Source: Chloroflexota bacterium
GTDB taxonomy: Bacteria; Chloroflexota; Anaerolineae; UBA2200
Assembly (NCBI GenBank): GCA_014360905.1
Contig: JACIWW010000013.1
Coordinates: 1 to 64,000 of the forward strand
Direction: 5' to 3'
Length of the DNA stretch: 64,000 nucleotides
A program made the translations under genes and the position numbers. Positions 1-64,000 of this stretch are shown here, piece after piece (the stretch's first letter is position 1; each line of letters opens with the position of its first letter). The notes beneath the pieces were generated by a model. It was given only the letters and a program-made list of their open reading frames with translations. It ran no database searches and was not told where the DNA came from.

Positions 1-123
1 GGCCAGTTGGAAGCGGATCGTGTGTGGGGTGACGGTGCCGCCCACGACGCGCGAGGGGATGCGATGGCTGGCGAGGACCAGTTCGATTTGATTGGCTTGA
101 AACTCCAGCAACTTGCGCTCCAT
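1..123 (-). CDS. N-terminal fragment of an FtsK/SpoIIIE-like DNA translocase (tentative)
   Basis: Forty-one codons run off the left edge of the window. The start is MERKLLEFQANQIELVLASH, followed by a segment ending in VVGGTVTPHTIRFQLA. From memory, this start resembles short FtsK-type DNA translocases of Chloroflexota, which pump DNA at the division septum, but no ATPase motif lies inside the window. The ATG at 121-123 is preceded by a perfect AGGAGG at 130-135 with good spacing. A strong sigma-70-type promoter overlapped by a LexA-like box lies just upstream, so the gene is probably damage-inducible. The family call is a recollection; any other SOS gene with this N-terminus would fit. Confidence 0.4.
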   Translation of the reverse strand, partial: MERKLLEFQANQIELVLASHRIPSRVVGGTVTPHTIRFQLA

Positions 124-138
124 GCCACACCTCCTATT

Positions 139-152
139 AGAACAAATGTTCT
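139..152. promoter_or_regulatory. LexA (SOS) operator
   Basis: AGAACAAATGTTCT is a perfect inverted repeat (AGAACA / TGTTCT) and contains the Gram-positive-type LexA core GAAC-N4-GTTC. It lies just downstream of the -10 box, covers the expected transcription start, and ends four bases before the ribosome-binding site of the leftmost gene. A repressor bound here would block initiation. The assignment rests on motif match and position only; no lexA gene is in the window. Confidence 0.7.
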
Positions 153-157
153 ATTCC

Positions 158-186
158 ATTCTAGCACATGATGCCACAATTGTCAA
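158..186 (-). promoter_or_regulatory. Sigma-70-type promoter of the FtsK-like gene
   Basis: On the minus strand a perfect -35 TTGACA (186-181) is followed by exactly 17 bp and then TAGAAT (163-158). It is one of the best matches to the housekeeping consensus in the window. Transcription would start near 150, inside the LexA-like palindrome at 139-152. Confidence 0.75.
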
Positions 187-273
187 ATTTCAGGTCCATC
201 ACGTAGGAGGCTTGCCAGAGAGCGCATACCGATGAAAGGGGATTTGTAGCCGCCTTCTCCGCGCCATGAGACT

Positions 274-421
274 GCGGACTGTTGTCCGCCTGGAGCAGGA
301 AAGAGAACGAAGGGCGGCTTTTCTAGCCGCCTTTTCCACGCTGGGGAATGAATTACCCGGCTGAATATGAGAAGCCCCTGAAGGGGCTTGTCACTTTTAG
401 CCAGGGATTTCAATCCCTGGC
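274..421. repeat. Mosaic of short palindromic intergenic repeats
   Basis: Perfect or near-perfect short hairpins follow one another: GCGGACT/…GTCCGC at 274-290, GGCGGCTTTTCTAGCCGCC at 313-331, AAGCCCCTGAAGGGGCTT at 372-389, and a 22-bp palindrome around CCAGGGATTTCAATCCCTGG at 400-421. The same modules recur at 4.35, 11.2-11.3, 18.96 and 36.5-36.7 kb. No gene was found between 187 and 749; besides these repeats that stretch holds only the terminator at 509-543. Confidence 0.75.
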
Positions 422-508
422 ACCAAGAAGCGGGGGACATTCTCTCATTCGTTGATGGCTCCCCGCACCTCTCGGCGGTTTCGTGCCCTCTGCGGTAAGA
501 TCAGAAAG

Positions 509-543
509 AAAAAGGCGGTCTCGGGGGTTGAGACCGCCTTTTT
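509..543. terminator. Bidirectional rho-independent terminator after ileS
   Basis: A 9-bp perfect stem GGCGGTCTC / GAGACCGCC (514-522 with 530-538), a 7-nt loop, an A run on the left and a T run on the right. It can stop transcription on both strands. For ileS it lies about 200 bp past the stop codon; nothing else closer to ileS looks like a terminator. Confidence 0.8.
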
Positions 544-749
544 AACCTGGGACAGGTTTGGGCTTCGTTGTTGGCAAGTTCGTTGAGTGTGTAGCGATGG
601 CTACGGAGGGAGTGCGATGCGCTATGAAACCTGCCCAGGCGTAGATGATACACCATTTAAGTTAAAATTCGGTAACTATTAGGTAGATTTTTGGTGAAAA
701 ATGGGAAGATTTTGGTTTCCAATCCTCCAACTGACTACCTAGCCCGTGC

Positions 750-3700
750 TTACTTCTGCTGACGCACGCCCAGCGTCACCGTTGCCCCATCCAAATCGTG
801 CGTTTGGACGAAGGCATCGGGCGGCGGCACGCTGCGCAGTAGGCGCACGGACAGCGTCTCTTGGCGGATGTACTCACCCCACGCTGCAAAGACCGGCGCC
901 AGGCTCTCATCGGCCTGATAGTACGTCGTGATGGTGTCCTCGATGCGGAAGCCAGCGTCTTTGCGCATCGTTTGGATGCGGCGCACGATCTCGCGAGCTA
1001 GTCCCTCCAACCGCAGTTCCTCGCTGATGGTCGTGTCCAAGGACACCACATAGCCGGCTTCCTCCGCCAACACGTAGCCAGCAGGAGCCGTGATCTGCAC
1101 CTCTACATCTTCCGATGTCAGGGTTACTTCCTCTCCCTGTACCCTCATCGTCAGGGCCTCTCCAGCGCGCAACTTGGCAGCCACCTCTGCAGCATCCATG
1201 TGTGTCAGTGCTTCCTTGATCGCCGGGAACAGGCCTTTGTACTTCTTGCCTACCTGGCTGGGCACTACACTGATGCGATACTCCACCAGGTCGCGCTCAT
1301 CCTGAGTGATGCGCACCTGATGCACGTTCAGTTCGTCGCCAATCAGATCGGCCATCCGTTGCAATCCTTTCACCTCTTCCGCTGTGCGTGGCTTGATGTT
1401 CACCATTGCCAGCGGCTGTCGTACTTTGATGCCTACTTTGTTACGCGCGGCATGCCCCAAGGCTACTACGCGCAACGTGGTGCGCATCTCGGACATGAGC
1501 AGCGCATCAATCAGGGGCTCGTTTGCCTGGGGGTAGTCGCATAGGTGCACGCTCTCGGGTGCGCCGGCATCCCAGGAGCGCACCAGGTTTTGATAGAGTT
1601 CCTCGGATATAAAGGGCTGGAAAGGAGCGAGCAACTTGCTCAAGGTCACCAGGCACTCGTATAGGGTATGGTGCGCCGCAGCCTTGTCCTGATCGGCTTC
1701 GCTCTTCCAGAAGCGACGGCGCGAACGCCGCACGTACCAATTGCTCAGGTCCTCGACAAAGAACTGGATTGCTCGTGCGCTGCTGGTCATGTCGTAGTGT
1801 GCCAATCCATCGTCCACCACACGGATCAGGTTGTGCAGTTCGGACAGCACCCAGCGGTCCAATTCGCTGCGTTCCGCCACCGGTGGGGCTGGTGATTGTG
1901 GGTCAAAGCGGTCAATGTTGGCATAGGTGACGAAAAACGAGTAGGTATTCCACAGGGTTAATGTGAACTTGCGCATGCTGTCGGCCACCAAATCCAGCGA
2001 AAAGCGCCGTGGATAATCTGGCGGCGAGGCAGTGTAAAAGCTCCAGCGCATGGCGTCAGCGCCATAGGCGTTGATGACATCCCATGGATCCACCACGTTG
2101 CCTTTGGACTTGCTCATCTTCTGCCCCTCGGCGTCGAGCACGTGGCCGAAGCAGAGGCAGTTGAGGAAGCATGGCCGATCGAAGAGCAGGGTGGAGATAG
2201 CGTGTAAGGAATAGAACCAACCGCGTGTCTGGTCAATGCCCTCGCAGATGAAATCGGCGGGGAATTGCTCTGCAAACAGTTCCTGATTCTCGAAGGGATA
2301 ATGCCACTGTGCGACGGGCATAGCGCCAGAATCGAACCAGCAGTCAATGACCTCCGGCACACGGCGCATGGTTCCTCCGCACTTGCACGTTACCGCAACC
2401 TCGTCTATGAAGGGGCGATGTAGATCGAGTTCCGGCAGGTCGAAACTAGAACGGTCCAGCCCCACGCGCTTGCTGCTCATGGCCCTCTGCCGCAGTTCCT
2501 CCACGCTGCCAAAGCACTCTGCTTCGCCGCAGTTCTCGCAAACCCACACCGGCAGTGGAGTGCCCCAGTAACGATCGCGCCCCAGCGCCCAATCCACGTT
2601 GTTCTCCAGCCAGTTGCCAAAGCGCCCATCGCGAATATGAGATGGGTACCAGTTGATGAGCTGGTTGTTGGCTATCAAGCGGTCTTTGACCTGTCGCGTG
2701 CCAATGAACCAAGTCGGTTTACCGTAATACAATAAGGGAGTACCACAACGCCAGCAGAAGGGATAGACGTGCTTGTAACTCCCGACATGGTACATCAGTC
2801 CGCGCTCCTGCAGATCGCGGATGATCAATGGATCGGCTTCTTTGACAAACATCCCACGCCATGGCGTAACTGCGTCAATGAGGTTGCCGTGCAAGTCCAC
2901 CGTTTGCAGCACGGGTAGATTGTACTCGCGACCCACTTCCAGGTCTTCTGCGCCGAAGGCAGGAGCGATGTGCACGATGCCTGTTCCTTCCTCGGTGTTC
3001 ACAAAGTCGGCTGAGATGACATAACAATAGTCCTGGTCCACGGGCAGGAAGGTGTACAGGGGTTGATAATGTCTGCCGACCAATTCCCGGGCATGGAGGC
3101 TCTTCAGCACCGTGTACTCGCCCTGCAGCGCTGCTTCCAGCAACTTTCTAGCCAGGATGTACCTTTCGCCGTTCTGCTCGACCAACACGTATTCCACGTC
3201 GGGATGAACGGCCAGAGCGGCATTGCCTGGCAGCGTCCACGGCGTGGTCGTCCAGGCCAGGAAGTACACTCCCGGCTCGTCGCGCAGTGGGAATTTCACG
3301 TAGATGGATGGGTCTTCGACTTCCTCATAGCCCTGCGCTACCTCGTGATCGGAAAGGGGCGTCTCGCAACGCGGGCAATAGGGCACGCTCTTGTACCCCT
3401 TGTACAGCAGGCCCTTGTCCCAGATTTGCTTCAGGATCCACCACACTGATTCGATGTACTCGCTTTTGAGAGTAACGTAAGGGTCATCCATGTCAATCCA
3501 GAAGCCAATGCGGTCGCTGAGAGCCTTCCATTCTTTTACATAACGAAAGACGCTCTCTTTGCATTTCGCATTGAACTCGGCCACGCCGTATTCCTCGATG
3601 GCGCGCTTACCACGCCCGACAATGCCCAGTTCTTTCTCTATCTCGATCTCCACAGGCAACCCGTGCGTGTCCCAGCCCCCTTTGCGCAGCACGTACTTGC

Positions 3701-3926
3701 CCTTCATGGTCTGATAGCGGGGGATGGTGTCCTTGTACACACGTCCCAGCGCATGGTGGATGCCAGGCAGTCCGTTCGCCGTCGGCGGCCCTTCGTAAAA
3801 CACGAAGCGTGGCGCATTCTCGCGCAGCTTCAGGCTCTGGCGGAAGGTATCACGCTCTTCCCAGAAACGCAAGATACGCTCTTCCATCGCTTGAAAATCT
3901 ACCTTGCTGGGTACTTCTTTGAACAT
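750..3926 (-). CDS. ileS: Isoleucyl-tRNA synthetase, eukaryote-like (type 2) form
   Basis: This cytoplasmic class I aminoacyl-tRNA synthetase charges tRNA-Ile. At 1058 aa it has the length of the eukaryote-like IleRS2 branch, which is often less sensitive to mupirocin. Visible motifs are the HIGH-type signature GLPGIHHALGR at residues 52-62, the KMSKS loop at about 601-605 (KMSKSKGNVVDP), a CP1 editing region in between, and a tRNA-binding C-terminal half. The start ATG at 3926 has an AAAGGAGG Shine-Dalgarno just upstream. A T-box leader lies upstream (4010-4297), so expression should rise when tRNA-Ile is uncharged. The gene is monocistronic, with a terminator downstream. Confidence 0.97.
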   Translation of the reverse strand: MFKEVPSKVDFQAMEERILRFWEERDTFRQSLKLRENAPRFVFYEGPPTANGLPGIHHALGRVYKDTIPRYQTMKGKYVLRKGGWDTHGLPVEIEIEKELGIVGRGKRAIEEYGVAEFNAKCKESVFRYVKEWKALSDRIGFWIDMDDPYVTLKSEYIESVWWILKQIWDKGLLYKGYKSVPYCPRCETPLSDHEVAQGYEEVEDPSIYVKFPLRDEPGVYFLAWTTTPWTLPGNAALAVHPDVEYVLVEQNGERYILARKLLEAALQGEYTVLKSLHARELVGRHYQPLYTFLPVDQDYCYVISADFVNTEEGTGIVHIAPAFGAEDLEVGREYNLPVLQTVDLHGNLIDAVTPWRGMFVKEADPLIIRDLQERGLMYHVGSYKHVYPFCWRCGTPLLYYGKPTWFIGTRQVKDRLIANNQLINWYPSHIRDGRFGNWLENNVDWALGRDRYWGTPLPVWVCENCGEAECFGSVEELRQRAMSSKRVGLDRSSFDLPELDLHRPFIDEVAVTCKCGGTMRRVPEVIDCWFDSGAMPVAQWHYPFENQELFAEQFPADFICEGIDQTRGWFYSLHAISTLLFDRPCFLNCLCFGHVLDAEGQKMSKSKGNVVDPWDVINAYGADAMRWSFYTASPPDYPRRFSLDLVADSMRKFTLTLWNTYSFFVTYANIDRFDPQSPAPPVAERSELDRWVLSELHNLIRVVDDGLAHYDMTSSARAIQFFVEDLSNWYVRRSRRRFWKSEADQDKAAAHHTLYECLVTLSKLLAPFQPFISEELYQNLVRSWDAGAPESVHLCDYPQANEPLIDALLMSEMRTTLRVVALGHAARNKVGIKVRQPLAMVNIKPRTAEEVKGLQRMADLIGDELNVHQVRITQDERDLVEYRISVVPSQVGKKYKGLFPAIKEALTHMDAAEVAAKLRAGEALTMRVQGEEVTLTSEDVEVQITAPAGYVLAEEAGYVVSLDTTISEELRLEGLAREIVRRIQTMRKDAGFRIEDTITTYYQADESLAPVFAAWGEYIRQETLSVRLLRSVPPPDAFVQTHDLDGATVTLGVRQQK

Positions 3927-4009
3927 CGTTCCTCCTTTGCCACAAACCCAATGCCATTACGTTACGCTTTACGTTTTTCCGTATTAACGTTTTTCCCGTG
4001 TTGCGTATT

Positions 4010-4297
4010 CCATACAAAAACTCTCGCCCCGACAGGGACGAGAGTTCCTAACCTCAACTCCCGCGGTACCACCCTGATTGGCGTGGTATGCCCGCTCGAT
4101 GGGGTACGTGCTCATACCCCCGCCGTGATAACGGCCGGTGATGCCGTCCAAGTCTACTCGCAGCAGAAGCGCTTTCGGTTGGCAGCTCCGGAAGGATTTT
4201 CGGTGGGCTCACCGCGCCCGGCTCCCACCTTAAGCCAGGCTCTCTGGGCGGCTACCTCCACTTACTCGTTTCCATCACAGCCTTTTGAATTAGTATG
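4010..4297 (-). ncRNA. T-box riboswitch leader of ileS (tRNA-Ile sensing)
   Basis: The minus-strand leader carries the T-box bulge sequence AGGGTGGTACCGCGG (4075-4061). A 10-bp GC-rich terminator stem at 4021-4044 follows, with TTTTT at 4020-4016. The upstream part shows Stem I elements (CAGAGAGCC, GGTGGGAGCC). The 3' side of Stem I reads GAAAATCCTTCCGGAGC, placing AUC (4197-4195) where the specifier codon is expected, which matches isoleucine and the downstream gene. The element acts by transcription attenuation: uncharged tRNA-Ile pairs with the bulge and favours the antiterminator. The exact Stem I fold was not computed. Confidence 0.93.
4015..4044 (-). terminator. T-box terminator hairpin
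   Basis: The stem CTCTCGTCCC / GGGGCGAGAG (one G·U-type pair) with a short loop, then five T residues on the minus strand. It is the regulated terminator of the ileS T-box. Confidence 0.9.
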
Positions 4298-4320
4298 GCA
4301 TGGAATGCATTTTTTGTCAA
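4292..4320 (-). promoter_or_regulatory. Promoter of the T-box/ileS transcript
   Basis: Minus-strand TTGACA (4320-4315), a 17-bp spacer, and CATACT (4297-4292). Position and spacing fit the start of the T-box leader. Confidence 0.65.
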
Positions 4321-4370
4321 ATTGGCTGGTCATTCAGGTGTAGTAGTCGTAGGGTGGCTTTGCTAGCCGC

Positions 4371-4493
4371 CATTCGTTAGGTTTGTAGTGAGCGCTTTAG
4401 CGCTCTGCTGTCATTCGTTAGGTTTGTAGTGAGCGCTTTAGCGCTCTGCTGTCATTCGTTAGGTTTGTAGTGAGCGCTTTAGCGCTCTGCTGT
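4371..4493. repeat. Three exact tandem copies of a 41-bp unit
   Basis: Units begin at 4371, 4412 and 4453 and are identical. Each contains the palindrome AGCGCTTTAGCGCT flanked by TTTGTAGTG. The upstream flank also has a degenerate GGCTTTGCTAGCC module (4345-4370). There are no unique spacers, so this is not a CRISPR array. It fills the gap between the ileS leader and the gene ending at 4519. Confidence 0.95.
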
Positions 4494-4518
4494 GATCCGC
4501 CTGGAGCGAAAGAGCAAG

Positions 4519-5289
4519 TTACTCATCGAAAAAGCGCGACTCTTCCAGTTCACGGCGCAACCGCTCTTCCTCGCTGAGGCTGGGATATGGCTTATCGGCA
4601 GCGACCTGCTCCAGTGACGTCGCCTCAGCAGCCGCCAGTTCCTCTTTGGACGCAATCCTCACCAAGGCCCATTTCCCGCAGTGCGGGCAGCGGTCCAGTT
4701 TGGTGAACAAGCCCATGTTCAGCGCCCACCAATGACGGGCATAGGGACGCCGGCACTTGGGGCAGATCGCACCACCGAGCAAGCCGTAACTTCTCGGGAT
4801 GCCTGAGGGTTTGGCTCGCCTCCTACCACCGGAGAGCAAGTACGTAGCGGCAGCGGATAAAGCCATCATGCCCAAGATAGCGCCTAGCAGTGGGATCAAC
4901 AGCCTCACCATGGCTCGTTGCGCCTCTGCAGAGGTCAAGAACTTGGCCCGCAGCACGTTGGAGTGCCATTCCTGTCCATCGCGGGTATAGCCAACGGCGC
5001 TCATCGTGTGCATGCCCGGTGGAAAGTTGCTTGTGTGGAACTTCCACTGGAAGGGTGGTTGGGTGACTTCTGCGATGGACGTATCATCCAGGTAAAAGAT
5101 GACGCGTTCCAAATCCGATGGCCCGCTGGCCGAGAGGCTAAAACTACCCTCGATCTCGCCAAAGCCGCCATAGCCGAAATCGCGCTGAAGGCGCAGGATG
5201 AGTTGTGGCTGTTCTGCCTGCGCCGCTTTTGCCATTGGCAGAAGCACGGCCAGCGCGCAAATCAGCAGCAGTTGGAGCACCTTCCTCAT
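4519..5289 (-). CDS. Membrane-anchored protein with Ig-like exterior and cytoplasmic zinc ribbon
   Basis: 256 aa, not recognised as a named family. Residues 1-25 form a signal peptide or first membrane segment (LLLICALAVLLPMAKA). A beta-rich region of about 100 aa (with FYLDDTSIAEVTQPPFQW and GMHTMSAVGYTRDG) looks like an Ig-type or Big domain. A second hydrophobic helix (LLIPLLGAILGMMALSAAATYLL) follows at about 130-152. The C-terminal third carries two CxxC pairs (CPKCRRPY, CPHCGKW) typical of a zinc ribbon, then an acidic tail. It lies 13 bp downstream of the ABC permease and is probably in that operon. A role as an accessory or sensor of the exporter is inference. Confidence 0.7.
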   Translation of the reverse strand: MRKVLQLLLICALAVLLPMAKAAQAEQPQLILRLQRDFGYGGFGEIEGSFSLSASGPSDLERVIFYLDDTSIAEVTQPPFQWKFHTSNFPPGMHTMSAVGYTRDGQEWHSNVLRAKFLTSAEAQRAMVRLLIPLLGAILGMMALSAAATYLLSGGRRRAKPSGIPRSYGLLGGAICPKCRRPYARHWWALNMGLFTKLDRCPHCGKWALVRIASKEELAAAEATSLEQVAADKPYPSLSEEERLRRELEESRFFDE

Positions 5290-5302
5290 GGGTGTGCCTC
5301 GC

Positions 5303-6091
5303 TCAGCGCCAGCGTGTGAGGATGGTCTCGCGTTGGAACAGCCGTATCGCCACGAAAACCATCAGCACATCCACAGCCACTAGAACGAGAGCGGAGATCA
5401 GCACCAACTGAAGGTTGAACACGATCCAGCCCGCCAACTGACCGAAGAAGACGAGCAGGAGGGGTAGGATCACCACAGCTGACAATTGCTCCGCTGCGCG
5501 GGGATCGTTGACGCGCGAGGAGACCATCAGGCTGAAGTTAACCGATAGGATGGACAACAGCGGCCCCACTACTGCAATAGCCAGCCACCACTCGGGATCG
5601 AACAGAGCGGCGAGCACCTTGGGGTTGTCAATGAGTAGGTTCGCCCCGAGAGCGTAGAGCAGAAAGCCGCCCCACGTGGCCAGAACTGCTGGTATAGCTG
5701 CCGCCAGGTTCTTGCCCATAAGCAATTCAATCGTCGTGATGGGTGTAGCCAGCAACGGTTCGAGGCTGCGCGTCGTCTTTTCTCCAGCAATGGAGTAGGC
5801 TGCGATATTGACCGGAACGATGAGCGGTGTCATCATGAACAGTAGCATGAACTGGCTGACGAAGTAAACTTGTAGGCATTCTTCGGCGGTAAGCCCCTCG
5901 GGGCAAGCGCGCAGGAGGGCATCGGATGTCGGTCCGCTGACGTCGCCAGTGCCCGCACTGCGTGTCAGGAAAAGCAAAACCAAAGCCAACACCGTGAAAA
6001 ACAGTGGCATGAAAATCACCGTGAACAAGACAAAGCGGCTCTTGAATACCTCTGCCCACTCTTTGCCTATGATCGTTCTAACTTTCTCCAC
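5303..6091 (-). CDS. ABC-2 type exporter permease (NatB-like)
   Basis: 262 aa with about six hydrophobic segments: one near residues 20-45 after a short cytoplasmic start (IIGKEWAEVFKSRFVLF), then five more grouped after residue 85. This is the layout of ABC-2 permeases such as NatB. IAGEKTTRSLEPLLATPITT is the conserved cytoplasmic stretch of that family. It pairs with the ATPase encoded 74 bp upstream. The substrate (sodium, drug or peptide) cannot be told from the sequence. Confidence 0.88.
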   Translation of the reverse strand: MEKVRTIIGKEWAEVFKSRFVLFTVIFMPLFFTVLALVLLFLTRSAGTGDVSGPTSDALLRACPEGLTAEECLQVYFVSQFMLLFMMTPLIVPVNIAAYSIAGEKTTRSLEPLLATPITTIELLMGKNLAAAIPAVLATWGGFLLYALGANLLIDNPKVLAALFDPEWWLAIAVVGPLLSILSVNFSLMVSSRVNDPRAAEQLSAVVILPLLLVFFGQLAGWIVFNLQLVLISALVLVAVDVLMVFVAIRLFQRETILTRWR

Positions 6092-6165
6092 AGTCCCCCT
6101 ATCCTACTTACCACCTGACACCAAGAAATGCAAGAGATTTTTGGGCGTCTTTTTGTGGTGATTCA

Positions 6166-7074
6166 TCAGGCGCCTTTCACTAATTGCAGATACACATCTT
6201 CCAACGAGCGGCGTAGCTCGCCAACGAATTGCACATCCGCACCCAGCCCCACCAGCAGGCGGACAATTTCTGGATTGTGTGTCTCGGGGTCATCGAGCGC
6301 TACTAGCAACTTATTGTCTATGTGCTGCACATGCTTGACGAACGGCATTTTCCGCACTGCTTCAGCCATTTCTCCATCAGCCTGCCGCAAGTGAAAGACC
6401 ACCTTGCGTCCGAATACGCGCGAGCGCAGGTTGGCCGGCGTATCCAGGGCCAGTAGGCGCGTCTTGAAGACGGCAATGCGATCGCACAGGCGGTCCGCTT
6501 CGTCCAGATTGTGGGTGCACAAGAAAATCGTCCGTCCTTCTTTGCGCAATCCGGCAATGAATTCGCGCACCATATGGGCTGACTCGGGGTCGAGGGAGGC
6601 GGTGGGCTCGTCCAAGAAGAGCACTTGCGGCTCATGAAGCAAGGCACGTGCGATGGCCAGTTTCTGCTTCATGCCTTTGGAGAGGATTGCCGCTGGGTCG
6701 TGGCGGCGTTCCCACAGGTCGAGCATGCGCAGGTACTTTTCCACCTGTCCTGCGGGGTCGGCCACTTCGTACAGGCTGGCGTAGATGCGCAAGTTTTGCT
6801 CCACGCTCAACCCATCGTACAGGCCTGGAGTCTCGGTGAGCAGTCCCACTGTGCAGCGGATGTGCCTATCCTCTTTGCCCACGCGGTAACCGTTCACGAT
6901 GGCTGTGCCGCTGGTGGGGGCGATGAGGCAGGTGAGCATGCGCACCGTGGTGGTTTTTCCTGCTCCATTGGGGCCTAGGAAGCCAAAGACTTCTCCTGAG
7001 GAAACCTGCAGGCTCAGATTTTCCACAGCGACGAGGTCGCCGAACTTCCGGGTGAGGTTCTGCGTTTCGATCAT
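6166..7074 (-). CDS. ABC transporter ATP-binding protein (NatA/CcmA-like)
   Basis: 302 aa. Walker A GPNGAGKT at residues 34-41, signature LSKGMKQKLAIARALL from 131 (the usual LSGGQ is LSKGM, common in ABC-2 exporters), Walker B VLFLDEPTA at 151-159, and a switch His in FLCTHNLDEADRLC. The C-terminal 80 residues form the extra domain usual for NatA-type ATPases. It energises the permease encoded downstream. It starts 12 bp after the stop of a methylase remnant (7087-7497) and probably heads the exporter operon. Confidence 0.93.
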   Translation of the reverse strand: MIETQNLTRKFGDLVAVENLSLQVSSGEVFGFLGPNGAGKTTTVRMLTCLIAPTSGTAIVNGYRVGKEDRHIRCTVGLLTETPGLYDGLSVEQNLRIYASLYEVADPAGQVEKYLRMLDLWERRHDPAAILSKGMKQKLAIARALLHEPQVLFLDEPTASLDPESAHMVREFIAGLRKEGRTIFLCTHNLDEADRLCDRIAVFKTRLLALDTPANLRSRVFGRKVVFHLRQADGEMAEAVRKMPFVKHVQHIDNKLLVALDDPETHNPEIVRLLVGLGADVQFVGELRRSLEDVYLQLVKGA

Positions 7075-7086
7075 GGCTTGTTCGCT

Positions 7087-7497
7087 TTAGCATCGCCCCA
7101 TGCGGCGAGGATGTCTGAGCAATCTCGGCACATCGGCCCTGGGGTCGCTGGGCATGAAGACGTAGCGCCCGATGTCTCCTTTTTCCACTATCTCACAATA
7201 CCCCCTAGATTCAAATTCCTGTCGGAATTGTCGGTTCATCTCCGTGGGGCATAGAGTTCCCTTCCTCTCATAGCTTTCTCTTTGCTGATCTTTGTGCGAT
7301 GGGCCTTGACGCTGTTGTGCCAAGTATTCGTCCAATGCCCGCTGACTCTCGTATGGCTTGCCCAGGTTGTAAGGTGGCGAGGTAACTACCAGCTTTGCAA
7401 ACTCATCGGGAATCTGGGACAGCAAATCAAGGCAGTGTCCTTGAAAAAGGATGCAATCTGCTGTCTTATCGAATTGGGCGGAAACCGCTATTGCCAT
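7087..7497 (-). pseudogene. Remnant of a DNA adenine/cytosine-N4 methyltransferase
   Basis: The first 60 residues are a recognisable beta-class amino-methyltransferase start: ILFQGHCLDLLSQIPDEF, the catalytic TSPPYNLGKPYE, then LDEYLAQQ. After that the protein loses family similarity and stops at 136 aa, whereas such enzymes need 250-350 aa with a target-recognition domain and an FxGxG SAM motif. The rest (SRGYCEIVEKGDIGRYVFM and a frameshifted-looking Arg-rich end) may derive from another part of the gene joined by deletion. It is an orphan with no partner nuclease adjacent and is probably inactive. Confidence 0.65.
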
Positions 7498-7520
7498 CTT
7501 TATCTTCCCAAATTTCGCTA

Positions 7521-9149
7521 CTACACCGTAATCCCCCGTGCGGCGAAGACGTCGCGGATCAGTTGGTCGTGCGGCCCGGGGCGGGTCACGTCGGCGCTGG
7601 TGAAACGGTCAGCAGTTAACAGCGCCTCCAGCCCGTGCTTGAAGTTCAATGTGTGGCGCAATCCATCGCTCAGATATTGGTGGCTGGTGAGGACAAGTTT
7701 GAGCGCAGTTGCGCTCGCCGCCTTGCGTGTCTGAGCCTGGCTGCTATCGCCACCTAGCCTCAGGTACAGGTCCCACAGTGTGGCCGACCAGATCTCGCCG
7801 TCGGCGTGCTCGTCACACTGCCAGTTGGCCATGGTCTTGTTCGTGTCCACCCGCCGCAGAAAGGCTCTTGGCGTTGTGTAGCCGCGGGCATCCCAATCGC
7901 CTACGTAGGTGGGGTGGAAATTGCGCCGTTCTTCGGCAAAGTACAGGGTGGCCAACCAATCCCCAAATCCTTCGCCCATGGCGCGCACAGGCAGGTTCTT
8001 GTCACAATCTGCCCATCTGGGGACCTGGGCTTCCTGAATGGCATGGCCCAGTTCGTGTACGATAATGCTGGCGTCTTCGGCATCCATGACCTTGCCAGTG
8101 CCAAAGCGTATTTCCCAACTCGTGGGCAGGAATTTGGAGTTGTCACCCAATGGGGCTTGGGCGTTGATCTGCAAAGGCTGGGAGAAGAGGTTGGGCCAAC
8201 CTTGTCCGCGCAGCAGGTTCATTACTCGGCTGATGAAACAGTAAGCCATCACCTCCAGAAAACGCGAATCGCCGCGCTTGTAGAAGAACTGCTTGCTCGG
8301 TTCGTAGGCTCGGTTGAGCGTCTTGCCTGTGTCTGCGTAGGGACCGCGTAGGAAGCCACTGTCATCCACGCCGGCCAGCATCACTTTGCGGTAGACTTGA
8401 TCGGGGATCTGGGCATCGTGAGACAAATTTTCCTGGCGCAGCGCCACCACCGGATTGGGATAGAAAACGTGACCCCACGCCGCATCGTACATCGCTAGGT
8501 CACGTAGTACCAGCAGTTCTCCAGTGTAAGCGTCCACGATGGCACGCCAATCGGAAGAGCGATCTAGTTCCGTTTGGATGGGTTCACGTGCACGCAGGCA
8601 CAGGTCAATGCACCAGGCCAGATGCAGCGAGTCCCCATCGGGGTAGTAGATCTTCTCGCAGTGCGGACTGCATTCTTCCCTGTTTCGCCAAGGAAGTACG
8701 GCAGCCACAGCTTCCAGAGCCTCCTCGGAGGAGATCTCGCCCGCCTTGCCCGATTCCACCTCCGGCTCCTTGGGGTGCAGGTCGCTGACGTAGAAATAGA
8801 CACTCCGTTCCTCAGTCATGTGCACCGTGGCTTGACCACCGTAGATGGGGATGCCCTGGTACATCTGCTGCAGTTGCACGTGATAGCCAACCGGGCTACG
8901 CTTCACCAGCCTGGGTCGGATGACGGCTTGCTCCTCGGGTTCTGGCTGGGGTTTGCCATCCAGTTTGTAAGGCCCCGCAACCAGTTCGCCATTGACGCGT
9001 GTGAACTCCAAGGCTACTTTGCTTGGCTTGACCTTGCCTGCTGGCGGGGTGAGAAAACCGCCCACCACAGCGATAAGCCCTTTCATCCGGCTATGTTCTT
9101 GCACCTCGACGTGATCCAGTGGTACGGAGAGACTAGGTAACAGTTTCAT
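7521..9149 (-). CDS. M36 (fungalysin)-like zinc metallopeptidase
   Basis: 542 aa from the ATG at 9149, which has AGGAGG seven bases upstream; longer upstream starts lack one. Residues about 75-125 resemble a fungalysin/thermolysin propeptide (RSPVGYHVQLQQMYQGIPIY) and 135-215 a PepSY-like segment. The catalytic zinc site is HELGH at 365-369, with the third ligand in MGEGFGDWLA (Glu393), the M36 pattern, and a later DGEIWSATLWDLY motif also typical of M36. No signal peptide is visible, unusual for a family that is normally secreted. It follows its separate propeptide-like gene by 11 bp. Confidence 0.82.
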   Translation of the reverse strand: MKLLPSLSVPLDHVEVQEHSRMKGLIAVVGGFLTPPAGKVKPSKVALEFTRVNGELVAGPYKLDGKPQPEPEEQAVIRPRLVKRSPVGYHVQLQQMYQGIPIYGGQATVHMTEERSVYFYVSDLHPKEPEVESGKAGEISSEEALEAVAAVLPWRNREECSPHCEKIYYPDGDSLHLAWCIDLCLRAREPIQTELDRSSDWRAIVDAYTGELLVLRDLAMYDAAWGHVFYPNPVVALRQENLSHDAQIPDQVYRKVMLAGVDDSGFLRGPYADTGKTLNRAYEPSKQFFYKRGDSRFLEVMAYCFISRVMNLLRGQGWPNLFSQPLQINAQAPLGDNSKFLPTSWEIRFGTGKVMDAEDASIIVHELGHAIQEAQVPRWADCDKNLPVRAMGEGFGDWLATLYFAEERRNFHPTYVGDWDARGYTTPRAFLRRVDTNKTMANWQCDEHADGEIWSATLWDLYLRLGGDSSQAQTRKAASATALKLVLTSHQYLSDGLRHTLNFKHGLEALLTADRFTSADVTRPGPHDQLIRDVFAARGITV

Positions 9150-9160
9150 GAGGTAGCCTC

Positions 9161-9787
9161 CTATTCCATTGAGATTTCGCGCTGCCGTAATACTGCACCA
9201 TTGACTGCATCCACCCACACAGTCCATTCCTGAGCCTGTTTCTGGGTGGCAAACTGCACTTTCCAGGCTAAATGAGGTTCTCTTTCGAGCAGGATGACCT
9301 GTTCTGCTCGCGCTGGTCTAGTTAGGTCATCGCTCGCACCAATATGCTGCAAGGCAATGCGAATCGCCTCCTCGCGGTCTATGCCGTTCTCGAGCATCTC
9401 CTTCACATCCAGCTTCGCCACTTGCGAAGCCAAGCGTCCATAGGCAGCGTGGACGCGCTTGTCTGGAGTTAGGTGCACCGAGACAGTCGCTTCCTCAACG
9501 GGAATGCCCTGATGTACCTGCTGGAACACTACATGGTAGCCCGCTGGACTGCGCGAGACTTTTTCCACCTGTAGTTCCCTTATGGCGCTGGGCTTTGGCT
9601 CGAAAAGGCGGTAGTTGGCATCGAGGAATTGGGAGGCAGCCTCTTCAGGTGCTCCTTTGAGCGGACCGGACAGGAAGCCATGCACCCCATACACGCGTCC
9701 GGTCTCAGGCTCGCTCTGCAGCTTGACACGGCGGCGGTCGATCTTCGCGCCTTCGAAAACAACCAAATCACCGGAAGGTTTGCCCAT
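9161..9787 (-). CDS. Stand-alone fungalysin/thermolysin propeptide-like (FTP/PepSY) protein
   Basis: 208 aa from the ATG at 9787 with an AGGAGG-type site at 9795-9800. It has no protease domain. KVSRSPAGYHVVFQQVHQGI and the following VPVEEATVSVHLTP-like stretch are clearly paralogous to the same region of the peptidase encoded 11 bp downstream (RSPVGYHVQLQQMYQGI). The C-terminal part (WKVQFATQKQAQEWTVWVDA, ending VLRQREISME) is PepSY-like. Such domains inhibit and help fold thermolysin-type enzymes. As a separate protein it could act as an inhibitor or chaperone in trans, or could be a duplicated N-terminus whose catalytic part was lost. No signal peptide is seen. Confidence 0.75.
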   Translation of the reverse strand: MGKPSGDLVVFEGAKIDRRRVKLQSEPETGRVYGVHGFLSGPLKGAPEEAASQFLDANYRLFEPKPSAIRELQVEKVSRSPAGYHVVFQQVHQGIPVEEATVSVHLTPDKRVHAAYGRLASQVAKLDVKEMLENGIDREEAIRIALQHIGASDDLTRPARAEQVILLEREPHLAWKVQFATQKQAQEWTVWVDAVNGAVLRQREISME

Positions 9788-9877
9788 GATAAACACCTCC
9801 TTTTTGCAGGGCAAGTGGGGGCTGATCCCGAAACTCCACGATGGCGGCTCCCACGCCGCCGTCGTTTTGCAAATACC

Positions 9878-9905
9878 ATTGTACATTGTCCGTCCCCAAT
9901 ATCAA
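9878..9905 (-). promoter_or_regulatory. Promoter of the propeptide/peptidase operon
   Basis: Minus-strand TTGATA (9905-9900), a 16-bp spacer, and TACAAT (9883-9878). The leader downstream contains the palindrome GGCGGCgtgggaGCCGCC (9843-9860), a module also seen at 59253-59270 and, in partial form, at 61418. Confidence 0.5.
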
Positions 9906-9916
9906 AATTTCCCGTT

Positions 9917-10840
9917 TCAGATCTTTGCCTTTTCCTGGCGTAGGATGTCCAGCACTGCTGCCAGGTCATCTGGTAGCGGAGAGGAAAACTCAATTGGCTG
10001 GCCGGAAGCAGGCAGCGTGAAGGCAAGGCGAGCCGCGTGGAGGAACTGGCGTGGAAGTGGCAGTCTCTGCTTGCGGAAGCCGTACACGCGGTCGCCAGCA
10101 ACAGGATGGCCAATGAAAGCAAAATGAATGCGGATTTGGTGGGTGCGTCCGGTGATGGGTTCGGCCTCGACCAGGGTGTGTTGGGCAAAGTACTCCAGCG
10201 CTCGGTACTCGGTACGCGCTTCACGCCCTCCGCGTGGCAGCACTGCCATGCGTTTGCGCTGTTGGGGATCGCGTCCAATTGGCGCCTCGATCACGCCATG
10301 TGCTGCCTCCAGTATGCCCTCCGTCAGTGCCAGATAGGTCTTGTGCACCAGGCGTTGCTTGAACTGGTGCTGCAAATGGCGGTACGCTGCATCGTTCTTG
10401 GCCACCACCAGCAAGCCAGAAGTGTCCTTGTCCAGGCGGTGCACGATGCCGGGACGTAGCTCCCCGCCAATGCCTCCCAAATCAGGGCAGTGCGCCAGCA
10501 GCGCGTTTACCAGCGTGCCACTGCGATGGCTATGAGCTGGGTGCACGACCATGCCCGCGGGTTTGTCCACGACGACAATGTCGGCATCTTCGTAGACAAT
10601 GGTCAAGGGAAGATCTTCTGGCTGTAGTTCGATGGGCTCGGGCGGCGGCACGCACACGGTGATGACATCGCCGGTCGCCACTTTGTAGCTAGCCTTGGGC
10701 ACCTGTCCGGCGATGGTGATGCGTCCCTCATCCAGCAATTTTTGCACAAACGAACGGGAGAGGTCAGGTACTGCCTCAGCGATGTAGCGGTCCACACGCT
10801 GGCCACCGTGTTCAACATGCAATGTGATGATCTGCTCCAT
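9917..10840 (-). CDS. rluD: RluA-family 23S rRNA pseudouridine synthase
   Basis: 307 aa. An S4 RNA-binding domain lies at about 12-62 (RVDRYIAEAVPDLSRSFVQK). The catalytic motif GIVHRLDKDTSGLLVVAK is at 131-148, with the nucleophile Asp137. ITGRTHQIRIHFAFIGHPVAGD is the conserved C-terminal motif. The enzyme isomerises uridines in 23S rRNA; RluD-type (helix 69) is the best guess, but RluC cannot be excluded. The ATG at 10840 directly follows the expected transcription start, with no Shine-Dalgarno, so the mRNA is probably leaderless. Confidence 0.93.
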   Translation of the reverse strand: MEQIITLHVEHGGQRVDRYIAEAVPDLSRSFVQKLLDEGRITIAGQVPKASYKVATGDVITVCVPPPEPIELQPEDLPLTIVYEDADIVVVDKPAGMVVHPAHSHRSGTLVNALLAHCPDLGGIGGELRPGIVHRLDKDTSGLLVVAKNDAAYRHLQHQFKQRLVHKTYLALTEGILEAAHGVIEAPIGRDPQQRKRMAVLPRGGREARTEYRALEYFAQHTLVEAEPITGRTHQIRIHFAFIGHPVAGDRVYGFRKQRLPLPRQFLHAARLAFTLPASGQPIEFSSPLPDDLAAVLDILRQEKAKI

Positions 10841-10847
10841 AAGATAG

Positions 10848-10876
10848 AGTATACGACGTTCGCTTGCTCAGCACAA
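10848..10876 (-). promoter_or_regulatory. Leaderless-type promoter of rluD
   Basis: Minus-strand TTGTGC (10876-10871), a 17-bp spacer, and TATACT (10853-10848). Only seven bases separate the -10 box from the ATG (10840), so transcription should begin at or next to the start codon. Confidence 0.7.
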
Positions 10877-11035
10877 ACTGGCAGGGAGCAGTTTTCTACC
10901 GGACCGCGGAGGATGAAAGAATTGTCATCTGTGCGGAGGGGCGTTTTCACCTTGAATTCATCTATAACCTGTATGATGGAAAAGAAGTAGATTGTGAGGC
11001 TGGGGAATCGAGCTTGCTGGTATGTGAAAGCCCCA

Positions 11036-11208
11036 TCCATTGCTGCTGACGATGGCGCGGTAATGGCATCGTGAGCAGCGCTCCTCGCCACCTGGCCATA
11101 ATACCCGAAGCCTCCGCTACACTGAAGCCCCCCTATCCCGGGGTGACGAGGAGAATCGGGCGAAGGGCACGCCGAGAGCAGTAAGGGCGCGTGCCCTTCG
11201 CTCTTTTT
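11036..11208 (+). ncRNA. Candidate structured RNA ending in a rho-independent terminator
   Basis: On the plus strand there is a 12-bp stem with one mismatch (GCTGCTgACGATG 11042-11054 with CATCGTgAGCAGC 11067-11079), then CTCCTCG (11081-11087) that can pair with CGAGGAG (11147-11153). A 12-bp perfect terminator stem follows, CGAAGGGCACGC / GCGTGCCCTTCG (11161-11172 with 11189-11200), with a TCTTTTT tail. No plus-strand gene precedes it: both neighbours are on the minus strand. It does not match any riboswitch, 6S, SRP, tmRNA or RNase P core that I know. It could be a small RNA or a decayed leader. No clear promoter was found. Confidence 0.45.
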
Positions 11209-11220
11209 CAACCACCTATT

Positions 11221-11339
11221 AGCTAGAAAAGCCGCCCTACGGGTATATGCTTTTCGCTCCAGGCGGACAACAGTCCGCCGTCTTCTGGCGTGGGCTGTTG
11301 CCCACGCCGAGCGGAAGGGGGCGGCTAGAAAAGCCGCCC
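11221..11339. repeat. Palindromic repeat mosaic
   Basis: Successive modules are half of GGCGGCTTTTCTAGC (11221-11236), GGCGGACAACAGTCCGCC (11262-11279), GGCGTGGGCTGTTGCCCACGCC (11287-11308), and GGCGGCTAGAAAAGCCGCC (11320-11338). The stretch 11261-11308 is nearly identical, in the same order, to 36582-36629. Confidence 0.85.
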
Positions 11340-11375
11340 CACCAGTAAGAGGTAGGCTGGGTTTTCTTACCCGGC

Positions 11376-12320
11376 CTATTCCGATGCACCCAGGGTAGCC
11401 ATGAGGTATAGACGTGCCTTTGGACCGTTGAGGTTATCGGCGAAGAGGCAACCGGTGCGTTGCAGGTCGTGATAAGCGCCCGTGTACGAGTAGTGGTCAT
11501 ATACGGGGCCAGACGTACAGCGGGTGACGATCATCACGGCTACTCCTTTGGCAATGGCTTCTTGGATCGCATCCAACCACCAAGGTGGCACCCGGCCACC
11601 ACCGAAGGATTCGATAACTATTCCGCGTGCACCCAGGGCAACAGCTTGCCGCAATAGCCCGGCATCCATGCCCACCGCCAGCTTGAGCAGGTAAACGCGC
11701 GGCTCCAATCGCGTGCAGGGGACGACTTGCCGCTCAATGCGTCGCGTGATGACAATGCGTTCCCCTTCCACGCGGCCCAGTGGCCCCCAGAGAGGGGATT
11801 GAAAGGTATTGGTGCTCTGAGAATGCGTCTTGGTCACATCGCGGGCGGCGTGGATCTCGTCGTTCAGCACTACCAGCGTGCCCAGACCTCGCGCCTCGGG
11901 GCTAGCTGCCACCCGTACGGCAGCCAGGAGGTTGGCGATCCCATCATAACCAGGATCGGAAGCCAGGCGCATCGCTCCCGTGAGCACTACAGGCTTGTCT
12001 CCTGGTATGGTGAGATCCAAAAGATAAGCGGTTTCCTCCAAGGTGTCCGTGCCATGTGTCAGCACCACACCATGCACTGCGGGGTCTTGGATGACCTGCG
12101 CCACTCGTTCGCGCAAGCCCCACAAGTGTTCGACCGTAAAGTGGCTGCTGGGGAGAGGGCCATACTCTTCGGCAGTGACTTGGGGCAAGTCCGGCCCGGC
12201 TTGACAAATGAGTTGGCGGAGGAAATCAGCCCCGCTCAAAGACAGCACTGCGCCGCCAGCCTTTTCATCATGGGCCATGGCTATGGTACCGCCTGTAGCA
12301 ATGAGGTGCACGTTCGTCAT
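11376..12320 (-). CDS. ansA: L-asparaginase
   Basis: 314 aa, the normal length. It hydrolyses L-asparagine to aspartate and ammonia. The first catalytic threonine lies in IATGGTIAMA (Thr12), and the second motif HGTDTLEETAY at 89-99 supplies the Thr-Asp-Lys triad region. VVLTGAMR is also conserved. There is no signal peptide, so it is probably the cytoplasmic form. A Shine-Dalgarno (AAAGGAGTTGCT) precedes the ATG. It lies 47 bp downstream of smc on the same strand. Confidence 0.93.
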   Translation of the reverse strand: MTNVHLIATGGTIAMAHDEKAGGAVLSLSGADFLRQLICQAGPDLPQVTAEEYGPLPSSHFTVEHLWGLRERVAQVIQDPAVHGVVLTHGTDTLEETAYLLDLTIPGDKPVVLTGAMRLASDPGYDGIANLLAAVRVAASPEARGLGTLVVLNDEIHAARDVTKTHSQSTNTFQSPLWGPLGRVEGERIVITRRIERQVVPCTRLEPRVYLLKLAVGMDAGLLRQAVALGARGIVIESFGGGRVPPWWLDAIQEAIAKGVAVMIVTRCTSGPVYDHYSYTGAYHDLQRTGCLFADNLNGPKARLYLMATLGASE

Positions 12321-12367
12321 AGCAACTCCTTTGAAGCAAGGGTAAACGGTGAATGATGCGTCTGCTG

Positions 12368-15300
12368 CTAGCCCTTGACCTTGTCCAACTGCAGGGAAAT
12401 GACCTTGGACACGCCTTCCTCACTCATGGAGATGCCGTAGATTGTATTGGCTGCTTCGATGGTGCGGCGGTTGTGCGTGATAACGATGAATTGCGTCTGC
12501 TGGGAGAACTCTTCGAGCAGCGAGCGAAAGCGCCCGACATTGGCTTCGTCAAGCATGGCATCCACCTCGTCCAGCAAGCAGAAGGGCAGCGGCCTGGCTT
12601 TTAACACGGCGAAGAGCAGCGCTGTAGCGGTCAAAGCTCGTTCGCCGCCGGAGAGCAGAGCTAGTGACTGCTGACGCCGACCTGGTGGCCGCGCAAAGAT
12701 CTCTACACCAGTCGTCGCCAGGTTTTCTGCATCGGTCAGCACTAACTTGGCCTGTCCCCCGCCGAAGAGGAGTTCAAAATAGCGCGGAAATTCCTCGGAA
12801 ACTGTTGAGAAAATGGACAGAAACTCCTTTTGCATTGCTTCGTCCAGCTCTTTGATCACTCGTTGCAGGGAAGCAGCGGATTGCTGCAGGTCAGCAATCT
12901 GCGTGTTGAGAAATTCGTAGCGTTGCCGGATTTCCTGGTATTCCCGCGGAGCGTTTGGGTTCACACTGCCCATGCGGCGCAACCGCGCTTTCACTTCCCG
13001 GATCTCCATATCGAGGTTCTCTGGCAACGTCTCTGGTGGGACAAGCGCTGGCCGGTCCTGCTCTAGAAATTCCAAGCGCAACTGTTTCACCCGTTCGCTA
13101 GGGTATTCGATGTCACCCAGGTCTTCCTCAATGCGGCGCTCCAGTGCTTCCACCTCGTCTGCCAGGCGCTCTTTCTCCAGTACCTGCTGGCTATAGAGCG
13201 CATCCAATTCGAGCAAGCGCTGCCTGGCGTGGGTTAACTCTTTCTGCAAGCTCAGCATCTGGCTCTCAAGAGCCAATACCTCTGCTTCAGCCGGATCTAT
13301 CTGCCCTGCCAGTTCCGTGATTTTCTCCGACAGTTGGTCCGCTTCATGTTGCAGTACCTGTACTTTGGCATAGAGCATGCCGGATTCTTGTTCGAGTTGC
13401 GTGAATTGCTCGGACTTGGCTGAGATTTCCGCCTCCAAGCGTTCCAGGTTCGCTTTTTGCGTGGCCAGCAGTTCTTCCTGCCCTTTCATCTGGCGTTGAG
13501 CCACCGCCAGCGCCGTTTCACCTTCAGCCATTGCCTGTCGTTTGGCTTCTTCTTCCCTTCGTGCTTCGTCCAGCTTGGACAGCAAGTTGTCCAGTTCTGC
13601 TTTGCCCTGGTCATGCTCTTGGGCGCGTTCTTCGGTTTCGCGCTGCAATGCTGCTACTCTCTCATCCAGCCCTGCTAGTTCCTGCTGTTGCTGTTCATCC
13701 AGCGCATGCCGCCACTCGCTTTCACCTTGGAGGCGTTCTTGTTTCTGCCGCACGGCAAGCAGGGCATGCTCCATTTCCTCTCGCCTCTGCGATAAGCGCG
13801 TGCATTCTCCCCCAATTGCCGCAAGCTCTTGCTTGGTCAGTTCGTATTGTTGTTCGCTTTCCTGCAGCCTTGCTTGGATGCTTTGTTCCTCTGCCTGCAA
13901 GGTAGCGAGTTGCGCAGGCAGTTCACGCCATTCCCGTTCTTGGGCGAGCAAACTGCCCCGTTTGTTTGGAGAGCCCCCGCTGATCACCCCGCTGGATTGC
14001 ACGATCTCTCCGGAAAGGGTGACCAGGCGCTGTCCGGGCTGCAGGTGGGGACGAATGCGCCGCGCCGTGTGCAGATCTTGCACCACGATGACCTGACCCA
14101 GCAGCAACTGGAACACGGTTTCGTAGCGTGGGTCGTATTCGACTAGGTTTTTGGCCAATCCCAGCACACCTTCGCCCTCTGGCGCTTTCTTCGTTTGCGG
14201 TGCGCTCAACGAATCCAATGGCAGGAACGTGGCCCATCCGGCTGATTGCCGGCGTAGCTCAGCAATGGCACTGCCGGCAACTTCCCAGCTTTCGACCACC
14301 AGCGCCTGAGCATACGAACCAAGCGCAGCCTCGATGGCACGTTCCAGGTTTTCGGGAACACGCACCAGCTCAGCAACCGGGCCAATGATGCCAGATAACC
14401 TAGACTTGGCTCCTAGCAAAGCCCTAACGCCTGGAGCGAAGCCAGCCATGCTCTGCCGCAGCCCCTGTAGCATCTCGTAGCGGTCTTCCACACGCTGACG
14501 TTGCCTGGTGGCTTCGGCCAGCGCCTCACGGCGTTGCTGGAGTTCTGTTTCCACGTTCGCCAATCGCTCCTGCACTTGGCTCCGTCGCGATGTAGCCGCT
14601 TCCAGCAATTGGAGGATATCCTCTTCCTGACGCTGTATCTGCTCTGCTTCCCCTTGCAAGGCCGCCAATTGCTCTTCTAGCGCGACTAATTCGCGCTGTT
14701 GCTTCTCCCGTGCAACGCACATGCGTGCGTGGTTTTCCTGCAACCCGCGCCAGCGATTGCGGGCATCAGCCAGGGCTGTAGCCAGACGATACACCTTATC
14801 GCGCACGGATTCTACATCCTGCTCCAGTTCTACCCGCGCGCGTTCGGCCTGTTGCCATTGTGTCCGCATTTCCTGCAACTGCGCTGCTTGCTTAGGCAAT
14901 GCTTCTTGCAGCCGTTGCCATTCCGCCTGCACGATGGCAATGTTCTCCTGTAGCGCCACTCGTCGCGCCTGCCATTGCGTTAGCTCCGCCTGCAATTCGT
15001 TCTGACGCCTTTGCAGGAGATTCATCCGCTCACGGCTCACAGCCAATTCCCGCCCAGTTGCCTCGGCTTGGCTATGCAGTTCGGCACTGGCTTTGTGCCA
15101 AATGCTAAGCTGTCGGCGTAGCTCGCTTTGATGCGCTTGGCTGCTGGCGATGAGCGCTTCCAGTTCGTGCAAGCGAGCACGTCCCATATTCAGGTCTTCC
15201 AGGCGACGTTGCACGGCTGCCTCCGCTTCGGTCAGCCTGGCCCGCAAGCGCTGCCATTGGTACCCATACCAAATGCGCAGCAGTTTCTCCAGGTCACGGC

Positions 15301-15955
15301 TGAGCAGTTCGCGTTCCTCGGCACGCTTTGCCTGGCGTTCCAATTCGCGCATACGCGGGGCGATTTCGTTGAGGATGTCGTTGAGACGTAGGGTGTTCTG
15401 TTGCGTCTCAGCCAGTTTGCTCAATGCATCGTTGCGCTTCTCTTGGTAAATGTGAATGCCGGCTGCTTCTTCGAAAAGGATGCGCCGTTCTTCTGGGCGC
15501 AAGCTGAGCGCAGCATCAACCAGTCCCTGGCCAATGACCACAAAGCCCTGGCGGCCAAGGCCGGCTTTGCCCAGCAATTCGAGCACGTCGCGCAGGCGCA
15601 CGCGGCTGCCGTTGATCAAGTACTGGTTTTCCCCAGAACGGTAAGCGCGGCGGCAAATGGTCACCTCGCTGAAATCAATAGGCAGCCAGTGGCTCGTGTT
15701 GTCGAAGGTCATGATCGCTTCGGCCATGCCCAGTTGGGGACGACGGCTGGTGCCAGCAAAAATCATATCTTCGGTGCGTTTGCCACGCAAAGCAGTGTAA
15801 CTTTGCTCACCAAGCACCCAGCGCACGGCATCAGCAATGTTGGATTTGCCGCTGCCGTTTGGGCCAACGATGGCAGTAATGCCCGTATCGAAGACAAAGT
15901 CAGTATAAGAGGCAAAGGTCTTGAAACCGCGTAGTTCAAGGCGTTTGAGGTACAT
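12368..15955 (-). CDS. smc: Chromosome segregation ATPase SMC
   Basis: 1195 aa, full length. The N-terminal ATPase half has Walker [11 protein letters not shown] at 31-40 and the R-loop/Q-loop. Two long Gln/Glu/Arg-rich coiled coils flank a hinge near residues 500-650 ([20 protein letters not shown] and the Gly-rich [11 protein letters not shown]). The C-terminus carries the signature [16 protein letters not shown] and the D-box [14 protein letters not shown]. It condenses and organises the chromosome with ScpA/ScpB, which are not in this window. [15 protein letters not shown] is the classic SMC start; it sits directly at the expected transcription start and has no Shine-Dalgarno, so it is probably leaderless. 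Confidence 0.97.
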
Positions 15956-15964
15956 GGTACCAAT

Positions 15965-15993
15965 AGTATACCCCATCTCGATGACAGATGCAA
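15965..15993 (-). promoter_or_regulatory. Leaderless-type promoter of smc
   Basis: Minus-strand TTGCAT (15993-15988), a 17-bp spacer, and TATACT (15970-15965). The ATG begins at 15955, nine bases after the -10 box, leaving a 5' leader of at most about three bases. Confidence 0.72.
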
Positions 15994-16013
15994 ATGAGCC
16001 TGCACTTTGCCTC

Positions 16014-16041
16014 TTGTCTGCATCTCAAAATTGCTTATAAT
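16014..16041 (+). promoter_or_regulatory. Promoter of the ridA gene group
   Basis: TTGTCT (16014-16019), a 16-bp spacer, and TATAAT (16036-16041), divergent from the smc promoter 20 bp away. A good AAGGAGG site at about 16071-16077 precedes the ridA start. Confidence 0.65.
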
Positions 16042-16083
16042 GTAGCCAGCAGTTGAACATGATATTTTGCAAGGAGGCTCCAC

Positions 16084-16506
16084 ATGGACAAGGAAATTAT
16101 CGTCACAGACAAGGCGCCGGCTGCCATCGGACCTTATTCGCAGGGAATACGCGTAGGAAACCTGGTTTTCACCGCCGGACAGGTAGGGCTGGTTCCTGGC
16201 ACAAAGGAGTTCGCCGGCCCAGACATCGCCAGTCAAACCCGCCAGGCACTCCAGAACGTCCAGGCTGTCCTAGAGGCTGGCGGCTCTTGCCTAGCCCACG
16301 TGGTCAAGACTACGGTCTTTTTGGCGGACATGAAAGAGTTCGCACAGATGAACGAAGTCTACGCGCAGTTCTTCGCCACCAATCCCCCCGCCCGTACTAC
16401 AGTGCAGGTGGCGGCACTGCCTATGGGAGCGCGGGTGGAGATCGAGGCGGTCGCCGAGGTCTGTGGCTGTGAGCTAGCGCATCATGAAGGTTGCCCAGAA
16501 GGATAG
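16084..16506 (+). CDS. ridA: RidA family 2-iminobutanoate/2-iminopropanoate deaminase
   Basis: 140 aa. It hydrolyses reactive enamine/imine intermediates left by PLP enzymes, protecting the cell from 2-aminoacrylate damage. The family patterns AAIGPYSQGIRVGNLVFTAG, the TRQALQNVQAVLEAGG helix, and NPPARTTVQVAALP (Arg of the active-site salt bridge) are present, with VEIEAVA near the end. The C-terminal dozen residues (CELAHHEGCPEG) extend beyond the usual end. It is followed two bases later by the next gene. Confidence 0.94.
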   Translation: MDKEIIVTDKAPAAIGPYSQGIRVGNLVFTAGQVGLVPGTKEFAGPDIASQTRQALQNVQAVLEAGGSCLAHVVKTTVFLADMKEFAQMNEVYAQFFATNPPARTTVQVAALPMGARVEIEAVAEVCGCELAHHEGCPEG

Positions 16507-16508
16507 CC

Positions 16509-17381
16509 ATGCAAGTCAGCGATGACATTCGGCGTGAGCTGCTCGTCTACCAAGGTACCGAGATCACCGAGCACCATATCTATGCGCGCTTAGCGCGGGA
16601 AGCACCATCGCCCGAGAACCGGCGTATCCTGGAAAAGATTGCTGCCGACGAGTTGCGGCACTATCAACAATGGCGTGCCTACACACAACAGGATGTCAAG
16701 CCAAACAGACGAAACATCTTGTGGTACTATTGGATCAGCCGCATCTTTGGGCTCACCTTTGGCATCAAGCTCATGGAGCAGGGCGAAGAATCCGCCCAGG
16801 CGAATTACGAGCGCCTCTATGGCATCATTCCCGAAGCCGAAGATATCGCCCACGAGGAAGACGAACACGAGCAGGCGCTCATCCAACTTCTGGATGAAGA
16901 GCGGCTGCGCTATGTCGGTTCCATTGTCCTGGGTCTGAACGATGCGCTGGTCGAACTGACCGGCGCCCTGGCTGGCTTGACCCTGGCGCTGAGGGACACG
17001 AAACTGGTGGCACTGACTGGCTCGGTTACGGGTATTGCTGCTGCCATGTCCATGGCGGCGTCGGAATACCTTTCCACTAAATCGGAGGAGGGCGAGAAAA
17101 ACCCTCTTAGAGCTTCTTTCTACACTGGCACTGCTTACATCGCAACTGTCCTGATCCTGATTTTGCCGTACCTGATCCTCCAGAATCCCTATCTCTGTCT
17201 GGCTTGCGCGTTGCTGACGGCCGTGGCGATCATCGCGTTTTTCAACTACTACATCTCCGTGGCCAAGGATGTCCCATTCCGCAGGCGCTTCTTGGAGATG
17301 ACCGCGCTGAGCCTGGCCGTGACCCTCTTGAGTTTTCTCATTGGCTTTGTGATCCGTGCTTTCCTGGGCGTAGAGGTTTGA
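16509..17381 (+). CDS. Ferritin-like domain fused to a VIT1/CCC1 metal transporter
   Basis: 290 aa from the ATG at 16509 (GAAGGA upstream; an ATG at 16491 is possible). Residues about 1-130 form a rubrerythrin-like four-helix domain with metal-ligand patterns (ITEHHIYARLA, DELRHYQQW, AHEEDEHEQAL). Residues 140-290 form a VIT1/CCC1 membrane domain with about four or five helices and the family segments GLNDALVELTGALAGL and SMAASEYLSTKSE. Such fusions carry iron or manganese across the membrane, the cytoplasmic ferritin-like part binding or oxidising Fe(II). Direction of transport is not known here. It is probably co-transcribed with ridA. Confidence 0.9.
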   Translation: MQVSDDIRRELLVYQGTEITEHHIYARLAREAPSPENRRILEKIAADELRHYQQWRAYTQQDVKPNRRNILWYYWISRIFGLTFGIKLMEQGEESAQANYERLYGIIPEAEDIAHEEDEHEQALIQLLDEERLRYVGSIVLGLNDALVELTGALAGLTLALRDTKLVALTGSVTGIAAAMSMAASEYLSTKSEEGEKNPLRASFYTGTAYIATVLILILPYLILQNPYLCLACALLTAVAIIAFFNYYISVAKDVPFRRRFLEMTALSLAVTLLSFLIGFVIRAFLGVEV

Positions 17382-17403
17382 TAAGTGATTTGCTCGATGG
17401 CTG

Positions 17404-18180
17404 ATGTGGACAACTAGAGAACTCACTGACAAATCCGAGCTCCTCGCCTATCTGGAGACGGATCGCCTCTACGCGGCGTATGCCATCGGTGACCTGGAGC
17501 CAGGGTTTTTCGAGCAATGTACATGGGTCGGAGCGCAGAAGGACGGGAGGTTGCAGTCCCTGGCACTATATTTTCGCGGGCTGACATTGCCGGCTTTCGT
17601 GCTGATGGGCGATTCCAATGGCTTGCAAGCCATTTTCCAGGGGTTGCTGTATCCTCAGAGAGCTTACCTCACTTGCCGTGCAGAGCATCTGGCCGTGTTA
17701 GATTGCTTTTACGCTTGGGAGGAGCGTATTCCCATGTGGCGCATGATATTACAGCCCACGCGCTTCCAACCCGTGAAGGGTGACTGTGTGCGGCTTGGAC
17801 TGCACAATTTGGATGAACTCGTTGCATTGTACGCTTATGGTGGAGGCGATGCCTTCACTCCTATGCAACTGGAACAAGGCGTCTTCTATGGCATCTTTGC
17901 GGAGGGGCGTCTGGTTGCCGCCGCGGGAACGCATCTGGTCAGCCCCACCTACCACGTGGCGGCAGTGGGCAACGTCTTTACCCACCCGGACTATCGTAAG
18001 CGTGGTTTCGGCACCATGCTCACCAGCACCGTCGTAGCCGAGTTGTTGCAGCAGGGCATAACCGACATTGTCCTCAATGTCAACCAGGACAATGTGATAG
18101 CCATTGGGCTTTATGAACGGCTGGGCTTTCACTGTGCCTGCCCCTTCTTCGAAGGGCCGGCGTATACCGTAAGACAGTAG
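17404..18180 (+). CDS. GNAT family N-acetyltransferase
   Basis: 258 aa. The C-terminal half is a GNAT fold with the acetyl-CoA-binding motif VFTHPDYRKRGFGTMLTS at about 198-215, followed by NVNQDNVIAIGLYERLGF. The N-terminal 120 residues form a second, degenerate GNAT-like or substrate domain (YAAYAIGDLEPGFFEQC is typical of the DUF4081-like group). The substrate is unknown. It starts 22 bp after the VIT1 gene. Confidence 0.85.
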   Translation: MWTTRELTDKSELLAYLETDRLYAAYAIGDLEPGFFEQCTWVGAQKDGRLQSLALYFRGLTLPAFVLMGDSNGLQAIFQGLLYPQRAYLTCRAEHLAVLDCFYAWEERIPMWRMILQPTRFQPVKGDCVRLGLHNLDELVALYAYGGGDAFTPMQLEQGVFYGIFAEGRLVAAAGTHLVSPTYHVAAVGNVFTHPDYRKRGFGTMLTSTVVAELLQQGITDIVLNVNQDNVIAIGLYERLGFHCACPFFEGPAYTVRQ

Positions 18181-18208
18181 GTTGTAAATACAGAAAGAAA
18201 GGCTAATC

Positions 18209-18841
18209 ATGCGGAAAATTGACCTGAGAAAACAGTGGCAGCGTCTCTACGCGTCCTCGGCGAAGACGGTGGAAGTCGTGGATGTGCCGGCGTTTCTGTT
18301 CGCCATGATAGACGGCAAGATGCAGCCCGGCGAGACGCCGCAGATGTCGCAGGAATTTCAGGAAGCCATCGGCGCTTTGTACGGCATATCCTTCACGCTC
18401 AAGTTCATGTCTAAACAGCGCAAGGACGACCCCATTGACTATGGAGTGATGGCGCTGGAAGGGCTGTGGTGGACTGCCTCGGGTGAATTTGACATCAATA
18501 AGCCGGAAAACTGGCAATGGACGCTGATGATCATGCAGCCCGAGCACATCACAGCAGAGATGTTCCAGGAAGCGCTGCGGCAACTCAAGAAGAAGCGGGA
18601 TAGTCCTGCGCTGAGCCAACTCCGTTTGGAGCGCTTCCACGAGGGGTTGTGCATCCAGACCATGCACGTGGGGCCTTATTCCACAGAGCCGGCGACCATC
18701 GAAAAGATGAAGGCTTTTGCCCAGGAGCATGGCTACCGCTATCGCGGCAAGCACCACGAGATTTACCTGGGTGATCCCCGGAGAGCGGCTCCAGAGAAGT
18801 TGCGCACAGTGCTGAGGCAGCCGGTCGAGCCCATCACCTGA
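18209..18841 (+). CDS. GyrI-like small-molecule-binding domain protein
   Basis: 210 aa. It looks like the stand-alone GyrI-like (SOUL/BacR-type effector-binding) family: the VVDVPAFLFAMIDGKMQPG start, YGISFTLKFMSK, EGLWWTASG, and the final HHEIYLGDPRRAAPEKLRT are usual for it. Members bind or hydrolyse small hydrophobic or cationic compounds; the ligand here is unknown. AGAAAGG upstream of the ATG gives a ribosome-binding site. It ends the 16-18.8 kb plus-strand group. Confidence 0.85.
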   Translation: MRKIDLRKQWQRLYASSAKTVEVVDVPAFLFAMIDGKMQPGETPQMSQEFQEAIGALYGISFTLKFMSKQRKDDPIDYGVMALEGLWWTASGEFDINKPENWQWTLMIMQPEHITAEMFQEALRQLKKKRDSPALSQLRLERFHEGLCIQTMHVGPYSTEPATIEKMKAFAQEHGYRYRGKHHEIYLGDPRRAAPEKLRTVLRQPVEPIT

Positions 18842-18899
18842 TAATTCTTCTTACCGCAGAGCAAAAGGTATAGCAGGCTGGGCTCCCACGCCCAGCAAC

Positions 18900-18978
18900 G
18901 CGCATGTCATTGCGAAGGCGCCTTGCGCCCGAAGAATCTCGTGAGTGATGAGTGAGAAGGGCGGCTTTTCTAGCCGCC
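18900..18978. repeat. Intergenic repeat modules
   Basis: The word CGAAGAATCT in the GTCATTGCGAAGGCG context (18907-18940) is a relative of the element at 61501-61528. It is followed by GGCGGCTTTTCTAGCCGCC (18960-18978). A TATAAT at 19018-19023 could serve the next gene, but no well-spaced -35 was seen. Confidence 0.7.
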
Positions 18979-19095
18979 TTTCCTGCTGTTTGACCCGGAT
19001 GAGAGTTAGCATTACACTATAATCAGGACAACACTCTGGTAGCGCTGTGTGTTGCTGTAGAGCGCAGTGCTGGAGATGAAAGTGTCAGCGATTGA

Positions 19096-20088
19096 GTGGC
19101 CATGCCGACAAACCTTCCGCCTGAGTATTTTGAAGTCGAAAAACGCTTCCGCGCCGCCAAGTCGCCTGCGGAGAAGGTGGCCCTGCTCGAAGAACTCATC
19201 AGCACCGTCCCCAAGCACAAGGGCACGGATCACCTGCGTGCTGACCTGCGTCGGCGCCTTTCCCAACTGCGCGCTGAAGCCCGCTCCAAAAAGGGCGTCA
19301 GCCGACGCGAGTCTGTCTTCCGCATCGAGAGGGAGGGAGCAGGGCAGGTCGTGGTGGTGGGGCCGGCCAACGTGGGCAAATCAGCCCTGGTCGCTGCGCT
19401 GACCAACGCTTCCCCGGAGGTTGCGGACTACCCCTACACTACCTGGGAACCCACGCCCGGCATGATGCCGGTGGAAGACATCCAAATCCAATTGGTGGAT
19501 ACGCCGCCACTGGATAGGGACTATGTCGAGCCAGAGTTAATCGACCTCATCCGTAGGTCGGACCTCATCCTACTGGTGGTGGATGTGCAGACTGATCCTA
19601 TGGGTCAGCTTGAGGAAGCGATTGCCATCCTGCGCGAGAATCGCATTGCGCCGCACCATTGGAGGGATCAGCACAGCGAGGATGAACGGCTGACTTTCAA
19701 ACCGCTCCTGGTGCTGGCCAACAAGGCAGATGACGAGCAATCCGACGAACTTTACGACGTGTTCTGCCAGCTTCTAGACGAGGAATGGCCCAGCCTACCC
19801 GTTTCTGCGGTAACTGGACGCAACCTGGAGCGTCTGAAAAAGGCTGTCTTCGAACAGTTGGGCATTGTTCGCGTTTATGCCAAGCCGCCCGGCAAGGACC
19901 CCGATTTCAGCGCTCCCTTTATTCTGAAGAAGGGGAGCACGGTGCAAGACCTCGCCGGGAAGGTGCACAAGGACTTTGTCGAGAAACTGAGCACAGCTCG
20001 GGTATGGGGCAGCGCCGAGTTCCCCGGACAGATGGTGCAGCGCGACTATGTGCTGCACGATAAGGATGTAGTGGAACTGCGCATATAG
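19096..20088 (+). CDS. DRG/OBG-family GTPase with C-terminal TGS domain
   Basis: 330 aa from GTG 19096 (or 328 from ATG 19102). A helical N-terminus of about 75 residues precedes the G domain: G1 GPANVGKSAL, G2-region YPYTTWEPTPGM, G3 DTPP, G4 NKAD, and SAVTG near G5. The C-terminal 75 residues form a TGS domain (AKPPGKDPDFSAPFILKKG, DFVEKLSTARVWG, ending HDKDVVELRI). DRG-like GTPases associate with ribosomes or translation, but the bacterial version here has no known role. It stands alone between repeats and a toxin-antitoxin pair. Confidence 0.88.
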   Translation: MAMPTNLPPEYFEVEKRFRAAKSPAEKVALLEELISTVPKHKGTDHLRADLRRRLSQLRAEARSKKGVSRRESVFRIEREGAGQVVVVGPANVGKSALVAALTNASPEVADYPYTTWEPTPGMMPVEDIQIQLVDTPPLDRDYVEPELIDLIRRSDLILLVVDVQTDPMGQLEEAIAILRENRIAPHHWRDQHSEDERLTFKPLLVLANKADDEQSDELYDVFCQLLDEEWPSLPVSAVTGRNLERLKKAVFEQLGIVRVYAKPPGKDPDFSAPFILKKGSTVQDLAGKVHKDFVEKLSTARVWGSAEFPGQMVQRDYVLHDKDVVELRI

Positions 20089-20132
20089 CAGAGGCGAGGG
20101 CAACGGATGCGGAACGAATAAACGAATGGAAT

Positions 20133-20161
20133 TGGACAGAATAGACGCGCTATACTATAAT
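20133..20161 (+). promoter_or_regulatory. Promoter of the UPF0175/DUF3368 pair
   Basis: TGGACA (20133-20138), a 17-bp spacer, and TATAAT (20156-20161). AAAGGAGG follows just before the ATG at 20197. Confidence 0.7.
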
Positions 20162-20196
20162 GGACATGAGATGTGCATGAAAAAGGAGGTTGAACA

Positions 20197-20454
20197 ATGC
20201 CTTCCACGGTGTCTATTGAGATACCACGTGAAGTGATCCATGCCACCCGCATGACGCCGCAGGAGTTGAAGCGAGAACTAGCCGTGCATCTATTTCAACA
20301 GGGCAAGTTGTCCTTCGGCAAGGCCTGTGAAATGGCCGAAATGACCACTTGGGCGTTCCAACAGTTGCTTGGGAGCAGGGAAATCTCAGTTCACTATCAT
20401 CTCGAAGACTATGAAGCGGATTTGGCGGTATTGAAGGAGCTTGGTCGGCTGTGA
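20197..20454 (+). CDS. UPF0175 family antitoxin-like protein
   Basis: 85 aa. The UPF0175 pattern is clear: ELKRELAVHLFQQGKLSFGKACEMAEMTTWAFQQLL is a helix-turn-helix-like segment seen in this family, and VHYHLEDYEADL is the conserved tail. UPF0175 genes are usually found next to PIN-like DUF3368 genes and are thought to be DNA-binding antitoxins. The stop overlaps the next start (GTGA), showing translational coupling. Confidence 0.88.
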   Translation: MPSTVSIEIPREVIHATRMTPQELKRELAVHLFQQGKLSFGKACEMAEMTTWAFQQLLGSREISVHYHLEDYEADLAVLKELGRL

Positions 20455-20939
20455 CCGTCGTCAGCAATGCCTCCCCATTGATTAACCTGGCGCGGATTGG
20501 CCAATTGGACCTGATCCGTAATCTATACGATGAGCTCGTTATACCAGAAGCAGTCTGGCATGAAATTGTTGTTGCAGGAGCTGAGCAGCCCGGGGCAAAC
20601 GAGGTCAAAGCTGCTGCGTGGATTAAAACGCGAGCCGCCGTTAACAGACAACTTGTTCAGGCTCTGCAGCAGGAATTGGGCTCGGGAGAAGCCGAGGCTA
20701 TTGCTCTGGCATTGGAGATAGGATCCGAGTTGTTATTGATGGACGAGCATCTCGGTCGAGAAGTTGCACATCACCTCGGATTACGCTGCATGGGATTGAT
20801 TGGTGTGCTGATCGAAGCCAAACATAAGGGCTTCATAAGAGAGGTAAAGCCTCATTTAGATGCACTACGCGACGTAGCCGGCTTTCGTGTAAGCAGTGTG
20901 CTTTATACGCGAGTTTTACAAGACGAGCATGAGGAATGA
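20451..20939 (+). CDS. DUF3368 PIN-like nuclease (toxin partner)
   Basis: 162 aa from a GTG that overlaps the UPF0175 stop. VSNASPLINLARIGQLDLI carries the first acidic-site region, with DASP replaced by NASP as is common in DUF3368. The middle has SGEAEAIALALEIGSELLLMDEHLGREVA, containing the Glu and Asp ligands. The domain is predicted to cleave RNA. The pair is a type II toxin-antitoxin candidate; toxicity is not established for all members. Confidence 0.87.
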   Translation: MTVVSNASPLINLARIGQLDLIRNLYDELVIPEAVWHEIVVAGAEQPGANEVKAAAWIKTRAAVNRQLVQALQQELGSGEAEAIALALEIGSELLLMDEHLGREVAHHLGLRCMGLIGVLIEAKHKGFIREVKPHLDALRDVAGFRVSSVLYTRVLQDEHEE

Positions 20940-21132
20940 GAGCTAACTACAAGGGAAATTTCTGAAACTCATAACCACCGGCATAGTGAATCAACCTTTC
21001 ACTTCGTCTCAAGGTCCTCATTTCAGCCTCAGCGTAGCGCGATAGAGGGAGTGCCAGTTGCAGGCACTGCTTAGGCAACCATGTTGTTTTCATAGTAATT
21101 TACTTACGATGATGCACACCCTAGCCGGTACA

Positions 21133-21339
21133 TTATGTTGATGTTGGAGCAACTTGATACTCAATCCGGCTCGGTAAAGTGACACGACGAGACGCATCGA
21201 GTATCTCTAACGATACCAGGTTGCCAGAAGCGTCATAGTCTAGAATAACACCAGGCTTATCTTCATCGCTTTCTGCCACAGGGGTCTCAGCAAGGATAAT
21301 CGTAAGTGTATCCGTCTCACGGTCATAAATCACCTTCAT
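21133..21339 (-). CDS. DUF2283 family small protein
   Basis: 68 aa from the ATG at 21339, chosen because GGAGG lies five bases upstream and the ATGA overlaps the stop of the DUF4258 gene. MKVIYDRETDTLTIIL, the Asp/Glu-rich ESDEDKPGVILDYD, and GNLVSLEILDASRR are characteristic of DUF2283. These proteins usually sit next to DUF4258, as here, and the pair is suspected to be toxin-antitoxin-like. Function is unproven. Confidence 0.87.
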   Translation of the reverse strand: MKVIYDRETDTLTIILAETPVAESDEDKPGVILDYDASGNLVSLEILDASRRVTLPSRIEYQVAPTST

Positions 21340-21587
21340 TTCGTCCTCCAATACTTTGCAATCTTGCTGGTGCGATACACGGTGACAACTTCAGGAGGGG
21401 TGCGATCAATATCCACAAAAACACGGAGCAAATAGAGTCTAGGCGGTTCGCCCAATTGAAGCCGGGATTGAAACACCTCTCGACCCTCGCGGATAGTCTC
21501 CGTTTGCTCAGGAGCAGCCAGAACTCGGGCTACATCTTCTTCCTTGATTTGACGACGAGCCATCTCACCCCGTGCGTGATCGGTCAC
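21336..21587 (-). CDS. DUF4258 family protein
   Basis: 83 aa. It has the DUF4258 features: an initial HARGEMARRQIKEEDVARVL helix, a central strand region containing RLYLLRVFVDID, and the end EVVTVYRTSKIAKYW. The fold is related to BrnT-type RNase toxins. It overlaps the downstream DUF2283 gene by four bases (ATGA), so the two are co-translated. Confidence 0.85.
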   Translation of the reverse strand: MTDHARGEMARRQIKEEDVARVLAAPEQTETIREGREVFQSRLQLGEPPRLYLLRVFVDIDRTPPEVVTVYRTSKIAKYWRTK

Positions 21588-21722
21588 TCGGTGATTGATT
21601 TCATTTGCACCATTCTTTAGGCGATTGTACCCTGTTTTATAGTAAGCACAAACACTGGCTCGGATAAATCTCCTCTACGCCCTACAAGGCTGGCTGCCCA
21701 ACACGCTCACGCTCGGCCTCTT

Positions 21723-21799
21723 GCGGAAACTCTCGCAATCCATTTTACAATAAGCGTCCCCGCTTGTCAACTGCCGCGCGAGAAGCGCCTGTCGGCTGC
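21723..21799. repeat. Dispersed repeat, copy A (77 bp)
   Basis: It matches 30926-31004 with three substitutions and one 2-bp gap, in the same orientation. Both copies start GCGGAAACTCTCGCA and end GCGCCTGTCGGCTGC, and both contain the small palindrome AAGCGtcccCGCTT. Similarity stops abruptly on both sides, so this is a discrete element. It lies between the DUF4258 start and the end of the radical-SAM gene. Confidence 0.93.
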
Positions 21800-21829
21800 A
21801 CGCCGTGATCAGGCTCAAAAGCCTTTATC

Positions 21830-22927
21830 TTACAGCCACCAATAGCCTTGGATATCGAGATTGGTCAGCCCCAAATCTAGTGCCCTTTGGACAACTTTAC
21901 GATATTCTTCGATGGTTATGCGCCTGGATAACTCCGGATAATCGAACGCTTTATAAGATGGATTGTATTGCGCCATGATGTTAACATAGGTGTCTTTGGG
22001 CAGATTCTCTGCGATCCACTCCATGATTTTTTCCGAACCGCCGATGTCATTGGGCATAACCAAGTGCCGGATCATCAGCCCCCTTTGCATGATGCCCTCC
22101 TCCGTGGGTTTGGCCACGCCAACCTGGCGGTTCATCTCGAGGATTGCCTTCTTGGTAATCTCAGGATAACTCGCTGCCCCAGCAGAATACTTTGCCGACA
22201 TCTCACTATCCCAGTATTTGAAATCGGGCAGGTAAATATCCACGACGCCATCGAAAAACTTGAGCGTTTCAAGGAGTTCCCAGCCGCTGGTGTTGTGAAC
22301 AATGGGGAGCCGCAGCCCTCTGCCTGCAGCCACATCCAGCGCTTTGAGGATGTGGGGAGAATAATGCGTTGGGGTAACCAGGTTGATATTGTGACAACCA
22401 TTTGCCTGCAACTGCAGCATCATCTCGGCAAATTCATCAATGCTTGTTTCAGAGCCTCTGCCCATGTGACTGATCGGCCAGTTTTGGCAAAAGACACATC
22501 GCAAATTGCAGTGAGACAGGAAGATCGTCCCCGAACCGCCTCTGCCAACCAGTGGCCTTTCTTCACCATAGTGCGCATGATACCCCGAAATAATCAGCGC
22601 AGTGCCAGGAGCATGACAGAATCCGATCGCTCCCTTGAGACGATTTATCCCGCATCTTCTCGGACAGAGTTGGCACTGTTCCATTATCGCCCAGAGCTTT
22701 TCCGCCCGCTTTTTCAGTTCACCAGTTCGGTGCAGTTTCAGATACGCCGGTTCGAAACCAGCAGGAGTTTTACTAGGTTCTTGCACTGGGATCTGTGTCT
22801 CGTTGCTCGGGGGTTCCGTCTTCGCGCAGCCCAGGAGGAGCGAAGACAGCCCAACCTGGACACAGAATTTGGCAGCGTTGACTAGGAATTCTCTCCGCGT
22901 ATATCTTTTGAGAAGTAAACCGTCCAT
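21830..22927 (-). CDS. Tat-signal lipoprotein-like radical SAM enzyme (PflA/PflX type)
   Basis: 365 aa. The radical-SAM cluster motif is CNLRCVFC (Cys140, 144, 147), and a second cysteine group CQLCPRRC with a later Cys (85, 88, 92, 104) precedes it, as in PflX-like proteins. The rest follows the pyruvate-formate-lyase-activase family (GCHNINLVTPTHYSPHIL, YLPDFKYWD, QYNPSYKAFDYPELSRRI). The N-terminus is unusual: TRREFLV is a good twin-arginine motif, followed by a hydrophobic stretch and a lipobox (SLLLGC, Cys34), so the enzyme may be exported and lipid-anchored after cofactor insertion. The substrate is unknown. It is 15 bp downstream of a membrane spermidine-synthase-like gene, suggesting a shared pathway. 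Confidence 0.85.
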   Translation of the reverse strand: MDGLLLKRYTRREFLVNAAKFCVQVGLSSLLLGCAKTEPPSNETQIPVQEPSKTPAGFEPAYLKLHRTGELKKRAEKLWAIMEQCQLCPRRCGINRLKGAIGFCHAPGTALIISGYHAHYGEERPLVGRGGSGTIFLSHCNLRCVFCQNWPISHMGRGSETSIDEFAEMMLQLQANGCHNINLVTPTHYSPHILKALDVAAGRGLRLPIVHNTSGWELLETLKFFDGVVDIYLPDFKYWDSEMSAKYSAGAASYPEITKKAILEMNRQVGVAKPTEEGIMQRGLMIRHLVMPNDIGGSEKIMEWIAENLPKDTYVNIMAQYNPSYKAFDYPELSRRITIEEYRKVVQRALDLGLTNLDIQGYWWL

Positions 22928-22942
22928 CTCGTTTACCTCCCT

Positions 22943-25240
22943 TCAGACATTGATGGGGGGTCGTGCGCTGATGACAATGTAACTTGCCAGTTTGAGCAAC
23001 CCCACCGTGATACAGGTCCCCGTAACACCAAGAACAGGCAGAAGCACAACAGCCCCCGCCATTCCTCCCAACCATCCGCCCAGCAGGTCAGAAGCATAGA
23101 GCAACCCGGCGGTCCTGCTCAAATCTGCGTTGTTCCTCAGGTACAGCTTGTTCGCCAGAGGAAACTGGGAACCAATAAGGAATCCAGAGATGAATGAGAG
23201 GATCAAATACATTATTATACAGAGAAAAGTCAATGCGAACTGATTTCCCGTGAGTGCATTGGCAGCAGAAAAAGCAAGGGGTAATCCCAGTGAAAAACCG
23301 ATGATGGCCAGTTCAATTCCCAAGAAGAGTTTGAGATCATTCTGTACTCGTGCCAGCCCCGCTGTTAGGAGCGAGGCTCCGCAAGCCGCCCCTGCCATGA
23401 AGGATGCCGTAAGAAGCCCGATCCATGAAAACACATATCCATAGATGGATTGAAACGTGAATATCACGATAAGGTCAAATACCATTCCGGCAAAACCGGT
23501 TGTGACAATGGCGAAAGGGATGCCTGTCGGCAGGAATCTGGTGTTCCTCGTGCGCAGAAAGCGGTGGGTGAGCAGAAAAAGAACAAACAGAAGGAAAATC
23601 ATCTCCAAGTTGATCCGATCGAATTGTTTGAAAAGCCAACCAAATGCAGGCGCAAATAGGGCGTTCCAATAGGAGATGCTGTAGAATAGCCCCAGAGGCT
23701 GGAAATCGTAATTGATCTTCCGACTGCTCCCTTCGAGAAATTGCATGAACCAGTCTTGCCAACCGGGATGCAATTTGTTCTCGATATACCAGGGCACCAT
23801 CACATGTGCAGAGATGCCCCGCTCGGTCAACCTTCTGACCATGAGCGTCTTGTCCATAGCGAAAATCTGCGGGGAATCAGATGCCAGGAAGACGTTCCTG
23901 CCATCGCCCGGAATCACCCGTACGTGAACAAAGACGCTGCTCAGCGTATGGAAAATGCAGCTATTCAGGTTTTTCAGTTCCTCGTTCAAGAAAGTCAAAG
24001 AACCGGGTGCCCCGAGGACGAGGATGCCCCCTTTATTCAGCCGCTTTTGCACAAGGGAAAAGAACTCTTTGGTAAAGAGCCGGTTTACCTGTAAACTCGA
24101 AGGCTCCGTAATCCCTATGAAGATTAGATCGTATGTATGCGGCATTGTCCTAAGCAACAGACGCCCGTCCACGTAGTGTATCTTCACCCTTTCATCGTTC
24201 AGTTCGGATTCCGTCAGCGGTGTGGGGAATTTTCTTAGTAGGGAGAGAAGCAGCGGGTCAAGTTCCGCGTATTCGATCGCTTCGATTGAGGGGTGTTTCA
24301 ACGCCTCGTTGATTACTCCGCCCGCCCCACCGCTCACGATCAGCACTTTGGCCGGTGCGGGATGGGCGAGGAGCGGCAGGTGGACAAATTCTTCAACGGA
24401 TGGCATATCTGGAATAGGCGTTAGGAGAGTGGGCAGCCCATCCGAGAAGTAAATATACTGCCCCTGGTTTTCGACCACACAGATATTGCCGTATTGGGAG
24501 TTCTGGTAATGCACGACACGGAGGTTCTTCCATTGCGCTTGAATGGAACGCTGATGAAGTTTGTCCGCGTGGCTGGTGAACAACGCATATCCGGACAAGA
24601 TGACAAGCATGCTCAAGGTGACCAGCATCGTTTTTGGGAGCAGTCCGGTTTTCCAGTAGGGAGCAAGCAAAGCAAGGCATACGACCAAGTTCAGCATGGC
24701 GAGCCCAATGGCGGCCTGAAAAGCGTGAAAATGCGGGACGAGGAGATAGGTGCATGCGAACCCGCCGACGATGGTGCCCACGGTCTCGTAGACATAAACC
24801 CTGCCGGCAGAGGGTGCATCCTGCCCTGAGAAGATGGAATAGATCCGGCAACTGAAGGTAAACAATGCGCCGTGAAGCATGCTCACCGGCAAAAGGATGA
24901 GAAACGAGGAATAGAAGAGTGGCAACAATCCGACGCTCTCGCCAACGGAAATGCCAAGCATATTTCTTAGGATGCGTGTCAGGAAGACGGCTATGAGCAA
25001 AGAGAAGGAAAAGAGGATGCTAATCACGGCAAATATCTCGAGCCTGTTTTTGCATTTCTCGACCATCCTGCCGGGAAAGATGCATCCAAAAGCCTCGAGA
25101 ACAAGCCAGTTGCCGAGGATAATGCCGATGCCCAGTTCGTTGCCCGAGAAAACGATCAGGAGCTCCCTCAAAAGGAGCACCTCGGCAACCAATCCGCTAA
25201 ACCCCATCACGAATATAGCGATAGAAATACGTCTCTGCAT
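22943..25240 (-). CDS. Membrane protein with spermidine-synthase-like methyl/aminopropyl-transferase domain
   Basis: 765 aa. About seven N-terminal helices occupy residues 1-220 (start ISIAIFVMGFSGLVAEVLLL, the usual beginning of this family). A soluble SpeE-like Rossmann domain at about 270-470 contains VLIVSGGAGGVINEALKH, EYAELDP and the acidic YVDGRLLLR. A second membrane bundle spans about 550-765. Such fused proteins are widespread, but their substrates are unknown and true spermidine synthesis is not assured. Co-occurrence with the radical-SAM protein just downstream suggests joint modification of a membrane or envelope metabolite (inference). Confidence 0.82.
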   Translation of the reverse strand: MQRRISIAIFVMGFSGLVAEVLLLRELLIVFSGNELGIGIILGNWLVLEAFGCIFPGRMVEKCKNRLEIFAVISILFSFSLLIAVFLTRILRNMLGISVGESVGLLPLFYSSFLILLPVSMLHGALFTFSCRIYSIFSGQDAPSAGRVYVYETVGTIVGGFACTYLLVPHFHAFQAAIGLAMLNLVVCLALLAPYWKTGLLPKTMLVTLSMLVILSGYALFTSHADKLHQRSIQAQWKNLRVVHYQNSQYGNICVVENQGQYIYFSDGLPTLLTPIPDMPSVEEFVHLPLLAHPAPAKVLIVSGGAGGVINEALKHPSIEAIEYAELDPLLLSLLRKFPTPLTESELNDERVKIHYVDGRLLLRTMPHTYDLIFIGITEPSSLQVNRLFTKEFFSLVQKRLNKGGILVLGAPGSLTFLNEELKNLNSCIFHTLSSVFVHVRVIPGDGRNVFLASDSPQIFAMDKTLMVRRLTERGISAHVMVPWYIENKLHPGWQDWFMQFLEGSSRKINYDFQPLGLFYSISYWNALFAPAFGWLFKQFDRINLEMIFLLFVLFLLTHRFLRTRNTRFLPTGIPFAIVTTGFAGMVFDLIVIFTFQSIYGYVFSWIGLLTASFMAGAACGASLLTAGLARVQNDLKLFLGIELAIIGFSLGLPLAFSAANALTGNQFALTFLCIIMYLILSFISGFLIGSQFPLANKLYLRNNADLSRTAGLLYASDLLGGWLGGMAGAVVLLPVLGVTGTCITVGLLKLASYIVISARPPINV

Positions 25241-25381
25241 TGAGCTGAACCTTTCTAATGCAGCAGACTGCTCATCCGCGATGTGATGCAGTTTCTAGCT
25301 GCCATCGCGATAGAGAAAGTGGTTACCTCCTTCCCCCGCACACAACCTAGTGTGCGGTAGACAATAGCTTCGTTATCGCAC

Positions 25382-27937
25382 TCAGACACAAGATGCGAGC
25401 GCGTGCCGGTACAGTCCATCGAATGTGGTGGCTGTGGTTTCCTGAAAGATTCTCCAGGGTATCTTCACATAGTACCAGGGTTGTCCCGTGAGATCTGCTA
25501 CGTCGTGGCACCACTTGCGGGCGCGATCATCCTTGATGGGCACCTCGATGTCCTCTATGCCCTTCGTTTCCACTAGAAACATGTCACCGTCGGTGGTCCG
25601 GACAATAAAGTCTGGATAGTAGTATCTCATGCCACCTTGCGACGAAATGTACTCAATGAAAAAATGCATGGCTTCCACGTTCTTGGCGTATGCGGCCACA
25701 TCTTCGGCTCGATCCAGAAAAGCGGCAAACTCAGCTTCATAGTCCACGTCACAAGCCACCAGGTTAAAGACCGTTTTGAAACCAGGGTAGGTCTTGCGAC
25801 TCCAAGGGAAGGCCGGCGTTGAGGACACTTTCCGTGCCGGTTGAGCGATGCGCACGGTGACGGGCTCTATCGTGAGGCGATTGATGGCATCAACAAAAGC
25901 CTGGATGACGTACGTTCGCGCGTCAGGCTCACTGAGCCGCTTGATGACCGCAGGATCAGAGAGGTCAACAGGCTCACTGAAAAAGCGCTCGGTCAGGTAT
26001 CGTTCTACTAGAGGAGCTACCTCAGCGAAACGCCCTGCCTGTCGCAGATGGGCGTAGTGCAAGACGCGGTCTGTGAAGTAGGCGATGACGCTGTCCGGAC
26101 GGTCGGGGAAAGGTATCTTGAGATCCTGCTCCTCCAGCACTATCTTAGTCAACATATCGCGTCCGACATAATGTACTACCTCTTCTGGCATCCTGCCTTT
26201 CACAGGTTTGGGAAGCACCCTGGCTGGAAGCATTTCTATCGTCAGGTCCGAAAGCCGCGTGGCAGAGCGCGTGAGTGCAGGCGAAAGCTGCGGTATCTCC
26301 AGGTCGAACTGCAGTTTCGATTTATCTACCAGGATGGTAACTACGTCCTTGGTTACATCCTCAAGCCGCCGCCTCTCGATCTCCAGACCTTCCTCAGCCA
26401 ACTCCTTGTCCCAGAAGTCGCGAAATGCCTCATGCTCGATGACGATTACCTTCTCATCCCAGCCTGATCCCGCGCCTCCCATTAGCCGCAAGCCCCGTCC
26501 CAGCGTCTGTTCTGGTAGGATATTGGCCTTGGCCGTGTAGGGTCGCAGGGGAACGATGACGACCACATTCCTCACGTCCCAGCCCTCCCGCAGCATGAGC
26601 ACGGAGACGATGGCTCGGTAGGGATTGTCCTTGCTGTCCACCTCTCGCGCCGCCTTGCGCAGTCGTTCGATCAATTTCAGATTGGCCTTGGTCTCCAGTA
26701 TCTCACCTGTTCTGTTGGTGTGGATGTTCAATACTTTGCCGCCGAACAAGTGTGGGTATCGGGACTCCAGGTCTGCCGCTATATCATCAGCGGACTTGGT
26801 ATCCTCGGTCATGATGAACAGCACCGGCTTGTGGCCGCTTTTGTCAAGTTCATCCCAAAATTCTTTCCACTTTGCCACCCCCGCGTCAATTCGCTGACGC
26901 CACCGCACTGATGCCTTGGCACTGGGTATCTCTACATCGCCACCTATTTCCCCAAGTATGGGACGCTTTACAATCCCATCCTCAATCGCCTGCATGACTG
27001 GGTAGTCAACAACGATCTCGGGGAAGAGTCTTCCCTTCTGCGTTCGTGGCGTGGCGGTGAAATCCAACTGGGCAGTCAATGCGCTGCCAACCGCTTGTAA
27101 CCTCTCATGCATGGCGATGATGCGTTGATTCCACACCATATCGTCCACGTGCAGGTGGTGGCCTTCATCGTTCATGATCATCAGTTCGCCGTGGCTCACT
27201 ATGCGGTCTAGGAATTCCTCGCTGGTCAGGGTTTCCTTTTTGGGCTTTGGCCCCAGGAGTGCCTCGACCGGCGTATCAGGTGGCTCCTCGCCTCGCTCGT
27301 AGAGCCGCTGGACATTAGTCAGGTACAGTGTGCCTCGCGTGGTGGAGGGCGTGGGATCATCGCGCAGGATAACCGTCATTTGCCAATCGCTCATCCACTC
27401 TGGCGGTATCAGCGGGCCCTGGCGGAATATCTTGCCATCTTCAAAATCTCCCTTCAACCGCTCAAAGACGATGACGTTGGGAGCGATGATCAAGAAGGTC
27501 TTGGGCAGTCGCAAATGGGGTTCGAATAGGGCGTTGAAGTAGGACCACACCACTGCCAGGCTCATGACCCTGGTCTTTCCTGAACCGGTAGCCATCTTGA
27601 AAACGTAACGAGGGTAGCGATCGGTAGAGGGGTCATAGACCAGAGGCCGCCGCCCAAATTGCTGCATGAGGTCAATGAATCTATGAGCTTTGGCCACCTC
27701 GTAGAGGTAAATCAGGGTCTCGATGGCCTCACGTTGGCAGAAGTAGTAGCCAAACCATCTCTTGTTCACCTGATGGTCCTCGAAGAACCAGAAGGTGAGC
27801 AATCTGCGCGTGGTATCTGTAACCCCTGGGTAGCCTTGCTCCCGCCAGCCATCCACCGCCTCCCTAATCCTGGGCACGAACTCAGCCAGGCTTGGCCGCC
27901 GCTGTCTGGGTATGGAGTATGCTGGTAGCAATTTCAT
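25382..27937 (-). CDS. res: Type III restriction enzyme Res subunit (helicase-nuclease)
   Basis: 851 aa. It is a superfamily 2 translocase: Walker A MATGSGKTRV (about residue 115), Walker B/DEAH-like NDEGHHLHVDD, motif III FTATP, motif VI region ILPEQTLGRGLRLM. A C-terminal PD-(D/E)xK nuclease is YYPDFIVRTTDGDMFLVETKG at about 771-795. It needs Mod to recognise DNA and ATP to translocate. The ATG overlaps the mod stop by four bases (ATGA), so the two are translationally coupled. All key residues look intact. Confidence 0.92.
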   Translation of the reverse strand: MKLLPAYSIPRQRRPSLAEFVPRIREAVDGWREQGYPGVTDTTRRLLTFWFFEDHQVNKRWFGYYFCQREAIETLIYLYEVAKAHRFIDLMQQFGRRPLVYDPSTDRYPRYVFKMATGSGKTRVMSLAVVWSYFNALFEPHLRLPKTFLIIAPNVIVFERLKGDFEDGKIFRQGPLIPPEWMSDWQMTVILRDDPTPSTTRGTLYLTNVQRLYERGEEPPDTPVEALLGPKPKKETLTSEEFLDRIVSHGELMIMNDEGHHLHVDDMVWNQRIIAMHERLQAVGSALTAQLDFTATPRTQKGRLFPEIVVDYPVMQAIEDGIVKRPILGEIGGDVEIPSAKASVRWRQRIDAGVAKWKEFWDELDKSGHKPVLFIMTEDTKSADDIAADLESRYPHLFGGKVLNIHTNRTGEILETKANLKLIERLRKAAREVDSKDNPYRAIVSVLMLREGWDVRNVVVIVPLRPYTAKANILPEQTLGRGLRLMGGAGSGWDEKVIVIEHEAFRDFWDKELAEEGLEIERRRLEDVTKDVVTILVDKSKLQFDLEIPQLSPALTRSATRLSDLTIEMLPARVLPKPVKGRMPEEVVHYVGRDMLTKIVLEEQDLKIPFPDRPDSVIAYFTDRVLHYAHLRQAGRFAEVAPLVERYLTERFFSEPVDLSDPAVIKRLSEPDARTYVIQAFVDAINRLTIEPVTVRIAQPARKVSSTPAFPWSRKTYPGFKTVFNLVACDVDYEAEFAAFLDRAEDVAAYAKNVEAMHFFIEYISSQGGMRYYYPDFIVRTTDGDMFLVETKGIEDIEVPIKDDRARKWCHDVADLTGQPWYYVKIPWRIFQETTATTFDGLYRHALASCV

Positions 27938-30786
27938 CTCACATCCACCTGCAACAATTTCGTGGTGTCGTTGCCAAAGATGTCAATGACCTTCACCATC
28001 ACCTGGTATTTGCCTGGCCTGTCGTAGGTATGCCAGTCGCTCTCCAGGCGCAGGGCGGGGTGTTGGCGCGTCCGATAAGATTGCCATTGGTTATGGAAGG
28101 TGTCGCCTTGGTAGTCCCAATCCACCGCCCAGAAATCCACATAGTCTGACCAGCGCTTGATCTTCTCCCGCACCTCAGCGGGCACCAGATCCTCGTTGGG
28201 GATGATGAAATTCTTGAGCACCACTTGAACCTCGGAGCCCCTGCGCTCCAGGGCGACATCGAGATAGGCCAACTCGTAGAACTGGATGTCTCCCGCCTGC
28301 ACCGCTCTCGGATCCATGACCTCCCTGGGTATGGTGAGGAGGCGCAGGTCCACACCCCGCTTTCGCGCTTCTACTGTTACCAGGTCATGCAACCCCATCT
28401 CCCATTCCCACCCCAACACGTCCAGACCCCGGAACCTGTTGGCTGCGCACTCGTCCAGGGCGTCATTGATCTCTGAAAGCGTGACAGGCGCGTCCACCGC
28501 CCCCACGTGCACCATCCGCCCTGCCTTGCGTCCGTGAAGGTGTGCAAAACCTGTAACGCGCTCGCCGCGGTACAACTGCACGATGAAGTCCAGGTAGCGG
28601 GTCAAGACCTCGTCTTGTTTGACGCCTTGGCCGTTGACGTGCGCCTGCCAGTATTGGCGCTCATACTTGCCCAGGTTCAGGATTTCAAATGGCTTGCAGT
28701 CGGGGATGTCCAAAAGGCGCTTGCGTGTGACCTGAATGGCGAATCTCGAAAGGTCCGCCCCGATCCAGCGGCGGCCCAGTTTTTCAGCAACGGCGAGAGT
28801 AGTGCCGGAGCCGCAGTTGTGGATGGCACAGACTTCGGTCAGGAAAGAATGGGCTCCTTCGACTTCCAGATCGAAGACTTCTTCCTCTGTTTCTGCATGC
28901 TCAATGGCCGTAATTTCCACAGGCTGTAAATGGGGGCCAAAGAAGACAGTATCCCCTACCTTCAGCGTAGCTGCACGACGCCATTGACTGTAATGATCCT
29001 CCGATGGCATCGCTTCCTGGGTGGCTTCAAAGATGTGCTCTAAAACAGACTCGCGGCGGTGGAAGACATCGTCGTTGGTCACGCGCACAACGTTTAAGCC
29101 AAGGGCTTCGAGGTATGCCGTGCGCGTGGCGTCAGCTTCCTGGCCTTCCGGGGTGAAGTGGGAATCGCCATCCACCTCCACGACAAGGCCGGCTTCCCAG
29201 GAATAAAAGTCCGTCACGTAGGGGCCAATGGGATGCTGACGGCGAAACTTGACACCGAGTTGCTCGCCTCGCAGAGCCAGCCACAGCATGCGTTCCGCGG
29301 CGGTCATATCCTTGCGCAAGGCACGTGCGCGAGAAAAATGTCCATCTGGGATGTGTTTCCAAGTACGTTGGGCGCCATAGGATAGAGTGCGTTTTTGGCA
29401 CAGCACCCGATGGTCAGCGGTCACCCATAGGATTTGGGGGCTCAGGTTGTGCTTGATGCCGACCATTATGCCCTTGTGCCATTTGCGGATGGTGCGCAGC
29501 ACACGGTGAGGCTGGCCGTCATGGGCGATGACCCAGTCACCTGGTTTGAGGTCTTCGATGGGAATGGAGGAGAGCCCCTTCCCCACCCCACCCCTCCCCG
29601 ACATCGGGGAGGGGGTTAAAGCCGACGACATCGGGGAGGATGTAGAAACCTCCGAAACTGGGGAGGGAGTAGGCATCTCCGACATCGTGGAGGGTGCAGC
29701 CATCCCCCCGTCAACGGGGGGATTTTGGGGGGTCAACACCCGCGTCTCCTTCCGCACGCAGAAGAAGTCGGCTACAAGGTCGCCTTCATTGGAGGAGGCT
29801 TTGATGATGCGCTCCAAAAGGGCTTCGCTCTTTTCCGTTTCAAATCCTTGAGAAAAGGAGTAGGCAGGTAGATCAATCCAAAGTGTATCAACCAGTTCCT
29901 CTTCACTGGCTTCAACTAGGTATTCCGGTTTTCCTGTGCGGGGGTTCGGCCGAAGGCATCCTTCACGGATGGCTTGTTCTGCGCGTTCTTTGGTCCAACG
30001 CCAGTGGTTGCCTGGATTCGGTTTAAACCCAAATAGCTCATAATCCATTCCAGTCCTAACGCCAGCAGCCTCAAATGAATGCCACCGCTCAGGTCGCTTA
30101 GCCCCGACCATGGGAGGAAGAAGGGAATGTGCCTCGGTTTTCGAGTAGAAATATAAGACATCATGGCCGTAATTCAGGCTCTTGACTCGCTCTCGTTCTC
30201 GAACGTTTTTCCTAATACGCTTGACAACAATCTCGTTACGAAAATTATGATATCCGAATATCTCATCTAAAATAGCTTTCACGTAATGCCCAACATGCCA
30301 TCCAAGATGCACCCAAATACTCCCATCCTCTGCCAACAACTCCCGCATCAGCACCAGCCGGTCATACATCATTTGCAGGTACGAATCCAGCCCCTTGCCC
30401 CAGGTGTCTCGGTAGGCTTTCTCCTCTATCACGGACGCCTCTTTGGTCCACTCTTCATCCCCTACCCTGATATTGACGCTGAAATCCGCGCCGGTGGCAA
30501 AGGGCGGGTCAATGTAGATGAGGTTGATCTTGCCGGTAAAGCCCTGGTCAAGCAGCGAGGCCATGATGTACTTGTTGTCGCCCCAGATGAGTTTGTTGCG
30601 CCAGCCCTCGGCTTCGTCGCCCTGGATAGCCGCGAAAAGCGGCGCCTCTTCCCGCGTGGCGCGGGAGACATTGACCGTCTCTACCACCTGGAACGGCAGG
30701 GCAATGCGCTCCACCTCCGTGCGCTTGCCCGGCCAGTAGAGCCCGGTTCGCATCACCTCATTTTCGACTCCCTTGGTATTGGTCAT
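27934..30786 (-). CDS. mod: Type III restriction-modification methyltransferase Mod, interrupted by an intein
   Basis: 950 aa precursor. The N-extein (1-342) holds the catalytic DPPF (93-96) in a beta-class order, with target recognition following. The protein is then interrupted in the SAM-binding motif: VADFF is followed by the intein (343-657), and CGSGTTLAVAEKLGRRWIGAD resumes at 658. Splicing would restore DFFCGSGTT and give a mature 635-aa Mod that adds N6-methyl to adenine (usual for type III). Without splicing the enzyme cannot bind SAM. mod is first in an operon with res. Confidence 0.93.
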   Translation of the reverse strand: MTNTKGVENEVMRTGLYWPGKRTEVERIALPFQVVETVNVSRATREEAPLFAAIQGDEAEGWRNKLIWGDNKYIMASLLDQGFTGKINLIYIDPPFATGADFSVNIRVGDEEWTKEASVIEEKAYRDTWGKGLDSYLQMMYDRLVLMRELLAEDGSIWVHLGWHVGHYVKAILDEIFGYHNFRNEIVVKRIRKNVRERERVKSLNYGHDVLYFYSKTEAHSLLPPMVGAKRPERWHSFEAAGVRTGMDYELFGFKPNPGNHWRWTKERAEQAIREGCLRPNPRTGKPEYLVEASEEELVDTLWIDLPAYSFSQGFETEKSEALLERIIKASSNEGDLVADFFCVRKETRVLTPQNPPVDGGMAAPSTMSEMPTPSPVSEVSTSSPMSSALTPSPMSGRGGVGKGLSSIPIEDLKPGDWVIAHDGQPHRVLRTIRKWHKGIMVGIKHNLSPQILWVTADHRVLCQKRTLSYGAQRTWKHIPDGHFSRARALRKDMTAAERMLWLALRGEQLGVKFRRQHPIGPYVTDFYSWEAGLVVEVDGDSHFTPEGQEADATRTAYLEALGLNVVRVTNDDVFHRRESVLEHIFEATQEAMPSEDHYSQWRRAATLKVGDTVFFGPHLQPVEITAIEHAETEEEVFDLEVEGAHSFLTEVCAIHNCGSGTTLAVAEKLGRRWIGADLSRFAIQVTRKRLLDIPDCKPFEILNLGKYERQYWQAHVNGQGVKQDEVLTRYLDFIVQLYRGERVTGFAHLHGRKAGRMVHVGAVDAPVTLSEINDALDECAANRFRGLDVLGWEWEMGLHDLVTVEARKRGVDLRLLTIPREVMDPRAVQAGDIQFYELAYLDVALERRGSEVQVVLKNFIIPNEDLVPAEVREKIKRWSDYVDFWAVDWDYQGDTFHNQWQSYRTRQHPALRLESDWHTYDRPGKYQVMVKVIDIFGNDTTKLLQVDVR
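28816..29760 (-). mobile_element. Intein with DUF559-like endonuclease, inserted in Mod
   Basis: 315 aa. Splice residues are canonical class 1: Cys at position 1 (residue 343), terminal HN (656-657), then Cys+1 (658). Block A is CVRKETRVLT, the block B Thr-x-x-His is TADH (456-459), and block F is VEGAHSFLTEVCAIHN. Between the splicing blocks, residues about 484-588 resemble DUF559 (ARALRKDMTAAERMLWLAL, FRRQHPIGPYVTDFY, VVEVDGDSHF, GLNVVRVTNDDV), a PD-(D/E)xK/Vsr-related nuclease, in place of LAGLIDADG. Residues 353-405 are low-complexity Ser/Pro/Met and are encoded by inserted palindromic repeats. The insertion point is the invariant SAM motif, a typical choice for inteins. Confidence 0.93.
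29575..29735. repeat. Palindromic repeat DNA inside the intein coding sequence
   Basis: Modules include CTCCCCGACATCGGGGAG (29594-29611), then related GACATCGGGGAGG, GAAACTGGGGAGGG and GACATCGTGGAGGG units spaced about 27-45 bp apart, and CCCCCGTCAACGGGGG (29705-29720). On the minus strand they translate without stops into SPMSG/TPSP-type residues. This DNA looks like the intergenic repeat families of the genome and interrupts an otherwise normal intein between blocks A and B. Confidence 0.85.
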
Positions 30787-30925
30787 TTCGCTACCTCACT
30801 CTCTTTGTAACGATTGCGGAGTACAGTGTACCAATTGCGATTGGCTTTCACCGGCCGGTGAGGCAGAGCCAGTTCGGTGAAAGCCGTTGTTGGGCGGCTA
30901 TTTCTTTTCCATGCTTTCTGCCACA

Positions 30926-31004
30926 GCGGAAACTCTCGCAGTCAATTTTACAATAAGCGTCCCCGCTTGTCAACCGCCGCGCGCGAGAAGCGCCTGTCGG
31001 CTGC
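30926..31004. repeat. Dispersed repeat, copy B (79 bp)
   Basis: Near-identical, same-orientation partner of 21723-21799. It lies between the mod start and the end of the Nudix gene. Together the copies bracket the block holding the radical-SAM pair and the whole type III restriction system. Confidence 0.93.
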
Positions 31005-31047
31005 GTGGGGTCGAGCTGTTCACACAGGATAAGCACCAGGCAGAACG

Positions 31048-31542
31048 TTACCATAATCCAAGGGCTGGTGTGTCGGTGCCACCCACGTACTCTTGTATTC
31101 TACGCAGAGTACCAGGGGATACATCGTTCGGCAAGTCATCCAGTGGGAAGAAGGCGAAGCACGCTATCTCGCGGTTTGTCTTGCCTTTGAGGACAAAATC
31201 AGCGCAAGAAAGCACGACGATGTGGTCATTCTTGTGCTCGTAAAAGTTCGTGTACACGCCAACCAAGCGTAAAATGCCCAGTTCAGCGCCGAGTTCTTCC
31301 GCGGCTTCGCGTCTTGTCGCCTCTTCTACCGTTTCGCCTTTCTTGACCCCACCACCGGGCAAATACCATTGGCGCTGATACGTGTGCTTCACCAGCAACA
31401 CAGCCTTATCTTGCACCAAAATCAGCCTTACTCCCACGGTGGGGGGCTTTGTAATGCGCCAGAGGAGCCTGTTCATGTGGTAGATCAACCGCGGCAACGG
31501 ATTCATGGGTTGCCTTCGATATTCATCGTGGCTGAGCGGCAT
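31048..31542 (-). CDS. Nudix hydrolase
   Basis: 164 aa (start could also be the ATG at 31506). The Nudix box is GGGVKKGETVEEATRREAAE followed by ELGAE, with all conserved Gly/Glu/Arg residues, preceded by YLPGGG. It hydrolyses a nucleoside diphosphate linked to another moiety; the substrate cannot be told. No partner gene is evident. Confidence 0.9.
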   Translation of the reverse strand: MPLSHDEYRRQPMNPLPRLIYHMNRLLWRITKPPTVGVRLILVQDKAVLLVKHTYQRQWYLPGGGVKKGETVEEATRREAAEELGAELGILRLVGVYTNFYEHKNDHIVVLSCADFVLKGKTNREIACFAFFPLDDLPNDVSPGTLRRIQEYVGGTDTPALGLW

Positions 31543-31605
31543 AGCGGCAATGCTTCAGCCGCACGCGGAGCCAAGCGTATCGGCTCCAGCCGCTCATTAG
31601 CAAGG

Positions 31606-31746
31606 TCAGCCCTTTACCAAATCTGCGAGCATAACCTCAATGGTCTGCTCCAGTACTCCAATGTGATGTGTGCAAACCGAATACACAACTTCTGCATCGA
31701 GATCAAAATAGTGATGGGTCAACACATCTCGCATCCTCGACATCAT
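31606..31746 (-). pseudogene. hepT: Truncated HepT (DUF86/HEPN) toxin, 46 aa
   Basis: The reading frame from the ATG at 31746 (overlapping the mntA stop as ATGA) gives MMSRMRDVLTHHYFDLDAEV and then a helix ending LADLVKG. This is the C-terminal third of HepT, including the HEPN RNase motif R-x4-H (RDVLTH) and the following Tyr. The 60-70 residues that form the first helices are missing, so it is probably a non-toxic remnant; the retained overlap with mntA suggests an internal deletion that kept translation. Confidence 0.78.
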
Positions 31747-32033
31747 ACATAGATTGCTCCCTGTTTGATTCGTCTCTTGAGGAGAGGATTCATTTGCTCC
31801 CGGTACCGCACCACATCCACTGGTAGGTGCAGTAGTTCCTCTAGTTCCTGCTTAATGGCAACCAGGGTCAGCAAATCTGGCCGAGCAATTTCCACCACAA
31901 CATCCACATCGCTGGTATCCAACATCTCATCCCCGGACACAGAGCCAAACACACCGATGCGCACAATGCCGAATTCATCCCGCCTTAAATCCTGAAACCT
32001 CGCCAAGATACGCAAGATCTCGTCTCTTCTCAT
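31743..32033 (-). CDS. mntA: MntA-type minimal nucleotidyltransferase antitoxin
   Basis: 96 aa. The MNT signature is GVFGSVSGDEMLDTSDVDVVVE, with Gly-Ser and two Asp ligands. MntA proteins neutralise HepT by adding AMP to its active-site tyrosine. GSFARG of the usual motif is GSVSGD here, and the third acidic residue is in LPVDVVRY. It overlaps the truncated hepT by four bases. GGGGAG lies nine bases upstream of the ATG. Confidence 0.85.
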   Translation of the reverse strand: MRRDEILRILARFQDLRRDEFGIVRIGVFGSVSGDEMLDTSDVDVVVEIARPDLLTLVAIKQELEELLHLPVDVVRYREQMNPLLKRRIKQGAIYV

Positions 32034-32206
32034 CGCTTATTTCTCCCCAGGGAATTACAACGCAGCAAGGTAACATGTAAGCCGGTTCAATTATAAAGCC
32101 AGGAAGATGCGAGGTCAAGTTGTCTCGTTCTGACCTTTGCTTTTATCTCGTGACTTGGGCAAGCCAAGCTCCACAGTACCCTAAATTCCCAGCAGTTCTC
32201 CCAGCG

Positions 32207-32983
32207 CTATTCCCGTCGCCCTTCAATGACCAGATTGCTGCTGCTTTCTGGGTCAAAGGGGTGACCTTGCATGTCTCCCCAGCAAGTGATCTTAGAAAAG
32301 CCAGTGCTCTGCAGGGCAGCGACCAGTTCGTCCCGCCGCTGCGGCCAGAGCCGCGTGGCAGCGAGCCGCTGTTCCCATTTCCCCGCCCCTTTTCGGCGTA
32401 GCGTCACCAGGTTGAACGTGAGCGTGCCATCGGGCTCGAAATCGTAAAAGCGCAGGAAGAGCCACTCCTGCTCTCCTTCGCGATGCGCTTGCGGCTCCTG
32501 CCACCGTTCGCGTCGTGCCAGCACGCGGTCGAAATTGCGATTCTGGATGAGGAGCAATCCTCCGAAACGCAGACAGGAGGCAAAGTCAACAAGCGTCGTC
32601 TCCAGTGCACCAGCAGTCAAAAGGTGCGGAAGGGAGTTGCCCAGGCAGAGGAGGGCATCGAACCCGCTGCCAACCTTCGTGCGTAACTCACCAAAACCGG
32701 CAACGACAAAGCGCGCTGCCACGTCTGCAGCGGCAGCGTTCGCCTGGGCTTGCGCGATCATCCTGGGGCTAACGTCAGCCCCCACCACGTCATAGCCTCG
32801 CTGGGACAGCGCAATGCCGTGCATCCCGGTGCCGCACGCGACATCCAGTACGCGGTGTGCCTCCACCCGGCGCAGTTCCTGCTCGATGAAGGGCATCTCC
32901 ATTGCCAGCCGCACCGTCCAGTTCACGAAGCGGTCGTAATCAGTGCTGAGGTCATCGTACATGGCATGTATAGCGTTGTTCAT
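32207..32983 (-). CDS. Class I SAM-dependent methyltransferase
   Basis: 258 aa from the ATG at 32983, with AAGGA upstream. Motif I VLDVACGTGMHGIAL lies at about 46-60, the acidic motif II is VVGADVSPRMIAQA, and motif IV is DALLCLGNSLPHLL. The C-terminal strands (DGTLTFNLVTLRR, SGFSKITCWGDMQGHPF) are those of the small-molecule methyltransferases near UbiE/glycine methyltransferase. The substrate is unknown. Confidence 0.88.
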   Translation of the reverse strand: MNNAIHAMYDDLSTDYDRFVNWTVRLAMEMPFIEQELRRVEAHRVLDVACGTGMHGIALSQRGYDVVGADVSPRMIAQAQANAAAADVAARFVVAGFGELRTKVGSGFDALLCLGNSLPHLLTAGALETTLVDFASCLRFGGLLLIQNRNFDRVLARRERWQEPQAHREGEQEWLFLRFYDFEPDGTLTFNLVTLRRKGAGKWEQRLAATRLWPQRRDELVAALQSTGFSKITCWGDMQGHPFDPESSSNLVIEGRRE

Positions 32984-33050
32984 CGTGATTTCCTTGTATT
33001 GACAAAGGCAGATCCTGGTGCTTTCCGTGTGCTCTATGCTGAAAACCGCC

Positions 33051-34547
33051 TCATTGCCGAGGGGAAGTAAACAGGGAGCGCAGCAGGGCGAATTCTCTTG
33101 CGCTAAACCCTCCCAGGAGCAGAAAGGCCAGCAAGATGGCCGCGCCAATCACTAGCAACTTCCCCACCAGTAGGAAGCCGGGTGTGGACCAAAAGGCAGC
33201 CACGATGTAGGCTAACACGGAGATAGCGCTGCTGCGCACCGCACTGCCCAATGGGGGATGAACCTCCCAAAAACGGCATGCGCCGAGCACGCCCCCCAGT
33301 GCAGCCAATCCGAGGACTACGGTGGTTACCGCTGCCGCGCCAATGCTTCCATAGCGTGGAATTAGCAGGCAGTGCCCAGCCACTGCCAGTGGCAGAAGCG
33401 GGCTGGTCAGTATCAGGGTAACCCCTGGCTTGCCTGCTGCGACAAGCAAGGCACTGCATACTGAAAGGATGAGCAGCGCCACTCCGCCAAAGATGAGCCA
33501 CGATAGCAGCGGAGCAGCAGGGGAGAAAAAATCCCCGTATGCCAACTGCACGATCTCAGTGGAAGCCCCAGCCACCAAGGCGGCGAAGGGCAGCAGACAG
33601 AGCAAAAGACGCAACGCCTGCGCGGTCATCTCCCGCGCAGCATCCTCTTGCCCCGCCTGTCTCAGTTTGGTGACGGTTGACAGCAGCGGTGAGGACAGGG
33701 AGGAGGCAAGGGTACCCAAGGTGACGATAGCCAAGTTCTGCGCCGCTCCATAATAGCCCGCTACCGCTGCTGTTCCACCCAGACCCTGCACGAGCAGCAG
33801 GTCCAGGCGAGTGAGCACACGCAGGCTAGTGCCATGCAGGAACAAGGGCAAGGCATAGCCCAAAATGGGGCGTAGGGGGAAAGATGCACGCTTCAGCAGT
33901 GCCGGACGGATGAAAAAGCGTGTCACAATAAATTGTACCGCTGAACTACCCACAATGGCCAAGAGCGCTCCTGGCGCAGATAGCCCAAGTCCAGTGAACA
34001 TGATGACCAGCAGCAACCGCGCCGACCAATACCAGATCCCCGGCAATGCTCCCTTCGCAAAGGCACTGCGTCCTATGAGCGTTGATTTGTGCCCACTGGC
34101 CAGGGCATACAACGGGATATCCAGCGCCAGGAGGCGCAGGTAAAGGACCAGTTCCTGAGCCTTGAGCCACGCTGCTAAAATAGGTGCGCTCATAGCCAAA
34201 AGCGCAGCAGCCGCAAGTCCAACGAGTAGCCCGGCCTGAACCAAAGCCGAGGCGGTTTTCTGCCAATCCGAGGCCTCGGCCAGGAATTTGATCGTGGCTT
34301 GGTGAAACATGTAGTGGATGCCAAGCTCGATCCACAAGACCACTGTCACGGCTACGCTGTACAGCCCATACAACGCGGGCCCGAGCCGGCGGGTGAGGAT
34401 GACGGAAATACCAAAACCTAGTACCAGCCCCAGAACCTCGGCTGCGCTGAGCTGAAAGGTTCCTAAGGCAGTGGTACGCGCATAGTCGCTCTCGAGCCCT
34501 GATATGCTCGTGGCTTTGTCACTTGCCCGATTTCCGTATTTGTTCAA
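33051..34547 (-). CDS. Oligosaccharide flippase (Wzx/MviN-like, MOP superfamily)
   Basis: 498 aa with about 12-14 predicted membrane helices throughout; the second segment VLGLVLGFGISVILTRRLGP is the classic start of the polysaccharide-biosynthesis (PF01943/RfbX) family. It moves lipid-linked sugars across the membrane. It is the only intact member of a neighbourhood (33.0-36.4 kb) in which an acetyltransferase, an oxidoreductase and a glycosyltransferase are broken. Confidence 0.88.
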   Translation of the reverse strand: MNKYGNRASDKATSISGLESDYARTTALGTFQLSAAEVLGLVLGFGISVILTRRLGPALYGLYSVAVTVVLWIELGIHYMFHQATIKFLAEASDWQKTASALVQAGLLVGLAAAALLAMSAPILAAWLKAQELVLYLRLLALDIPLYALASGHKSTLIGRSAFAKGALPGIWYWSARLLLVIMFTGLGLSAPGALLAIVGSSAVQFIVTRFFIRPALLKRASFPLRPILGYALPLFLHGTSLRVLTRLDLLLVQGLGGTAAVAGYYGAAQNLAIVTLGTLASSLSSPLLSTVTKLRQAGQEDAAREMTAQALRLLLCLLPFAALVAGASTEIVQLAYGDFFSPAAPLLSWLIFGGVALLILSVCSALLVAAGKPGVTLILTSPLLPLAVAGHCLLIPRYGSIGAAAVTTVVLGLAALGGVLGACRFWEVHPPLGSAVRSSAISVLAYIVAAFWSTPGFLLVGKLLVIGAAILLAFLLLGGFSAREFALLRSLFTSPRQ

Positions 34548-35271
34548 GTTTTTCCTTCCTCAGTAGGATTCCGTTCGCCTTGCAGCAGGTAATGGAACAC
34601 GTATTTGCCGCGCGGGTTGTTGAAACGCCAGCGGAAGAAGGACTCATCCTGTACCGGTTGCATCTTAGGACACTCATATCTTTGCACCGCAACCAGGCGC
34701 GACATCTCCTCGGACCAAGGCTCATGCGAAATCAGGATATCGCCCCACCTGCCGGTGCGAATGCGACTCGCTTCCAAAGGGAGTCTCCTCCGTCCTGCCA
34801 CTATGTATCGAATGAGACCAGCAAGAGTACATCTCGTGGCATAGATCCTGGTTGCTAGAGGGGCATAGCCTGTTTTCAACGCGACTGGCAGGGAATTCTT
34901 ATTGACAGTAGTAGAAAGGTGTAGAGGATATCGCTGAGCGTACATTTTCATCGCCGCGCGTTCATGGCGGTGTACAAACCCTTTTGCCGATGTACAAGAT
35001 GGACGCAGGCATCCGCTCCGTTTAACACTCCTTATTGTCATTGTATCCAGGGATCGCGAACTTGCTAACATACACCCCTCTGAAACCGACCACTTCCCCT
35101 TGGTACAGTGCGACCGTGCCCAAAGGGACTTCTGTATAAGGGTTGTCATGGTACTTTCATCGGATATAAGCGAGATTGATCTTGATGTCAGAGCCTAAGA
35201 GATATCGCTGGCAATTGGGCAACCTGCTCCGCGAACTCGGGCTCGTAAGGGCAGATCTCGTACTCTGTCAC
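34544..35271 (-). pseudogene. Frameshifted GNAT-type acetyltransferase of a polysaccharide locus
   Basis: Conserved pieces lie in different frames on the minus strand: VTEYEICPYEPEFAEQVAQL (GTG at 35271), then in another frame NPYTEVPLGTVALYQGEVVG and FRGVYVSKFAIPG, then a third stretch AMKMYAQRYPLHLSTTVNKN continuing to ESFFRWRFNNPRGKYVFHYL. An in-frame stop follows NDNKEC. Read together these make one acetyltransferase of about 240 aa, so at least two indels and a stop have killed it. Confidence 0.75.
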
Positions 35272-35302
35272 GACCTATACTCCACTAATTCCCTTTTGCT
35301 AT

Positions 35303-35869
35303 TTACCACTGCTCGTAATAGGACTGCTCGATGTTCACCCTCCACAAGTCGTGGTGCTCTCCCAGCAGATTCCTCGCAGCCAGCATGCCTGTGAGCATGG
35401 AGTGATCCATATTATTGTACCGATGCAAGCCATTGCGTCCGATCGTCTGCAGATTGTCCAACGTGGACAAAAAGCCGCGGATGATTCCCAAGTTAGTGCG
35501 ATAATCCTGGTCATATACAGGGTAGGCTTTGGTCTGACGGAACACAACTCCATCCTCAACATCCGCTGCCTCTGCCAATCCGATGCTGTTCAGTTCACGG
35601 GTAGCCAGGGCAACGAGTTCGCGGTCGGGCGTGCGCCAGAGGGCGTCTCCCTCGTTGCAGAAATATTCCAGCCCTAGGCTTGTCTTCCCAGCATCGGGCA
35701 CCATCGCTGGGCTCCAATTGCGGAAATTCTGGATGCGCCCCACCTGAACTTCTGGGCTGTGGACATAGATCCAGTTATCAGGGAATGGATTGGGGCAGTT
35801 CAAAATCAGTCCAACCAGGATAAAATCCCGGTAGTGGAGCCCCTGAGCTGCCTCGACCACGGTACTGGA
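35303..35869 (-). pseudogene. C-terminal half of an FAD-dependent oxidoreductase
   Basis: The frame from about 35869 reads VVEAAQGLHYRDFILVGLIL, then FPDNWIYVHSPEVQVGRIQN, FRNWSPAMVPDAGKTSLGLE, and a proper stop after NIEQSYYEQW. This is the second half of the protoporphyrinogen-oxidase/UDP-galactopyranose-mutase-like oxidoreductases common in surface-sugar clusters. The N-terminal FAD-binding GxGxxG half is missing, and the upstream side joins out of frame to a glycosyltransferase. Confidence 0.78.
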
Positions 35870-36444
35870 GAGTAACGCTCATCGAAGCCACCCATCGCCA
35901 GGAAGACATCACGACGGATCGCCCCGCAGCCCGCCCAGAAGGTGGAGGCTTCTTCCTGTGCCGTCTGATGCACATAATGATGAAGTAGATTTTTGTACTG
36001 GGAAAGAAAGTTGGGCTGCGCTGGAGCGTCATCGTAGGAGCCGAAAACGGCGGCCAGTTCAGGCTCATGCTGAAAGGCATCCCTCACCTGGGCAATGGCA
36101 TCTGAAGGGATCATGACGTCAGCATCCACAAAGAAGAGAAGGTCGCTCTGCGCCAGACGCGCACCAAAATTGCGTGCTCCCGCCGGTCCGCCTTGTTTGA
36201 GGGTTTCGGCTATACGGGCGCCGAAAGACAGTGCGATCTCTCTGGCTGCTTCGTTGCTGCCATCGAGCACAACGATCAATTCATCCGGCGGTGGGCTGGC
36301 CTGCATCACGTTGGTCAGACAGCGCCGTAAGTCATCGCTCCCATAATGAGTGGGCACAACGACAGTAATAGTAAGATGGGACACATGCCTCCAACAGACT
36401 TTCGAATTCTCAGGGATTTCAGAATTTCTCATCAATTGTAACAT
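35806..36444 (-). pseudogene. Truncated family 2 glycosyltransferase
   Basis: A GT2 start is clear from VSHLTITVVVPTHYGSDDLR (GTG at 36384 with GGAGG just upstream is the likely true start). It continues with the DXD-type FFVDADVMIPSDA and AGCGAIRRDVFLAMGGFDERY. At that point, just before the usual acceptor-site ED motif, the sequence switches to the oxidoreductase DNA in the wrong frame and ends at 35806. Both flanking genes therefore lost their inner ends in one deletion near 35870. Confidence 0.78.
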
Positions 36445-36494
36445 AGAATAATTATAGAGAGCAAATACGCAAAGTGTGCTTGTGCCAATAGATC

Positions 36495-36715
36495 GTTACC
36501 AGGTGATGCAAGTGGAGCACTTTAGCGCTCATGCGCACTGAAGTGCGCACTACAAACCTGCTGCTCTCCCAGCCACGCTCTAGGCGGACAACAGTCCGCC
36601 GTCTCCTGGCGTGGGCTGTTGTCCACGCCAAGCATGTCGGATAACAAGCTCCTGTCAGGGGGCTTCTCACGTTCAGCCGGGGAATTCATCCCCCGGCTAC
36701 ACTCATCACCTTATC
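36495..36715. repeat. Palindromic repeat mosaic upstream of hpf
   Basis: Modules include GCACTTTAGCGCTC and a TGCGCACTGAAGTGCGCA palindrome at about 36515-36555. GGCGGACAACAGTCCGCC (36583-36600) and GGCGTGGGCTGTTGTCCACGCC (about 36608-36629) follow, then a GGGGGCTT / CCGGGGAATTCATCCCCCGG block at 36650-36700. The whole order parallels 274-421 and 11261-11308. No gene was found between 36445 and 36894. Confidence 0.8.
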
Positions 36716-36749
36716 ACTCATCATTCACGAGATTGCTTCCAGGGCTGTA

Positions 36750-36778
36750 TTGACAATTCTGCAAAAAGCGAGTAAAAT
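36750..36778 (+). promoter_or_regulatory. Promoter of hpf
   Basis: TTGACA (36750-36755), a 17-bp spacer, and TAAAAT (36773-36778). The leader to the ATG is about 110 nt. Confidence 0.78.
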
Positions 36779-36894
36779 AGAGATAGAATGATTGACCGAG
36801 TGCTTTCTTTGTGCACGTTACCGCTAGCGCTCCATGACCCAGCACTTTTCCTGTCCATTTGTTTGTACACACCAAACCAAGAAAGGAGCCAAGT

Positions 36895-37437
36895 ATGATG
36901 CAGCTGATTATCAAGGGTAAGAACATGGAGGTCAGCGAAGCCCTCAAAAAGTACGTGCAGAAAAAGATTGGCAAACTAGACCGCTATCTCCCCACGATTG
37001 ATGAAGCTCGCGTCGAACTCTCCGTAGAAAAGGCCAAGAGCAGCCAGGATCGCCAGGTTGTTCAGGTTACTCTCCGCAGCAACAGCACCATCCTCCGTGC
37101 CGAGGAAAGAAGCGCCGACATGCTTGCCGCTATTGACGCAGTCCGCGACAAGTTGCAGCGTCAGATTAAACGCTACAAAGAACGTCCCATGCGCATGCGC
37201 GAGCGCGCCCGCGCCGCTGCTGCGCAATCCACAGAGGGAGCTGAAGAACTTCCCGCCCGTATTGTACGTACCAAGCGCTTCATCGTGACACCTATGGATG
37301 AAGAAGAAGCAATCGAACAGATGGAGTTGCTGGGGCACGACTTTTTCGTCTTCTATAACCCCAACACCGGCTCGATGAATGTCCTCTACCGTCGTAAGGA
37401 CGGCAACTATGGACTGCTGCAACCGGAACTTGCCTAG
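36895..37437 (+). CDS. hpf: Long-form ribosome hibernation promoting factor
   Basis: 180 aa from the ATG at 36895 (AAAGGAGCC upstream). The first 100 residues form the HPF/RaiA ribosome-binding domain (LIIKGKNMEVSEALKKYVQK, SNSTILRAEERSADMLAAID, VRDKLQRQIKRYKERP). After a variable linker, residues about 122-178 form the C-terminal dimerisation domain of long HPF (RIVRTKRFIVTPMDEEEAIE, ELLGHDFFVFYNPNTGSMNV, YRRKDGNYGLLQPEL). It joins two 70S ribosomes into inactive 100S particles in stress or stationary phase. Confidence 0.96.
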   Translation: MMQLIIKGKNMEVSEALKKYVQKKIGKLDRYLPTIDEARVELSVEKAKSSQDRQVVQVTLRSNSTILRAEERSADMLAAIDAVRDKLQRQIKRYKERPMRMRERARAAAAQSTEGAEELPARIVRTKRFIVTPMDEEEAIEQMELLGHDFFVFYNPNTGSMNVLYRRKDGNYGLLQPELA

Positions 37438-37497
37438 CACAGGGATAGGGGTCGGAGCAGCCGACCCCTATCTTCGCCCCAGACATCGTGGAGGAAT

Positions 37498-37995
37498 ATG
37501 CTTGCCATGTCTGCAAAGAAAACAGTCCTTTTTGTCTGTACTGGCAATGTGTGCCGTTCGCCCATGGCGGCTGGATTTTTCTACGATAAACTGGTCCAGG
37601 AACGAATGGACGGATGTGTACGTGTGCGCTCGGCAGGTATCTGGGCTCTTGAGGGGCAACCGGCCAGCGCCTATGCCTTGCAAGTGATGGGCGAGCATGG
37701 GTTGGACATCAGTGCCCATCGGGGGCGCAACCTGACACAAGCAGATGTGGATGAGGCAGATATAATCCTGGTAATGACCAAACGCCACGCAGAGATTATC
37801 AACCGCGACTTTGCAAACAGTGTTGGCAAGGTCCGCCTGCTCAGCGAGATGGCTGGCGAACCTTACGACATACAGGATCCCTATGGCGGCTCGCTGCTCG
37901 AATACCGTCGCACAGCAGCAGAGTTAGCGGATTTGATTGAGCTAGGCTATGGCAAGATCATGGAATGGCTGCGCTGCCAGTCCAGTGCACAGTAA
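37498..37995 (+). CDS. Low-molecular-weight protein tyrosine phosphatase
   Basis: 165 aa. The CX5R P-loop is FVCTGNVCRSPMA near residue 13, and the catalytic acid is in DIQDPYGGSLLEYR. SAGIWALEGQPASAYA and the following DISAHRGRNL are typical. It could act on protein phosphotyrosine or arginine (YwlE-like) or be arsenate-reductase-related; the DPYGG motif favours phosphatase. A hairpin GGGGTCGG / CCGACCCC (37448-37468) lies between hpf and this gene with no T run. Confidence 0.9.
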   Translation: MLAMSAKKTVLFVCTGNVCRSPMAAGFFYDKLVQERMDGCVRVRSAGIWALEGQPASAYALQVMGEHGLDISAHRGRNLTQADVDEADIILVMTKRHAEIINRDFANSVGKVRLLSEMAGEPYDIQDPYGGSLLEYRRTAAELADLIELGYGKIMEWLRCQSSAQ

Positions 37996-38039
37996 CGATT
38001 TCCCCTTATCCGTCTCACATGCGCTGGGAATCGAGCAAC

Positions 38040-38078
38040 AAAAAGGGGATTGCCCGCAGTGGCAATCCCCTTTGATTT
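38040..38078. terminator. Rho-independent terminator
   Basis: A 10-bp perfect stem GGGGATTGCC / GGCAATCCCC (38045-38054 with 38061-38070), AAAA to the left and TTTGATTT to the right. It ends the hpf-phosphatase transcript and can serve the convergent HNH gene from the other side. Confidence 0.8.
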
Positions 38079-38096
38079 ATCCTCGGAGGACGATTC

Positions 38097-38609
38097 CTAC
38101 TCCCACCATCCCTGCAAAAACTTTTCCCATTCGTGGTTTTGCTCCAGATAAACCTGGAAGAGGTACCTACCGGTAGGGCGTGGTTCGAAAGGCTGGCGTA
38201 GCAAGCGCATACGCGCTTGCTCCAACGTTTTGCCGCCCTTGCGGCGGTTGCAGGTTGGGCACGCACTAACCAGGTTCTCCCAAACGTGCTGGCCACCGCG
38301 GTGGCGTGGCACGACATGATCCATGGTCAGATTGTGCGTTTGCCGCCCACAGTACTGGCAAGTGTAATTGTCGCGGCGAAAGACCTCTTTGCGACATAGA
38401 CGCACGCGTGGCAAGGGACGCCGCACCTGGTACTCCAAGCGGATCACCGATGGTACTGGCCAGGCGCCGTTTACCGAATGGATGAATCCGCGCCCATTTT
38501 CCAAAATCTCCGCTTTTCCGCCCAGGATCATCAGCATCGCCCGTCGCAGATTGCAGACGTTCAGGGGCTCATAATCCTGGTTGAGTACTAATACTGCACC
38601 GTCATCCAT
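38097..38609 (-). CDS. HNH endonuclease family protein
   Basis: 170 aa from the ATG at 38609. It starts MDDGAVLVLNQDYEPLNVCN, characteristic of a widespread chromosomal HNH family (not a homing intron product). The HNH site is CQYCGRQTHNLTMDHVVPRH followed by NLVSACPTCNRRKG, with two CxxC pairs and the catalytic His. The role is unknown; the same protein occurs in many Chloroflexota, Cyanobacteria and Actinobacteria as a single gene. Confidence 0.88.
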   Translation of the reverse strand: MDDGAVLVLNQDYEPLNVCNLRRAMLMILGGKAEILENGRGFIHSVNGAWPVPSVIRLEYQVRRPLPRVRLCRKEVFRRDNYTCQYCGRQTHNLTMDHVVPRHRGGQHVWENLVSACPTCNRRKGGKTLEQARMRLLRQPFEPRPTGRYLFQVYLEQNHEWEKFLQGWWE

Positions 38610-38742
38610 ATTGCCTGCCTTGATGCCTTCTTGTTGCAGTATAGCACAAAGCGGGCGCCAAGTCAATCTGCGATTCCCACCCGCTAAACTGCTATTGCCT
38701 GGCGTTCGGGTTGTCTCCAGCAAACTGGGTAACGATCAGCGT

Positions 38743-40191
38743 CTAGCCCTTCATCACGCCCAGTGGCACCATCTTGGCTACTTTGCGTGCTAGTCCTGCC
38801 TCGTGCACGACGTGGACTACGCGGTCAATGTCCTTATAGGCTTCAGGCGCTTCCTCTGCCAGTCCTTTCCATGGTCCGCGAACGGTGATGCCCTGCTGTG
38901 CCAGACGCTGCTGTACCTCTTCACCACGCACTTGTCTCGTCGAGGCATGGCGGCTGAGCACTCGCCCCGCTCCGTGGCAGGTCGAGGAGAACGATTTGTC
39001 TGCAGCCTCAGCGGTACCTACTAAGAGATACGAAGCAGTCCCCATATCGCCCGGTACCAGGACCGGCTGACCTACGTCGCGGTAATCTGCTGGCAGGGCG
39101 GGATTCCCAGGGCCGAAGGAACGGGTCGCCCCTTTGCGGTGCACGACCACTTTGACGGTACGTCCGTTGATGGTGAACTCTTCGATTTTCGCAATGTTGT
39201 GCGCTATGTCATAGATCAGTTCGAAACTGCGTCCCTTGAAATGGGGAGCCAGCACCCGATCCAGGATCGTGCACACGCGGTGCATGAGCAGTTGGCGGTT
39301 GGCCCAGGCGTAATTCGCGGCGCAGGCCATTGCTGCCATGTACTCTTGCCCCTCTGGTGAGTCGATCGGAGCACAGACCAATTCTCTATCGGGCAGACGG
39401 ATGCCATATTTGTTCAGTGCGCTCTGCAGTTTATTGATGTAGTCATCGCAGACCTGATGCCCCAACCCACGCGACCCAGAATGGATCCACACGACGAGTT
39501 GGCCAGGGAACACTCCGAACTTTTCGGCCACTGATTCATCGTATACCTCTACGACCTCACCAACCTCGACAAAGTGATTGCCCGAACCCAACGTCCCGAG
39601 TTGATCGCCGCCTCGGTCTTTCGCTTTGCGGCTGACCGCACTCGCCCGGGCTCCGGCCAATGCACCGCGCTCCTCCGTGTGCTCTAGATCCTCTTTGGTG
39701 CCGTAGCCCTTTTGCACGGCCCAGCCAGCGCCCTTCTCCAGCACATCATCCATATCCTTGCCAGATAGGCGGATATCCCCGCCACGCCCTACGCCGCTAG
39801 GCACTCCGTGATACAGGGCATCCATGATCTCGGCCATCAATGGCTTGACCCGCGCAGCCTCCAAATTGGTGCGCAGCAAGCGCACGCCACAGTTGATGTC
39901 ATAACCTACTGCCCCCGGCGAGACGACGCCATCCTTCACGTTCATCGCTGCCACACCGCCAATGGGTGGGCCATAACCTTGGTGAATGTCCGGCATGGCT
40001 AGGGTGTATTTCACTACGCCGGGCAGGCAAGCCGTGTTAATGAGCTGTTCGACCGAGCGGTCCTGCAGCGCTGCCTCCAGTAAGTCGTTGTCCGCATAGA
40101 TGCGCGCAGGCACACGCATATCGCTGCGGAAATCCGCTGGGATCTCCCACAAGTATTCTTCGATACGTTTTAGATCTTTCTTGCTTACCAT
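38743..40191 (-). CDS. rtcB: RNA-splicing ligase RtcB
   Basis: 482 aa from the ATG at 40191 (AAAGGAGG nine bases upstream). It joins RNA 2',3'-cyclic phosphate or 3'-phosphate ends to 5'-OH ends, using GTP and Mn2+. Visible are the metal and guanylate motifs GAVGYDINCGVRLLRTN, GTLGSGNHFVEVG, HSGSRGLGHQV, and the GMP-binding His in SSTCHGAGRVLSR. The archease gene is just upstream, the usual activating partner. Confidence 0.97.
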   Translation of the reverse strand: MVSKKDLKRIEEYLWEIPADFRSDMRVPARIYADNDLLEAALQDRSVEQLINTACLPGVVKYTLAMPDIHQGYGPPIGGVAAMNVKDGVVSPGAVGYDINCGVRLLRTNLEAARVKPLMAEIMDALYHGVPSGVGRGGDIRLSGKDMDDVLEKGAGWAVQKGYGTKEDLEHTEERGALAGARASAVSRKAKDRGGDQLGTLGSGNHFVEVGEVVEVYDESVAEKFGVFPGQLVVWIHSGSRGLGHQVCDDYINKLQSALNKYGIRLPDRELVCAPIDSPEGQEYMAAMACAANYAWANRQLLMHRVCTILDRVLAPHFKGRSFELIYDIAHNIAKIEEFTINGRTVKVVVHRKGATRSFGPGNPALPADYRDVGQPVLVPGDMGTASYLLVGTAEAADKSFSSTCHGAGRVLSRHASTRQVRGEEVQQRLAQQGITVRGPWKGLAEEAPEAYKDIDRVVHVVHEAGLARKVAKMVPLGVMKG

Positions 40192-40278
40192 GTCATACCT
40201 CCTTTGTTGGCTAACAGTTGAGGTGGTATGCTGTGCCACCCCGGCCACAAGGATTCCTATACTCAATTGCCAAGCGTA

Positions 40279-40713
40279 TTATACATCAAAAACGATGGTG
40301 GCTTCGTATCCTTCCGCTGTCTGGATGATAGCCAAATCGTGATAGGTAGCTCCCTTGATGATGGTGTGGATGTCTTGATTCTGGTCACCGTGTACGGTTG
40401 CTTCGAGGTGGTAGGGCCCGAGTTCGTGGATATCAAAAGTAGCATACACTTCGTGCTGTGTATCGTGTAGATAGAGCAATTCATTCAGCCAATTGACCAG
40501 CAAGGACTCGTAATCAACGCCCTCTGCTACGACCAGACGGCTTGTGGCAGCCCCGATATGCTCTATGTCGGCCAACTGGCTGAACATAGCATAAGCAGCA
40601 TTGGCAAACAAGTCGCGCAAGTCCTGGCCGTAAATGCGTAGAGCCAAATCGGCCGTGTGATCCAATTGTTCATAACGCCGTCTGGAAGAAGGCTGAGGTT
40701 GTTTGCACATCAT
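40279..40713 (-). CDS. Archease (RtcB activator)
   Basis: 144 aa from ATG-ATG at 40713/40710; GGGAGA lies at suitable distance. RYEQLDHTADLALRIYGQDL is the start of the archease domain with its metal-binding Asp/His. SLLVNWLNELLYLHDTQ and GATYHDLAI are also conserved, and the C-terminal Asp is in IVFDV. It promotes guanylylation of RtcB. Its position 87 bp upstream of rtcB on the same strand supports the call. Confidence 0.95.
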   Translation of the reverse strand: MMCKQPQPSSRRRYEQLDHTADLALRIYGQDLRDLFANAAYAMFSQLADIEHIGAATSRLVVAEGVDYESLLVNWLNELLYLHDTQHEVYATFDIHELGPYHLEATVHGDQNQDIHTIIKGATYHDLAIIQTAEGYEATIVFDV

Positions 40714-40787
40714 GACAGGATCTCCCGTGCTCTGGCGATATGCTTCTCCATTTGCATGCGCATTGTACGCGCATCTGAAGAAGAGCA

Positions 40788-41627
40788 CTACTGAGACAAT
40801 CGTTCCACGAATTGGATGCGTATTTCCTCTCCCTGCAGTTCTCCGTCAAAGCCCAACAGGTGCATTCTGACCTCCGGCGTTTGGCTTTCGGCAGTTGGCT
40901 CTGAGCCGATGTCTACTACGGCTGAATAAGGTCTGCCCTGGATCAGCGCATAAGCCGCATAGACGCCGCTGGCCGGCAGTGCGCAATGTGGCGCAAACTG
41001 CAAGCGCGTGCTGGTCAGTCCTAGTTTCTCATCCTGTTCTATTTCCGAAACGACATGGGTTCTCAATTGATAGTAACGCCCAAGCATCTTGGCTGCTTCC
41101 GTTACCTCTCCTGCGCTCAATAGGTTGCGAATCTGGGTGCTGCTAATAGCAATATCGCCATTTATCACAGGTGCAATCACATGTACGCGAAAACCCAGTT
41201 CTTTGCCTAGTTTCTTTAGCACACGCACATTGCCTTCACGTCCATAGCCCAAAGCAAAGTTCCATCCAACCCACAACTCCCTCATATGCAGATGGTCGCA
41301 TAGACGTTGTACAAAATCCCGGGCCGATGTACGGGCCAATTCCGGCGTGAAGGGCAGGATAACCAACAAATCCACCCCCTGCTCTTCCAGGAGCTCGATC
41401 TTGTCCTCGATGGTGGTCAAACAAATCGCATTGCTGGCAGGAGCCAGGACTGCCTTAGGGAGTGGGTCGAAAGTGACCACTCCACTGAGCCGCTGCGTGC
41501 GCTGAGCTCTGCGTATGAGCTGTCTGAGCAGTTCCTGGTGTCCCACATGCAGCCCATCAAAGGCTCCAATAGCGAGAGCAGTTTCACCTTCTATGTTTGT
41601 TTGCCTTAGGTCACGAATGATCCTCAT
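40788..41627 (-). CDS. ribF: RibF FAD synthetase with degenerate riboflavin kinase domain
   Basis: 279 aa, short for RibF (about 310). The adenylyltransferase half is intact: ALAIGAFDGLHVGHQELL (GxFDGxHxGH), VVTFDPLPKAVL, GWNFALGYGREG, and SSTQIRNLLSAGEV. The kinase half (about 183-279) lacks the usual GxxLGFPTAN: the corresponding stretch is DEKLGLTSTRLQF, so the Mg/ATP-binding PTAN is gone, and the final R-E-x-KF region is missing. It is last in the nusA-truB operon and overlaps truB by 17 bases. Confidence 0.9.
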   Translation of the reverse strand: MRIIRDLRQTNIEGETALAIGAFDGLHVGHQELLRQLIRRAQRTQRLSGVVTFDPLPKAVLAPASNAICLTTIEDKIELLEEQGVDLLVILPFTPELARTSARDFVQRLCDHLHMRELWVGWNFALGYGREGNVRVLKKLGKELGFRVHVIAPVINGDIAISSTQIRNLLSAGEVTEAAKMLGRYYQLRTHVVSEIEQDEKLGLTSTRLQFAPHCALPASGVYAAYALIQGRPYSAVVDIGSEPTAESQTPEVRMHLLGFDGELQGEEIRIQFVERLSQ

Positions 41628-42534
41628 CGCTTATCCGTTGGACAAACACCTTATGTGGTTGCCACAGTCCTTTCTCATCTAGTCGGAGCAGAGCCAGCAG
41701 GCGTCCATTGGCCGCATAAGCACGGCACAGCGCTCCCTGTGGTGCCTCGGATAACTGCACCCGCTGCCCTGAAATAATCTTGTTCTCCGTGGCCCGATCC
41801 ACCACAGTGGCTGGAAAGCCCTGCAAGGCCGTATCGAGCGGGTAAAGCAAATTGTCCACAGTGCCCATGGCCCAAGCCTGCTCCAATTCCTCAAGCGTGA
41901 TCGCTTGCTCAATGCGAAACTGGCCGCTGGCGATGCGAGTTAGGCTCACCAGGTGTGCGCCACAATGAAGACGCTGCCCCAAGTCATGCACCAGAGAGCG
42001 TATATAAGTGCCCTTGCTAGAGTGCACCCGAATCTCTAACTCTGGTGGCTCCCACGCCAGTAATTGGATGTCCCATATCTGCACCTTCCGTTTGGCTCTG
42101 GCAATGTCTTGCCCGCGTCTGGCAAGCCGGTATAGTGGGATGCCGTCACGCTTAATAGCGGAGTACATGGGCGGCGTCTGTTCCACCGACCCTACGAATG
42201 CAGTCAGCCCTTGTTCGACCTGCTCGCGAGTAACTGCTACCTCCGATTGACCGGTAACCTGGCCCTCGGCATCATAGGTATCCGTGCTAATGCCCAGACG
42301 CACCCGGGCGCGATAAATCTTATCGCTGGTTGCCAAATACTCGGCTACTCGAGTTGCCTGGCCCAGGCAGACCAGTAGGACGCCAGTCGCTAATGGATCC
42401 AGTGTGCCTGCATGCCCCACCTTCTTCTGCCCGGTGATTTTGCGCACACGCGCGACAACGTCGTGGGACGTCATGCCACTAGGCTTGTTGATGTTCAATA
42501 TACCGCATAACTCTTGATTGGGCATGCTGTTCAT
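41611..42534 (-). CDS. truB: tRNA pseudouridine-55 synthase TruB
   Basis: 307 aa. Motif GILNINKPSGMTSHDVVARV opens the protein, and HAGTLDPLATGVLLVCLG contains the catalytic Asp. KGTYIRSLVHDLGQRL is also conserved, and a C-terminal PUA-like extension ends the protein. It makes pseudouridine 55 in the T-loop of tRNAs. The order nrnA-truB-ribF is as in many bacteria. Confidence 0.96.
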   Translation of the reverse strand: MNSMPNQELCGILNINKPSGMTSHDVVARVRKITGQKKVGHAGTLDPLATGVLLVCLGQATRVAEYLATSDKIYRARVRLGISTDTYDAEGQVTGQSEVAVTREQVEQGLTAFVGSVEQTPPMYSAIKRDGIPLYRLARRGQDIARAKRKVQIWDIQLLAWEPPELEIRVHSSKGTYIRSLVHDLGQRLHCGAHLVSLTRIASGQFRIEQAITLEELEQAWAMGTVDNLLYPLDTALQGFPATVVDRATENKIISGQRVQLSEAPQGALCRAYAANGRLLALLRLDEKGLWQPHKVFVQRISDEDHS

Positions 42535-42558
42535 GGTACAGGATGCAGGATTTTGCTG

Positions 42559-43542
42559 CTAACTGTTTCCTGCTGACTGCTCTCTTTTGTCTTGTGCCTG
42601 CTTCTGCAAGGCAGTCTCGATCTCATTCAAGATAAGTTCGCGTACTTTGACCATCTTTCCCGCGATCGTGCATCCCGCCGCGCGCGGATGCCCGCCACCT
42701 CCCAGTCGGAACGCCACGTCGGAGATGTCCCAGCCAGGCCCAGCACGCATGGACACCTCGATGCGCCCATCATCCTTCTCGCGAAAGACAATGGCTACAT
42801 CAACTCCCATCGTGCTAGCCAGGAAACTGACTAAGCCATTGCCCTCGTTAGGTGATGCACCGCACTTGCGCATCATGTGCTGATCTATCTCTGTCCACAA
42901 GATGCGCCCACGCCGCTGTACATGGGCCAGTGCTTGGCCCCACAGGCAAATAGTCGAGATCGGTTCTCGGTTAAAGACGAGCTCAGTGATTTCGCTGAGC
43001 GATGCCCCTGCCTGGGTCAAAGCAATAGCCGTGCGCAATTGCTTGGCACTGACGTTGCTCGTACGGAAGCACTGCGTGTCCGTAATCAGCCCGACAAGAA
43101 GCGCCGTAGAAATGTCTTTGTCCAGCGGCACTTTCAGTTGCTTGAGCAACCCATACACGATCTCCGCAGTAGAAGGCAGCAGTTGTACCAGGTTGACTGT
43201 GCCGAAACGCGTGTTTGTCACGTGGTGATCAATGTTGATCACCGGTCGGCTGCCGAAAACGCGCTCATCGTACAGCGAGCCCAGGCGCTCGATGTCACTG
43301 GAATCTATCGTGACAATGACTTCTTCGTTTGTGGGAGGCTGGGCAGTAATTTCGCGCCAGGAAGGAAGAAAATCGAATTTGGCGGGCACCGGATCGGCGC
43401 AAGCCATAATGCACGATTTTCCCAGGTGCCGCAATCCCAGTCCAAGCCCCAGCAGGGAACCGATGGCATCCCCATCTGGGATGATATGGCAAGCGATATA
43501 GACCGATTGGGCTGCCTGAAGGTAGCGCTTCGCGCTATTCAT
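42559..43542 (-). CDS. nrnA: NrnA-type nanoRNase/pAp phosphatase (DHH family)
   Basis: 327 aa. DHH motifs: HIIPDGDAIGSLLGLG, TIDSSDIERLG, NIDHHVTNTRFG. The DHHA1 C-terminal part contains SMRAGPGWDISDVAFRLGGG followed by GHPRAAGC. It degrades 2-5-nt RNAs from the 3' or 5' end and dephosphorylates pAp. It sits between rbfA and truB, the usual place. Confidence 0.94.
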   Translation of the reverse strand: MNSAKRYLQAAQSVYIACHIIPDGDAIGSLLGLGLGLRHLGKSCIMACADPVPAKFDFLPSWREITAQPPTNEEVIVTIDSSDIERLGSLYDERVFGSRPVINIDHHVTNTRFGTVNLVQLLPSTAEIVYGLLKQLKVPLDKDISTALLVGLITDTQCFRTSNVSAKQLRTAIALTQAGASLSEITELVFNREPISTICLWGQALAHVQRRGRILWTEIDQHMMRKCGASPNEGNGLVSFLASTMGVDVAIVFREKDDGRIEVSMRAGPGWDISDVAFRLGGGGHPRAAGCTIAGKMVKVRELILNEIETALQKQAQDKREQSAGNS

Positions 43543-43567
43543 GCTCCGCTACTGCTCCTTGCAAAGT

Positions 43568-43954
43568 TCACTCCCGCTCTTGGGCCGATGCGTCTACTTC
43601 ATTGCTCGGTGGTGTGTTCTGCAACTGCTCCAAGAGGGACTCTACGCGCGCAACATGTTCCCAGGTATCATCCAACATGAAACGCAGTTCCGGCGCAAAG
43701 CGCATTTGAAGACGTTGCGCTAATTCCCGGCGAATGTAACGCGAAGCGTGCTGCAACCCTGCCAGGGCATCGTCGCGCGACTTTTGATCGCCCAGCGCGC
43801 TGACGAATATCGTGGCCAGTTTTAGATCGGCGGTGATCTCAACTTTTGTGACCGTCACGTATGTCAAACGTGGATCCCGCACTCTTTGTTGCAGCAGTTC
43901 GCTGATTTCTTCTTGGATGCGACTGCTGACTCGTTCTTGACGTCGTGTGGGCAT
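43568..43954 (-). CDS. rbfA: Ribosome-binding factor A
   Basis: 128 aa. ERVSSRIQEEISELLQQRVR and DPRLTYVTVTKVEITADLK are the typical start of RbfA, followed by AGLQHASRYIRRELAQRL and the strand ELRFMLDDTWEHVARVESLL. It assists maturation of the 16S rRNA 5' end and 30S assembly. It lies 53 bp after infB. Confidence 0.95.
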   Translation of the reverse strand: MPTRRQERVSSRIQEEISELLQQRVRDPRLTYVTVTKVEITADLKLATIFVSALGDQKSRDDALAGLQHASRYIRRELAQRLQMRFAPELRFMLDDTWEHVARVESLLEQLQNTPPSNEVDASAQERE

Positions 43955-44007
43955 ATCTCACAATGGGAGGCACAGTCCCTGCTTAGGCAAGCGCATGCAT
44001 TGCCTTT

Positions 44008-46257
44008 TCATGCCACTGTGCCTCCTACCTGTTCCTTTCTATAGAATTCTAATATATCGCCTACGGCAAAGTCATCAAAGCCTTCTACCCCTACGCCGCA
44101 TTCCAGGCCTGTGTTGACTTCGCGCACATCTTCCTTGAAGCGACGCAGAGAGGCTACTTGGCCCTCGAAGATGACCTTATCGGCGCGGCGGACGCGGACC
44201 AGGGCATTGCGTGCGGCTATGCCGTCCATAACCTGACACCCAGCTACTTGCTTTTTGTGTCCGATACGAAAGACAGCCCGTACCTCGGCATGGCCGATGG
44301 TCACGTCCTTATAACTGGGCTCGAGCAAGCCCTTCAGAGCACGATCGATATCGTCCACAAGGTGGTAAATGATATTGTAGAGGCGTATATCTACCCCTTC
44401 AGACTCAGCCATGCGGCTGGCAGCGGCATCCACTTGCACGTTGAAGCCAATGACAATGGCTTGCGAAGCAACTGCGAGCATGATATCGGATTCGTTGATG
44501 TTGCCAAGTCCAGTGTGCAATAACTTGACCCTGAGTTTCTCATCGCCGAGTTTCTCCACAGAGTTGACAATAGGCTCGATGGAGCCTTGTACATCTGCCT
44601 TGAGAATCAAGTTGAGTTCTTTCGCTTGTCCAGCCTGTGCTTTGGCAAAGAATTCATCGAGGCTGATCCCGCGCCGTTTCTGCTGTTCAGCCGCTTGCTG
44701 GCGACGCAAGGCTTCAGCAGCGGCAAGAGCTCGCGCTTCGTGTTCATCCTTGACCACTCTAAAGGGCTCTCCCGCAGCGGGCACATCGCTCAGTCCCAAG
44801 ACAACTACTGGCATAGCAGGCGGAGCGCTTTCGATGCGTTGGCCTTTATCATCGAACATGGCGCGGACCTTGCCCGCGAGATCACCAATGACCAAGGAAT
44901 CGCCAAGGTGCAATGTGCCTTCCTGCACCAGCAAAGTGGCTAAAGGTCCTTTGGTTTTGTCCAAGCGCCCCTCGATGACCGTGCCAGAGGCAAGAGCTTC
45001 GGGGTTCGCTTTCAAGTCGGCCATTTCCGCGACCAAGAGGATCATCTCGAGCAATGTCTCCAGTCCGATCTTCTGCTTGGCCGAGACGGGCACGCAAATA
45101 ACATCTCCGCCATAATCCTCCACGAGGAGTCCTATCTCTGAAAGCTGCCTCTTTACTACCTCAGGATTGGCATTGGGCTTATCTATCTTGTTCAGCGCGA
45201 CGATGATGGGTACCTGGGCCGCACGAGCGTGGTTAATGGCCTCGATCGTCTGAGGTTGTACGCCATCGTCAGCAGCAACGACCAGCACCGCAATGTCCGT
45301 CACCATGGCCCCACGGGCGCGCATAGCAGTAAAGGCTTCGTGGCCAGGGGTGTCTAGGAACGTGATCTTTTTCCCTTGCACCTCCACCTGATAAGCGCCA
45401 ATGTGCTGGGTAATTCCACCGACTTCGCTGGCCACAACATTGGTTTGGCGAATCACGTCCAATAGAGAGGTCTTGCCGTGATCGACATGCCCCATGATCG
45501 TCACCACGGGCGGCCGTGGTGCTAATTTGGCCAGTTCTTCGGCAGTATACTCGCGACGTTTGCGTACGGGCTCTTGGGGCAATTCCTCGACCGGCTCTGG
45601 CGGACGCTCCTCCTTGACCTCAAAGCCCAGGTCTGAAGCCACAATTGCGGCTGTGTCGAAATCAATTTCCTGATTGATATTGGCCATCACGCCGCTCTTC
45701 ATTAACTCGCGGATGATCGTGATAGGGCTAGCTTTCAACAACGCGGCCAGGTCACGTACGGTGATAGATAAGGGGAGCGTGACCACATTTGATGTCGGCG
45801 GTGCTTCGGGCTCGGCCACAGCCACAGCTTCGAGAATTTTGGGAGGCTCTGTCTCTGTAGCCTCTGCTGAAACTGCTGCTTTCATAGACGGTTGCGGCAC
45901 AGCAGGCTTTTTCGTTTTTGCAGGAACTCGCTTCGCAGCAGGCTGGGCAGCACCCGGCACCTTGCCTTCTGCGCTACCGCGTGGAGGCGCTTTCGCATGT
46001 CTGGTAGGTTTAACCTTACCAGCCTTAGCGACCTTTACGCGGCCATCTCTCGCAATCTTCGCTCCTTTTTGAGCCTGGCGAGGTCCGGCTTCAGCCGTTT
46101 TGGCTTTGCTGGCATCCGATTCCGCCGCGCCCTTGGCTTTGGGAAGTTGGGCGGGCTTTTCCCGAGCGGTCTTGTCCGCTGGCGGATTAACGTCGGATGC
46201 AGGCTCTTTGGTTTCTGCATCTATTGAACTGGTATGGGTGGTTTTCTGTTTGGGCAT
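44008..46257 (-). CDS. infB: Translation initiation factor IF-2
   Basis: 749 aa. The N-terminal 150 residues are Lys/Ala/Pro-rich and disordered. An IF2_N domain at about 160-210 has [19 protein letters not shown]. The G domain contains [27 protein letters not shown] and [13 protein letters not shown]. Domains II-IV and the C2 fMet-tRNA-binding domain (VGGTVA end) follow. It brings initiator tRNA to the 30S subunit. Confidence 0.97.
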
Positions 46258-46615
46258 AACCTACCCCCTTTCCTCTTGTACTATTGTCGTTCGGGCGTGC
46301 ATGGCAATGCGCAGGCCTTTCTAGTCTGCGGGAAAGGAGTTCAGCCTCGGTTGCTTTTTATCAGGCAAAATATGACCTGCAGGGTGAAAACGTACCATCC
46401 CTGCTGGGGGAAAGTGGGGAGAATAAGCGAGGGAAGACTAGAGGAAATGGCGCATAAAGATCAATCGGCCATGAGTACTCCCTCGTCCTTTATCTCACCC
46501 AGGGTACCGTTTCGCCCCTGCATGGATTTCCTGCCAAATGCAGTCTTCATATGCATCTGTACGTTCCTACCATATCAACCGTGCCGGCTGTCCCGTTCTC
46601 CCTTCCTAGAACTCG
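46258..46615 (-). other. Non-coding gap between rnpM and infB (ylxQ position)
   Basis: 358 bp without a convincing reading frame on either strand, in the place where many bacteria encode YlxQ (L7Ae-like). On the minus strand, hairpins are visible: CTGCAT…ATGCAG at about 46519-46544 and GCAGGG…CCCTGC at 46379-46404. An AAGAGGAAAGGGGG purine stretch sits just before the infB ATG. It may be a structured infB leader or an eroded ylxQ; I see no translated L7Ae motif in three frames. Confidence 0.4.
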
Positions 46616-46900
46616 CTATTCTGTGTCGCTACTAGGCAAATTCTGGCTATAGGCCAGAAGCCGCTCTTTGTCTGCAGGGCTCAGCGTTGTCTTCAGTGCA
46701 TAATCCAATCGCTGACGCGAGATAGCACCTTCCCAGCAAGCCTTGTTGCGGCACAGATATGCCCCGCGACCAGCAGCTTTTCCCCTCTCATCTATCTCGA
46801 TGGTTCCCTGAGGGGTACGGACAATACGGATCAGTTCTCGTTTTGGGCGCACCTGTTGACATTGCACACAGGTTCGCAAAGGAATATGTTTGGGTGCCAT
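46616..46900 (-). CDS. rnpM: RnpM/YlxR RNase P modulator
   Basis: 94 aa (DUF448). PLRTCVQCQQVRPKRELIRI is the diagnostic start, with GRGAYLCRNKACWEGAISR following. YlxR binds the RNase P RNA and has been renamed RnpM. It sits between nusA and infB as usual. Confidence 0.93.
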   Translation of the reverse strand: MAPKHIPLRTCVQCQQVRPKRELIRIVRTPQGTIEIDERGKAAGRGAYLCRNKACWEGAISRQRLDYALKTTLSPADKERLLAYSQNLPSSDTE

Positions 46901-46961
46901 GCTTTTCTGTTTCTACCAAGCCGTTTTCCTAGTGCTCGCGACAGTGAAGAGCAAACTCGCC

Positions 46962-48512
46962 TTACCACTCCTCTATTTCATCTTGCCAGTCAACACGGCG
47001 GCTGACCCTGCGTTGTTGTAGACGTCCCTTCTTCTTGGCTTTGCCCTTGTGCCGTTTTCCCTCTTTCGGCTCATACTCCTCTTCTTCATACTCGCTTTCG
47101 GCTTCCCATTTGATGGCAGGTGATTCTTCGGCTTCAGACTCAACCTCCTGCCCAGTGGCCGCTTCTTCTGCCTCGACAGTAGCCTCTGCTGGAGGGGTTG
47201 CTTCCTGTACCAAAGTCGCCTGAGCAGGAATCGTGGCCATTTCTTCACTGGGGGCTGGTTCGGTAGCCAAGGCCCCCTGATCTACACTTGGCTCTGTAGC
47301 AAATAGGGCTCCTTCCGCCTCGCCAATCACCTCGGCAATGCCTTGTTCTTCTTGGGCCAGGCTTAACTCTGCCTGTGCCAGAAGCGCTGCGGCAGCCTCG
47401 CGTTTTGCTGCCAATTCTCGTTCTCTGGCCGCAGCCTCTGCTGCCTCCTTAGCGCGTCGTTCGATCTCCTCCGCTGCTTCCGAAGAACTCTTGATGTCAA
47501 TGCGCCAGTTGGTCAACTTGGCTGCCAGGCGGGCATTTTGCCCCTCTTTGCCGATGGCAAGCGAAAGCTGGCTATCGGGTACAACCACTGTGGCGGTCTT
47601 GGTCTCGCGATCCAACCACACATGCTCCACCTTGGCTGGGCTGAGCGCATTGGCGATGAATTCCGTCTCCTCTGGAGACCAGGCCACGACGTCGATTTTC
47701 TCTCCATTTAGTTCGTTCACAATGTTCTGAATGCGTACGCCCCGCATGCCAACGCAGGAGCCAACCGGGTCAATGCCTGGCTGGGTGGCCGCTACCGCTA
47801 CTTTTGAGCGCGAACCGGGTTCTCGAGCGATGCCTTTGATCTCGACAGTGCCCTGATAGATCTCCGGAACTTCGTTCTCGAGCAAGCGTCGCAGCAATTT
47901 CTGATGGGTGCGTGAAACTTTGATGCGCGGCCCACGGTTTGTCTTCTCTACTTCATAGACATAGGCGCGTAGCCTCTGGTTTGGTGTATATTGCTCGGTT
48001 GGGATCTGCTCGCTTTTGGGCAGAATTGCTTCTGTTCTGCCCAGAGACAGGATGACATTCCCAGCAGCATCAATATTGCGCACTGTGCCGAGCACATCCT
48101 CGCCCAGACGGTCTGACCAATCCGCGTACAAGGTTTCCCGCTCCGCTTCGCGAATGCGCTGCAGAATAACCTGTTTGGCCGTTTGGGCAGCGATGCGCCC
48201 AAAATTCTTGGGCGTCATCTCAATCTGTATGGTACTGCCCAGTTTGGCCATAGCATCAATCTGCCGTGCCTCCTGCAGTGTGATTTGAGTGCGTGGGTCC
48301 TTCACCTTTTCCACGATTTCCTTCGCGGCGAAGACGCGTGCTTTCCCTGTATTCGGATCGATCTTGACATCAATGTTTTGTGCAGGCCCAAAGTTGCGTT
48401 TGTAGGCAAGGACAAGCGCCTGCTCAATGGCTTCTAGGACCACCTCTTTGGGCAGGTGCCGCTCTGCACATACTTGAGTTATTGCAATGAGAAAATCGTT
48501 CTTCAAAACCAA
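46962..48512 (-). CDS. nusA: Transcription termination/antitermination factor NusA
   Basis: 516 aa. Residues 1-130 form the NusA N-terminal RNA-polymerase-binding domain. The S1 domain ([20 protein letters not shown]) and two KH domains ([37 protein letters not shown]) follow. The last 150 residues are a Glu/Ala-rich linker and a basic tail ([15 protein letters not shown]) instead of the E. coli AR repeats. A promoter and a hairpin at 48576-48600 lie upstream. rimP, often first in this operon, is absent. Confidence 0.97.
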
Positions 48513-48575
48513 AAACCTCCCGCGAGCAATGCCCGAAAACTCGAACTAGTCCGCTTAACAGACAGCATGTAAGAA

Positions 48576-48600
48576 GAAAAGTGGGGACAACCCACTTTTC
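48576..48600 (-). promoter_or_regulatory. Attenuator-like hairpin in the nusA leader
   Basis: On the minus strand, GAAAAGTGGG pairs with CCCACTTTTC (10 bp, 5-nt loop), followed by TTCTTCTTAC. It sits between the promoter (48652-48624) and the nusA start codon (48512). It may give weak, NusA-sensitive termination; the tail is only moderately T-rich. Confidence 0.55.
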
Positions 48601-48623
48601 AGCGGTGCTTTTTACAGTCTTAC

Positions 48624-48652
48624 ATTATAACAATAATATTCATTTTGTGCAA
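48624..48652 (-). promoter_or_regulatory. Promoter of the nusA operon
   Basis: Minus-strand TTGCAC (48652-48647), a 17-bp spacer, and TATAAT (48629-48624). Confidence 0.78.
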
Positions 48653-48750
48653 ATACAGGGTAGTGCAATAGGTCTTTGCGCGAAGAATCTTTCCTGCGCA
48701 TCATGGTAAGCGTTTCCTGATTGACGCAACCCACCAATCAAAGCCTGCCA

Positions 48751-50478
48751 CTAACGCAGAGGGAGCGCATCAATCCCTGAGGTCAGGCTAGCCAGCAGGG
48801 CATCCAATTCAGCCAAGGGCACTAGGCGGGAGGCGCTTTCGCTACGTGCCTTGAGTTCTACGCTCTCTTGAGCCAGTGTTTTACGACTCACAGTAATACG
48901 CCAGGGGATGCCAATCAGGTCAGCGTCGTTGAACTTGACCCCGGCGCTCTCGTCTCGGTCATCGTAGAGCACCTCGTAGCCGGCTTCTAGCAGATGACGG
49001 TACAGTTGTTCTGCAGCAGAATGGACCTCTGGCTGGGTCGCACCTAGAGATAACAAGTGGAACAGATAAGGGGCGACGGAAGCGGGCCAAATGATGCCGT
49101 GGTCATCGTGGTTTTCCTCAATAATTGCAGCCATCAATCTCCCCGTACCAATCCCGTACGAGCCCATGACGATAGGACGTTGTTGTCCATCTTTGGCCAG
49201 GTAGGTTGCACCTAGTGCTTCGCTGTAGCGAGTGCCCAGCTTGAAAAGGTGTCCTAACTCGATTCCCTGCATCGCTTGCAAGGCGCTGCCGCACTGTGGG
49301 CATTGGTCTCCTGCCTGGGCCATGGCGATGTCCGTGATGGTGCTAACAGCAAAGTCGCGCGGGTAGTTCACATTCTTCAGATGATACCCTTCCTTATTCG
49401 CACCGGCGACAAAATTGTTGCCTAGGGTAATCGAATCATCAGCAATGACGCGAAACCCCGCCAGTCCGACAGGCGAGGCGTAACCTGGAACAAGTCCAGC
49501 GGCCTGCAATTCCGCTTCAGTGGAAGGATGCAACTCGGCGCCCGCTAAGGCATTGGCGAGCTTGACTACGTTCACTTGCAGGTCGCCACGGATAAGGGCA
49601 AGCACGATTTCGCCGCGCTCTGTAGTGTAGAACAGTGCCTTGAGCGTCTGCTGAGTGGGCACACCAACAAAGGCTGCCACATCGGCAATTGTCTTGCAAC
49701 CCGGTGTGGCGATTTCCTCGATAGGGCGTTCCACTTCTGAGATACCAACGGGCTTGGCAAAAGTTGCTTTCTCTACGTTGGCGGCATACCCACAATGGGC
49801 ACAACGGATCAGGGTATCTTCGCCTGAGGCACAGGGCACCATGAATTCATGGGATTCGGGGCCGCCCATCACTCCCGTATCTGCAACAATAGGGATGGCT
49901 CGCACTCCGCAGCGGCGGAATATGTTGACATAAGCCTGATACATCCGTGGGTAGAACTCATCCAGGCTGTTCCGGTCCGGATGGCAACTGTATGCGTCCT
50001 TCATGGTGAACTCTCGAGCGCGGATCAGACCTCCACGTGCCCGCGGCTCGTCGCGGAATTTGGTCTGAATGTGGTAAATTATGAAGGGAAGCTGGCGGTA
50101 GGAAACGATTTCCCGCCGCAGCAAGTCTGCCACAACTTCCTCGTGAGTCATGGCCAGCACCAGATCGTGGTTGGCGCGGTCGCGGAAGCGTACCAGAGCG
50201 GGCCCTGGTGCTGGCGCATCATAGCGCCCTGTGGCGCGCCAGATTTCGGCCGGGTTGACCACGGGCATGTGCACTTCTTGCCCGCCAATGGCATCCATCT
50301 CTTCGCGCATGATGCGTTCGATCTTGCGCAGCACACGCCAGCCAAGTGGCAGGTAACTGTAGATGCCGGCTGCCAAGGGGCGGATCAGCCCTGCTCGCAA
50401 CGAGAGTTGGTGGCTGATGCATTCCGCCTCGGCAGGAACCTCGCGCAGCGTTCGCCCAAATAATTGTGACAGGCGCAT
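48751..50478 (-). CDS. proS: Prolyl-tRNA synthetase, bacterial type with editing insertion
   Basis: 575 aa from the ATG at 50478 (AGGAGG upstream; longer upstream frames are not translated plausibly). Class II motifs: motif 2 in TKFRDEPRARGGLIRAREFT and motif 3 in GSYGIGTGRLMAAIIEE. The YbaK-type editing insertion lies at about 220-370 (FVGVPTQQTLKALFY, FVAGANKEGYHL). It charges tRNA-Pro and clears mischarged Ala. A TATAAT at 50514-50509 (minus) may be its -10 box. Confidence 0.96.
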   Translation of the reverse strand: MRLSQLFGRTLREVPAEAECISHQLSLRAGLIRPLAAGIYSYLPLGWRVLRKIERIMREEMDAIGGQEVHMPVVNPAEIWRATGRYDAPAPGPALVRFRDRANHDLVLAMTHEEVVADLLRREIVSYRQLPFIIYHIQTKFRDEPRARGGLIRAREFTMKDAYSCHPDRNSLDEFYPRMYQAYVNIFRRCGVRAIPIVADTGVMGGPESHEFMVPCASGEDTLIRCAHCGYAANVEKATFAKPVGISEVERPIEEIATPGCKTIADVAAFVGVPTQQTLKALFYTTERGEIVLALIRGDLQVNVVKLANALAGAELHPSTEAELQAAGLVPGYASPVGLAGFRVIADDSITLGNNFVAGANKEGYHLKNVNYPRDFAVSTITDIAMAQAGDQCPQCGSALQAMQGIELGHLFKLGTRYSEALGATYLAKDGQQRPIVMGSYGIGTGRLMAAIIEENHDDHGIIWPASVAPYLFHLLSLGATQPEVHSAAEQLYRHLLEAGYEVLYDDRDESAGVKFNDADLIGIPWRITVSRKTLAQESVELKARSESASRLVPLAELDALLASLTSGIDALPLR

Positions 50479-50539
50479 ATTCTCTAACCTCCTGTTTCCT
50501 TGAGCGATATTATACTGCATGGGAGTGCGTATCCACCAT

Positions 50540-50568
50540 TTGCATCGTTCACTCGTGTACTGTATAAT
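50540..50568 (+). promoter_or_regulatory. Promoter of the small membrane protein gene
   Basis: TTGCAT (50540-50545), a 17-bp spacer, and TATAAT (50563-50568), divergent from proS. Confidence 0.75.
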
Positions 50569-50615
50569 AGCAGTCAAGAATCTGTCCATAGACACAATCC
50601 CAGAGGAGGTGAGCC

Positions 50616-51077
50616 ATGTCCTACGAGGAAATGGAAGGCGGACCGCAGTGGGAGGGCCGCCGTGAACGCAGGTACGATGAGAAGGAAGAAAAAGAGGAAG
50701 AGAAGCGCGAAGAAAAGGAAGAGAAGGGACAGGGATGGGGGCGAGACCCAATTAGTGGCGTTCTCTGGGCTTTGTTCTTGATCGTTGTTGGAGTGATCCT
50801 CCTGGCTGAATCGCAGGGATTCATCACCTGGGAGCAGTTTGGCGGGGTGTGGAATCTCGTTTTCCTTGTCGCGGGGTTGATGCTCCTGCTAAAAGCGGTC
50901 GTTCGGCTATTGATTCCTGCTTATCGCCGTCCGGTCTTGGGCACGCTGATAGGCGGTATTGTCTTGACCGCAATTGGGTTAGGGGGCATAACCGGTTTTA
51001 ACCTGACTTTGCCGATTATCCTGATTGGAATCGGACTGGCTATCCTCCTTGGTGGTTTGTTGAGAGGTCGCTGGTAA
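50616..51077 (+). CDS. Small membrane protein with a Glu/Lys/Arg-rich N-terminus
   Basis: 153 aa. Residues 1-45 are highly charged (EKEEKEEEKREEKEEKGQG) and probably form a single charged helix or disordered tail. Four hydrophobic segments follow, two before and two after residue 105, with Trp-containing GFITWEQFGGVWNLVF and a GLGLAILLGG-type end, resembling the DUF5668/LiaF-like membrane domain. Function is unknown. AGAGGAGG is nine bases upstream of the ATG. Confidence 0.75.
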   Translation: MSYEEMEGGPQWEGRRERRYDEKEEKEEEKREEKEEKGQGWGRDPISGVLWALFLIVVGVILLAESQGFITWEQFGGVWNLVFLVAGLMLLLKAVVRLLIPAYRRPVLGTLIGGIVLTAIGLGGITGFNLTLPIILIGIGLAILLGGLLRGRW

Positions 51078-51166
51078 TCCAGGGGCTTGTTCAGTTCGTA
51101 GAGACGAAACGCCGCACAGTGCAGGTGTGGATTGGCGGTCGTCTGCACCTGGCGAAAAGCCCTTGC

Positions 51167-52315
51167 TCATGGTGGACCCAGGTCCAGGCTCATGATCTGA
51201 TTCCAGAAGTAGCGCAACCGGGTGAGTGGCTCGTCGCGGCCAATGCAGCGGAAGTACGGTGCATCGAAAGCGAGAATGAGATCGCCAATCCTATAGCGCG
51301 GCAGGATGGGCGTGGAGACTACGAGGCTGCCCGTTTCGCCGGGATGCATCTCGTGGAGCATGATCAGCCCGCGCTTGGTCTCGACCTCAAAGAGGAACAG
51401 ATCGTAATTGGGGACCCATGCGCGGCGTTCGTCGCGTTGTTGCCCAAACATGCCCTCTGTCGCTCCATAGATCTCCAGAATGGCTGCTGGGCCATACATT
51501 GCCCGCAGTGCAGGCGCGTAGCGGGTGTTGATGCCTGGCACGCTGCCTAGAGTCATGACTTGTACGCGCCACAAATCCTTCGGATAGACCTTGTGCGCTT
51601 TGCGTAGATAGCGTCCAAAGGTGATCGCCGTCGGTGCTACACCACCCACGACGGTTACGTTTTCATCCTTACAACGCTCATAAGCCAACTCGAAGCGCCG
51701 CTCCCAATCGCGAATGGTTTTCCCACCTCCCAGTGCATCAATCTCGTCCTGAGTGGGGAGGGAGCGCAGCGGCGTGCTCTGGGAAACATGCTTGACATAA
51801 ATTCCTGAACTATAACCATATTCGACTTCGCGATCCCCCATGCGCACCTTTCCGACCACGGAGGGAAAATTGAGGTTGAGGTTTACACCTCGAAAGATGT
51901 CCAGTTGCTTCGTGAGCAACACATAGTTGATGAGAGCGCGGCCAGCACTAACGCGCATCTTCAAATCAGTGCGAGTCATGGGGATGAACTTGGATTCGCC
52001 CTTTGTTGTCCCGCGCGTGATGGCCCAGCCGACTGGAGGCTCGTAGAGCAATAGGTCAGTTTCGCCGGCCATGGTACGCTCAATCAAAGGCTTGATATCC
52101 TCATAGGTGACAATGGGGAAGGCTTTGCGGTATTCCTCAAGGGTGGTGACCATGCTGGCCTGGTGCTGTTGGCCATAGCCCGTGCGTGCATAGCCTTGCA
52201 GCAGGCGCTGCAATACCGCTTGTTGCGCGGCGCCAGGATCAGCCAGAGCCTGATACCAGGGCTGCACAAACCCCCTCAGCATCTCCTCCATGCCAGGCAA
52301 TATAGTTGTTTGCAT
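51167..52315 (-). CDS. GH3-like acyl-adenylate/amide synthetase family protein
   Basis: 382 aa. It resembles bacterial GH3-auxin-responsive-promoter family members: YARTGYGQQHQ, the FPIVTYEDIKPLIERTMAG segment, ITRGTTKGESKFIPMT (P-loop-like TSGTTxG of the adenylate-forming superfamily), and LEIYGATEGMFGQQ. It is shorter than plant GH3 (about 600 aa); the C-terminal mobile domain seems reduced. Its acyl and amine substrates are unknown. Confidence 0.75.
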   Translation of the reverse strand: MQTTILPGMEEMLRGFVQPWYQALADPGAAQQAVLQRLLQGYARTGYGQQHQASMVTTLEEYRKAFPIVTYEDIKPLIERTMAGETDLLLYEPPVGWAITRGTTKGESKFIPMTRTDLKMRVSAGRALINYVLLTKQLDIFRGVNLNLNFPSVVGKVRMGDREVEYGYSSGIYVKHVSQSTPLRSLPTQDEIDALGGGKTIRDWERRFELAYERCKDENVTVVGGVAPTAITFGRYLRKAHKVYPKDLWRVQVMTLGSVPGINTRYAPALRAMYGPAAILEIYGATEGMFGQQRDERRAWVPNYDLFLFEVETKRGLIMLHEMHPGETGSLVVSTPILPRYRIGDLILAFDAPYFRCIGRDEPLTRLRYFWNQIMSLDLGPP

Positions 52316-52365
52316 GTGTCCCCTCCTTTTCGTAGTGCCTCAGGTGTTTTTGTCCAGACAACTTT

Positions 52366-53181
52366 TTAACGCTTGTGCACCAAGAAGGCCAATTCCGTGG
52401 CGAATGCAAATCTCTGCACTGACCAAGGTCTGCCTGCTATTAATTCCCAGAACCTTTCCTCATAATTCTGCACCATTCCCTTTTCCCTTCCGCCAAGGCT
52501 GCGCACTGGGAATGAGATCAGCAGGTAATTGGACTGTACTGCATCCAGAAGCCTCACACTGGCCGATTTGTCCAGTTGTTCCAGACAAGGCAGGCTTTTT
52601 AAGATGAGGGCGAGATCAGCTTGCTCCACAGGGGGAGAATGGGCGATGTCGCAGGCATATGCTTGACCCCGCACTCCTATAATCACCAGGAACTCGTTCA
52701 GAAAAGCCGCGAGGTCCGTGTACATGTCATAGGCATAGTATTGGATGTCCTCGCTAAAGTCCATCCATGGTATTGCCAGTGGATTGAGCCCACAGGCAAT
52801 ATCGAGCACAACACGGATAGGAGGGAGGCCAGAGAGAGTACGCGCATAGAACTCATCGAGGATGCTCAGGCGCTCTCTGGTGGAGGAGTGATGCCCCATG
52901 ATGTTCGTGCATACGCGGCGCAAAGCGGCGCCGTCCGCCCTTTCCGCTGCCTCTTTCAGTTCATCCAGCCAGCGTACATAGCGAGTGCCGGCGTCAAAGT
53001 ACGCTCCACCAACCTGATGCAGCTTGTTCTTGGTGGCTTTCAATGCTTCCTTCCAGTTTCGCCGCATCACCAGTTCTCGTGAGGCGATGTTGCGAATCAC
53101 GTCTGGGCACACATTGCGGTATTTGGGACTGAGCAGGACAGCCTGCACAACGCTGTCCAGCGCATTCGCATCGTGTCTCAT
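52366..53181 (-). CDS. 16S rRNA (guanine-1405-N7)-like methyltransferase (FmrO/Rmt family)
   Basis: 271 aa. The aminoglycoside-resistance family signature is complete: HHSSTRERLSILDEFY at 97-112 and DIACGLNPLAIPWMD at 127-141, then the YYAYDMYTDLAAFLNEF stretch with the acidic SAM-ribose residue, and ALILKSLPCLEQ. Members methylate G1405 and give high-level resistance to 4,6-disubstituted aminoglycosides. Length and all motifs are normal, so it is likely active, but activity is not shown by sequence. It is translationally coupled to a TGT-like gene (ATGA overlap 53178-53181). Confidence 0.9.
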   Translation of the reverse strand: MRHDANALDSVVQAVLLSPKYRNVCPDVIRNIASRELVMRRNWKEALKATKNKLHQVGGAYFDAGTRYVRWLDELKEAAERADGAALRRVCTNIMGHHSSTRERLSILDEFYARTLSGLPPIRVVLDIACGLNPLAIPWMDFSEDIQYYAYDMYTDLAAFLNEFLVIIGVRGQAYACDIAHSPPVEQADLALILKSLPCLEQLDKSASVRLLDAVQSNYLLISFPVRSLGGREKGMVQNYEERFWELIAGRPWSVQRFAFATELAFLVHKR

Positions 53182-54311
53182 CCCATGTTCATCTCTCTCA
53201 GGCGTGCCATGAGCTGCATCACAAAGCGCAGGTTGTGCATCGTGGCCAATCTATGGAACAAACTGTCATTCACTTTGAACAAATGGTGCAAATAAGCACG
53301 GGAGTAGTGGGAGCAGCAGAGGCAATCGCAGTAGGGGGAAATGGGCTGGTTAGCCTTCATGTTCTTCGCGTCCTGGATATACAGATGCGTGTACCAATCG
53401 TCTGCTAGCGTGCTGGATTTTGGCTCGCTGGTGAACAGATATAGCCGGCCATGTCGCGCATCCTTAGTGGGCATGGTGCTGTCAAACAGGTTATAGCCTA
53501 TCCTGGCGCAGGTTACGATGTTGGCTGGCTGGCCCACGCCCAGGGCGTGCATCGGGAAGTTGGCTGGGATCAGTTCGCGGGTATATGCGATGATTTCTTC
53601 CAGCAAGTTGCCTGCGCTGTCCAGTGGCCATCCACCCAGCCCGAATCCGTCGAATCCTATTGCGAGCAACTCTTCGGCGCAGCGCTTGCGCAGATCGCGG
53701 TAGCCACCGCCTTGGACGACGGCAAAAAGGAGCGGACGCGCTCCCTTCTCCAAGCCTCGTAGTTCCATCTGGCGCTCGAACTCCGCTTTGCACCGTTTGG
53801 CCCACTTGATTGTTCTTTCCACCGATGCTTGCTGTATGGACAAGGGCTGATTCACATCCGTGCAATCGTCGAGGCAGATGACGAGGTCAGCACCATAGTC
53901 TACCTGTAGTTGGATGCTCTTCTCGGGCGTGAGGTAAAAGCGGCGCGAGGCTCCCTCTGGACGGAAGAGCATGCCGCGTTCGGTTAGGCTGCCATACTTG
54001 GGGTTTTGGTGGATGAGCGAATAAACCTGAAAACCACCCGAATCTGTGACGATGGGCTTTGGCCAGCCGAACATGTTGTGCAATCCGCCCAGTGCTTTGA
54101 TCGTGGAGGAGCCCGGCCTTTGCATCAGGTGGAAGACATTCATTTGGAGCGCTTGCACCCCACATTGCAGCAAGTCGTTAGCATCCAATGAACGGACTAC
54201 ACCATGCGTGGCATCTGGCAGGAAGACAGGCAACTGCAATTGCCCCCGCGGCAACTCCAAAACGCTTGTCCCCTTGTAATTGTTCTTCATGCCACAGTGC
54301 CTTTTGCTCAT
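53178..54311 (-). CDS. tRNA-guanine transglycosylase paralogue with altered base pocket
   Basis: 377 aa. A TGT barrel with DSGGFQVYSL (Asp90), DLVICLDDCTD (second Asp of the base pocket), FDSTMPTKDARHG (nucleophile region, FDCVMPTRNARHG in normal TGT), and a full zinc site C328/C330/C333/H359 (CDCLCCSHYSRAYLHHLF). The GGLAVGE loop of queuine TGTs is replaced by GGWPLDS, so the inserted base or RNA target may differ. It precedes the 16S rRNA methyltransferase and overlaps it by four bases. The start may be ATG 54311 or 54290. Confidence 0.87.
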   Translation of the reverse strand: MSKRHCGMKNNYKGTSVLELPRGQLQLPVFLPDATHGVVRSLDANDLLQCGVQALQMNVFHLMQRPGSSTIKALGGLHNMFGWPKPIVTDSGGFQVYSLIHQNPKYGSLTERGMLFRPEGASRRFYLTPEKSIQLQVDYGADLVICLDDCTDVNQPLSIQQASVERTIKWAKRCKAEFERQMELRGLEKGARPLLFAVVQGGGYRDLRKRCAEELLAIGFDGFGLGGWPLDSAGNLLEEIIAYTRELIPANFPMHALGVGQPANIVTCARIGYNLFDSTMPTKDARHGRLYLFTSEPKSSTLADDWYTHLYIQDAKNMKANQPISPYCDCLCCSHYSRAYLHHLFKVNDSLFHRLATMHNLRFVMQLMARLREMNMG

Positions 54312-54418
54312 GTTGAATTGCTATCCCCGTAGCAAGATTATTGATGAAAGCGCAGCGCCTCGGTGCTCTGAATGGAGATACCATACGCCAAGCAGAATGA
54401 AGAGGTGCAGCATGGATA

Positions 54419-54446
54419 AGTATATCATAGGTTACGATATGCACAA
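54419..54446 (-). promoter_or_regulatory. Promoter of the TGT-like/16S methyltransferase operon
   Basis: Minus-strand TTGTGC (54446-54441), a 16-bp spacer, and TATACT (54424-54419), about 100 nt before the ATG. Confidence 0.55.
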
Positions 54447-54601
54447 ACATTGCTCCCGTCTGCGCTATTCTGAACCTAGCCGATCAGCAACTGGGGCAAC
54501 ACCGTATCCAGCATGTTCTTGGGGCGATGCAGCGTTTTCCAAGATCCTTCACGTCGTTGAGCATGACCAAGGGGACTTTTTCAACACCCTCACCCTCTGT
54601 T

Positions 54602-54629
54602 TTGACTTTTGTATAGAATTGGCTATGAT
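54602..54629 (+). promoter_or_regulatory. Promoter of the tungsten enzyme cluster
   Basis: TTGACT (54602-54607), a 16-bp spacer, and TATGAT (54624-54629). It would start a leader of about 180 nt before the AOR gene. Confidence 0.6.
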
Positions 54630-54635
54630 AATTGT

Positions 54636-54767
54636 ATCAAAGTCCTCCGACCCATTTTCTCCCCCTGGGAGGGATGGGCGATAGGGTGTGGGGAGCAATC
54701 CCGGCGCCTGCCGTGTTTGCAAAGGAGGCAACAGTAGCCACTTGCGGCGACTGTTGCCTTTTGTCTT
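54636..54767 (+). promoter_or_regulatory. Leader RNA with terminator upstream of the AOR gene
   Basis: About 130 nt end in a strong terminator: GGCAACAGT / ACTGTTGCC (54727-54735 with 54750-54758), an extra GCC/GGC inner pair, and TTTTGTCTT. No plus-strand gene precedes it, so the terminator must act on transcripts started here. CCTCC near 54642-54646 can pair with GGAGG at 54724-54728 or with the AOR Shine-Dalgarno at 54804-54810, giving possible alternative folds. It does not match the Moco/Tuco riboswitch consensus that I remember. Confidence 0.5.
54727..54767 (+). terminator. Terminator or attenuator before the AOR gene
   Basis: A 9-bp stem plus a 3-bp inner extension and a T-rich tail; it lies 50 bp before the AOR start codon. 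Confidence 0.8.
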
Positions 54768-54817
54768 AAAATAGGCAGATGTTTCTGCCTCAAAAATCTC
54801 AAAGAGGAGGAAAGAGC

Positions 54818-56581
54818 ATGTGGATTCTAAGGTTGAACATGAATGACCGCACCTATCGTCTGGACGAAGTCCCGCAGGCTTACCAACACCTTGGTGGCCG
54901 CGGCATGACTTCTACCATCGTACACGACGAAGTCCCTCCATTGTGTCACCCTCTAGGCCCCAACAACAAACTCGTTTTTGCTCCTGGTATTGTAACCGGT
55001 ACCGCCGCTCCAACCTCGGCACGCATCTCTGCCGGTGGCAAATCGCCGCTCACCGGCGGCATCAAGGAGACCAATGCCGGCTCCTCATGGGCACCAGCCT
55101 TGGCGCGCATGGGCATCAAAGCGCTGGTGGTGGAAGGACAGCCTAAGGAGAAGGGCAAGTACTGGATGGCCCATCTGACCTGGGATGCCGACGCGGGCAA
55201 GCCCAAGGTAGAGTTCCTGCCCGCCGATGAGTACACAGGCAAAGGGCTCTACGAGGTCTTCCCGCAGTTGTACGAGCGCTTTGGTCCGAAGGCGTCCATT
55301 GCCGGCTGCGGCGTGGCGGGCGAGTATGGCTGTGCTGGCGCTGGCGTCGTCTTCAATGACCTGGCGAAGCGTCCTAGCCGCTATGCGGGACGCGGTGGCC
55401 TGGGCGCGGTGATGGGCAGCAAGGGGCTCAAGTTCATCGTCGCTGATGATACAGGCGCTCCTGGCGTGAATATTGTGGACAAGGCATTGTTCGATCAGGG
55501 TCGCGCCAAGCTGACCGATGCGCTGCGCGAGCATGCCATCACCAAGCCCAAGGGTGGACTGAACACCTATGGCACTGCCATCCTGATCAACATTCTGAAC
55601 GAAGCTGGCGGCTTGCCCACGCGCAACTTCTCCAGCGGGCGCTTTGAGGGTGCTGCCAAGATCGCGGGCGAAGCGCTCTTCGAGGGGAACAAGCAGCGCC
55701 TGGGCAAGGAACTCTACAACCATGCCTGCAGCCCTGGCTGCATCATCCAGTGCTCCAACACCTGGCACAAGCCAGATGGCACAGAGCACGTTTCCTGCCA
55801 GGAGTATGAATCCATCTGGGCCTTTGGTGCCAACTGCGGTATTGACAGCCTGGACGATACCGGCGAACTGATCCGCCTCTGCAACGACTATGGCTTGGAC
55901 ACCATCGAGATGGGCGGAACCATTGCCGTGGCCATGGAGGCAGGATTGGCAGAGTTTGGCGATGGGAAACGCGCTATTGAACTGATGCATGAGATCGGCA
56001 AGGGCACGCCTCTGGGACGCGTGCTGGGCAACGGCGCCGTAACGACGGGCAAGGTGTTCGGTGTAACGCGTGTGCCCGCGGTCAAGGGACAGAACATGCC
56101 CGCTTACGAGCCGCGCGCCGTCAAGGGCATTGGCATCACCTACGCCACCAGCACCATGGGCGCTGACCATACCTCCGGCTATACCATCGCCCCCGAGATC
56201 CTGAGCGTCGGCGGCAAGGCAGACCCGCTCAGCCCAGAGGGCAAGGCAGCGCTGAGCCGCGCCTTCCAGGCCACCACCGCCTTCATTGACTCCACCGGGC
56301 ACTGCCTGTTCATCGCCTTTGCCATCTTGGACATCGCCAGCGGCTTCGAGGGCATGATGGAGGAGTGCAACGGCGTGCTGGGCACCAACTGGAAGTCGGA
56401 GGATGCGGCCAAACTCGGCGCGGAGATCCTGAAGAAGGAGCGCGCCTTCAACGAAGCGGCAGGCATCGGCAAAGAAGCAGACCGCATGCCTGAGTTCATG
56501 AAGTACGAACCGCTGCCGCCGCACAACCAAGTCTTTGATGTGCCCGACAGCGCTCTCGATTCTGTCTTCGGCGAAATGTAA
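54818..56581 (+). CDS. Tungsten-dependent aldehyde:ferredoxin oxidoreductase family protein
   Basis: 587 aa from the ATG at 54818 (AGAGGAGG upstream). The N-terminal tungstopterin domain has LGGRGMTSTIVHDEV and NKLVFAPGIVTGTAAPTSAR. The [4Fe-4S] ligands are Cys304, 308 and 312 (CSPGCIIQC) and Cys496 (STGHCLF). RYAGRGGLGAVMGSKGLK is also conserved. It oxidises aldehydes (substrate unknown) with ferredoxin or another low-potential carrier; Pyrococcus AOR has CxxC spacing, here CxxxC. It is followed by its presumed radical-SAM maturase and MoaD-like genes. Confidence 0.95.
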   Translation: MWILRLNMNDRTYRLDEVPQAYQHLGGRGMTSTIVHDEVPPLCHPLGPNNKLVFAPGIVTGTAAPTSARISAGGKSPLTGGIKETNAGSSWAPALARMGIKALVVEGQPKEKGKYWMAHLTWDADAGKPKVEFLPADEYTGKGLYEVFPQLYERFGPKASIAGCGVAGEYGCAGAGVVFNDLAKRPSRYAGRGGLGAVMGSKGLKFIVADDTGAPGVNIVDKALFDQGRAKLTDALREHAITKPKGGLNTYGTAILINILNEAGGLPTRNFSSGRFEGAAKIAGEALFEGNKQRLGKELYNHACSPGCIIQCSNTWHKPDGTEHVSCQEYESIWAFGANCGIDSLDDTGELIRLCNDYGLDTIEMGGTIAVAMEAGLAEFGDGKRAIELMHEIGKGTPLGRVLGNGAVTTGKVFGVTRVPAVKGQNMPAYEPRAVKGIGITYATSTMGADHTSGYTIAPEILSVGGKADPLSPEGKAALSRAFQATTAFIDSTGHCLFIAFAILDIASGFEGMMEECNGVLGTNWKSEDAAKLGAEILKKERAFNEAAGIGKEADRMPEFMKYEPLPPHNQVFDVPDSALDSVFGEM

Positions 56582-56590
56582 TCTCTGGTC

Positions 56591-56628
56591 AGACCTTTGG
56601 GGTCTGTAGAGACCCCAAAGGTCTTTCT
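56591..56628 (+). terminator. 15-bp perfect hairpin between AOR and maturase genes
   Basis: AGACCTTTGGGGTCT pairs fully with AGACCCCAAAGGTCT around a GTAG loop; a short TTTCTC follows. It may partly end transcription or protect the AOR mRNA end, reducing expression of the downstream genes. Confidence 0.7.
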
Positions 56629-56641
56629 CAAAGGACGTGAC

Positions 56642-57829
56642 ATGCCCAAGGTAAAAGCAGATAGCAAGGGTTGCCTCGTCCTGCCCGACGAATTCCTGAA
56701 GCAGCGCCACTTCCCTGCTGATATGGAATACTGGCTGGACGAACGCGAAGGCGACCTGATTCTTCATGCTTGCTTGCCAGACGTGCGCAAGCTCTATATC
56801 GAACCCACTACAGGATGCAATCTCCATTGCCGCACCTGCATCCGCAACGTCTGGGGAGACCCAGAAGCAGATATGAGCATGGACACGTTCAGGTGCATCC
56901 TTAAAAGCATGACAGAACTGCCTAACTTGACCCGTGTTGTGTTCACCGGCTTTGGCGAGCCGCTCATCCATCCCCATATCCTGGAAATGATCCAAGTTGT
57001 GCGCGAACGCAACGTAGCAGTGACGATTGGTTCCAATGGTCTTCTTCTCGACAAGGCGATGTCCCGTGAACTAGTGCGCCTGGGTGTGGATCGCCTGGTG
57101 GTATCGGTGGATGGCGTGAAGCCAGAGACTTATGCTGACGTGCGCGGGGCAATGCTTTCCCAGGTCTTGGAAAATATCCGCGCTCTGAACGAAGAAAAGA
57201 CGCGGCTTGGCTCGTTGATGCCAACCTTGGGCATTGAATTTGTTGTCCTGAAGAGCAATGTGGCAGAATTGCCTGACCTGGCAGGGCTGGCATCGCGGCT
57301 CCATGCAGCCCGTGTCCTAGTCACCAATGTCCTGCCTTACACTGAAGAAATGCGTGATCAGATGCTGTATGGCTATGAACCGCAACCGCCGCTTGACAGC
57401 GGGGGTTGGTTGCTCCGCGCTGGGGACTGGTTGATGTGGGGGACCATTGCATTGCCCCGCATGTACTGGGGTGCAGAACGGCGCTGCCGCTTCGTTGGAG
57501 ACCGTGCGCTGGTGGTGGGATGGGATGGCGGCGTCTCTCCCTGCTATGCCCTCTCGCACAACTACAGTTATATTGCCATTGACGGCAGAAAGAAAGAGGT
57601 CAGTCGCTACGTGCTAGGCAATGTCAATGGACAATCGCTGGCTGAAATTTGGATGTCTGAGGAATATGTGCGCTTTCGCAGTGAAGTGCGCACTTTCCAT
57701 TTCCCCTCTTGCCCTGACTGCGACCTACGCGAGACCTGCGACCTGCGCGAACGCAATGAAGGCTGCTGGGGCTGGAATCCCTCCTGTGCGGATTGCCTCT
57801 GGGCGCAAGATATTGTAAAATGCCCTTAA
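56642..57829 (+). CDS. Radical SAM/SPASM tungsten-enzyme maturase with AbrB-like N-terminus
   Basis: 395 aa. The first 45 residues resemble a swapped-hairpin AbrB-like domain (KVKADSKGCLVLPDEFLKQ). The radical-SAM motif is CNLHCRTC (Cys59, 63, 66), followed by TGFGEPLIHPHI and TIGSNGLLLD. The C-terminus has a SPASM-like set of Cys (CPDCDLRETCDLRERNEGC, CADC). This layout next to an AOR gene is that of the family named tungsten cofactor oxidoreductase radical SAM maturase. Its chemistry on the cofactor or peptide is unknown. Confidence 0.9.
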   Translation: MPKVKADSKGCLVLPDEFLKQRHFPADMEYWLDEREGDLILHACLPDVRKLYIEPTTGCNLHCRTCIRNVWGDPEADMSMDTFRCILKSMTELPNLTRVVFTGFGEPLIHPHILEMIQVVRERNVAVTIGSNGLLLDKAMSRELVRLGVDRLVVSVDGVKPETYADVRGAMLSQVLENIRALNEEKTRLGSLMPTLGIEFVVLKSNVAELPDLAGLASRLHAARVLVTNVLPYTEEMRDQMLYGYEPQPPLDSGGWLLRAGDWLMWGTIALPRMYWGAERRCRFVGDRALVVGWDGGVSPCYALSHNYSYIAIDGRKKEVSRYVLGNVNGQSLAEIWMSEEYVRFRSEVRTFHFPSCPDCDLRETCDLRERNEGCWGWNPSCADCLWAQDIVKCP

Positions 57830-57868
57830 TCATAGAGAAACCAGGTTTCTGATGAACGAGGACCGATC

Positions 57869-58114
57869 ATGACCATGCGCGTGCGGGTGAAATTGTATGC
57901 CGCTCTAAGCCAACACAGAACTGATGTGACACCGGGACATCCTTTCGAGGTGGAGCTAGCAGATGAGGCTACGATAGCCGATCTGGTGAGCCGTCTGAGC
58001 CTGCCGCCAGAGGAAGTGAGGGTGGCTTTCGTGAACGGGCGTGCCCGTCCGATGGATTGGACCCTTCAGCACGGCGATGAGGTAGGCATTTTTCCGCCAG
58101 TGGGGGGAGGATAA
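57869..58114 (+). CDS. MoaD/ThiS-family sulfur carrier, GG terminus
   Basis: 81 aa, beta-grasp fold: VRVKLYAALSQHR start, ATIADLVSRLSLP, VAFVNGRARP, LQHGDEVGIFPPVGGG end. The free C-terminal Gly-Gly is needed for adenylation and thiocarboxylation, so it may supply sulfur for the pterin dithiolene of the tungsten cofactor. Start at 57869 or at the ATG 57875. Confidence 0.87.
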   Translation: MTMRVRVKLYAALSQHRTDVTPGHPFEVELADEATIADLVSRLSLPPEEVRVAFVNGRARPMDWTLQHGDEVGIFPPVGGG

Positions 58115-58121
58115 CCTGACT

Positions 58122-58496
58122 GTGAATGCACACGATATCATGGTAGATGTATGGCTCTACGGCGCCCTGGCACGCTACGGCGGCGATGCCAATCAGGGCA
58201 GTTTCGCCCATCTGGAGGTGCGTCTCCCTGCTGGGAGCACCATGTCCGACCTGCTGGCGCGCCTGGGGATGCCCACCGAAGAACGGGGTATTACCTTCAT
58301 CAGCGGGCAGTTGAGCGCCATGCCCGGCTTGCAGCCGGATCTCGGACACGTACTGCACGATGGTGACCGCGTTGGCTTGTTCGACCTCAAGAGTATGTGG
58401 CCCTTCCAATACCGCCATGGCGCCATGATGACCGCGGAGATGGCGGCAGCCATGGCGGCGGAGAAGGATCACGGCTTGCACCACACGTACGAGTAG
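58122..58496 (+). CDS. MoaD/ThiS-like protein without GG, extended C-terminus
   Basis: 124 aa from GTG 58122 (ATG 58140 is possible). The beta-grasp region is recognisable (VDVWLYGALARYGGDANQ, STMSDLLARLGMP, LHDGDRVGLFDL), but instead of ending in Gly-Gly it continues KSMWPFQYRHGAMM and an Ala/Met-rich helix. It cannot be a sulfur carrier of the usual kind. It is coupled to the cluster (8 bp after the first MoaD-like gene) and may be a structural or regulatory partner. Confidence 0.78.
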   Translation: MNAHDIMVDVWLYGALARYGGDANQGSFAHLEVRLPAGSTMSDLLARLGMPTEERGITFISGQLSAMPGLQPDLGHVLHDGDRVGLFDLKSMWPFQYRHGAMMTAEMAAAMAAEKDHGLHHTYE

Positions 58497-58499
58497 AAG

Positions 58500-58800
58500 C
58501 GAACCTCGTATTCGCCCCCCTTTTGTGCTTTCTCTGCTCGGCGCGGGCCACAGCCCACGCCCAACCTCTCCTGCAGCGCAGGAGAGGGGTTGAGAGTGGG
58601 GCATGCCCCTCATCCCCTGCCTTCTCCTGCAGCCAAAGCGACGCCTTCAGGAGAAGGGGCTCCCTACCTAGCCCGCCGAGAGCGCAGACGGTCTATAGAC
58701 TCTAAAGGTCTCCCAGTTCTTTAGAGTCTATACAACCGTCCACGCTGGAGATGTGTTGAAGAAGAAACCAGGTTTCTGCCAGAAACCTGGTTCTGGTGTT
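58500..58800. repeat. Intergenic repeats after the tungsten cluster
   Basis: Modules are GGGCcacaGCCC in a CGCGGGC/CCACGCC context (about 58542-58562), CTCTCCTGCAGCGCAGGAGAG (58566-58586), an imperfect CTTCTCCTGCAG/…CAGGAGAAG (58620-58658), and AGACTCTAAAG/…CTTTAGAGTCT (58697-58731). The GAAACCAGGTTTCT palindrome (58764-58777), with AGAAACCTGG beside it, also occurs singly at 57837-57851. No gene was found here. Confidence 0.75.
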
Positions 58801-58802
58801 TA

Positions 58803-59234
58803 TCAGCGGAGCGACTTGGCAAAGGTCAAAGCGGTCTTGACCGGTTGGAAGCCCTCCCGCCGATAGAAGGCATGAGCGCGCTCGCGCACAATGTTGGTGC
58901 GCACGTAGATGGCTGCGCAGCCGTTCTCCACCGCCCACGCTTCGGCAACTCGCAGCAATGCTCGTCCAATTCCCTGTCCGCGCCATTTTTCGTCCACGAC
59001 AAGCGCGGCGATCTCGGCGGCATGGTCCATCAGGAACGGGAAGTACACGCCGACCTGGACAAACCCCATCACCTGCCCCTCAACCACAGCCACGAACACA
59101 CGGCAGCCCAAAGATGGCAGAGCGGCCAGACGATGCACTATCTGGTCGGGTTGCGACGGATAGCCCAACTGCGTGGCCAGATCGGCCAGCACCTCAGCGT
59201 CGTTTGCATTCGCTTCTCGGATCGCGATGGACAT
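58803..59234 (-). CDS. GNAT family N-acetyltransferase
   Basis: 143 aa from the ATG at 59234 (GGAGGGGG upstream). It starts MSIAIREANANDAEVLADLA. The acetyl-CoA motif is EKWRGQGIGRALLRVAEAWA at about 80-99, and the end has AHAFYRREGFQPVKTALTF. The substrate is unknown. It is unrelated to the adjacent restriction pair. Confidence 0.9.
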   Translation of the reverse strand: MSIAIREANANDAEVLADLATQLGYPSQPDQIVHRLAALPSLGCRVFVAVVEGQVMGFVQVGVYFPFLMDHAAEIAALVVDEKWRGQGIGRALLRVAEAWAVENGCAAIYVRTNIVRERAHAFYRREGFQPVKTALTFAKSLR

Positions 59235-59252
59235 TTCCCCCTCCATTTTCAC

Positions 59253-59276
59253 GGCGGCATGGGAGCCGCCCCTGCA
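59253..59276. repeat. Palindromic module left of the type II restriction pair
   Basis: GGCGGCatgggaGCCGCC followed by CCTGCA. The 21-bp word from 59256 matches 61418-61438 at 20 of 21 positions, on the other side of the restriction-modification genes. Confidence 0.7.
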
Positions 59277-59323
59277 AGGCGAGGTGTTTGGTCTATACGG
59301 TATGCGAAGCCAATATACGGAGA

Positions 59324-60078
59324 CTACTTGTGGTAAAGAGTAGTACGCTTTCTTACCTGAGCAATAATGGCAAGCAATTGCTCATACGTGCTTTCACCAC
59401 CGATTGTGTCCCAAAACTCCTTACCGATTAGGACTTCCTTGTCCATGTCCATAATATGAGCCGTAAATGGGTGGTGATACTGTTCACGGGTAAGGAAAGG
59501 ATTATATGGGAAGGCCAGATATGCCTGAGGGTTTTGGTCAGCATGCAAAGCAACAAAAGTCAAAATCTTTTTCTTGGATTCAGCGGCTATATCCAAATTG
59601 GGTAATGGACTCTTGATCTCTGCAAAGAAAGGTCCGTTTGTGAAATCCTCGATGAACAAGTCAGCCTTGACAACAACTTCGCGAGGGATGCCACCTTGAG
59701 CCTGAAGTATCTCCTGCACTTCTTTGCTGTGATCTGGGTGACGCTGTCTGTTGCGCAATTCGGTTACAATTCGCTCGATGGTGTCAGCAACGGCTCCATC
59801 CATTGTGGCACGAAACTCGTGTTCCAGGTAAACCCTCTGGTAACGTTCTTCTGCAATGAGGCGGGCTAGTTTGGGATACAGACTCTGTCCCAGGCTGGTA
59901 ACAATAGAGCGCTGTCGCTTAAATGCGATAATGGCTTCGTCACGAAAGAATAATGAAAAGGGTATGCTTTTTGCAGATCCTCGATGCTGTATTCAACTTG
60001 GGTCAGCTTGGTAATGAATTGTTCTAGGAAGTCTGCGACCTTCTGCTCTGTCTCACGGTTCACGTTGTCCGCCTCCAT
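59324..60078 (-). pseudogene. TdeIII-like type II restriction endonuclease with a -1 frameshift
   Basis: Reading from the ATG at 60078, residues 1-44 are NVNRETEQKVADFLEQFITK and onward to KAYPF. The conserved remainder is in the -1 frame: SLFFRDEAIIAFKRQRSIVT, SLYPKLARLIAEERYQRVYL and on to MDGAVADTIERIV, then the nuclease core VVVKADLFIEDFTNGPFFAE followed by IKSP (PD-(D/E)xK-like E-x-K) and AYLAFPYNPF. The switch point is at CCCTTTT (59962-59956), a slippery heptamer. Either a mutation, an assembly error, or programmed -1 frameshifting. Rejoined, the protein is about 250 aa and overlaps the methyltransferase by 19 bases. Confidence 0.75.
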
Positions 60079-61235
60079 ATGAGGATGGATTCATAGAAAT
60101 CATTATTGCGTCTGCCAGTTCTTCGATTCACATGGCGCTCTAATCGTTCTTCTAGCGTGAAGCCGAGTTGCTGAGGAAGAGCCTCGTAGAGACCATAACG
60201 GTCATTCACGATCACGACTACAATGGCATCGGATGTCAAACTTTGCCGTAGATTGGCGAATACATCAGCGATCTGTTCAATGTATTCCTTCTGGGCCTTT
60301 TGGGAACTACCTTTAGAGGCAGGGCCAATTTCCTTCTCGGCACGCCATGGTAAATTAAGCAACTCATATGCATAGCGATGCTGCTCATGATAATCAATAA
60401 TGCCTACGTATGGGGGGGAGGTAATAACAAGATCAATGCCTTGAGGGAAAGTAATCTCTCTGGCATCTCCACATATCACCTGCACAGAGGCATCCTTACG
60501 GATGCTACTAAACGCTTGAATGCGTTTTAACGTGTCAATGCTATAGCGCTTGAGAAACTCGAGAGCGTCATCTGTTGGTTGGCAAATACGGTGATGCTTA
60601 AAGCAATAATAGGGTTCTGTCTGGGGCTTCTTAGGCCAATCCAGTTCGTAATGAGGTACCAGGCGCGCTGATCGGGCTGCCCGCGACAAAATCACTCGTA
60701 ACACATCTTGATAAAAGTACCGAGGTATAAGGGAGCGATAATAGAGCAGTTGGTAAAGAGCACGCGGGTGATACCATGCTCGTAAGTAGTCGTTTTCCGT
60801 TTCAAATTGGAGTGTGTTATCCGCGAACAAGCCGCCACGCAACTGGAGGTCTATCTTGGTCAAGATGTCTCTGATCTCGCGCTCTAATAAAGACAGATCA
60901 TAGTCAGCAGTTTTCACGCGGGTAAGAAGGCAATTGAATTCGGAGATATCGCAGCCTACAGAGTCAACTCCAAGCGCAATTGATTCTACCAATGTGGTCC
61001 CTGAGCCGCAGAATGGATCGCAAACCAGTTTTGGACGATACTTGCGTAAAAAGATCTCGGCTAGTTGTGGAATGAACTTGCCAAGGTATGGATGAAGTCG
61101 ATGAACGTGCTTGGTCCGCTCGCGTTCGGGCAAGTCTCGTTCACGCCAATTCAAATTAAGTGAACCGAGCGGGGTATCTGGTGTGATAGATGTAAAATCT
61201 ATAAATGGTGATGCATACACCGGATTTTCAGTCAA
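60060..61235 (-). CDS. Type II DNA methyltransferase (N4/N6 amino-methyltransferase)
   Basis: 391 aa from a TTG start at 61235 with AAGGAG upstream. The SAM motif comes first: VCDPFCGSGTTLVESIALG at about 70-88, and the catalytic motif ITSPPYVGIIDYHEQHRYAY lies at about 269-288. The final NNDFYESILIWRRT is also typical of such enzymes. It protects against the adjacent endonuclease; the recognition site cannot be read from sequence. All motifs look intact. Confidence 0.9.
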   Translation of the reverse strand: MTENPVYASPFIDFTSITPDTPLGSLNLNWRERDLPERERTKHVHRLHPYLGKFIPQLAEIFLRKYRPKLVCDPFCGSGTTLVESIALGVDSVGCDISEFNCLLTRVKTADYDLSLLEREIRDILTKIDLQLRGGLFADNTLQFETENDYLRAWYHPRALYQLLYYRSLIPRYFYQDVLRVILSRAARSARLVPHYELDWPKKPQTEPYYCFKHHRICQPTDDALEFLKRYSIDTLKRIQAFSSIRKDASVQVICGDAREITFPQGIDLVITSPPYVGIIDYHEQHRYAYELLNLPWRAEKEIGPASKGSSQKAQKEYIEQIADVFANLRQSLTSDAIVVVIVNDRYGLYEALPQQLGFTLEERLERHVNRRTGRRNNDFYESILIWRRTT

Positions 61236-61348
61236 TGCCTCGGCTCTCCTTATGGTGGTTCCATCTGGTTTCCCAACTTCGAGAAGAATATTTGCTGATA
61301 GATGAACTACGTATAAGTAAGCTCGGCTCCACGAATCTCTGATTATCC

Positions 61349-61376
61349 ATTATACGGAATTTCTCTATGTAAACAA
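61349..61376 (-). promoter_or_regulatory. Promoter of the restriction-modification pair
   Basis: Minus-strand TTGTTT (61376-61371), a 16-bp spacer, and TATAAT (61354-61349). Confidence 0.6.
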
Positions 61377-61417
61377 AATCTGTTCTTTCTGCTTTGCTCC
61401 CATGCCCAGGACCTAGT

Positions 61418-61528
61418 GGCATAGGAGCCGCCCCTGCAGTGTGTAGAGATACCGTTTACATTATACAGATTCCATCCTGCTGCACAAAGCTATACGCCTT
61501 CGTGTCATTCTGAGCGCAGCGAAGAATC
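61418..61528. repeat. Two intergenic repeat elements right of the restriction pair
   Basis: A 21-bp partner of 59256-59276 lies at 61418-61438. At 61501-61528 there is TCATTCTGAGCGCAGCGAAG followed by AATCT, a sequence word common in intergenic DNA of many bacteria and related to 18907-18940 and 48676-48690. No gene was found between 61236 and 61728. Confidence 0.7.
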
Positions 61529-61670
61529 TGCGCTGAGGAGTGAGAAGTAATGAGTGACGAGTGATGCGTTCGTGAGTTTCTGGGAGAGATGCGCTCTGTC
61601 GGCGGATTTCTGGAACGGATTGAACGGATTGGCGTGCATTTTGCCAGGCAGGGGCAACCCCCCACAGCGG

Positions 61671-61699
61671 TTGACAATACCCAGAGGGTGCGCTAAAAT
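61671..61699 (+). promoter_or_regulatory. Promoter of the GTPase-trpD pair
   Basis: TTGACA (61671-61676), a 17-bp spacer, and TAAAAT (61694-61699). GAGAGGAGG follows 10 bp before the ATG. Confidence 0.8.
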
Positions 61700-61728
61700 G
61701 GCGAGGGACTGCGAGAGGAGGGGCGCCG

Positions 61729-62931
61729 ATGGCAACAAATTGGAACGAACTTGGCGAGGGGTTGTGGAAGACGTTGAGCCAGTTGGATGATGTGGAAGCA
61801 GCGCAGGCAGAGGTGGAAAAGGAACTTCGTCTAGCCTTGATTGGCGCGGCAGGCAGTGGCAAGACTGCCTTGGCCTGCGCATTGGCAGACAAGCCGGGCG
61901 AGGGGGGCCTGCCTGCAGAACTGGAACCGTATTTCGCCGAGCACCGCCTGCCCCTTTCTGTAGAAGACATCGCGGATTTAGAATCGGCTACTCTGCTTAT
62001 CCTCCTGCTCGATGCTACCAAAGGCAACTATGCCCAGGAAGTGGCAGCGGCAGAGTATCTTTCCTATCTGGGGCGTCCGTTGCTGGTATGCTATAACAAG
62101 ATGGATCAGGTGCCGGTGGAAACGCGCATGATCCGCGGACAGGCTCGCTGGCGAGGCGTGGAGATCATGCCCTTGATCGCAACCCAGACGGAGACCGTCA
62201 GGGAATTACTTGTGCCGGCGGTGCTGGAAGTGCTGCCCGAATATGCGCTCTTCCTGGCACGGCACTTGCCTCTCTTCCGCAGCACTGTAGCGGATAGACT
62301 TATCGAACGCACCGCACGGGTCAATGCAACGTACGTTTCAGCTGCTGGTCTGGCAGAGAGCATGCCGTTTGTGCGCATGCCGCTTCGATCTAGGGATGTC
62401 GAGACGGTCAACGCCAACCAGGCCTTGATGGCTTATCGCCTGGGGTTGGTATATGGGTTGCCGCTCGATTGGCATCGTGATGTCTCGGCTTTGCGTTCTG
62501 CGCTAGATATCGGTCGAATGTGGCAGCAGCTCGCCCGGCAGATTGTGGGTATGATCCCGCTTTGGGGATTGGAGTCGAAGGTGAGGCTGGCCTATGGCGG
62601 AACCATGCTCACGGCGCGGACGCTCCAAACCTGGTATGAAACCCGGGAAGCGCCGTCACCAGCAGCCGTGCGGGAACTTTGTCATGAACTGGCACGTCAG
62701 TCACAGGGGGTGAGCCGTGACTTGGTCGCCAGGGCGCGCGAGGCATTGCCGGCTCCGCGAGTCAGGGCAGTGCGTCCCACTCCTAAGTTGCGCTTGCCCA
62801 GGCGACCACGCAAGCGCACCTGTGCTGCCTGTGGTCGAGCGAATCCGGCTGATGCAGTCTTCTGTGCCTACTGCGGCCAGGAACTGGAAGCGATGCAAGA
62901 TAAAACTGAAGCACAGGAGGGAGGAAAATGA
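61729..62931 (+). CDS. P-loop GTPase-like protein with C-terminal zinc ribbon
   Basis: 400 aa. A short helical start precedes Walker A GAAGSGKT (39-46). ATLLILLLDATKGNYAQEV is a switch/G3-like region, NKMD is G4, and a second half with hydrophobic helices (MWQQLARQIVGMIPLWGLES) resembles DUF697-type GTPases. The last 40 residues hold two CxxC (CAACGRANPADAVFCAYCGQ), a double-zinc-ribbon type. Function is unknown. Its stop overlaps the trpD start (ATGA). Confidence 0.8.
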   Translation: MATNWNELGEGLWKTLSQLDDVEAAQAEVEKELRLALIGAAGSGKTALACALADKPGEGGLPAELEPYFAEHRLPLSVEDIADLESATLLILLLDATKGNYAQEVAAAEYLSYLGRPLLVCYNKMDQVPVETRMIRGQARWRGVEIMPLIATQTETVRELLVPAVLEVLPEYALFLARHLPLFRSTVADRLIERTARVNATYVSAAGLAESMPFVRMPLRSRDVETVNANQALMAYRLGLVYGLPLDWHRDVSALRSALDIGRMWQQLARQIVGMIPLWGLESKVRLAYGGTMLTARTLQTWYETREAPSPAAVRELCHELARQSQGVSRDLVARAREALPAPRVRAVRPTPKLRLPRRPRKRTCAACGRANPADAVFCAYCGQELEAMQDKTEAQEGGK

Positions 62932-63959
62932 GCGAGATCGTACGAGAAGCGATTGCCAAACTGGTGGAAAAACAATCGCTGAGCGCTGAGCAGGCCGAAG
63001 CAGCCATGAATGAGATCATCATGGGGCAAGCCACTCCTGCGCAGGTAGCAGCTTTCTTGACTGCTCTGCGCATGAAAGGTGAGACGGTCGAAGAACTGGT
63101 GGGTTGTGCGCGAGCGATGCGCAAGGGCATCACGCCAGTCTATCCGAGACGCCAAGATTTGGTGGATATCTGCGGCACTGGCGATGACCGGGCAGGCACT
63201 TTCAATATCTCCACGACCGCCGCATTGGTGGCAGCCGGCGCCGGGCTGGCTATCGCCAAACATGGGAATCGCTCCGTGTCCAGCCAGTGTGGAAGTGCGG
63301 ACTTGTTGGAAGCGATGGGCGTGAACCTGGCGCTGACGCCACAGCAAATGGCTCGATGCATTGATGAAGTAGGCATTGGCTTCCTCTTTGCCCCTTTGCT
63401 GCAGCCCGGTCTGGATGCGGTCCTTGCCACAGTGCGTGAACTGGGAGCACGAACCGTGCTCAATATCGTGGATCCATTGATCAATCCAGCTGGTGCCTCG
63501 GTACAGGTGGTGGGAGTATATGCAGGTCTCCTGACCGAACCGGTAGCGTATACCCAGCGTGCATTGGGCATCCGCCAGTCATTCGTCGTCTACGGGGCAG
63601 ATGGCATGGACGAACTCTCCACTACCGGAGTGAACAAGGTGAGCCGACTGGACGAAGACGGCATGATCTCGACCTTTTTCCTCGATCCCGTGGATTTGGG
63701 CTTGCCCCGAGCGCGGCTTTCGGATGTCAGGGGAGGCACGCCCGAAGTCAATGTGCACATCACTCAGGAGGTGCTGGCGGGCAAGAAGGGAGCAGCACGC
63801 GACATCGTCCTGCTCAATGTAGCAGCCACATTGGTCTTGGGCGGAGCAGTGCGCAACCTGCGCGAGGGCGTGGCACGGGCTGCGGAGGCGATTGATTCCG
63901 GTGCTGCTGCGTGCAAACTGCAGGAACTGATCGAGTTCACGCAGAAGGTAGTGCGTTAG
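62928..63959 (+). CDS. trpD: Anthranilate phosphoribosyltransferase-like protein
   Basis: 343 aa, full length. It has the TrpD/nucleoside-phosphorylase family layout: GTGDDRAGTFNISTTAALVA (GTGGD in standard TrpD), KHGNRSVSSQCGSADLLEAM, NIVDPLINPAGAS (normally NLLGPLxNPA), and YGADGMDELSTTG. It transfers phosphoribose to anthranilate in tryptophan synthesis. Several positions in the PRPP/Mg loops differ from usual, and no other trp gene is near, so another aromatic base is possible. Confidence 0.85.
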   Translation: MSEIVREAIAKLVEKQSLSAEQAEAAMNEIIMGQATPAQVAAFLTALRMKGETVEELVGCARAMRKGITPVYPRRQDLVDICGTGDDRAGTFNISTTAALVAAGAGLAIAKHGNRSVSSQCGSADLLEAMGVNLALTPQQMARCIDEVGIGFLFAPLLQPGLDAVLATVRELGARTVLNIVDPLINPAGASVQVVGVYAGLLTEPVAYTQRALGIRQSFVVYGADGMDELSTTGVNKVSRLDEDGMISTFFLDPVDLGLPRARLSDVRGGTPEVNVHITQEVLAGKKGAARDIVLLNVAATLVLGGAVRNLREGVARAAEAIDSGAAACKLQELIEFTQKVVR

Positions 63960-64000
63960 TCGGGTAGTCTGTTGGTTGAGTAGTCTGCTAGTCGAGTAGT
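63960..64000. repeat. Short imperfect GTAGTCTG-type repeat at the window edge
   Basis: GTAGTCTG, GAGTAGTCTG and GAGTAGT follow one another with TAGTCGAG between. It is cut by the window end, so its full extent is unknown. Confidence 0.5.

Follow-up and report, generated by a model that had tools for sequence, protein, structure and literature searches.

The window analysed here, a 64,000-nucleotide stretch of DNA from a Chloroflexota bacterium (contig JACIWW010000013.1), holds two minus-strand genes separated by 15 nt, an upstream gene for a membrane protein with a spermidine-synthase-like domain (hereafter SP) and a downstream gene for a radical-SAM protein (hereafter RS) (Table 1). In Pfam profile searches RS scores 40.3 bits against PF04055 (cut-off 29.5) and SP 93 bits against PF01564, spermine/spermidine synthase (cut-off 22.9); SP also passes the threshold of the fused MFS/spermidine synthase subfamily NF037959 (70 bits; cut-off 40). 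These scores and the close same-strand spacing bear out the gene pair that had been proposed in an earlier, sequence-only reading of the window. Radical-SAM enzymes, which need SAM and a strong reductant, are regarded as cytoplasmic, and for an exported RS one would have to ask how SAM and electrons get across the bacterial membrane.

Table 1. Features of the RS–SP locus (positions in the window)
Feature	Position	Strand	Basis or conservation
RS, exported radical-SAM protein (predicted), 365 aa	21830..22927	-	PF04055 above cut-off; AF2 mean pLDDT 91
Radical-SAM motif C140-x3-C144-x2-C147 of RS	22487..22510	-	invariant in 82 homologues
Auxiliary cluster motif C85-C88-C92-C104 of RS	22616..22675	-	invariant in 82 homologues
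Disordered linker, RS residues 35–56	22760..22825	-	AF2 pLDDT <50 at 36–38 and 40–53
Lipobox LLGC, RS residues 31–34	22826..22837	-	motif only
Tat motif TRREFLV, RS residues 10–16	22880..22900	-	motif
Ribosome-binding site of RS, GGGAGG	22936..22941	-	7–8 nt upstream of ATG
SP, 14-TM spermidine-synthase-like partner, 765 aa	22943..25240	-	PF01564; NF037959; AF2 pLDDT 88
SP 6-TM unit B, residues 567–758, homologous to unit A	22967..23542	-	hhalign
SP TM8, residues 545–565, leads back inward	23546..23608	-	AF2, charge analysis
SP Rossmann domain, residues about 241–510, predicted extracytoplasmic	23711..24520	-	AF2, charge, fold search
SP G376, catalytic-Asp position	24113..24115	-	no Asp in 64 SP proteins
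SP D358-G359, counterpart of adenine-side DG	24164..24169	-	D kept 64/64
SP E326, counterpart of ribose-binding acid	24263..24265	-	kept 63/64
SP TM7, residues 200–221, leads outward	24578..24643	-	AF2, charge analysis
SP 6-TM unit A, residues 2–195	24656..25237	-	AF2, profile comparison

RS begins with MDGLLLKRYTRREFLVNAAKFCVQVGLSSLLLGC, in which a Tat motif is followed by a hydrophobic helix and then by a lipobox. The AF2 model places a helix at residues 11–33, then disorder, and beyond that a compact fold that starts near residue 57 with pLDDT above 90, a layout that has the appearance of an exported, tethered protein. As in Tat substrates, the twin-arginine motif precedes the hydrophobic helix, and TatC is found in the window's own genome (G000) at 216 bits; the Cys that follows the h-region is, as a sequence motif, that of a bacterial lipoprotein. 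The sequence-only reading had recognised both the Tat motif and the lipobox Cys, and had named a later start codon, which would remove the signal, as one finding that would overturn it. Only one other ATG, GTG or TTG lies in frame within the first 70 codons, GTG48, which stands immediately ahead of the folded domain and from which a cytoplasmic RS could be made. However, GTG48 has no ribosome-binding site while the ATG has a strong one, and the signal is conserved as protein sequence in RS homologues across phyla. We therefore rejected this start and consider a cytoplasmic RS arising from it very improbable.

The best 80 of 221 RS-homologous loci from a genome scan, at 49–77% identity, are spread over about a dozen phyla, including Chloroflexi, Desulfobacterota, Zixibacteria, WOR-3, Omnitrophota, Spirochaetes, Cloacimonadota, Bacteroidota and Aminicenantes, the names being those in the MAG titles. 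Starts were picked by ribosome-binding site and overlap, except in L036 (Sec-type), where the signal-bearing start was set by hand over a later automatic one, and signals were scored by motif and hydropathy. An export signal is present in all 45 RS proteins adjacent to SP (42 beside a full-length SP, two beside a truncated one, and that of the window), 36 of them Tat-like and nine Sec-type, related rows not being independent and MAGs possibly incomplete. This distribution argues that the Tat-like motif of RS is not a chance occurrence. The lipobox is not universal among the homologues; it is common in Chloroflexi, and many others have signal-peptidase-I-like signals.

TatC was searched for in 50 genomes and was missing from eight of 11 with a Sec-type RS versus two of 34 with a Tat-type RS (Fisher p=3e-5), and from none of five in which RS is signal-less or unclear. 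The exceptions are the three Sec-type genomes that have TatC and the two Tat-type genomes in which it was not detected, possibly owing to incomplete assemblies. RS export thus looks selected, since Sec-type signals stand in for Tat mostly where TatC is missing, and this swap of routes is difficult to account for if a location outside is of no importance. In the RS tree, the exported proteins fall into one clade, separated from the cytoplasmic homologues (support 100/98), Sec-type signals require at least four changes, and two Omnitrophota loci inside the SP clade (L040 and L053) have lost both the signal and the SP neighbour. Taken with the start codon, the conserved signals and the Tat-to-Sec swap make it highly likely that RS is exported, as the earlier reading had it, and its location outside is well supported by inference.

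The core of RS carries the CxxxCxxC motif, fold and Pfam score of the radical SAM superfamily. Its seven cluster cysteines are identical in 82 of 82 homologues, and non-cysteine residues including E122, P186, D235 and K237 are invariant in 72 of 72 aligned sequences, cytoplasmic homologues and AmmeMemo-type proteins included; conserved positions of the exported clade are mostly common to the cytoplasmic homologues. Searching the RS sequence directly against PDB chains returned nothing meaningful, and for the RS model the top-ranking PDB structure is pyruvate formate-lyase activating enzyme (3c8f, E=2.9e-9, TM 0.70 by target). The two have CxxxCxxC and the fold in common, but they are only 12% identical, and RS has an additional N-terminal four-Cys motif and an export signal, has no glycyl-radical partner gene nearby, and scores 16.9 bits against the PFL-activating enzyme model (cut-off 231.75). 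It likewise remains below the cut-off of TIGR04337, the AmmeMemoRadiSam radical SAM enzyme (34.7 bits; cut-off 220), with which it shares an N-terminal CxxCxxxC...C motif followed by CxxxCxxC. Some AmmeMemoRadiSam-type members in this and related genomes resemble RS further in having an export signal and an adjoining SP paralogue, whereas the window's RS is without their C-terminal CxxC tail and has no Memo or AMMECR1 gene adjacent. Two RS paralogues in the window's genome (L092 and L093, on C26 and C6; 49% identity), which we take to be of the COG1313/PflX group, have both cysteine motifs; unlike RS they have neither signal nor SP neighbour and fall apart from the export clade at 100/98.

SP is built as [6TM]-TM-Rossmann-TM-[6TM], with seven helices on either side of the Rossmann domain according to the AF2 model (where the last two form one long kinked helix) and orthologue analysis; as the sequence-only reading had it, this domain lies between two membrane bundles. 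Residues 2–199 (unit A) align with residues 571–765 (unit B) by hhalign at E=1.3e-10 over 190 columns, identifying duplicated 6-TM halves, and TM7 and TM8 thereby become an extra hairpin that bears the Rossmann domain. Averaged over orthologues, the first fifteen residues and the inside-assigned loops contain about 2–3.5 Lys/Arg each and the outside-assigned loops about 0–1, with one exception of 2.2 near R89. Since hairpin architecture and charge bias both place it there, the Rossmann domain is probably extracytoplasmic, and the RS and SP domains would share a compartment. All 50 PDB matches listed in the SP fold search align to the Rossmann domain; despite the 6+6 duplication no transporter is among them, so that SP as a known transporter draws no support from the matches listed.

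The Rossmann domain resembles that of spermidine synthase (SpeE, PDB 1uir and 1iy9), with 23–26% identity, a TM of about 0.7 by target, and ribose- and adenine-side acids in common. A residue survey of 64 SP proteins found the nucleoside-binding Glu and Asp-Gly retained (Table 1), which suggests that SP very probably binds a SAM-family nucleoside. By contrast, the position of the GGxDG Asp, which in spermidine synthase serves the dcSAM amine, is mostly A, V, F, L or I and the position of the catalytic Asp (DSTDP motif) is Gly in 48, with no Asp listed at either position for the 64. Because both aspartates for aminopropyl transfer are lost, spermidine synthase was rejected as the identity of SP, and we regard an aminopropyltransferase activity as highly unlikely; the earlier label 'spermidine-synthase-like' holds for the fold (PF01564, Rossmann) and fails for the function. 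SP further differs from SpeE in its 14 TM helices, and from the 480-position NF037959 model in its length of 765 aa and in the duplicated 6-TM unit that follows the Rossmann domain. A further likeness is to fungal NHMT, a seven-TM His methyltransferase of the ER that methylates secreted proteins and in which 7 TM helices are followed by a spermidine-synthase-like domain whose GxG(D/E)G motif lacks its acidic residue (PMC10349129). SP has the same order and the same loss of the dcSAM acid, the likeness of the membrane parts being by description, whereas NHMT has no second 6-TM unit and no radical-SAM partner. By analogy, NHMT is a precedent for a spermidine-synthase-like domain working outside the cytoplasm.

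A full-length SP gene lies directly upstream of RS on the same strand in 42 of the best 80 of 221 loci, across about a dozen phyla, and truncated SP remnants lie there in two more; the pair therefore stays together across phyla, a point on which the sequence-only reading had asked for a check. As to its companion question, which third genes accompany the pair, all-against-all clustering found no conserved third gene beyond SP near close homologues, and where one is present it is usually another exported radical-SAM enzyme. SP was not found in several genomes with an exported RS. RS and SP distances correlate (r=0.53, 0 of 2000 permutations, species kinship left in). Among 151 Chloroflexota genomes, the close RS and the SP are both confined to this one, a restriction that fits joint acquisition by transfer. 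From these sequence comparisons SP is very likely a functional partner of RS.

SP also appears to have paired independently with a second radical-SAM family. The window's genome encodes two AmmeMemo-type proteins with Tat-lipobox signals (C2 and C24) and two without signals (C18), together with a second SP, 39% identical to the first, that lies tail to tail with a Tat-lipobox AmmeMemo-type RS and beside a Tat-lipobox SagB-type nitroreductase. The pairing recurs in Psychracetigena, Bacteroidota, Aminicenantes, Chloroflexi, WOR-3 and others, and in two loci (L077 and L024) SP and one RS of each family stand within 6 kb. Signals occur on 17 of 17 SP-adjacent AmmeMemo-type RS proteins versus 11 of 24 without SP nearby, many of the 24 being seen with a 1.5 kb flank. 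Among SP neighbours in Bacteroidota (L155 and L142) and Acidobacteria (L147) are Memo-AMMECR1 fusion proteins with N-terminal signals of their own, which points to an exported AmmeMemoRadiSam system. Electron-transfer neighbours are found in few loci and not in this window: in L156 and L045 the neighbours include a double-cubane reductase, a NapH-like polyferredoxin and an acyl-CoA dehydratase activase ATPase, the last recognised from its profile in L156 and from reading the sequence in L045, and in L152 a NapH/NapG-like polyferredoxin stands between RS genes of the exported kind. These proteins are candidates for moving low-potential electrons outside.

We lean slightly towards a model in which RS and SP form an extracytoplasmic radical-SAM module, with SP handling SAM or its products. 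RS would fold and receive its two [4Fe-4S] clusters in the cytoplasm and then leave through Tat, after which its lipid and flexible linker would anchor it to the outer face next to SP. The Rossmann domain would hold SAM (or MTA, 5'-deoxyadenosine or SAH) on that face, and the duplicated 12-TM core would move SAM out or spent products back. RS would then carry out a radical modification of some surface molecule, for instance a secreted or envelope protein, the substrate class being a guess, with electrons reaching it through the membrane, as the polyferredoxin and ATP-driven double-cubane reductase of some related clusters may indicate. The parts of this model differ in strength. Radical-SAM catalysis outside the cytoplasm is moderately probable; that SP supplies or removes SAM or its products is a tentative proposal. 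The earlier reading's suggestion that SP could feed or pass substrates is likewise a possibility. The most complete version is rather doubtful: complete radical-SAM chemistry outside, SP delivering SAM and clearing products via the 12-TM core while its outward Rossmann domain presents SAM to exported RS of two families, and, in some lineages, power from ATP-driven low-potential electrons via a membrane polyferredoxin. Counting against the module, we know of no SAM or low-potential reductant outside the cytoplasm of bacteria, and a Sec-type RS would leave unfolded, its clusters then needing assembly outside.

Several other explanations accept the export of RS and differ on what it is for. SP might be an outward-facing, NHMT-like SAM-dependent methyltransferase rather than a supplier of RS, with RS adding a second modification to the same exported substrate. 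NHMT, with the same architecture and acid loss, acts in the ER on secreted proteins (PMC10349129); yet it is without the duplicated second 6-TM unit of SP, and SP accompanies radical-SAM genes of two families with no shared candidate substrate gene, which leaves this reading unlikely, if the most serious of the three. Alternatively RS could act in the cytoplasm before export or at the inner face, the Tat signal merely placing the finished enzyme or product complex at the membrane. SAM and flavodoxin or ferredoxin are cytoplasmic, and Tat substrates fold before export. The Sec-type signals that replace Tat in genomes without TatC speak against it, as a protein taking the Sec route would have no activity until it is outside, and the same genome has signal-less RS paralogues for cytoplasmic work; we consider it improbable.

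Still less probable is a loss of enzymatic function, with the exported RS now working outside the cytoplasm as an iron-sulfur electron carrier or as a metal-binding protein. Its two cluster motifs are kept, and polyferredoxins neighbour some related loci, but RS shares with the cytoplasmic homologues invariant non-cysteine residues such as E122, P186, D235 and K237, and the exported clade has the majority of its conserved positions in common with them.

The domains of RS and SP are already known; what appears new is their combination, a radical-SAM enzyme that is exported and has an outward-facing SAM-fold protein as its conserved partner, which we did not find described in the open-access literature searched, an earlier mention of signals in Memo-AMMECR1 work (Burroughs 2019, cited in PMC7159879) being possible. 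PMC10924467 names a radical-SAM gene solely among the neighbours in a gene list. An exported form that is widespread, maintained by selection and tied to a set membrane partner would extend radical-SAM chemistry to a new compartment and, if catalysis outside is shown, would count as a new category. The RS–SP module would also offer a way into what Memo-AMMECR1 homologues do, some of them being exported alongside, and by its example a set of proteins annotated as 'spermidine synthase' may in fact be outward-facing SAM-binding membrane proteins.

Memo-AMMECR1 fusion proteins adjoin the spermidine-synthase-like membrane protein (SP) at three loci outside the window, two of which (L155 and L147) also carry an exported radical-SAM gene. 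Together with their signal-like N termini, this placement apparently describes an exported AmmeMemoRadiSam system. The second exported radical-SAM/SP pair of the window's genome (L091) is flanked by a SagB-type nitroreductase that carries a lipobox as well as a Tat motif, and similar proteins with N-terminal signal-like stretches adjoin radical-SAM genes at L070 and L103.

NapH-like polyferredoxins lie near exported radical-SAM genes at three loci, and L156 and L045 additionally encode a double-cubane anaerobic reductase and a dehydratase-activase ATPase; these genes could possibly provide an electron route to the outside. One Anaerolineae MAG contains two separate pairs of SP and the exported radical-SAM protein, RS (L013 and L061). 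At L004 and L008, SP is reduced to C-terminal remnants upstream of an intact exported RS, indicating that RS is able to outlive SP.

Elsewhere in the window, a DNA methyltransferase frame adjoining a restriction subunit is broken at its DFF/CGSGTT motif by an apparent intein (PF14890 match weak) containing a DUF559 nuclease domain. A further gene pair, UPF0175 with DUF3368, is arranged as in a toxin-antitoxin module.

Coordinates of features in the window and at other loci
Feature	Location	Strand
Memo-AMMECR1 fusion	L155:8211-9719	-
Memo-AMMECR1 fusion	L142:2240-3592	-
Memo-AMMECR1 fusion	L147:1167-2852	+
SagB-type nitroreductase	L091:4407-5213	-
NapH-like polyferredoxin locus	L156:7760-13651	
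NapH-like polyferredoxin locus	L045:4530-11827	
NapH-like polyferredoxin locus	L152:4225-5571	
Methyltransferase frame (PF01555)	window 27934-30786	-
ResIII-type restriction subunit	window 25382-27937	
UPF0175 + DUF3368 pair	window 20197-20939	+
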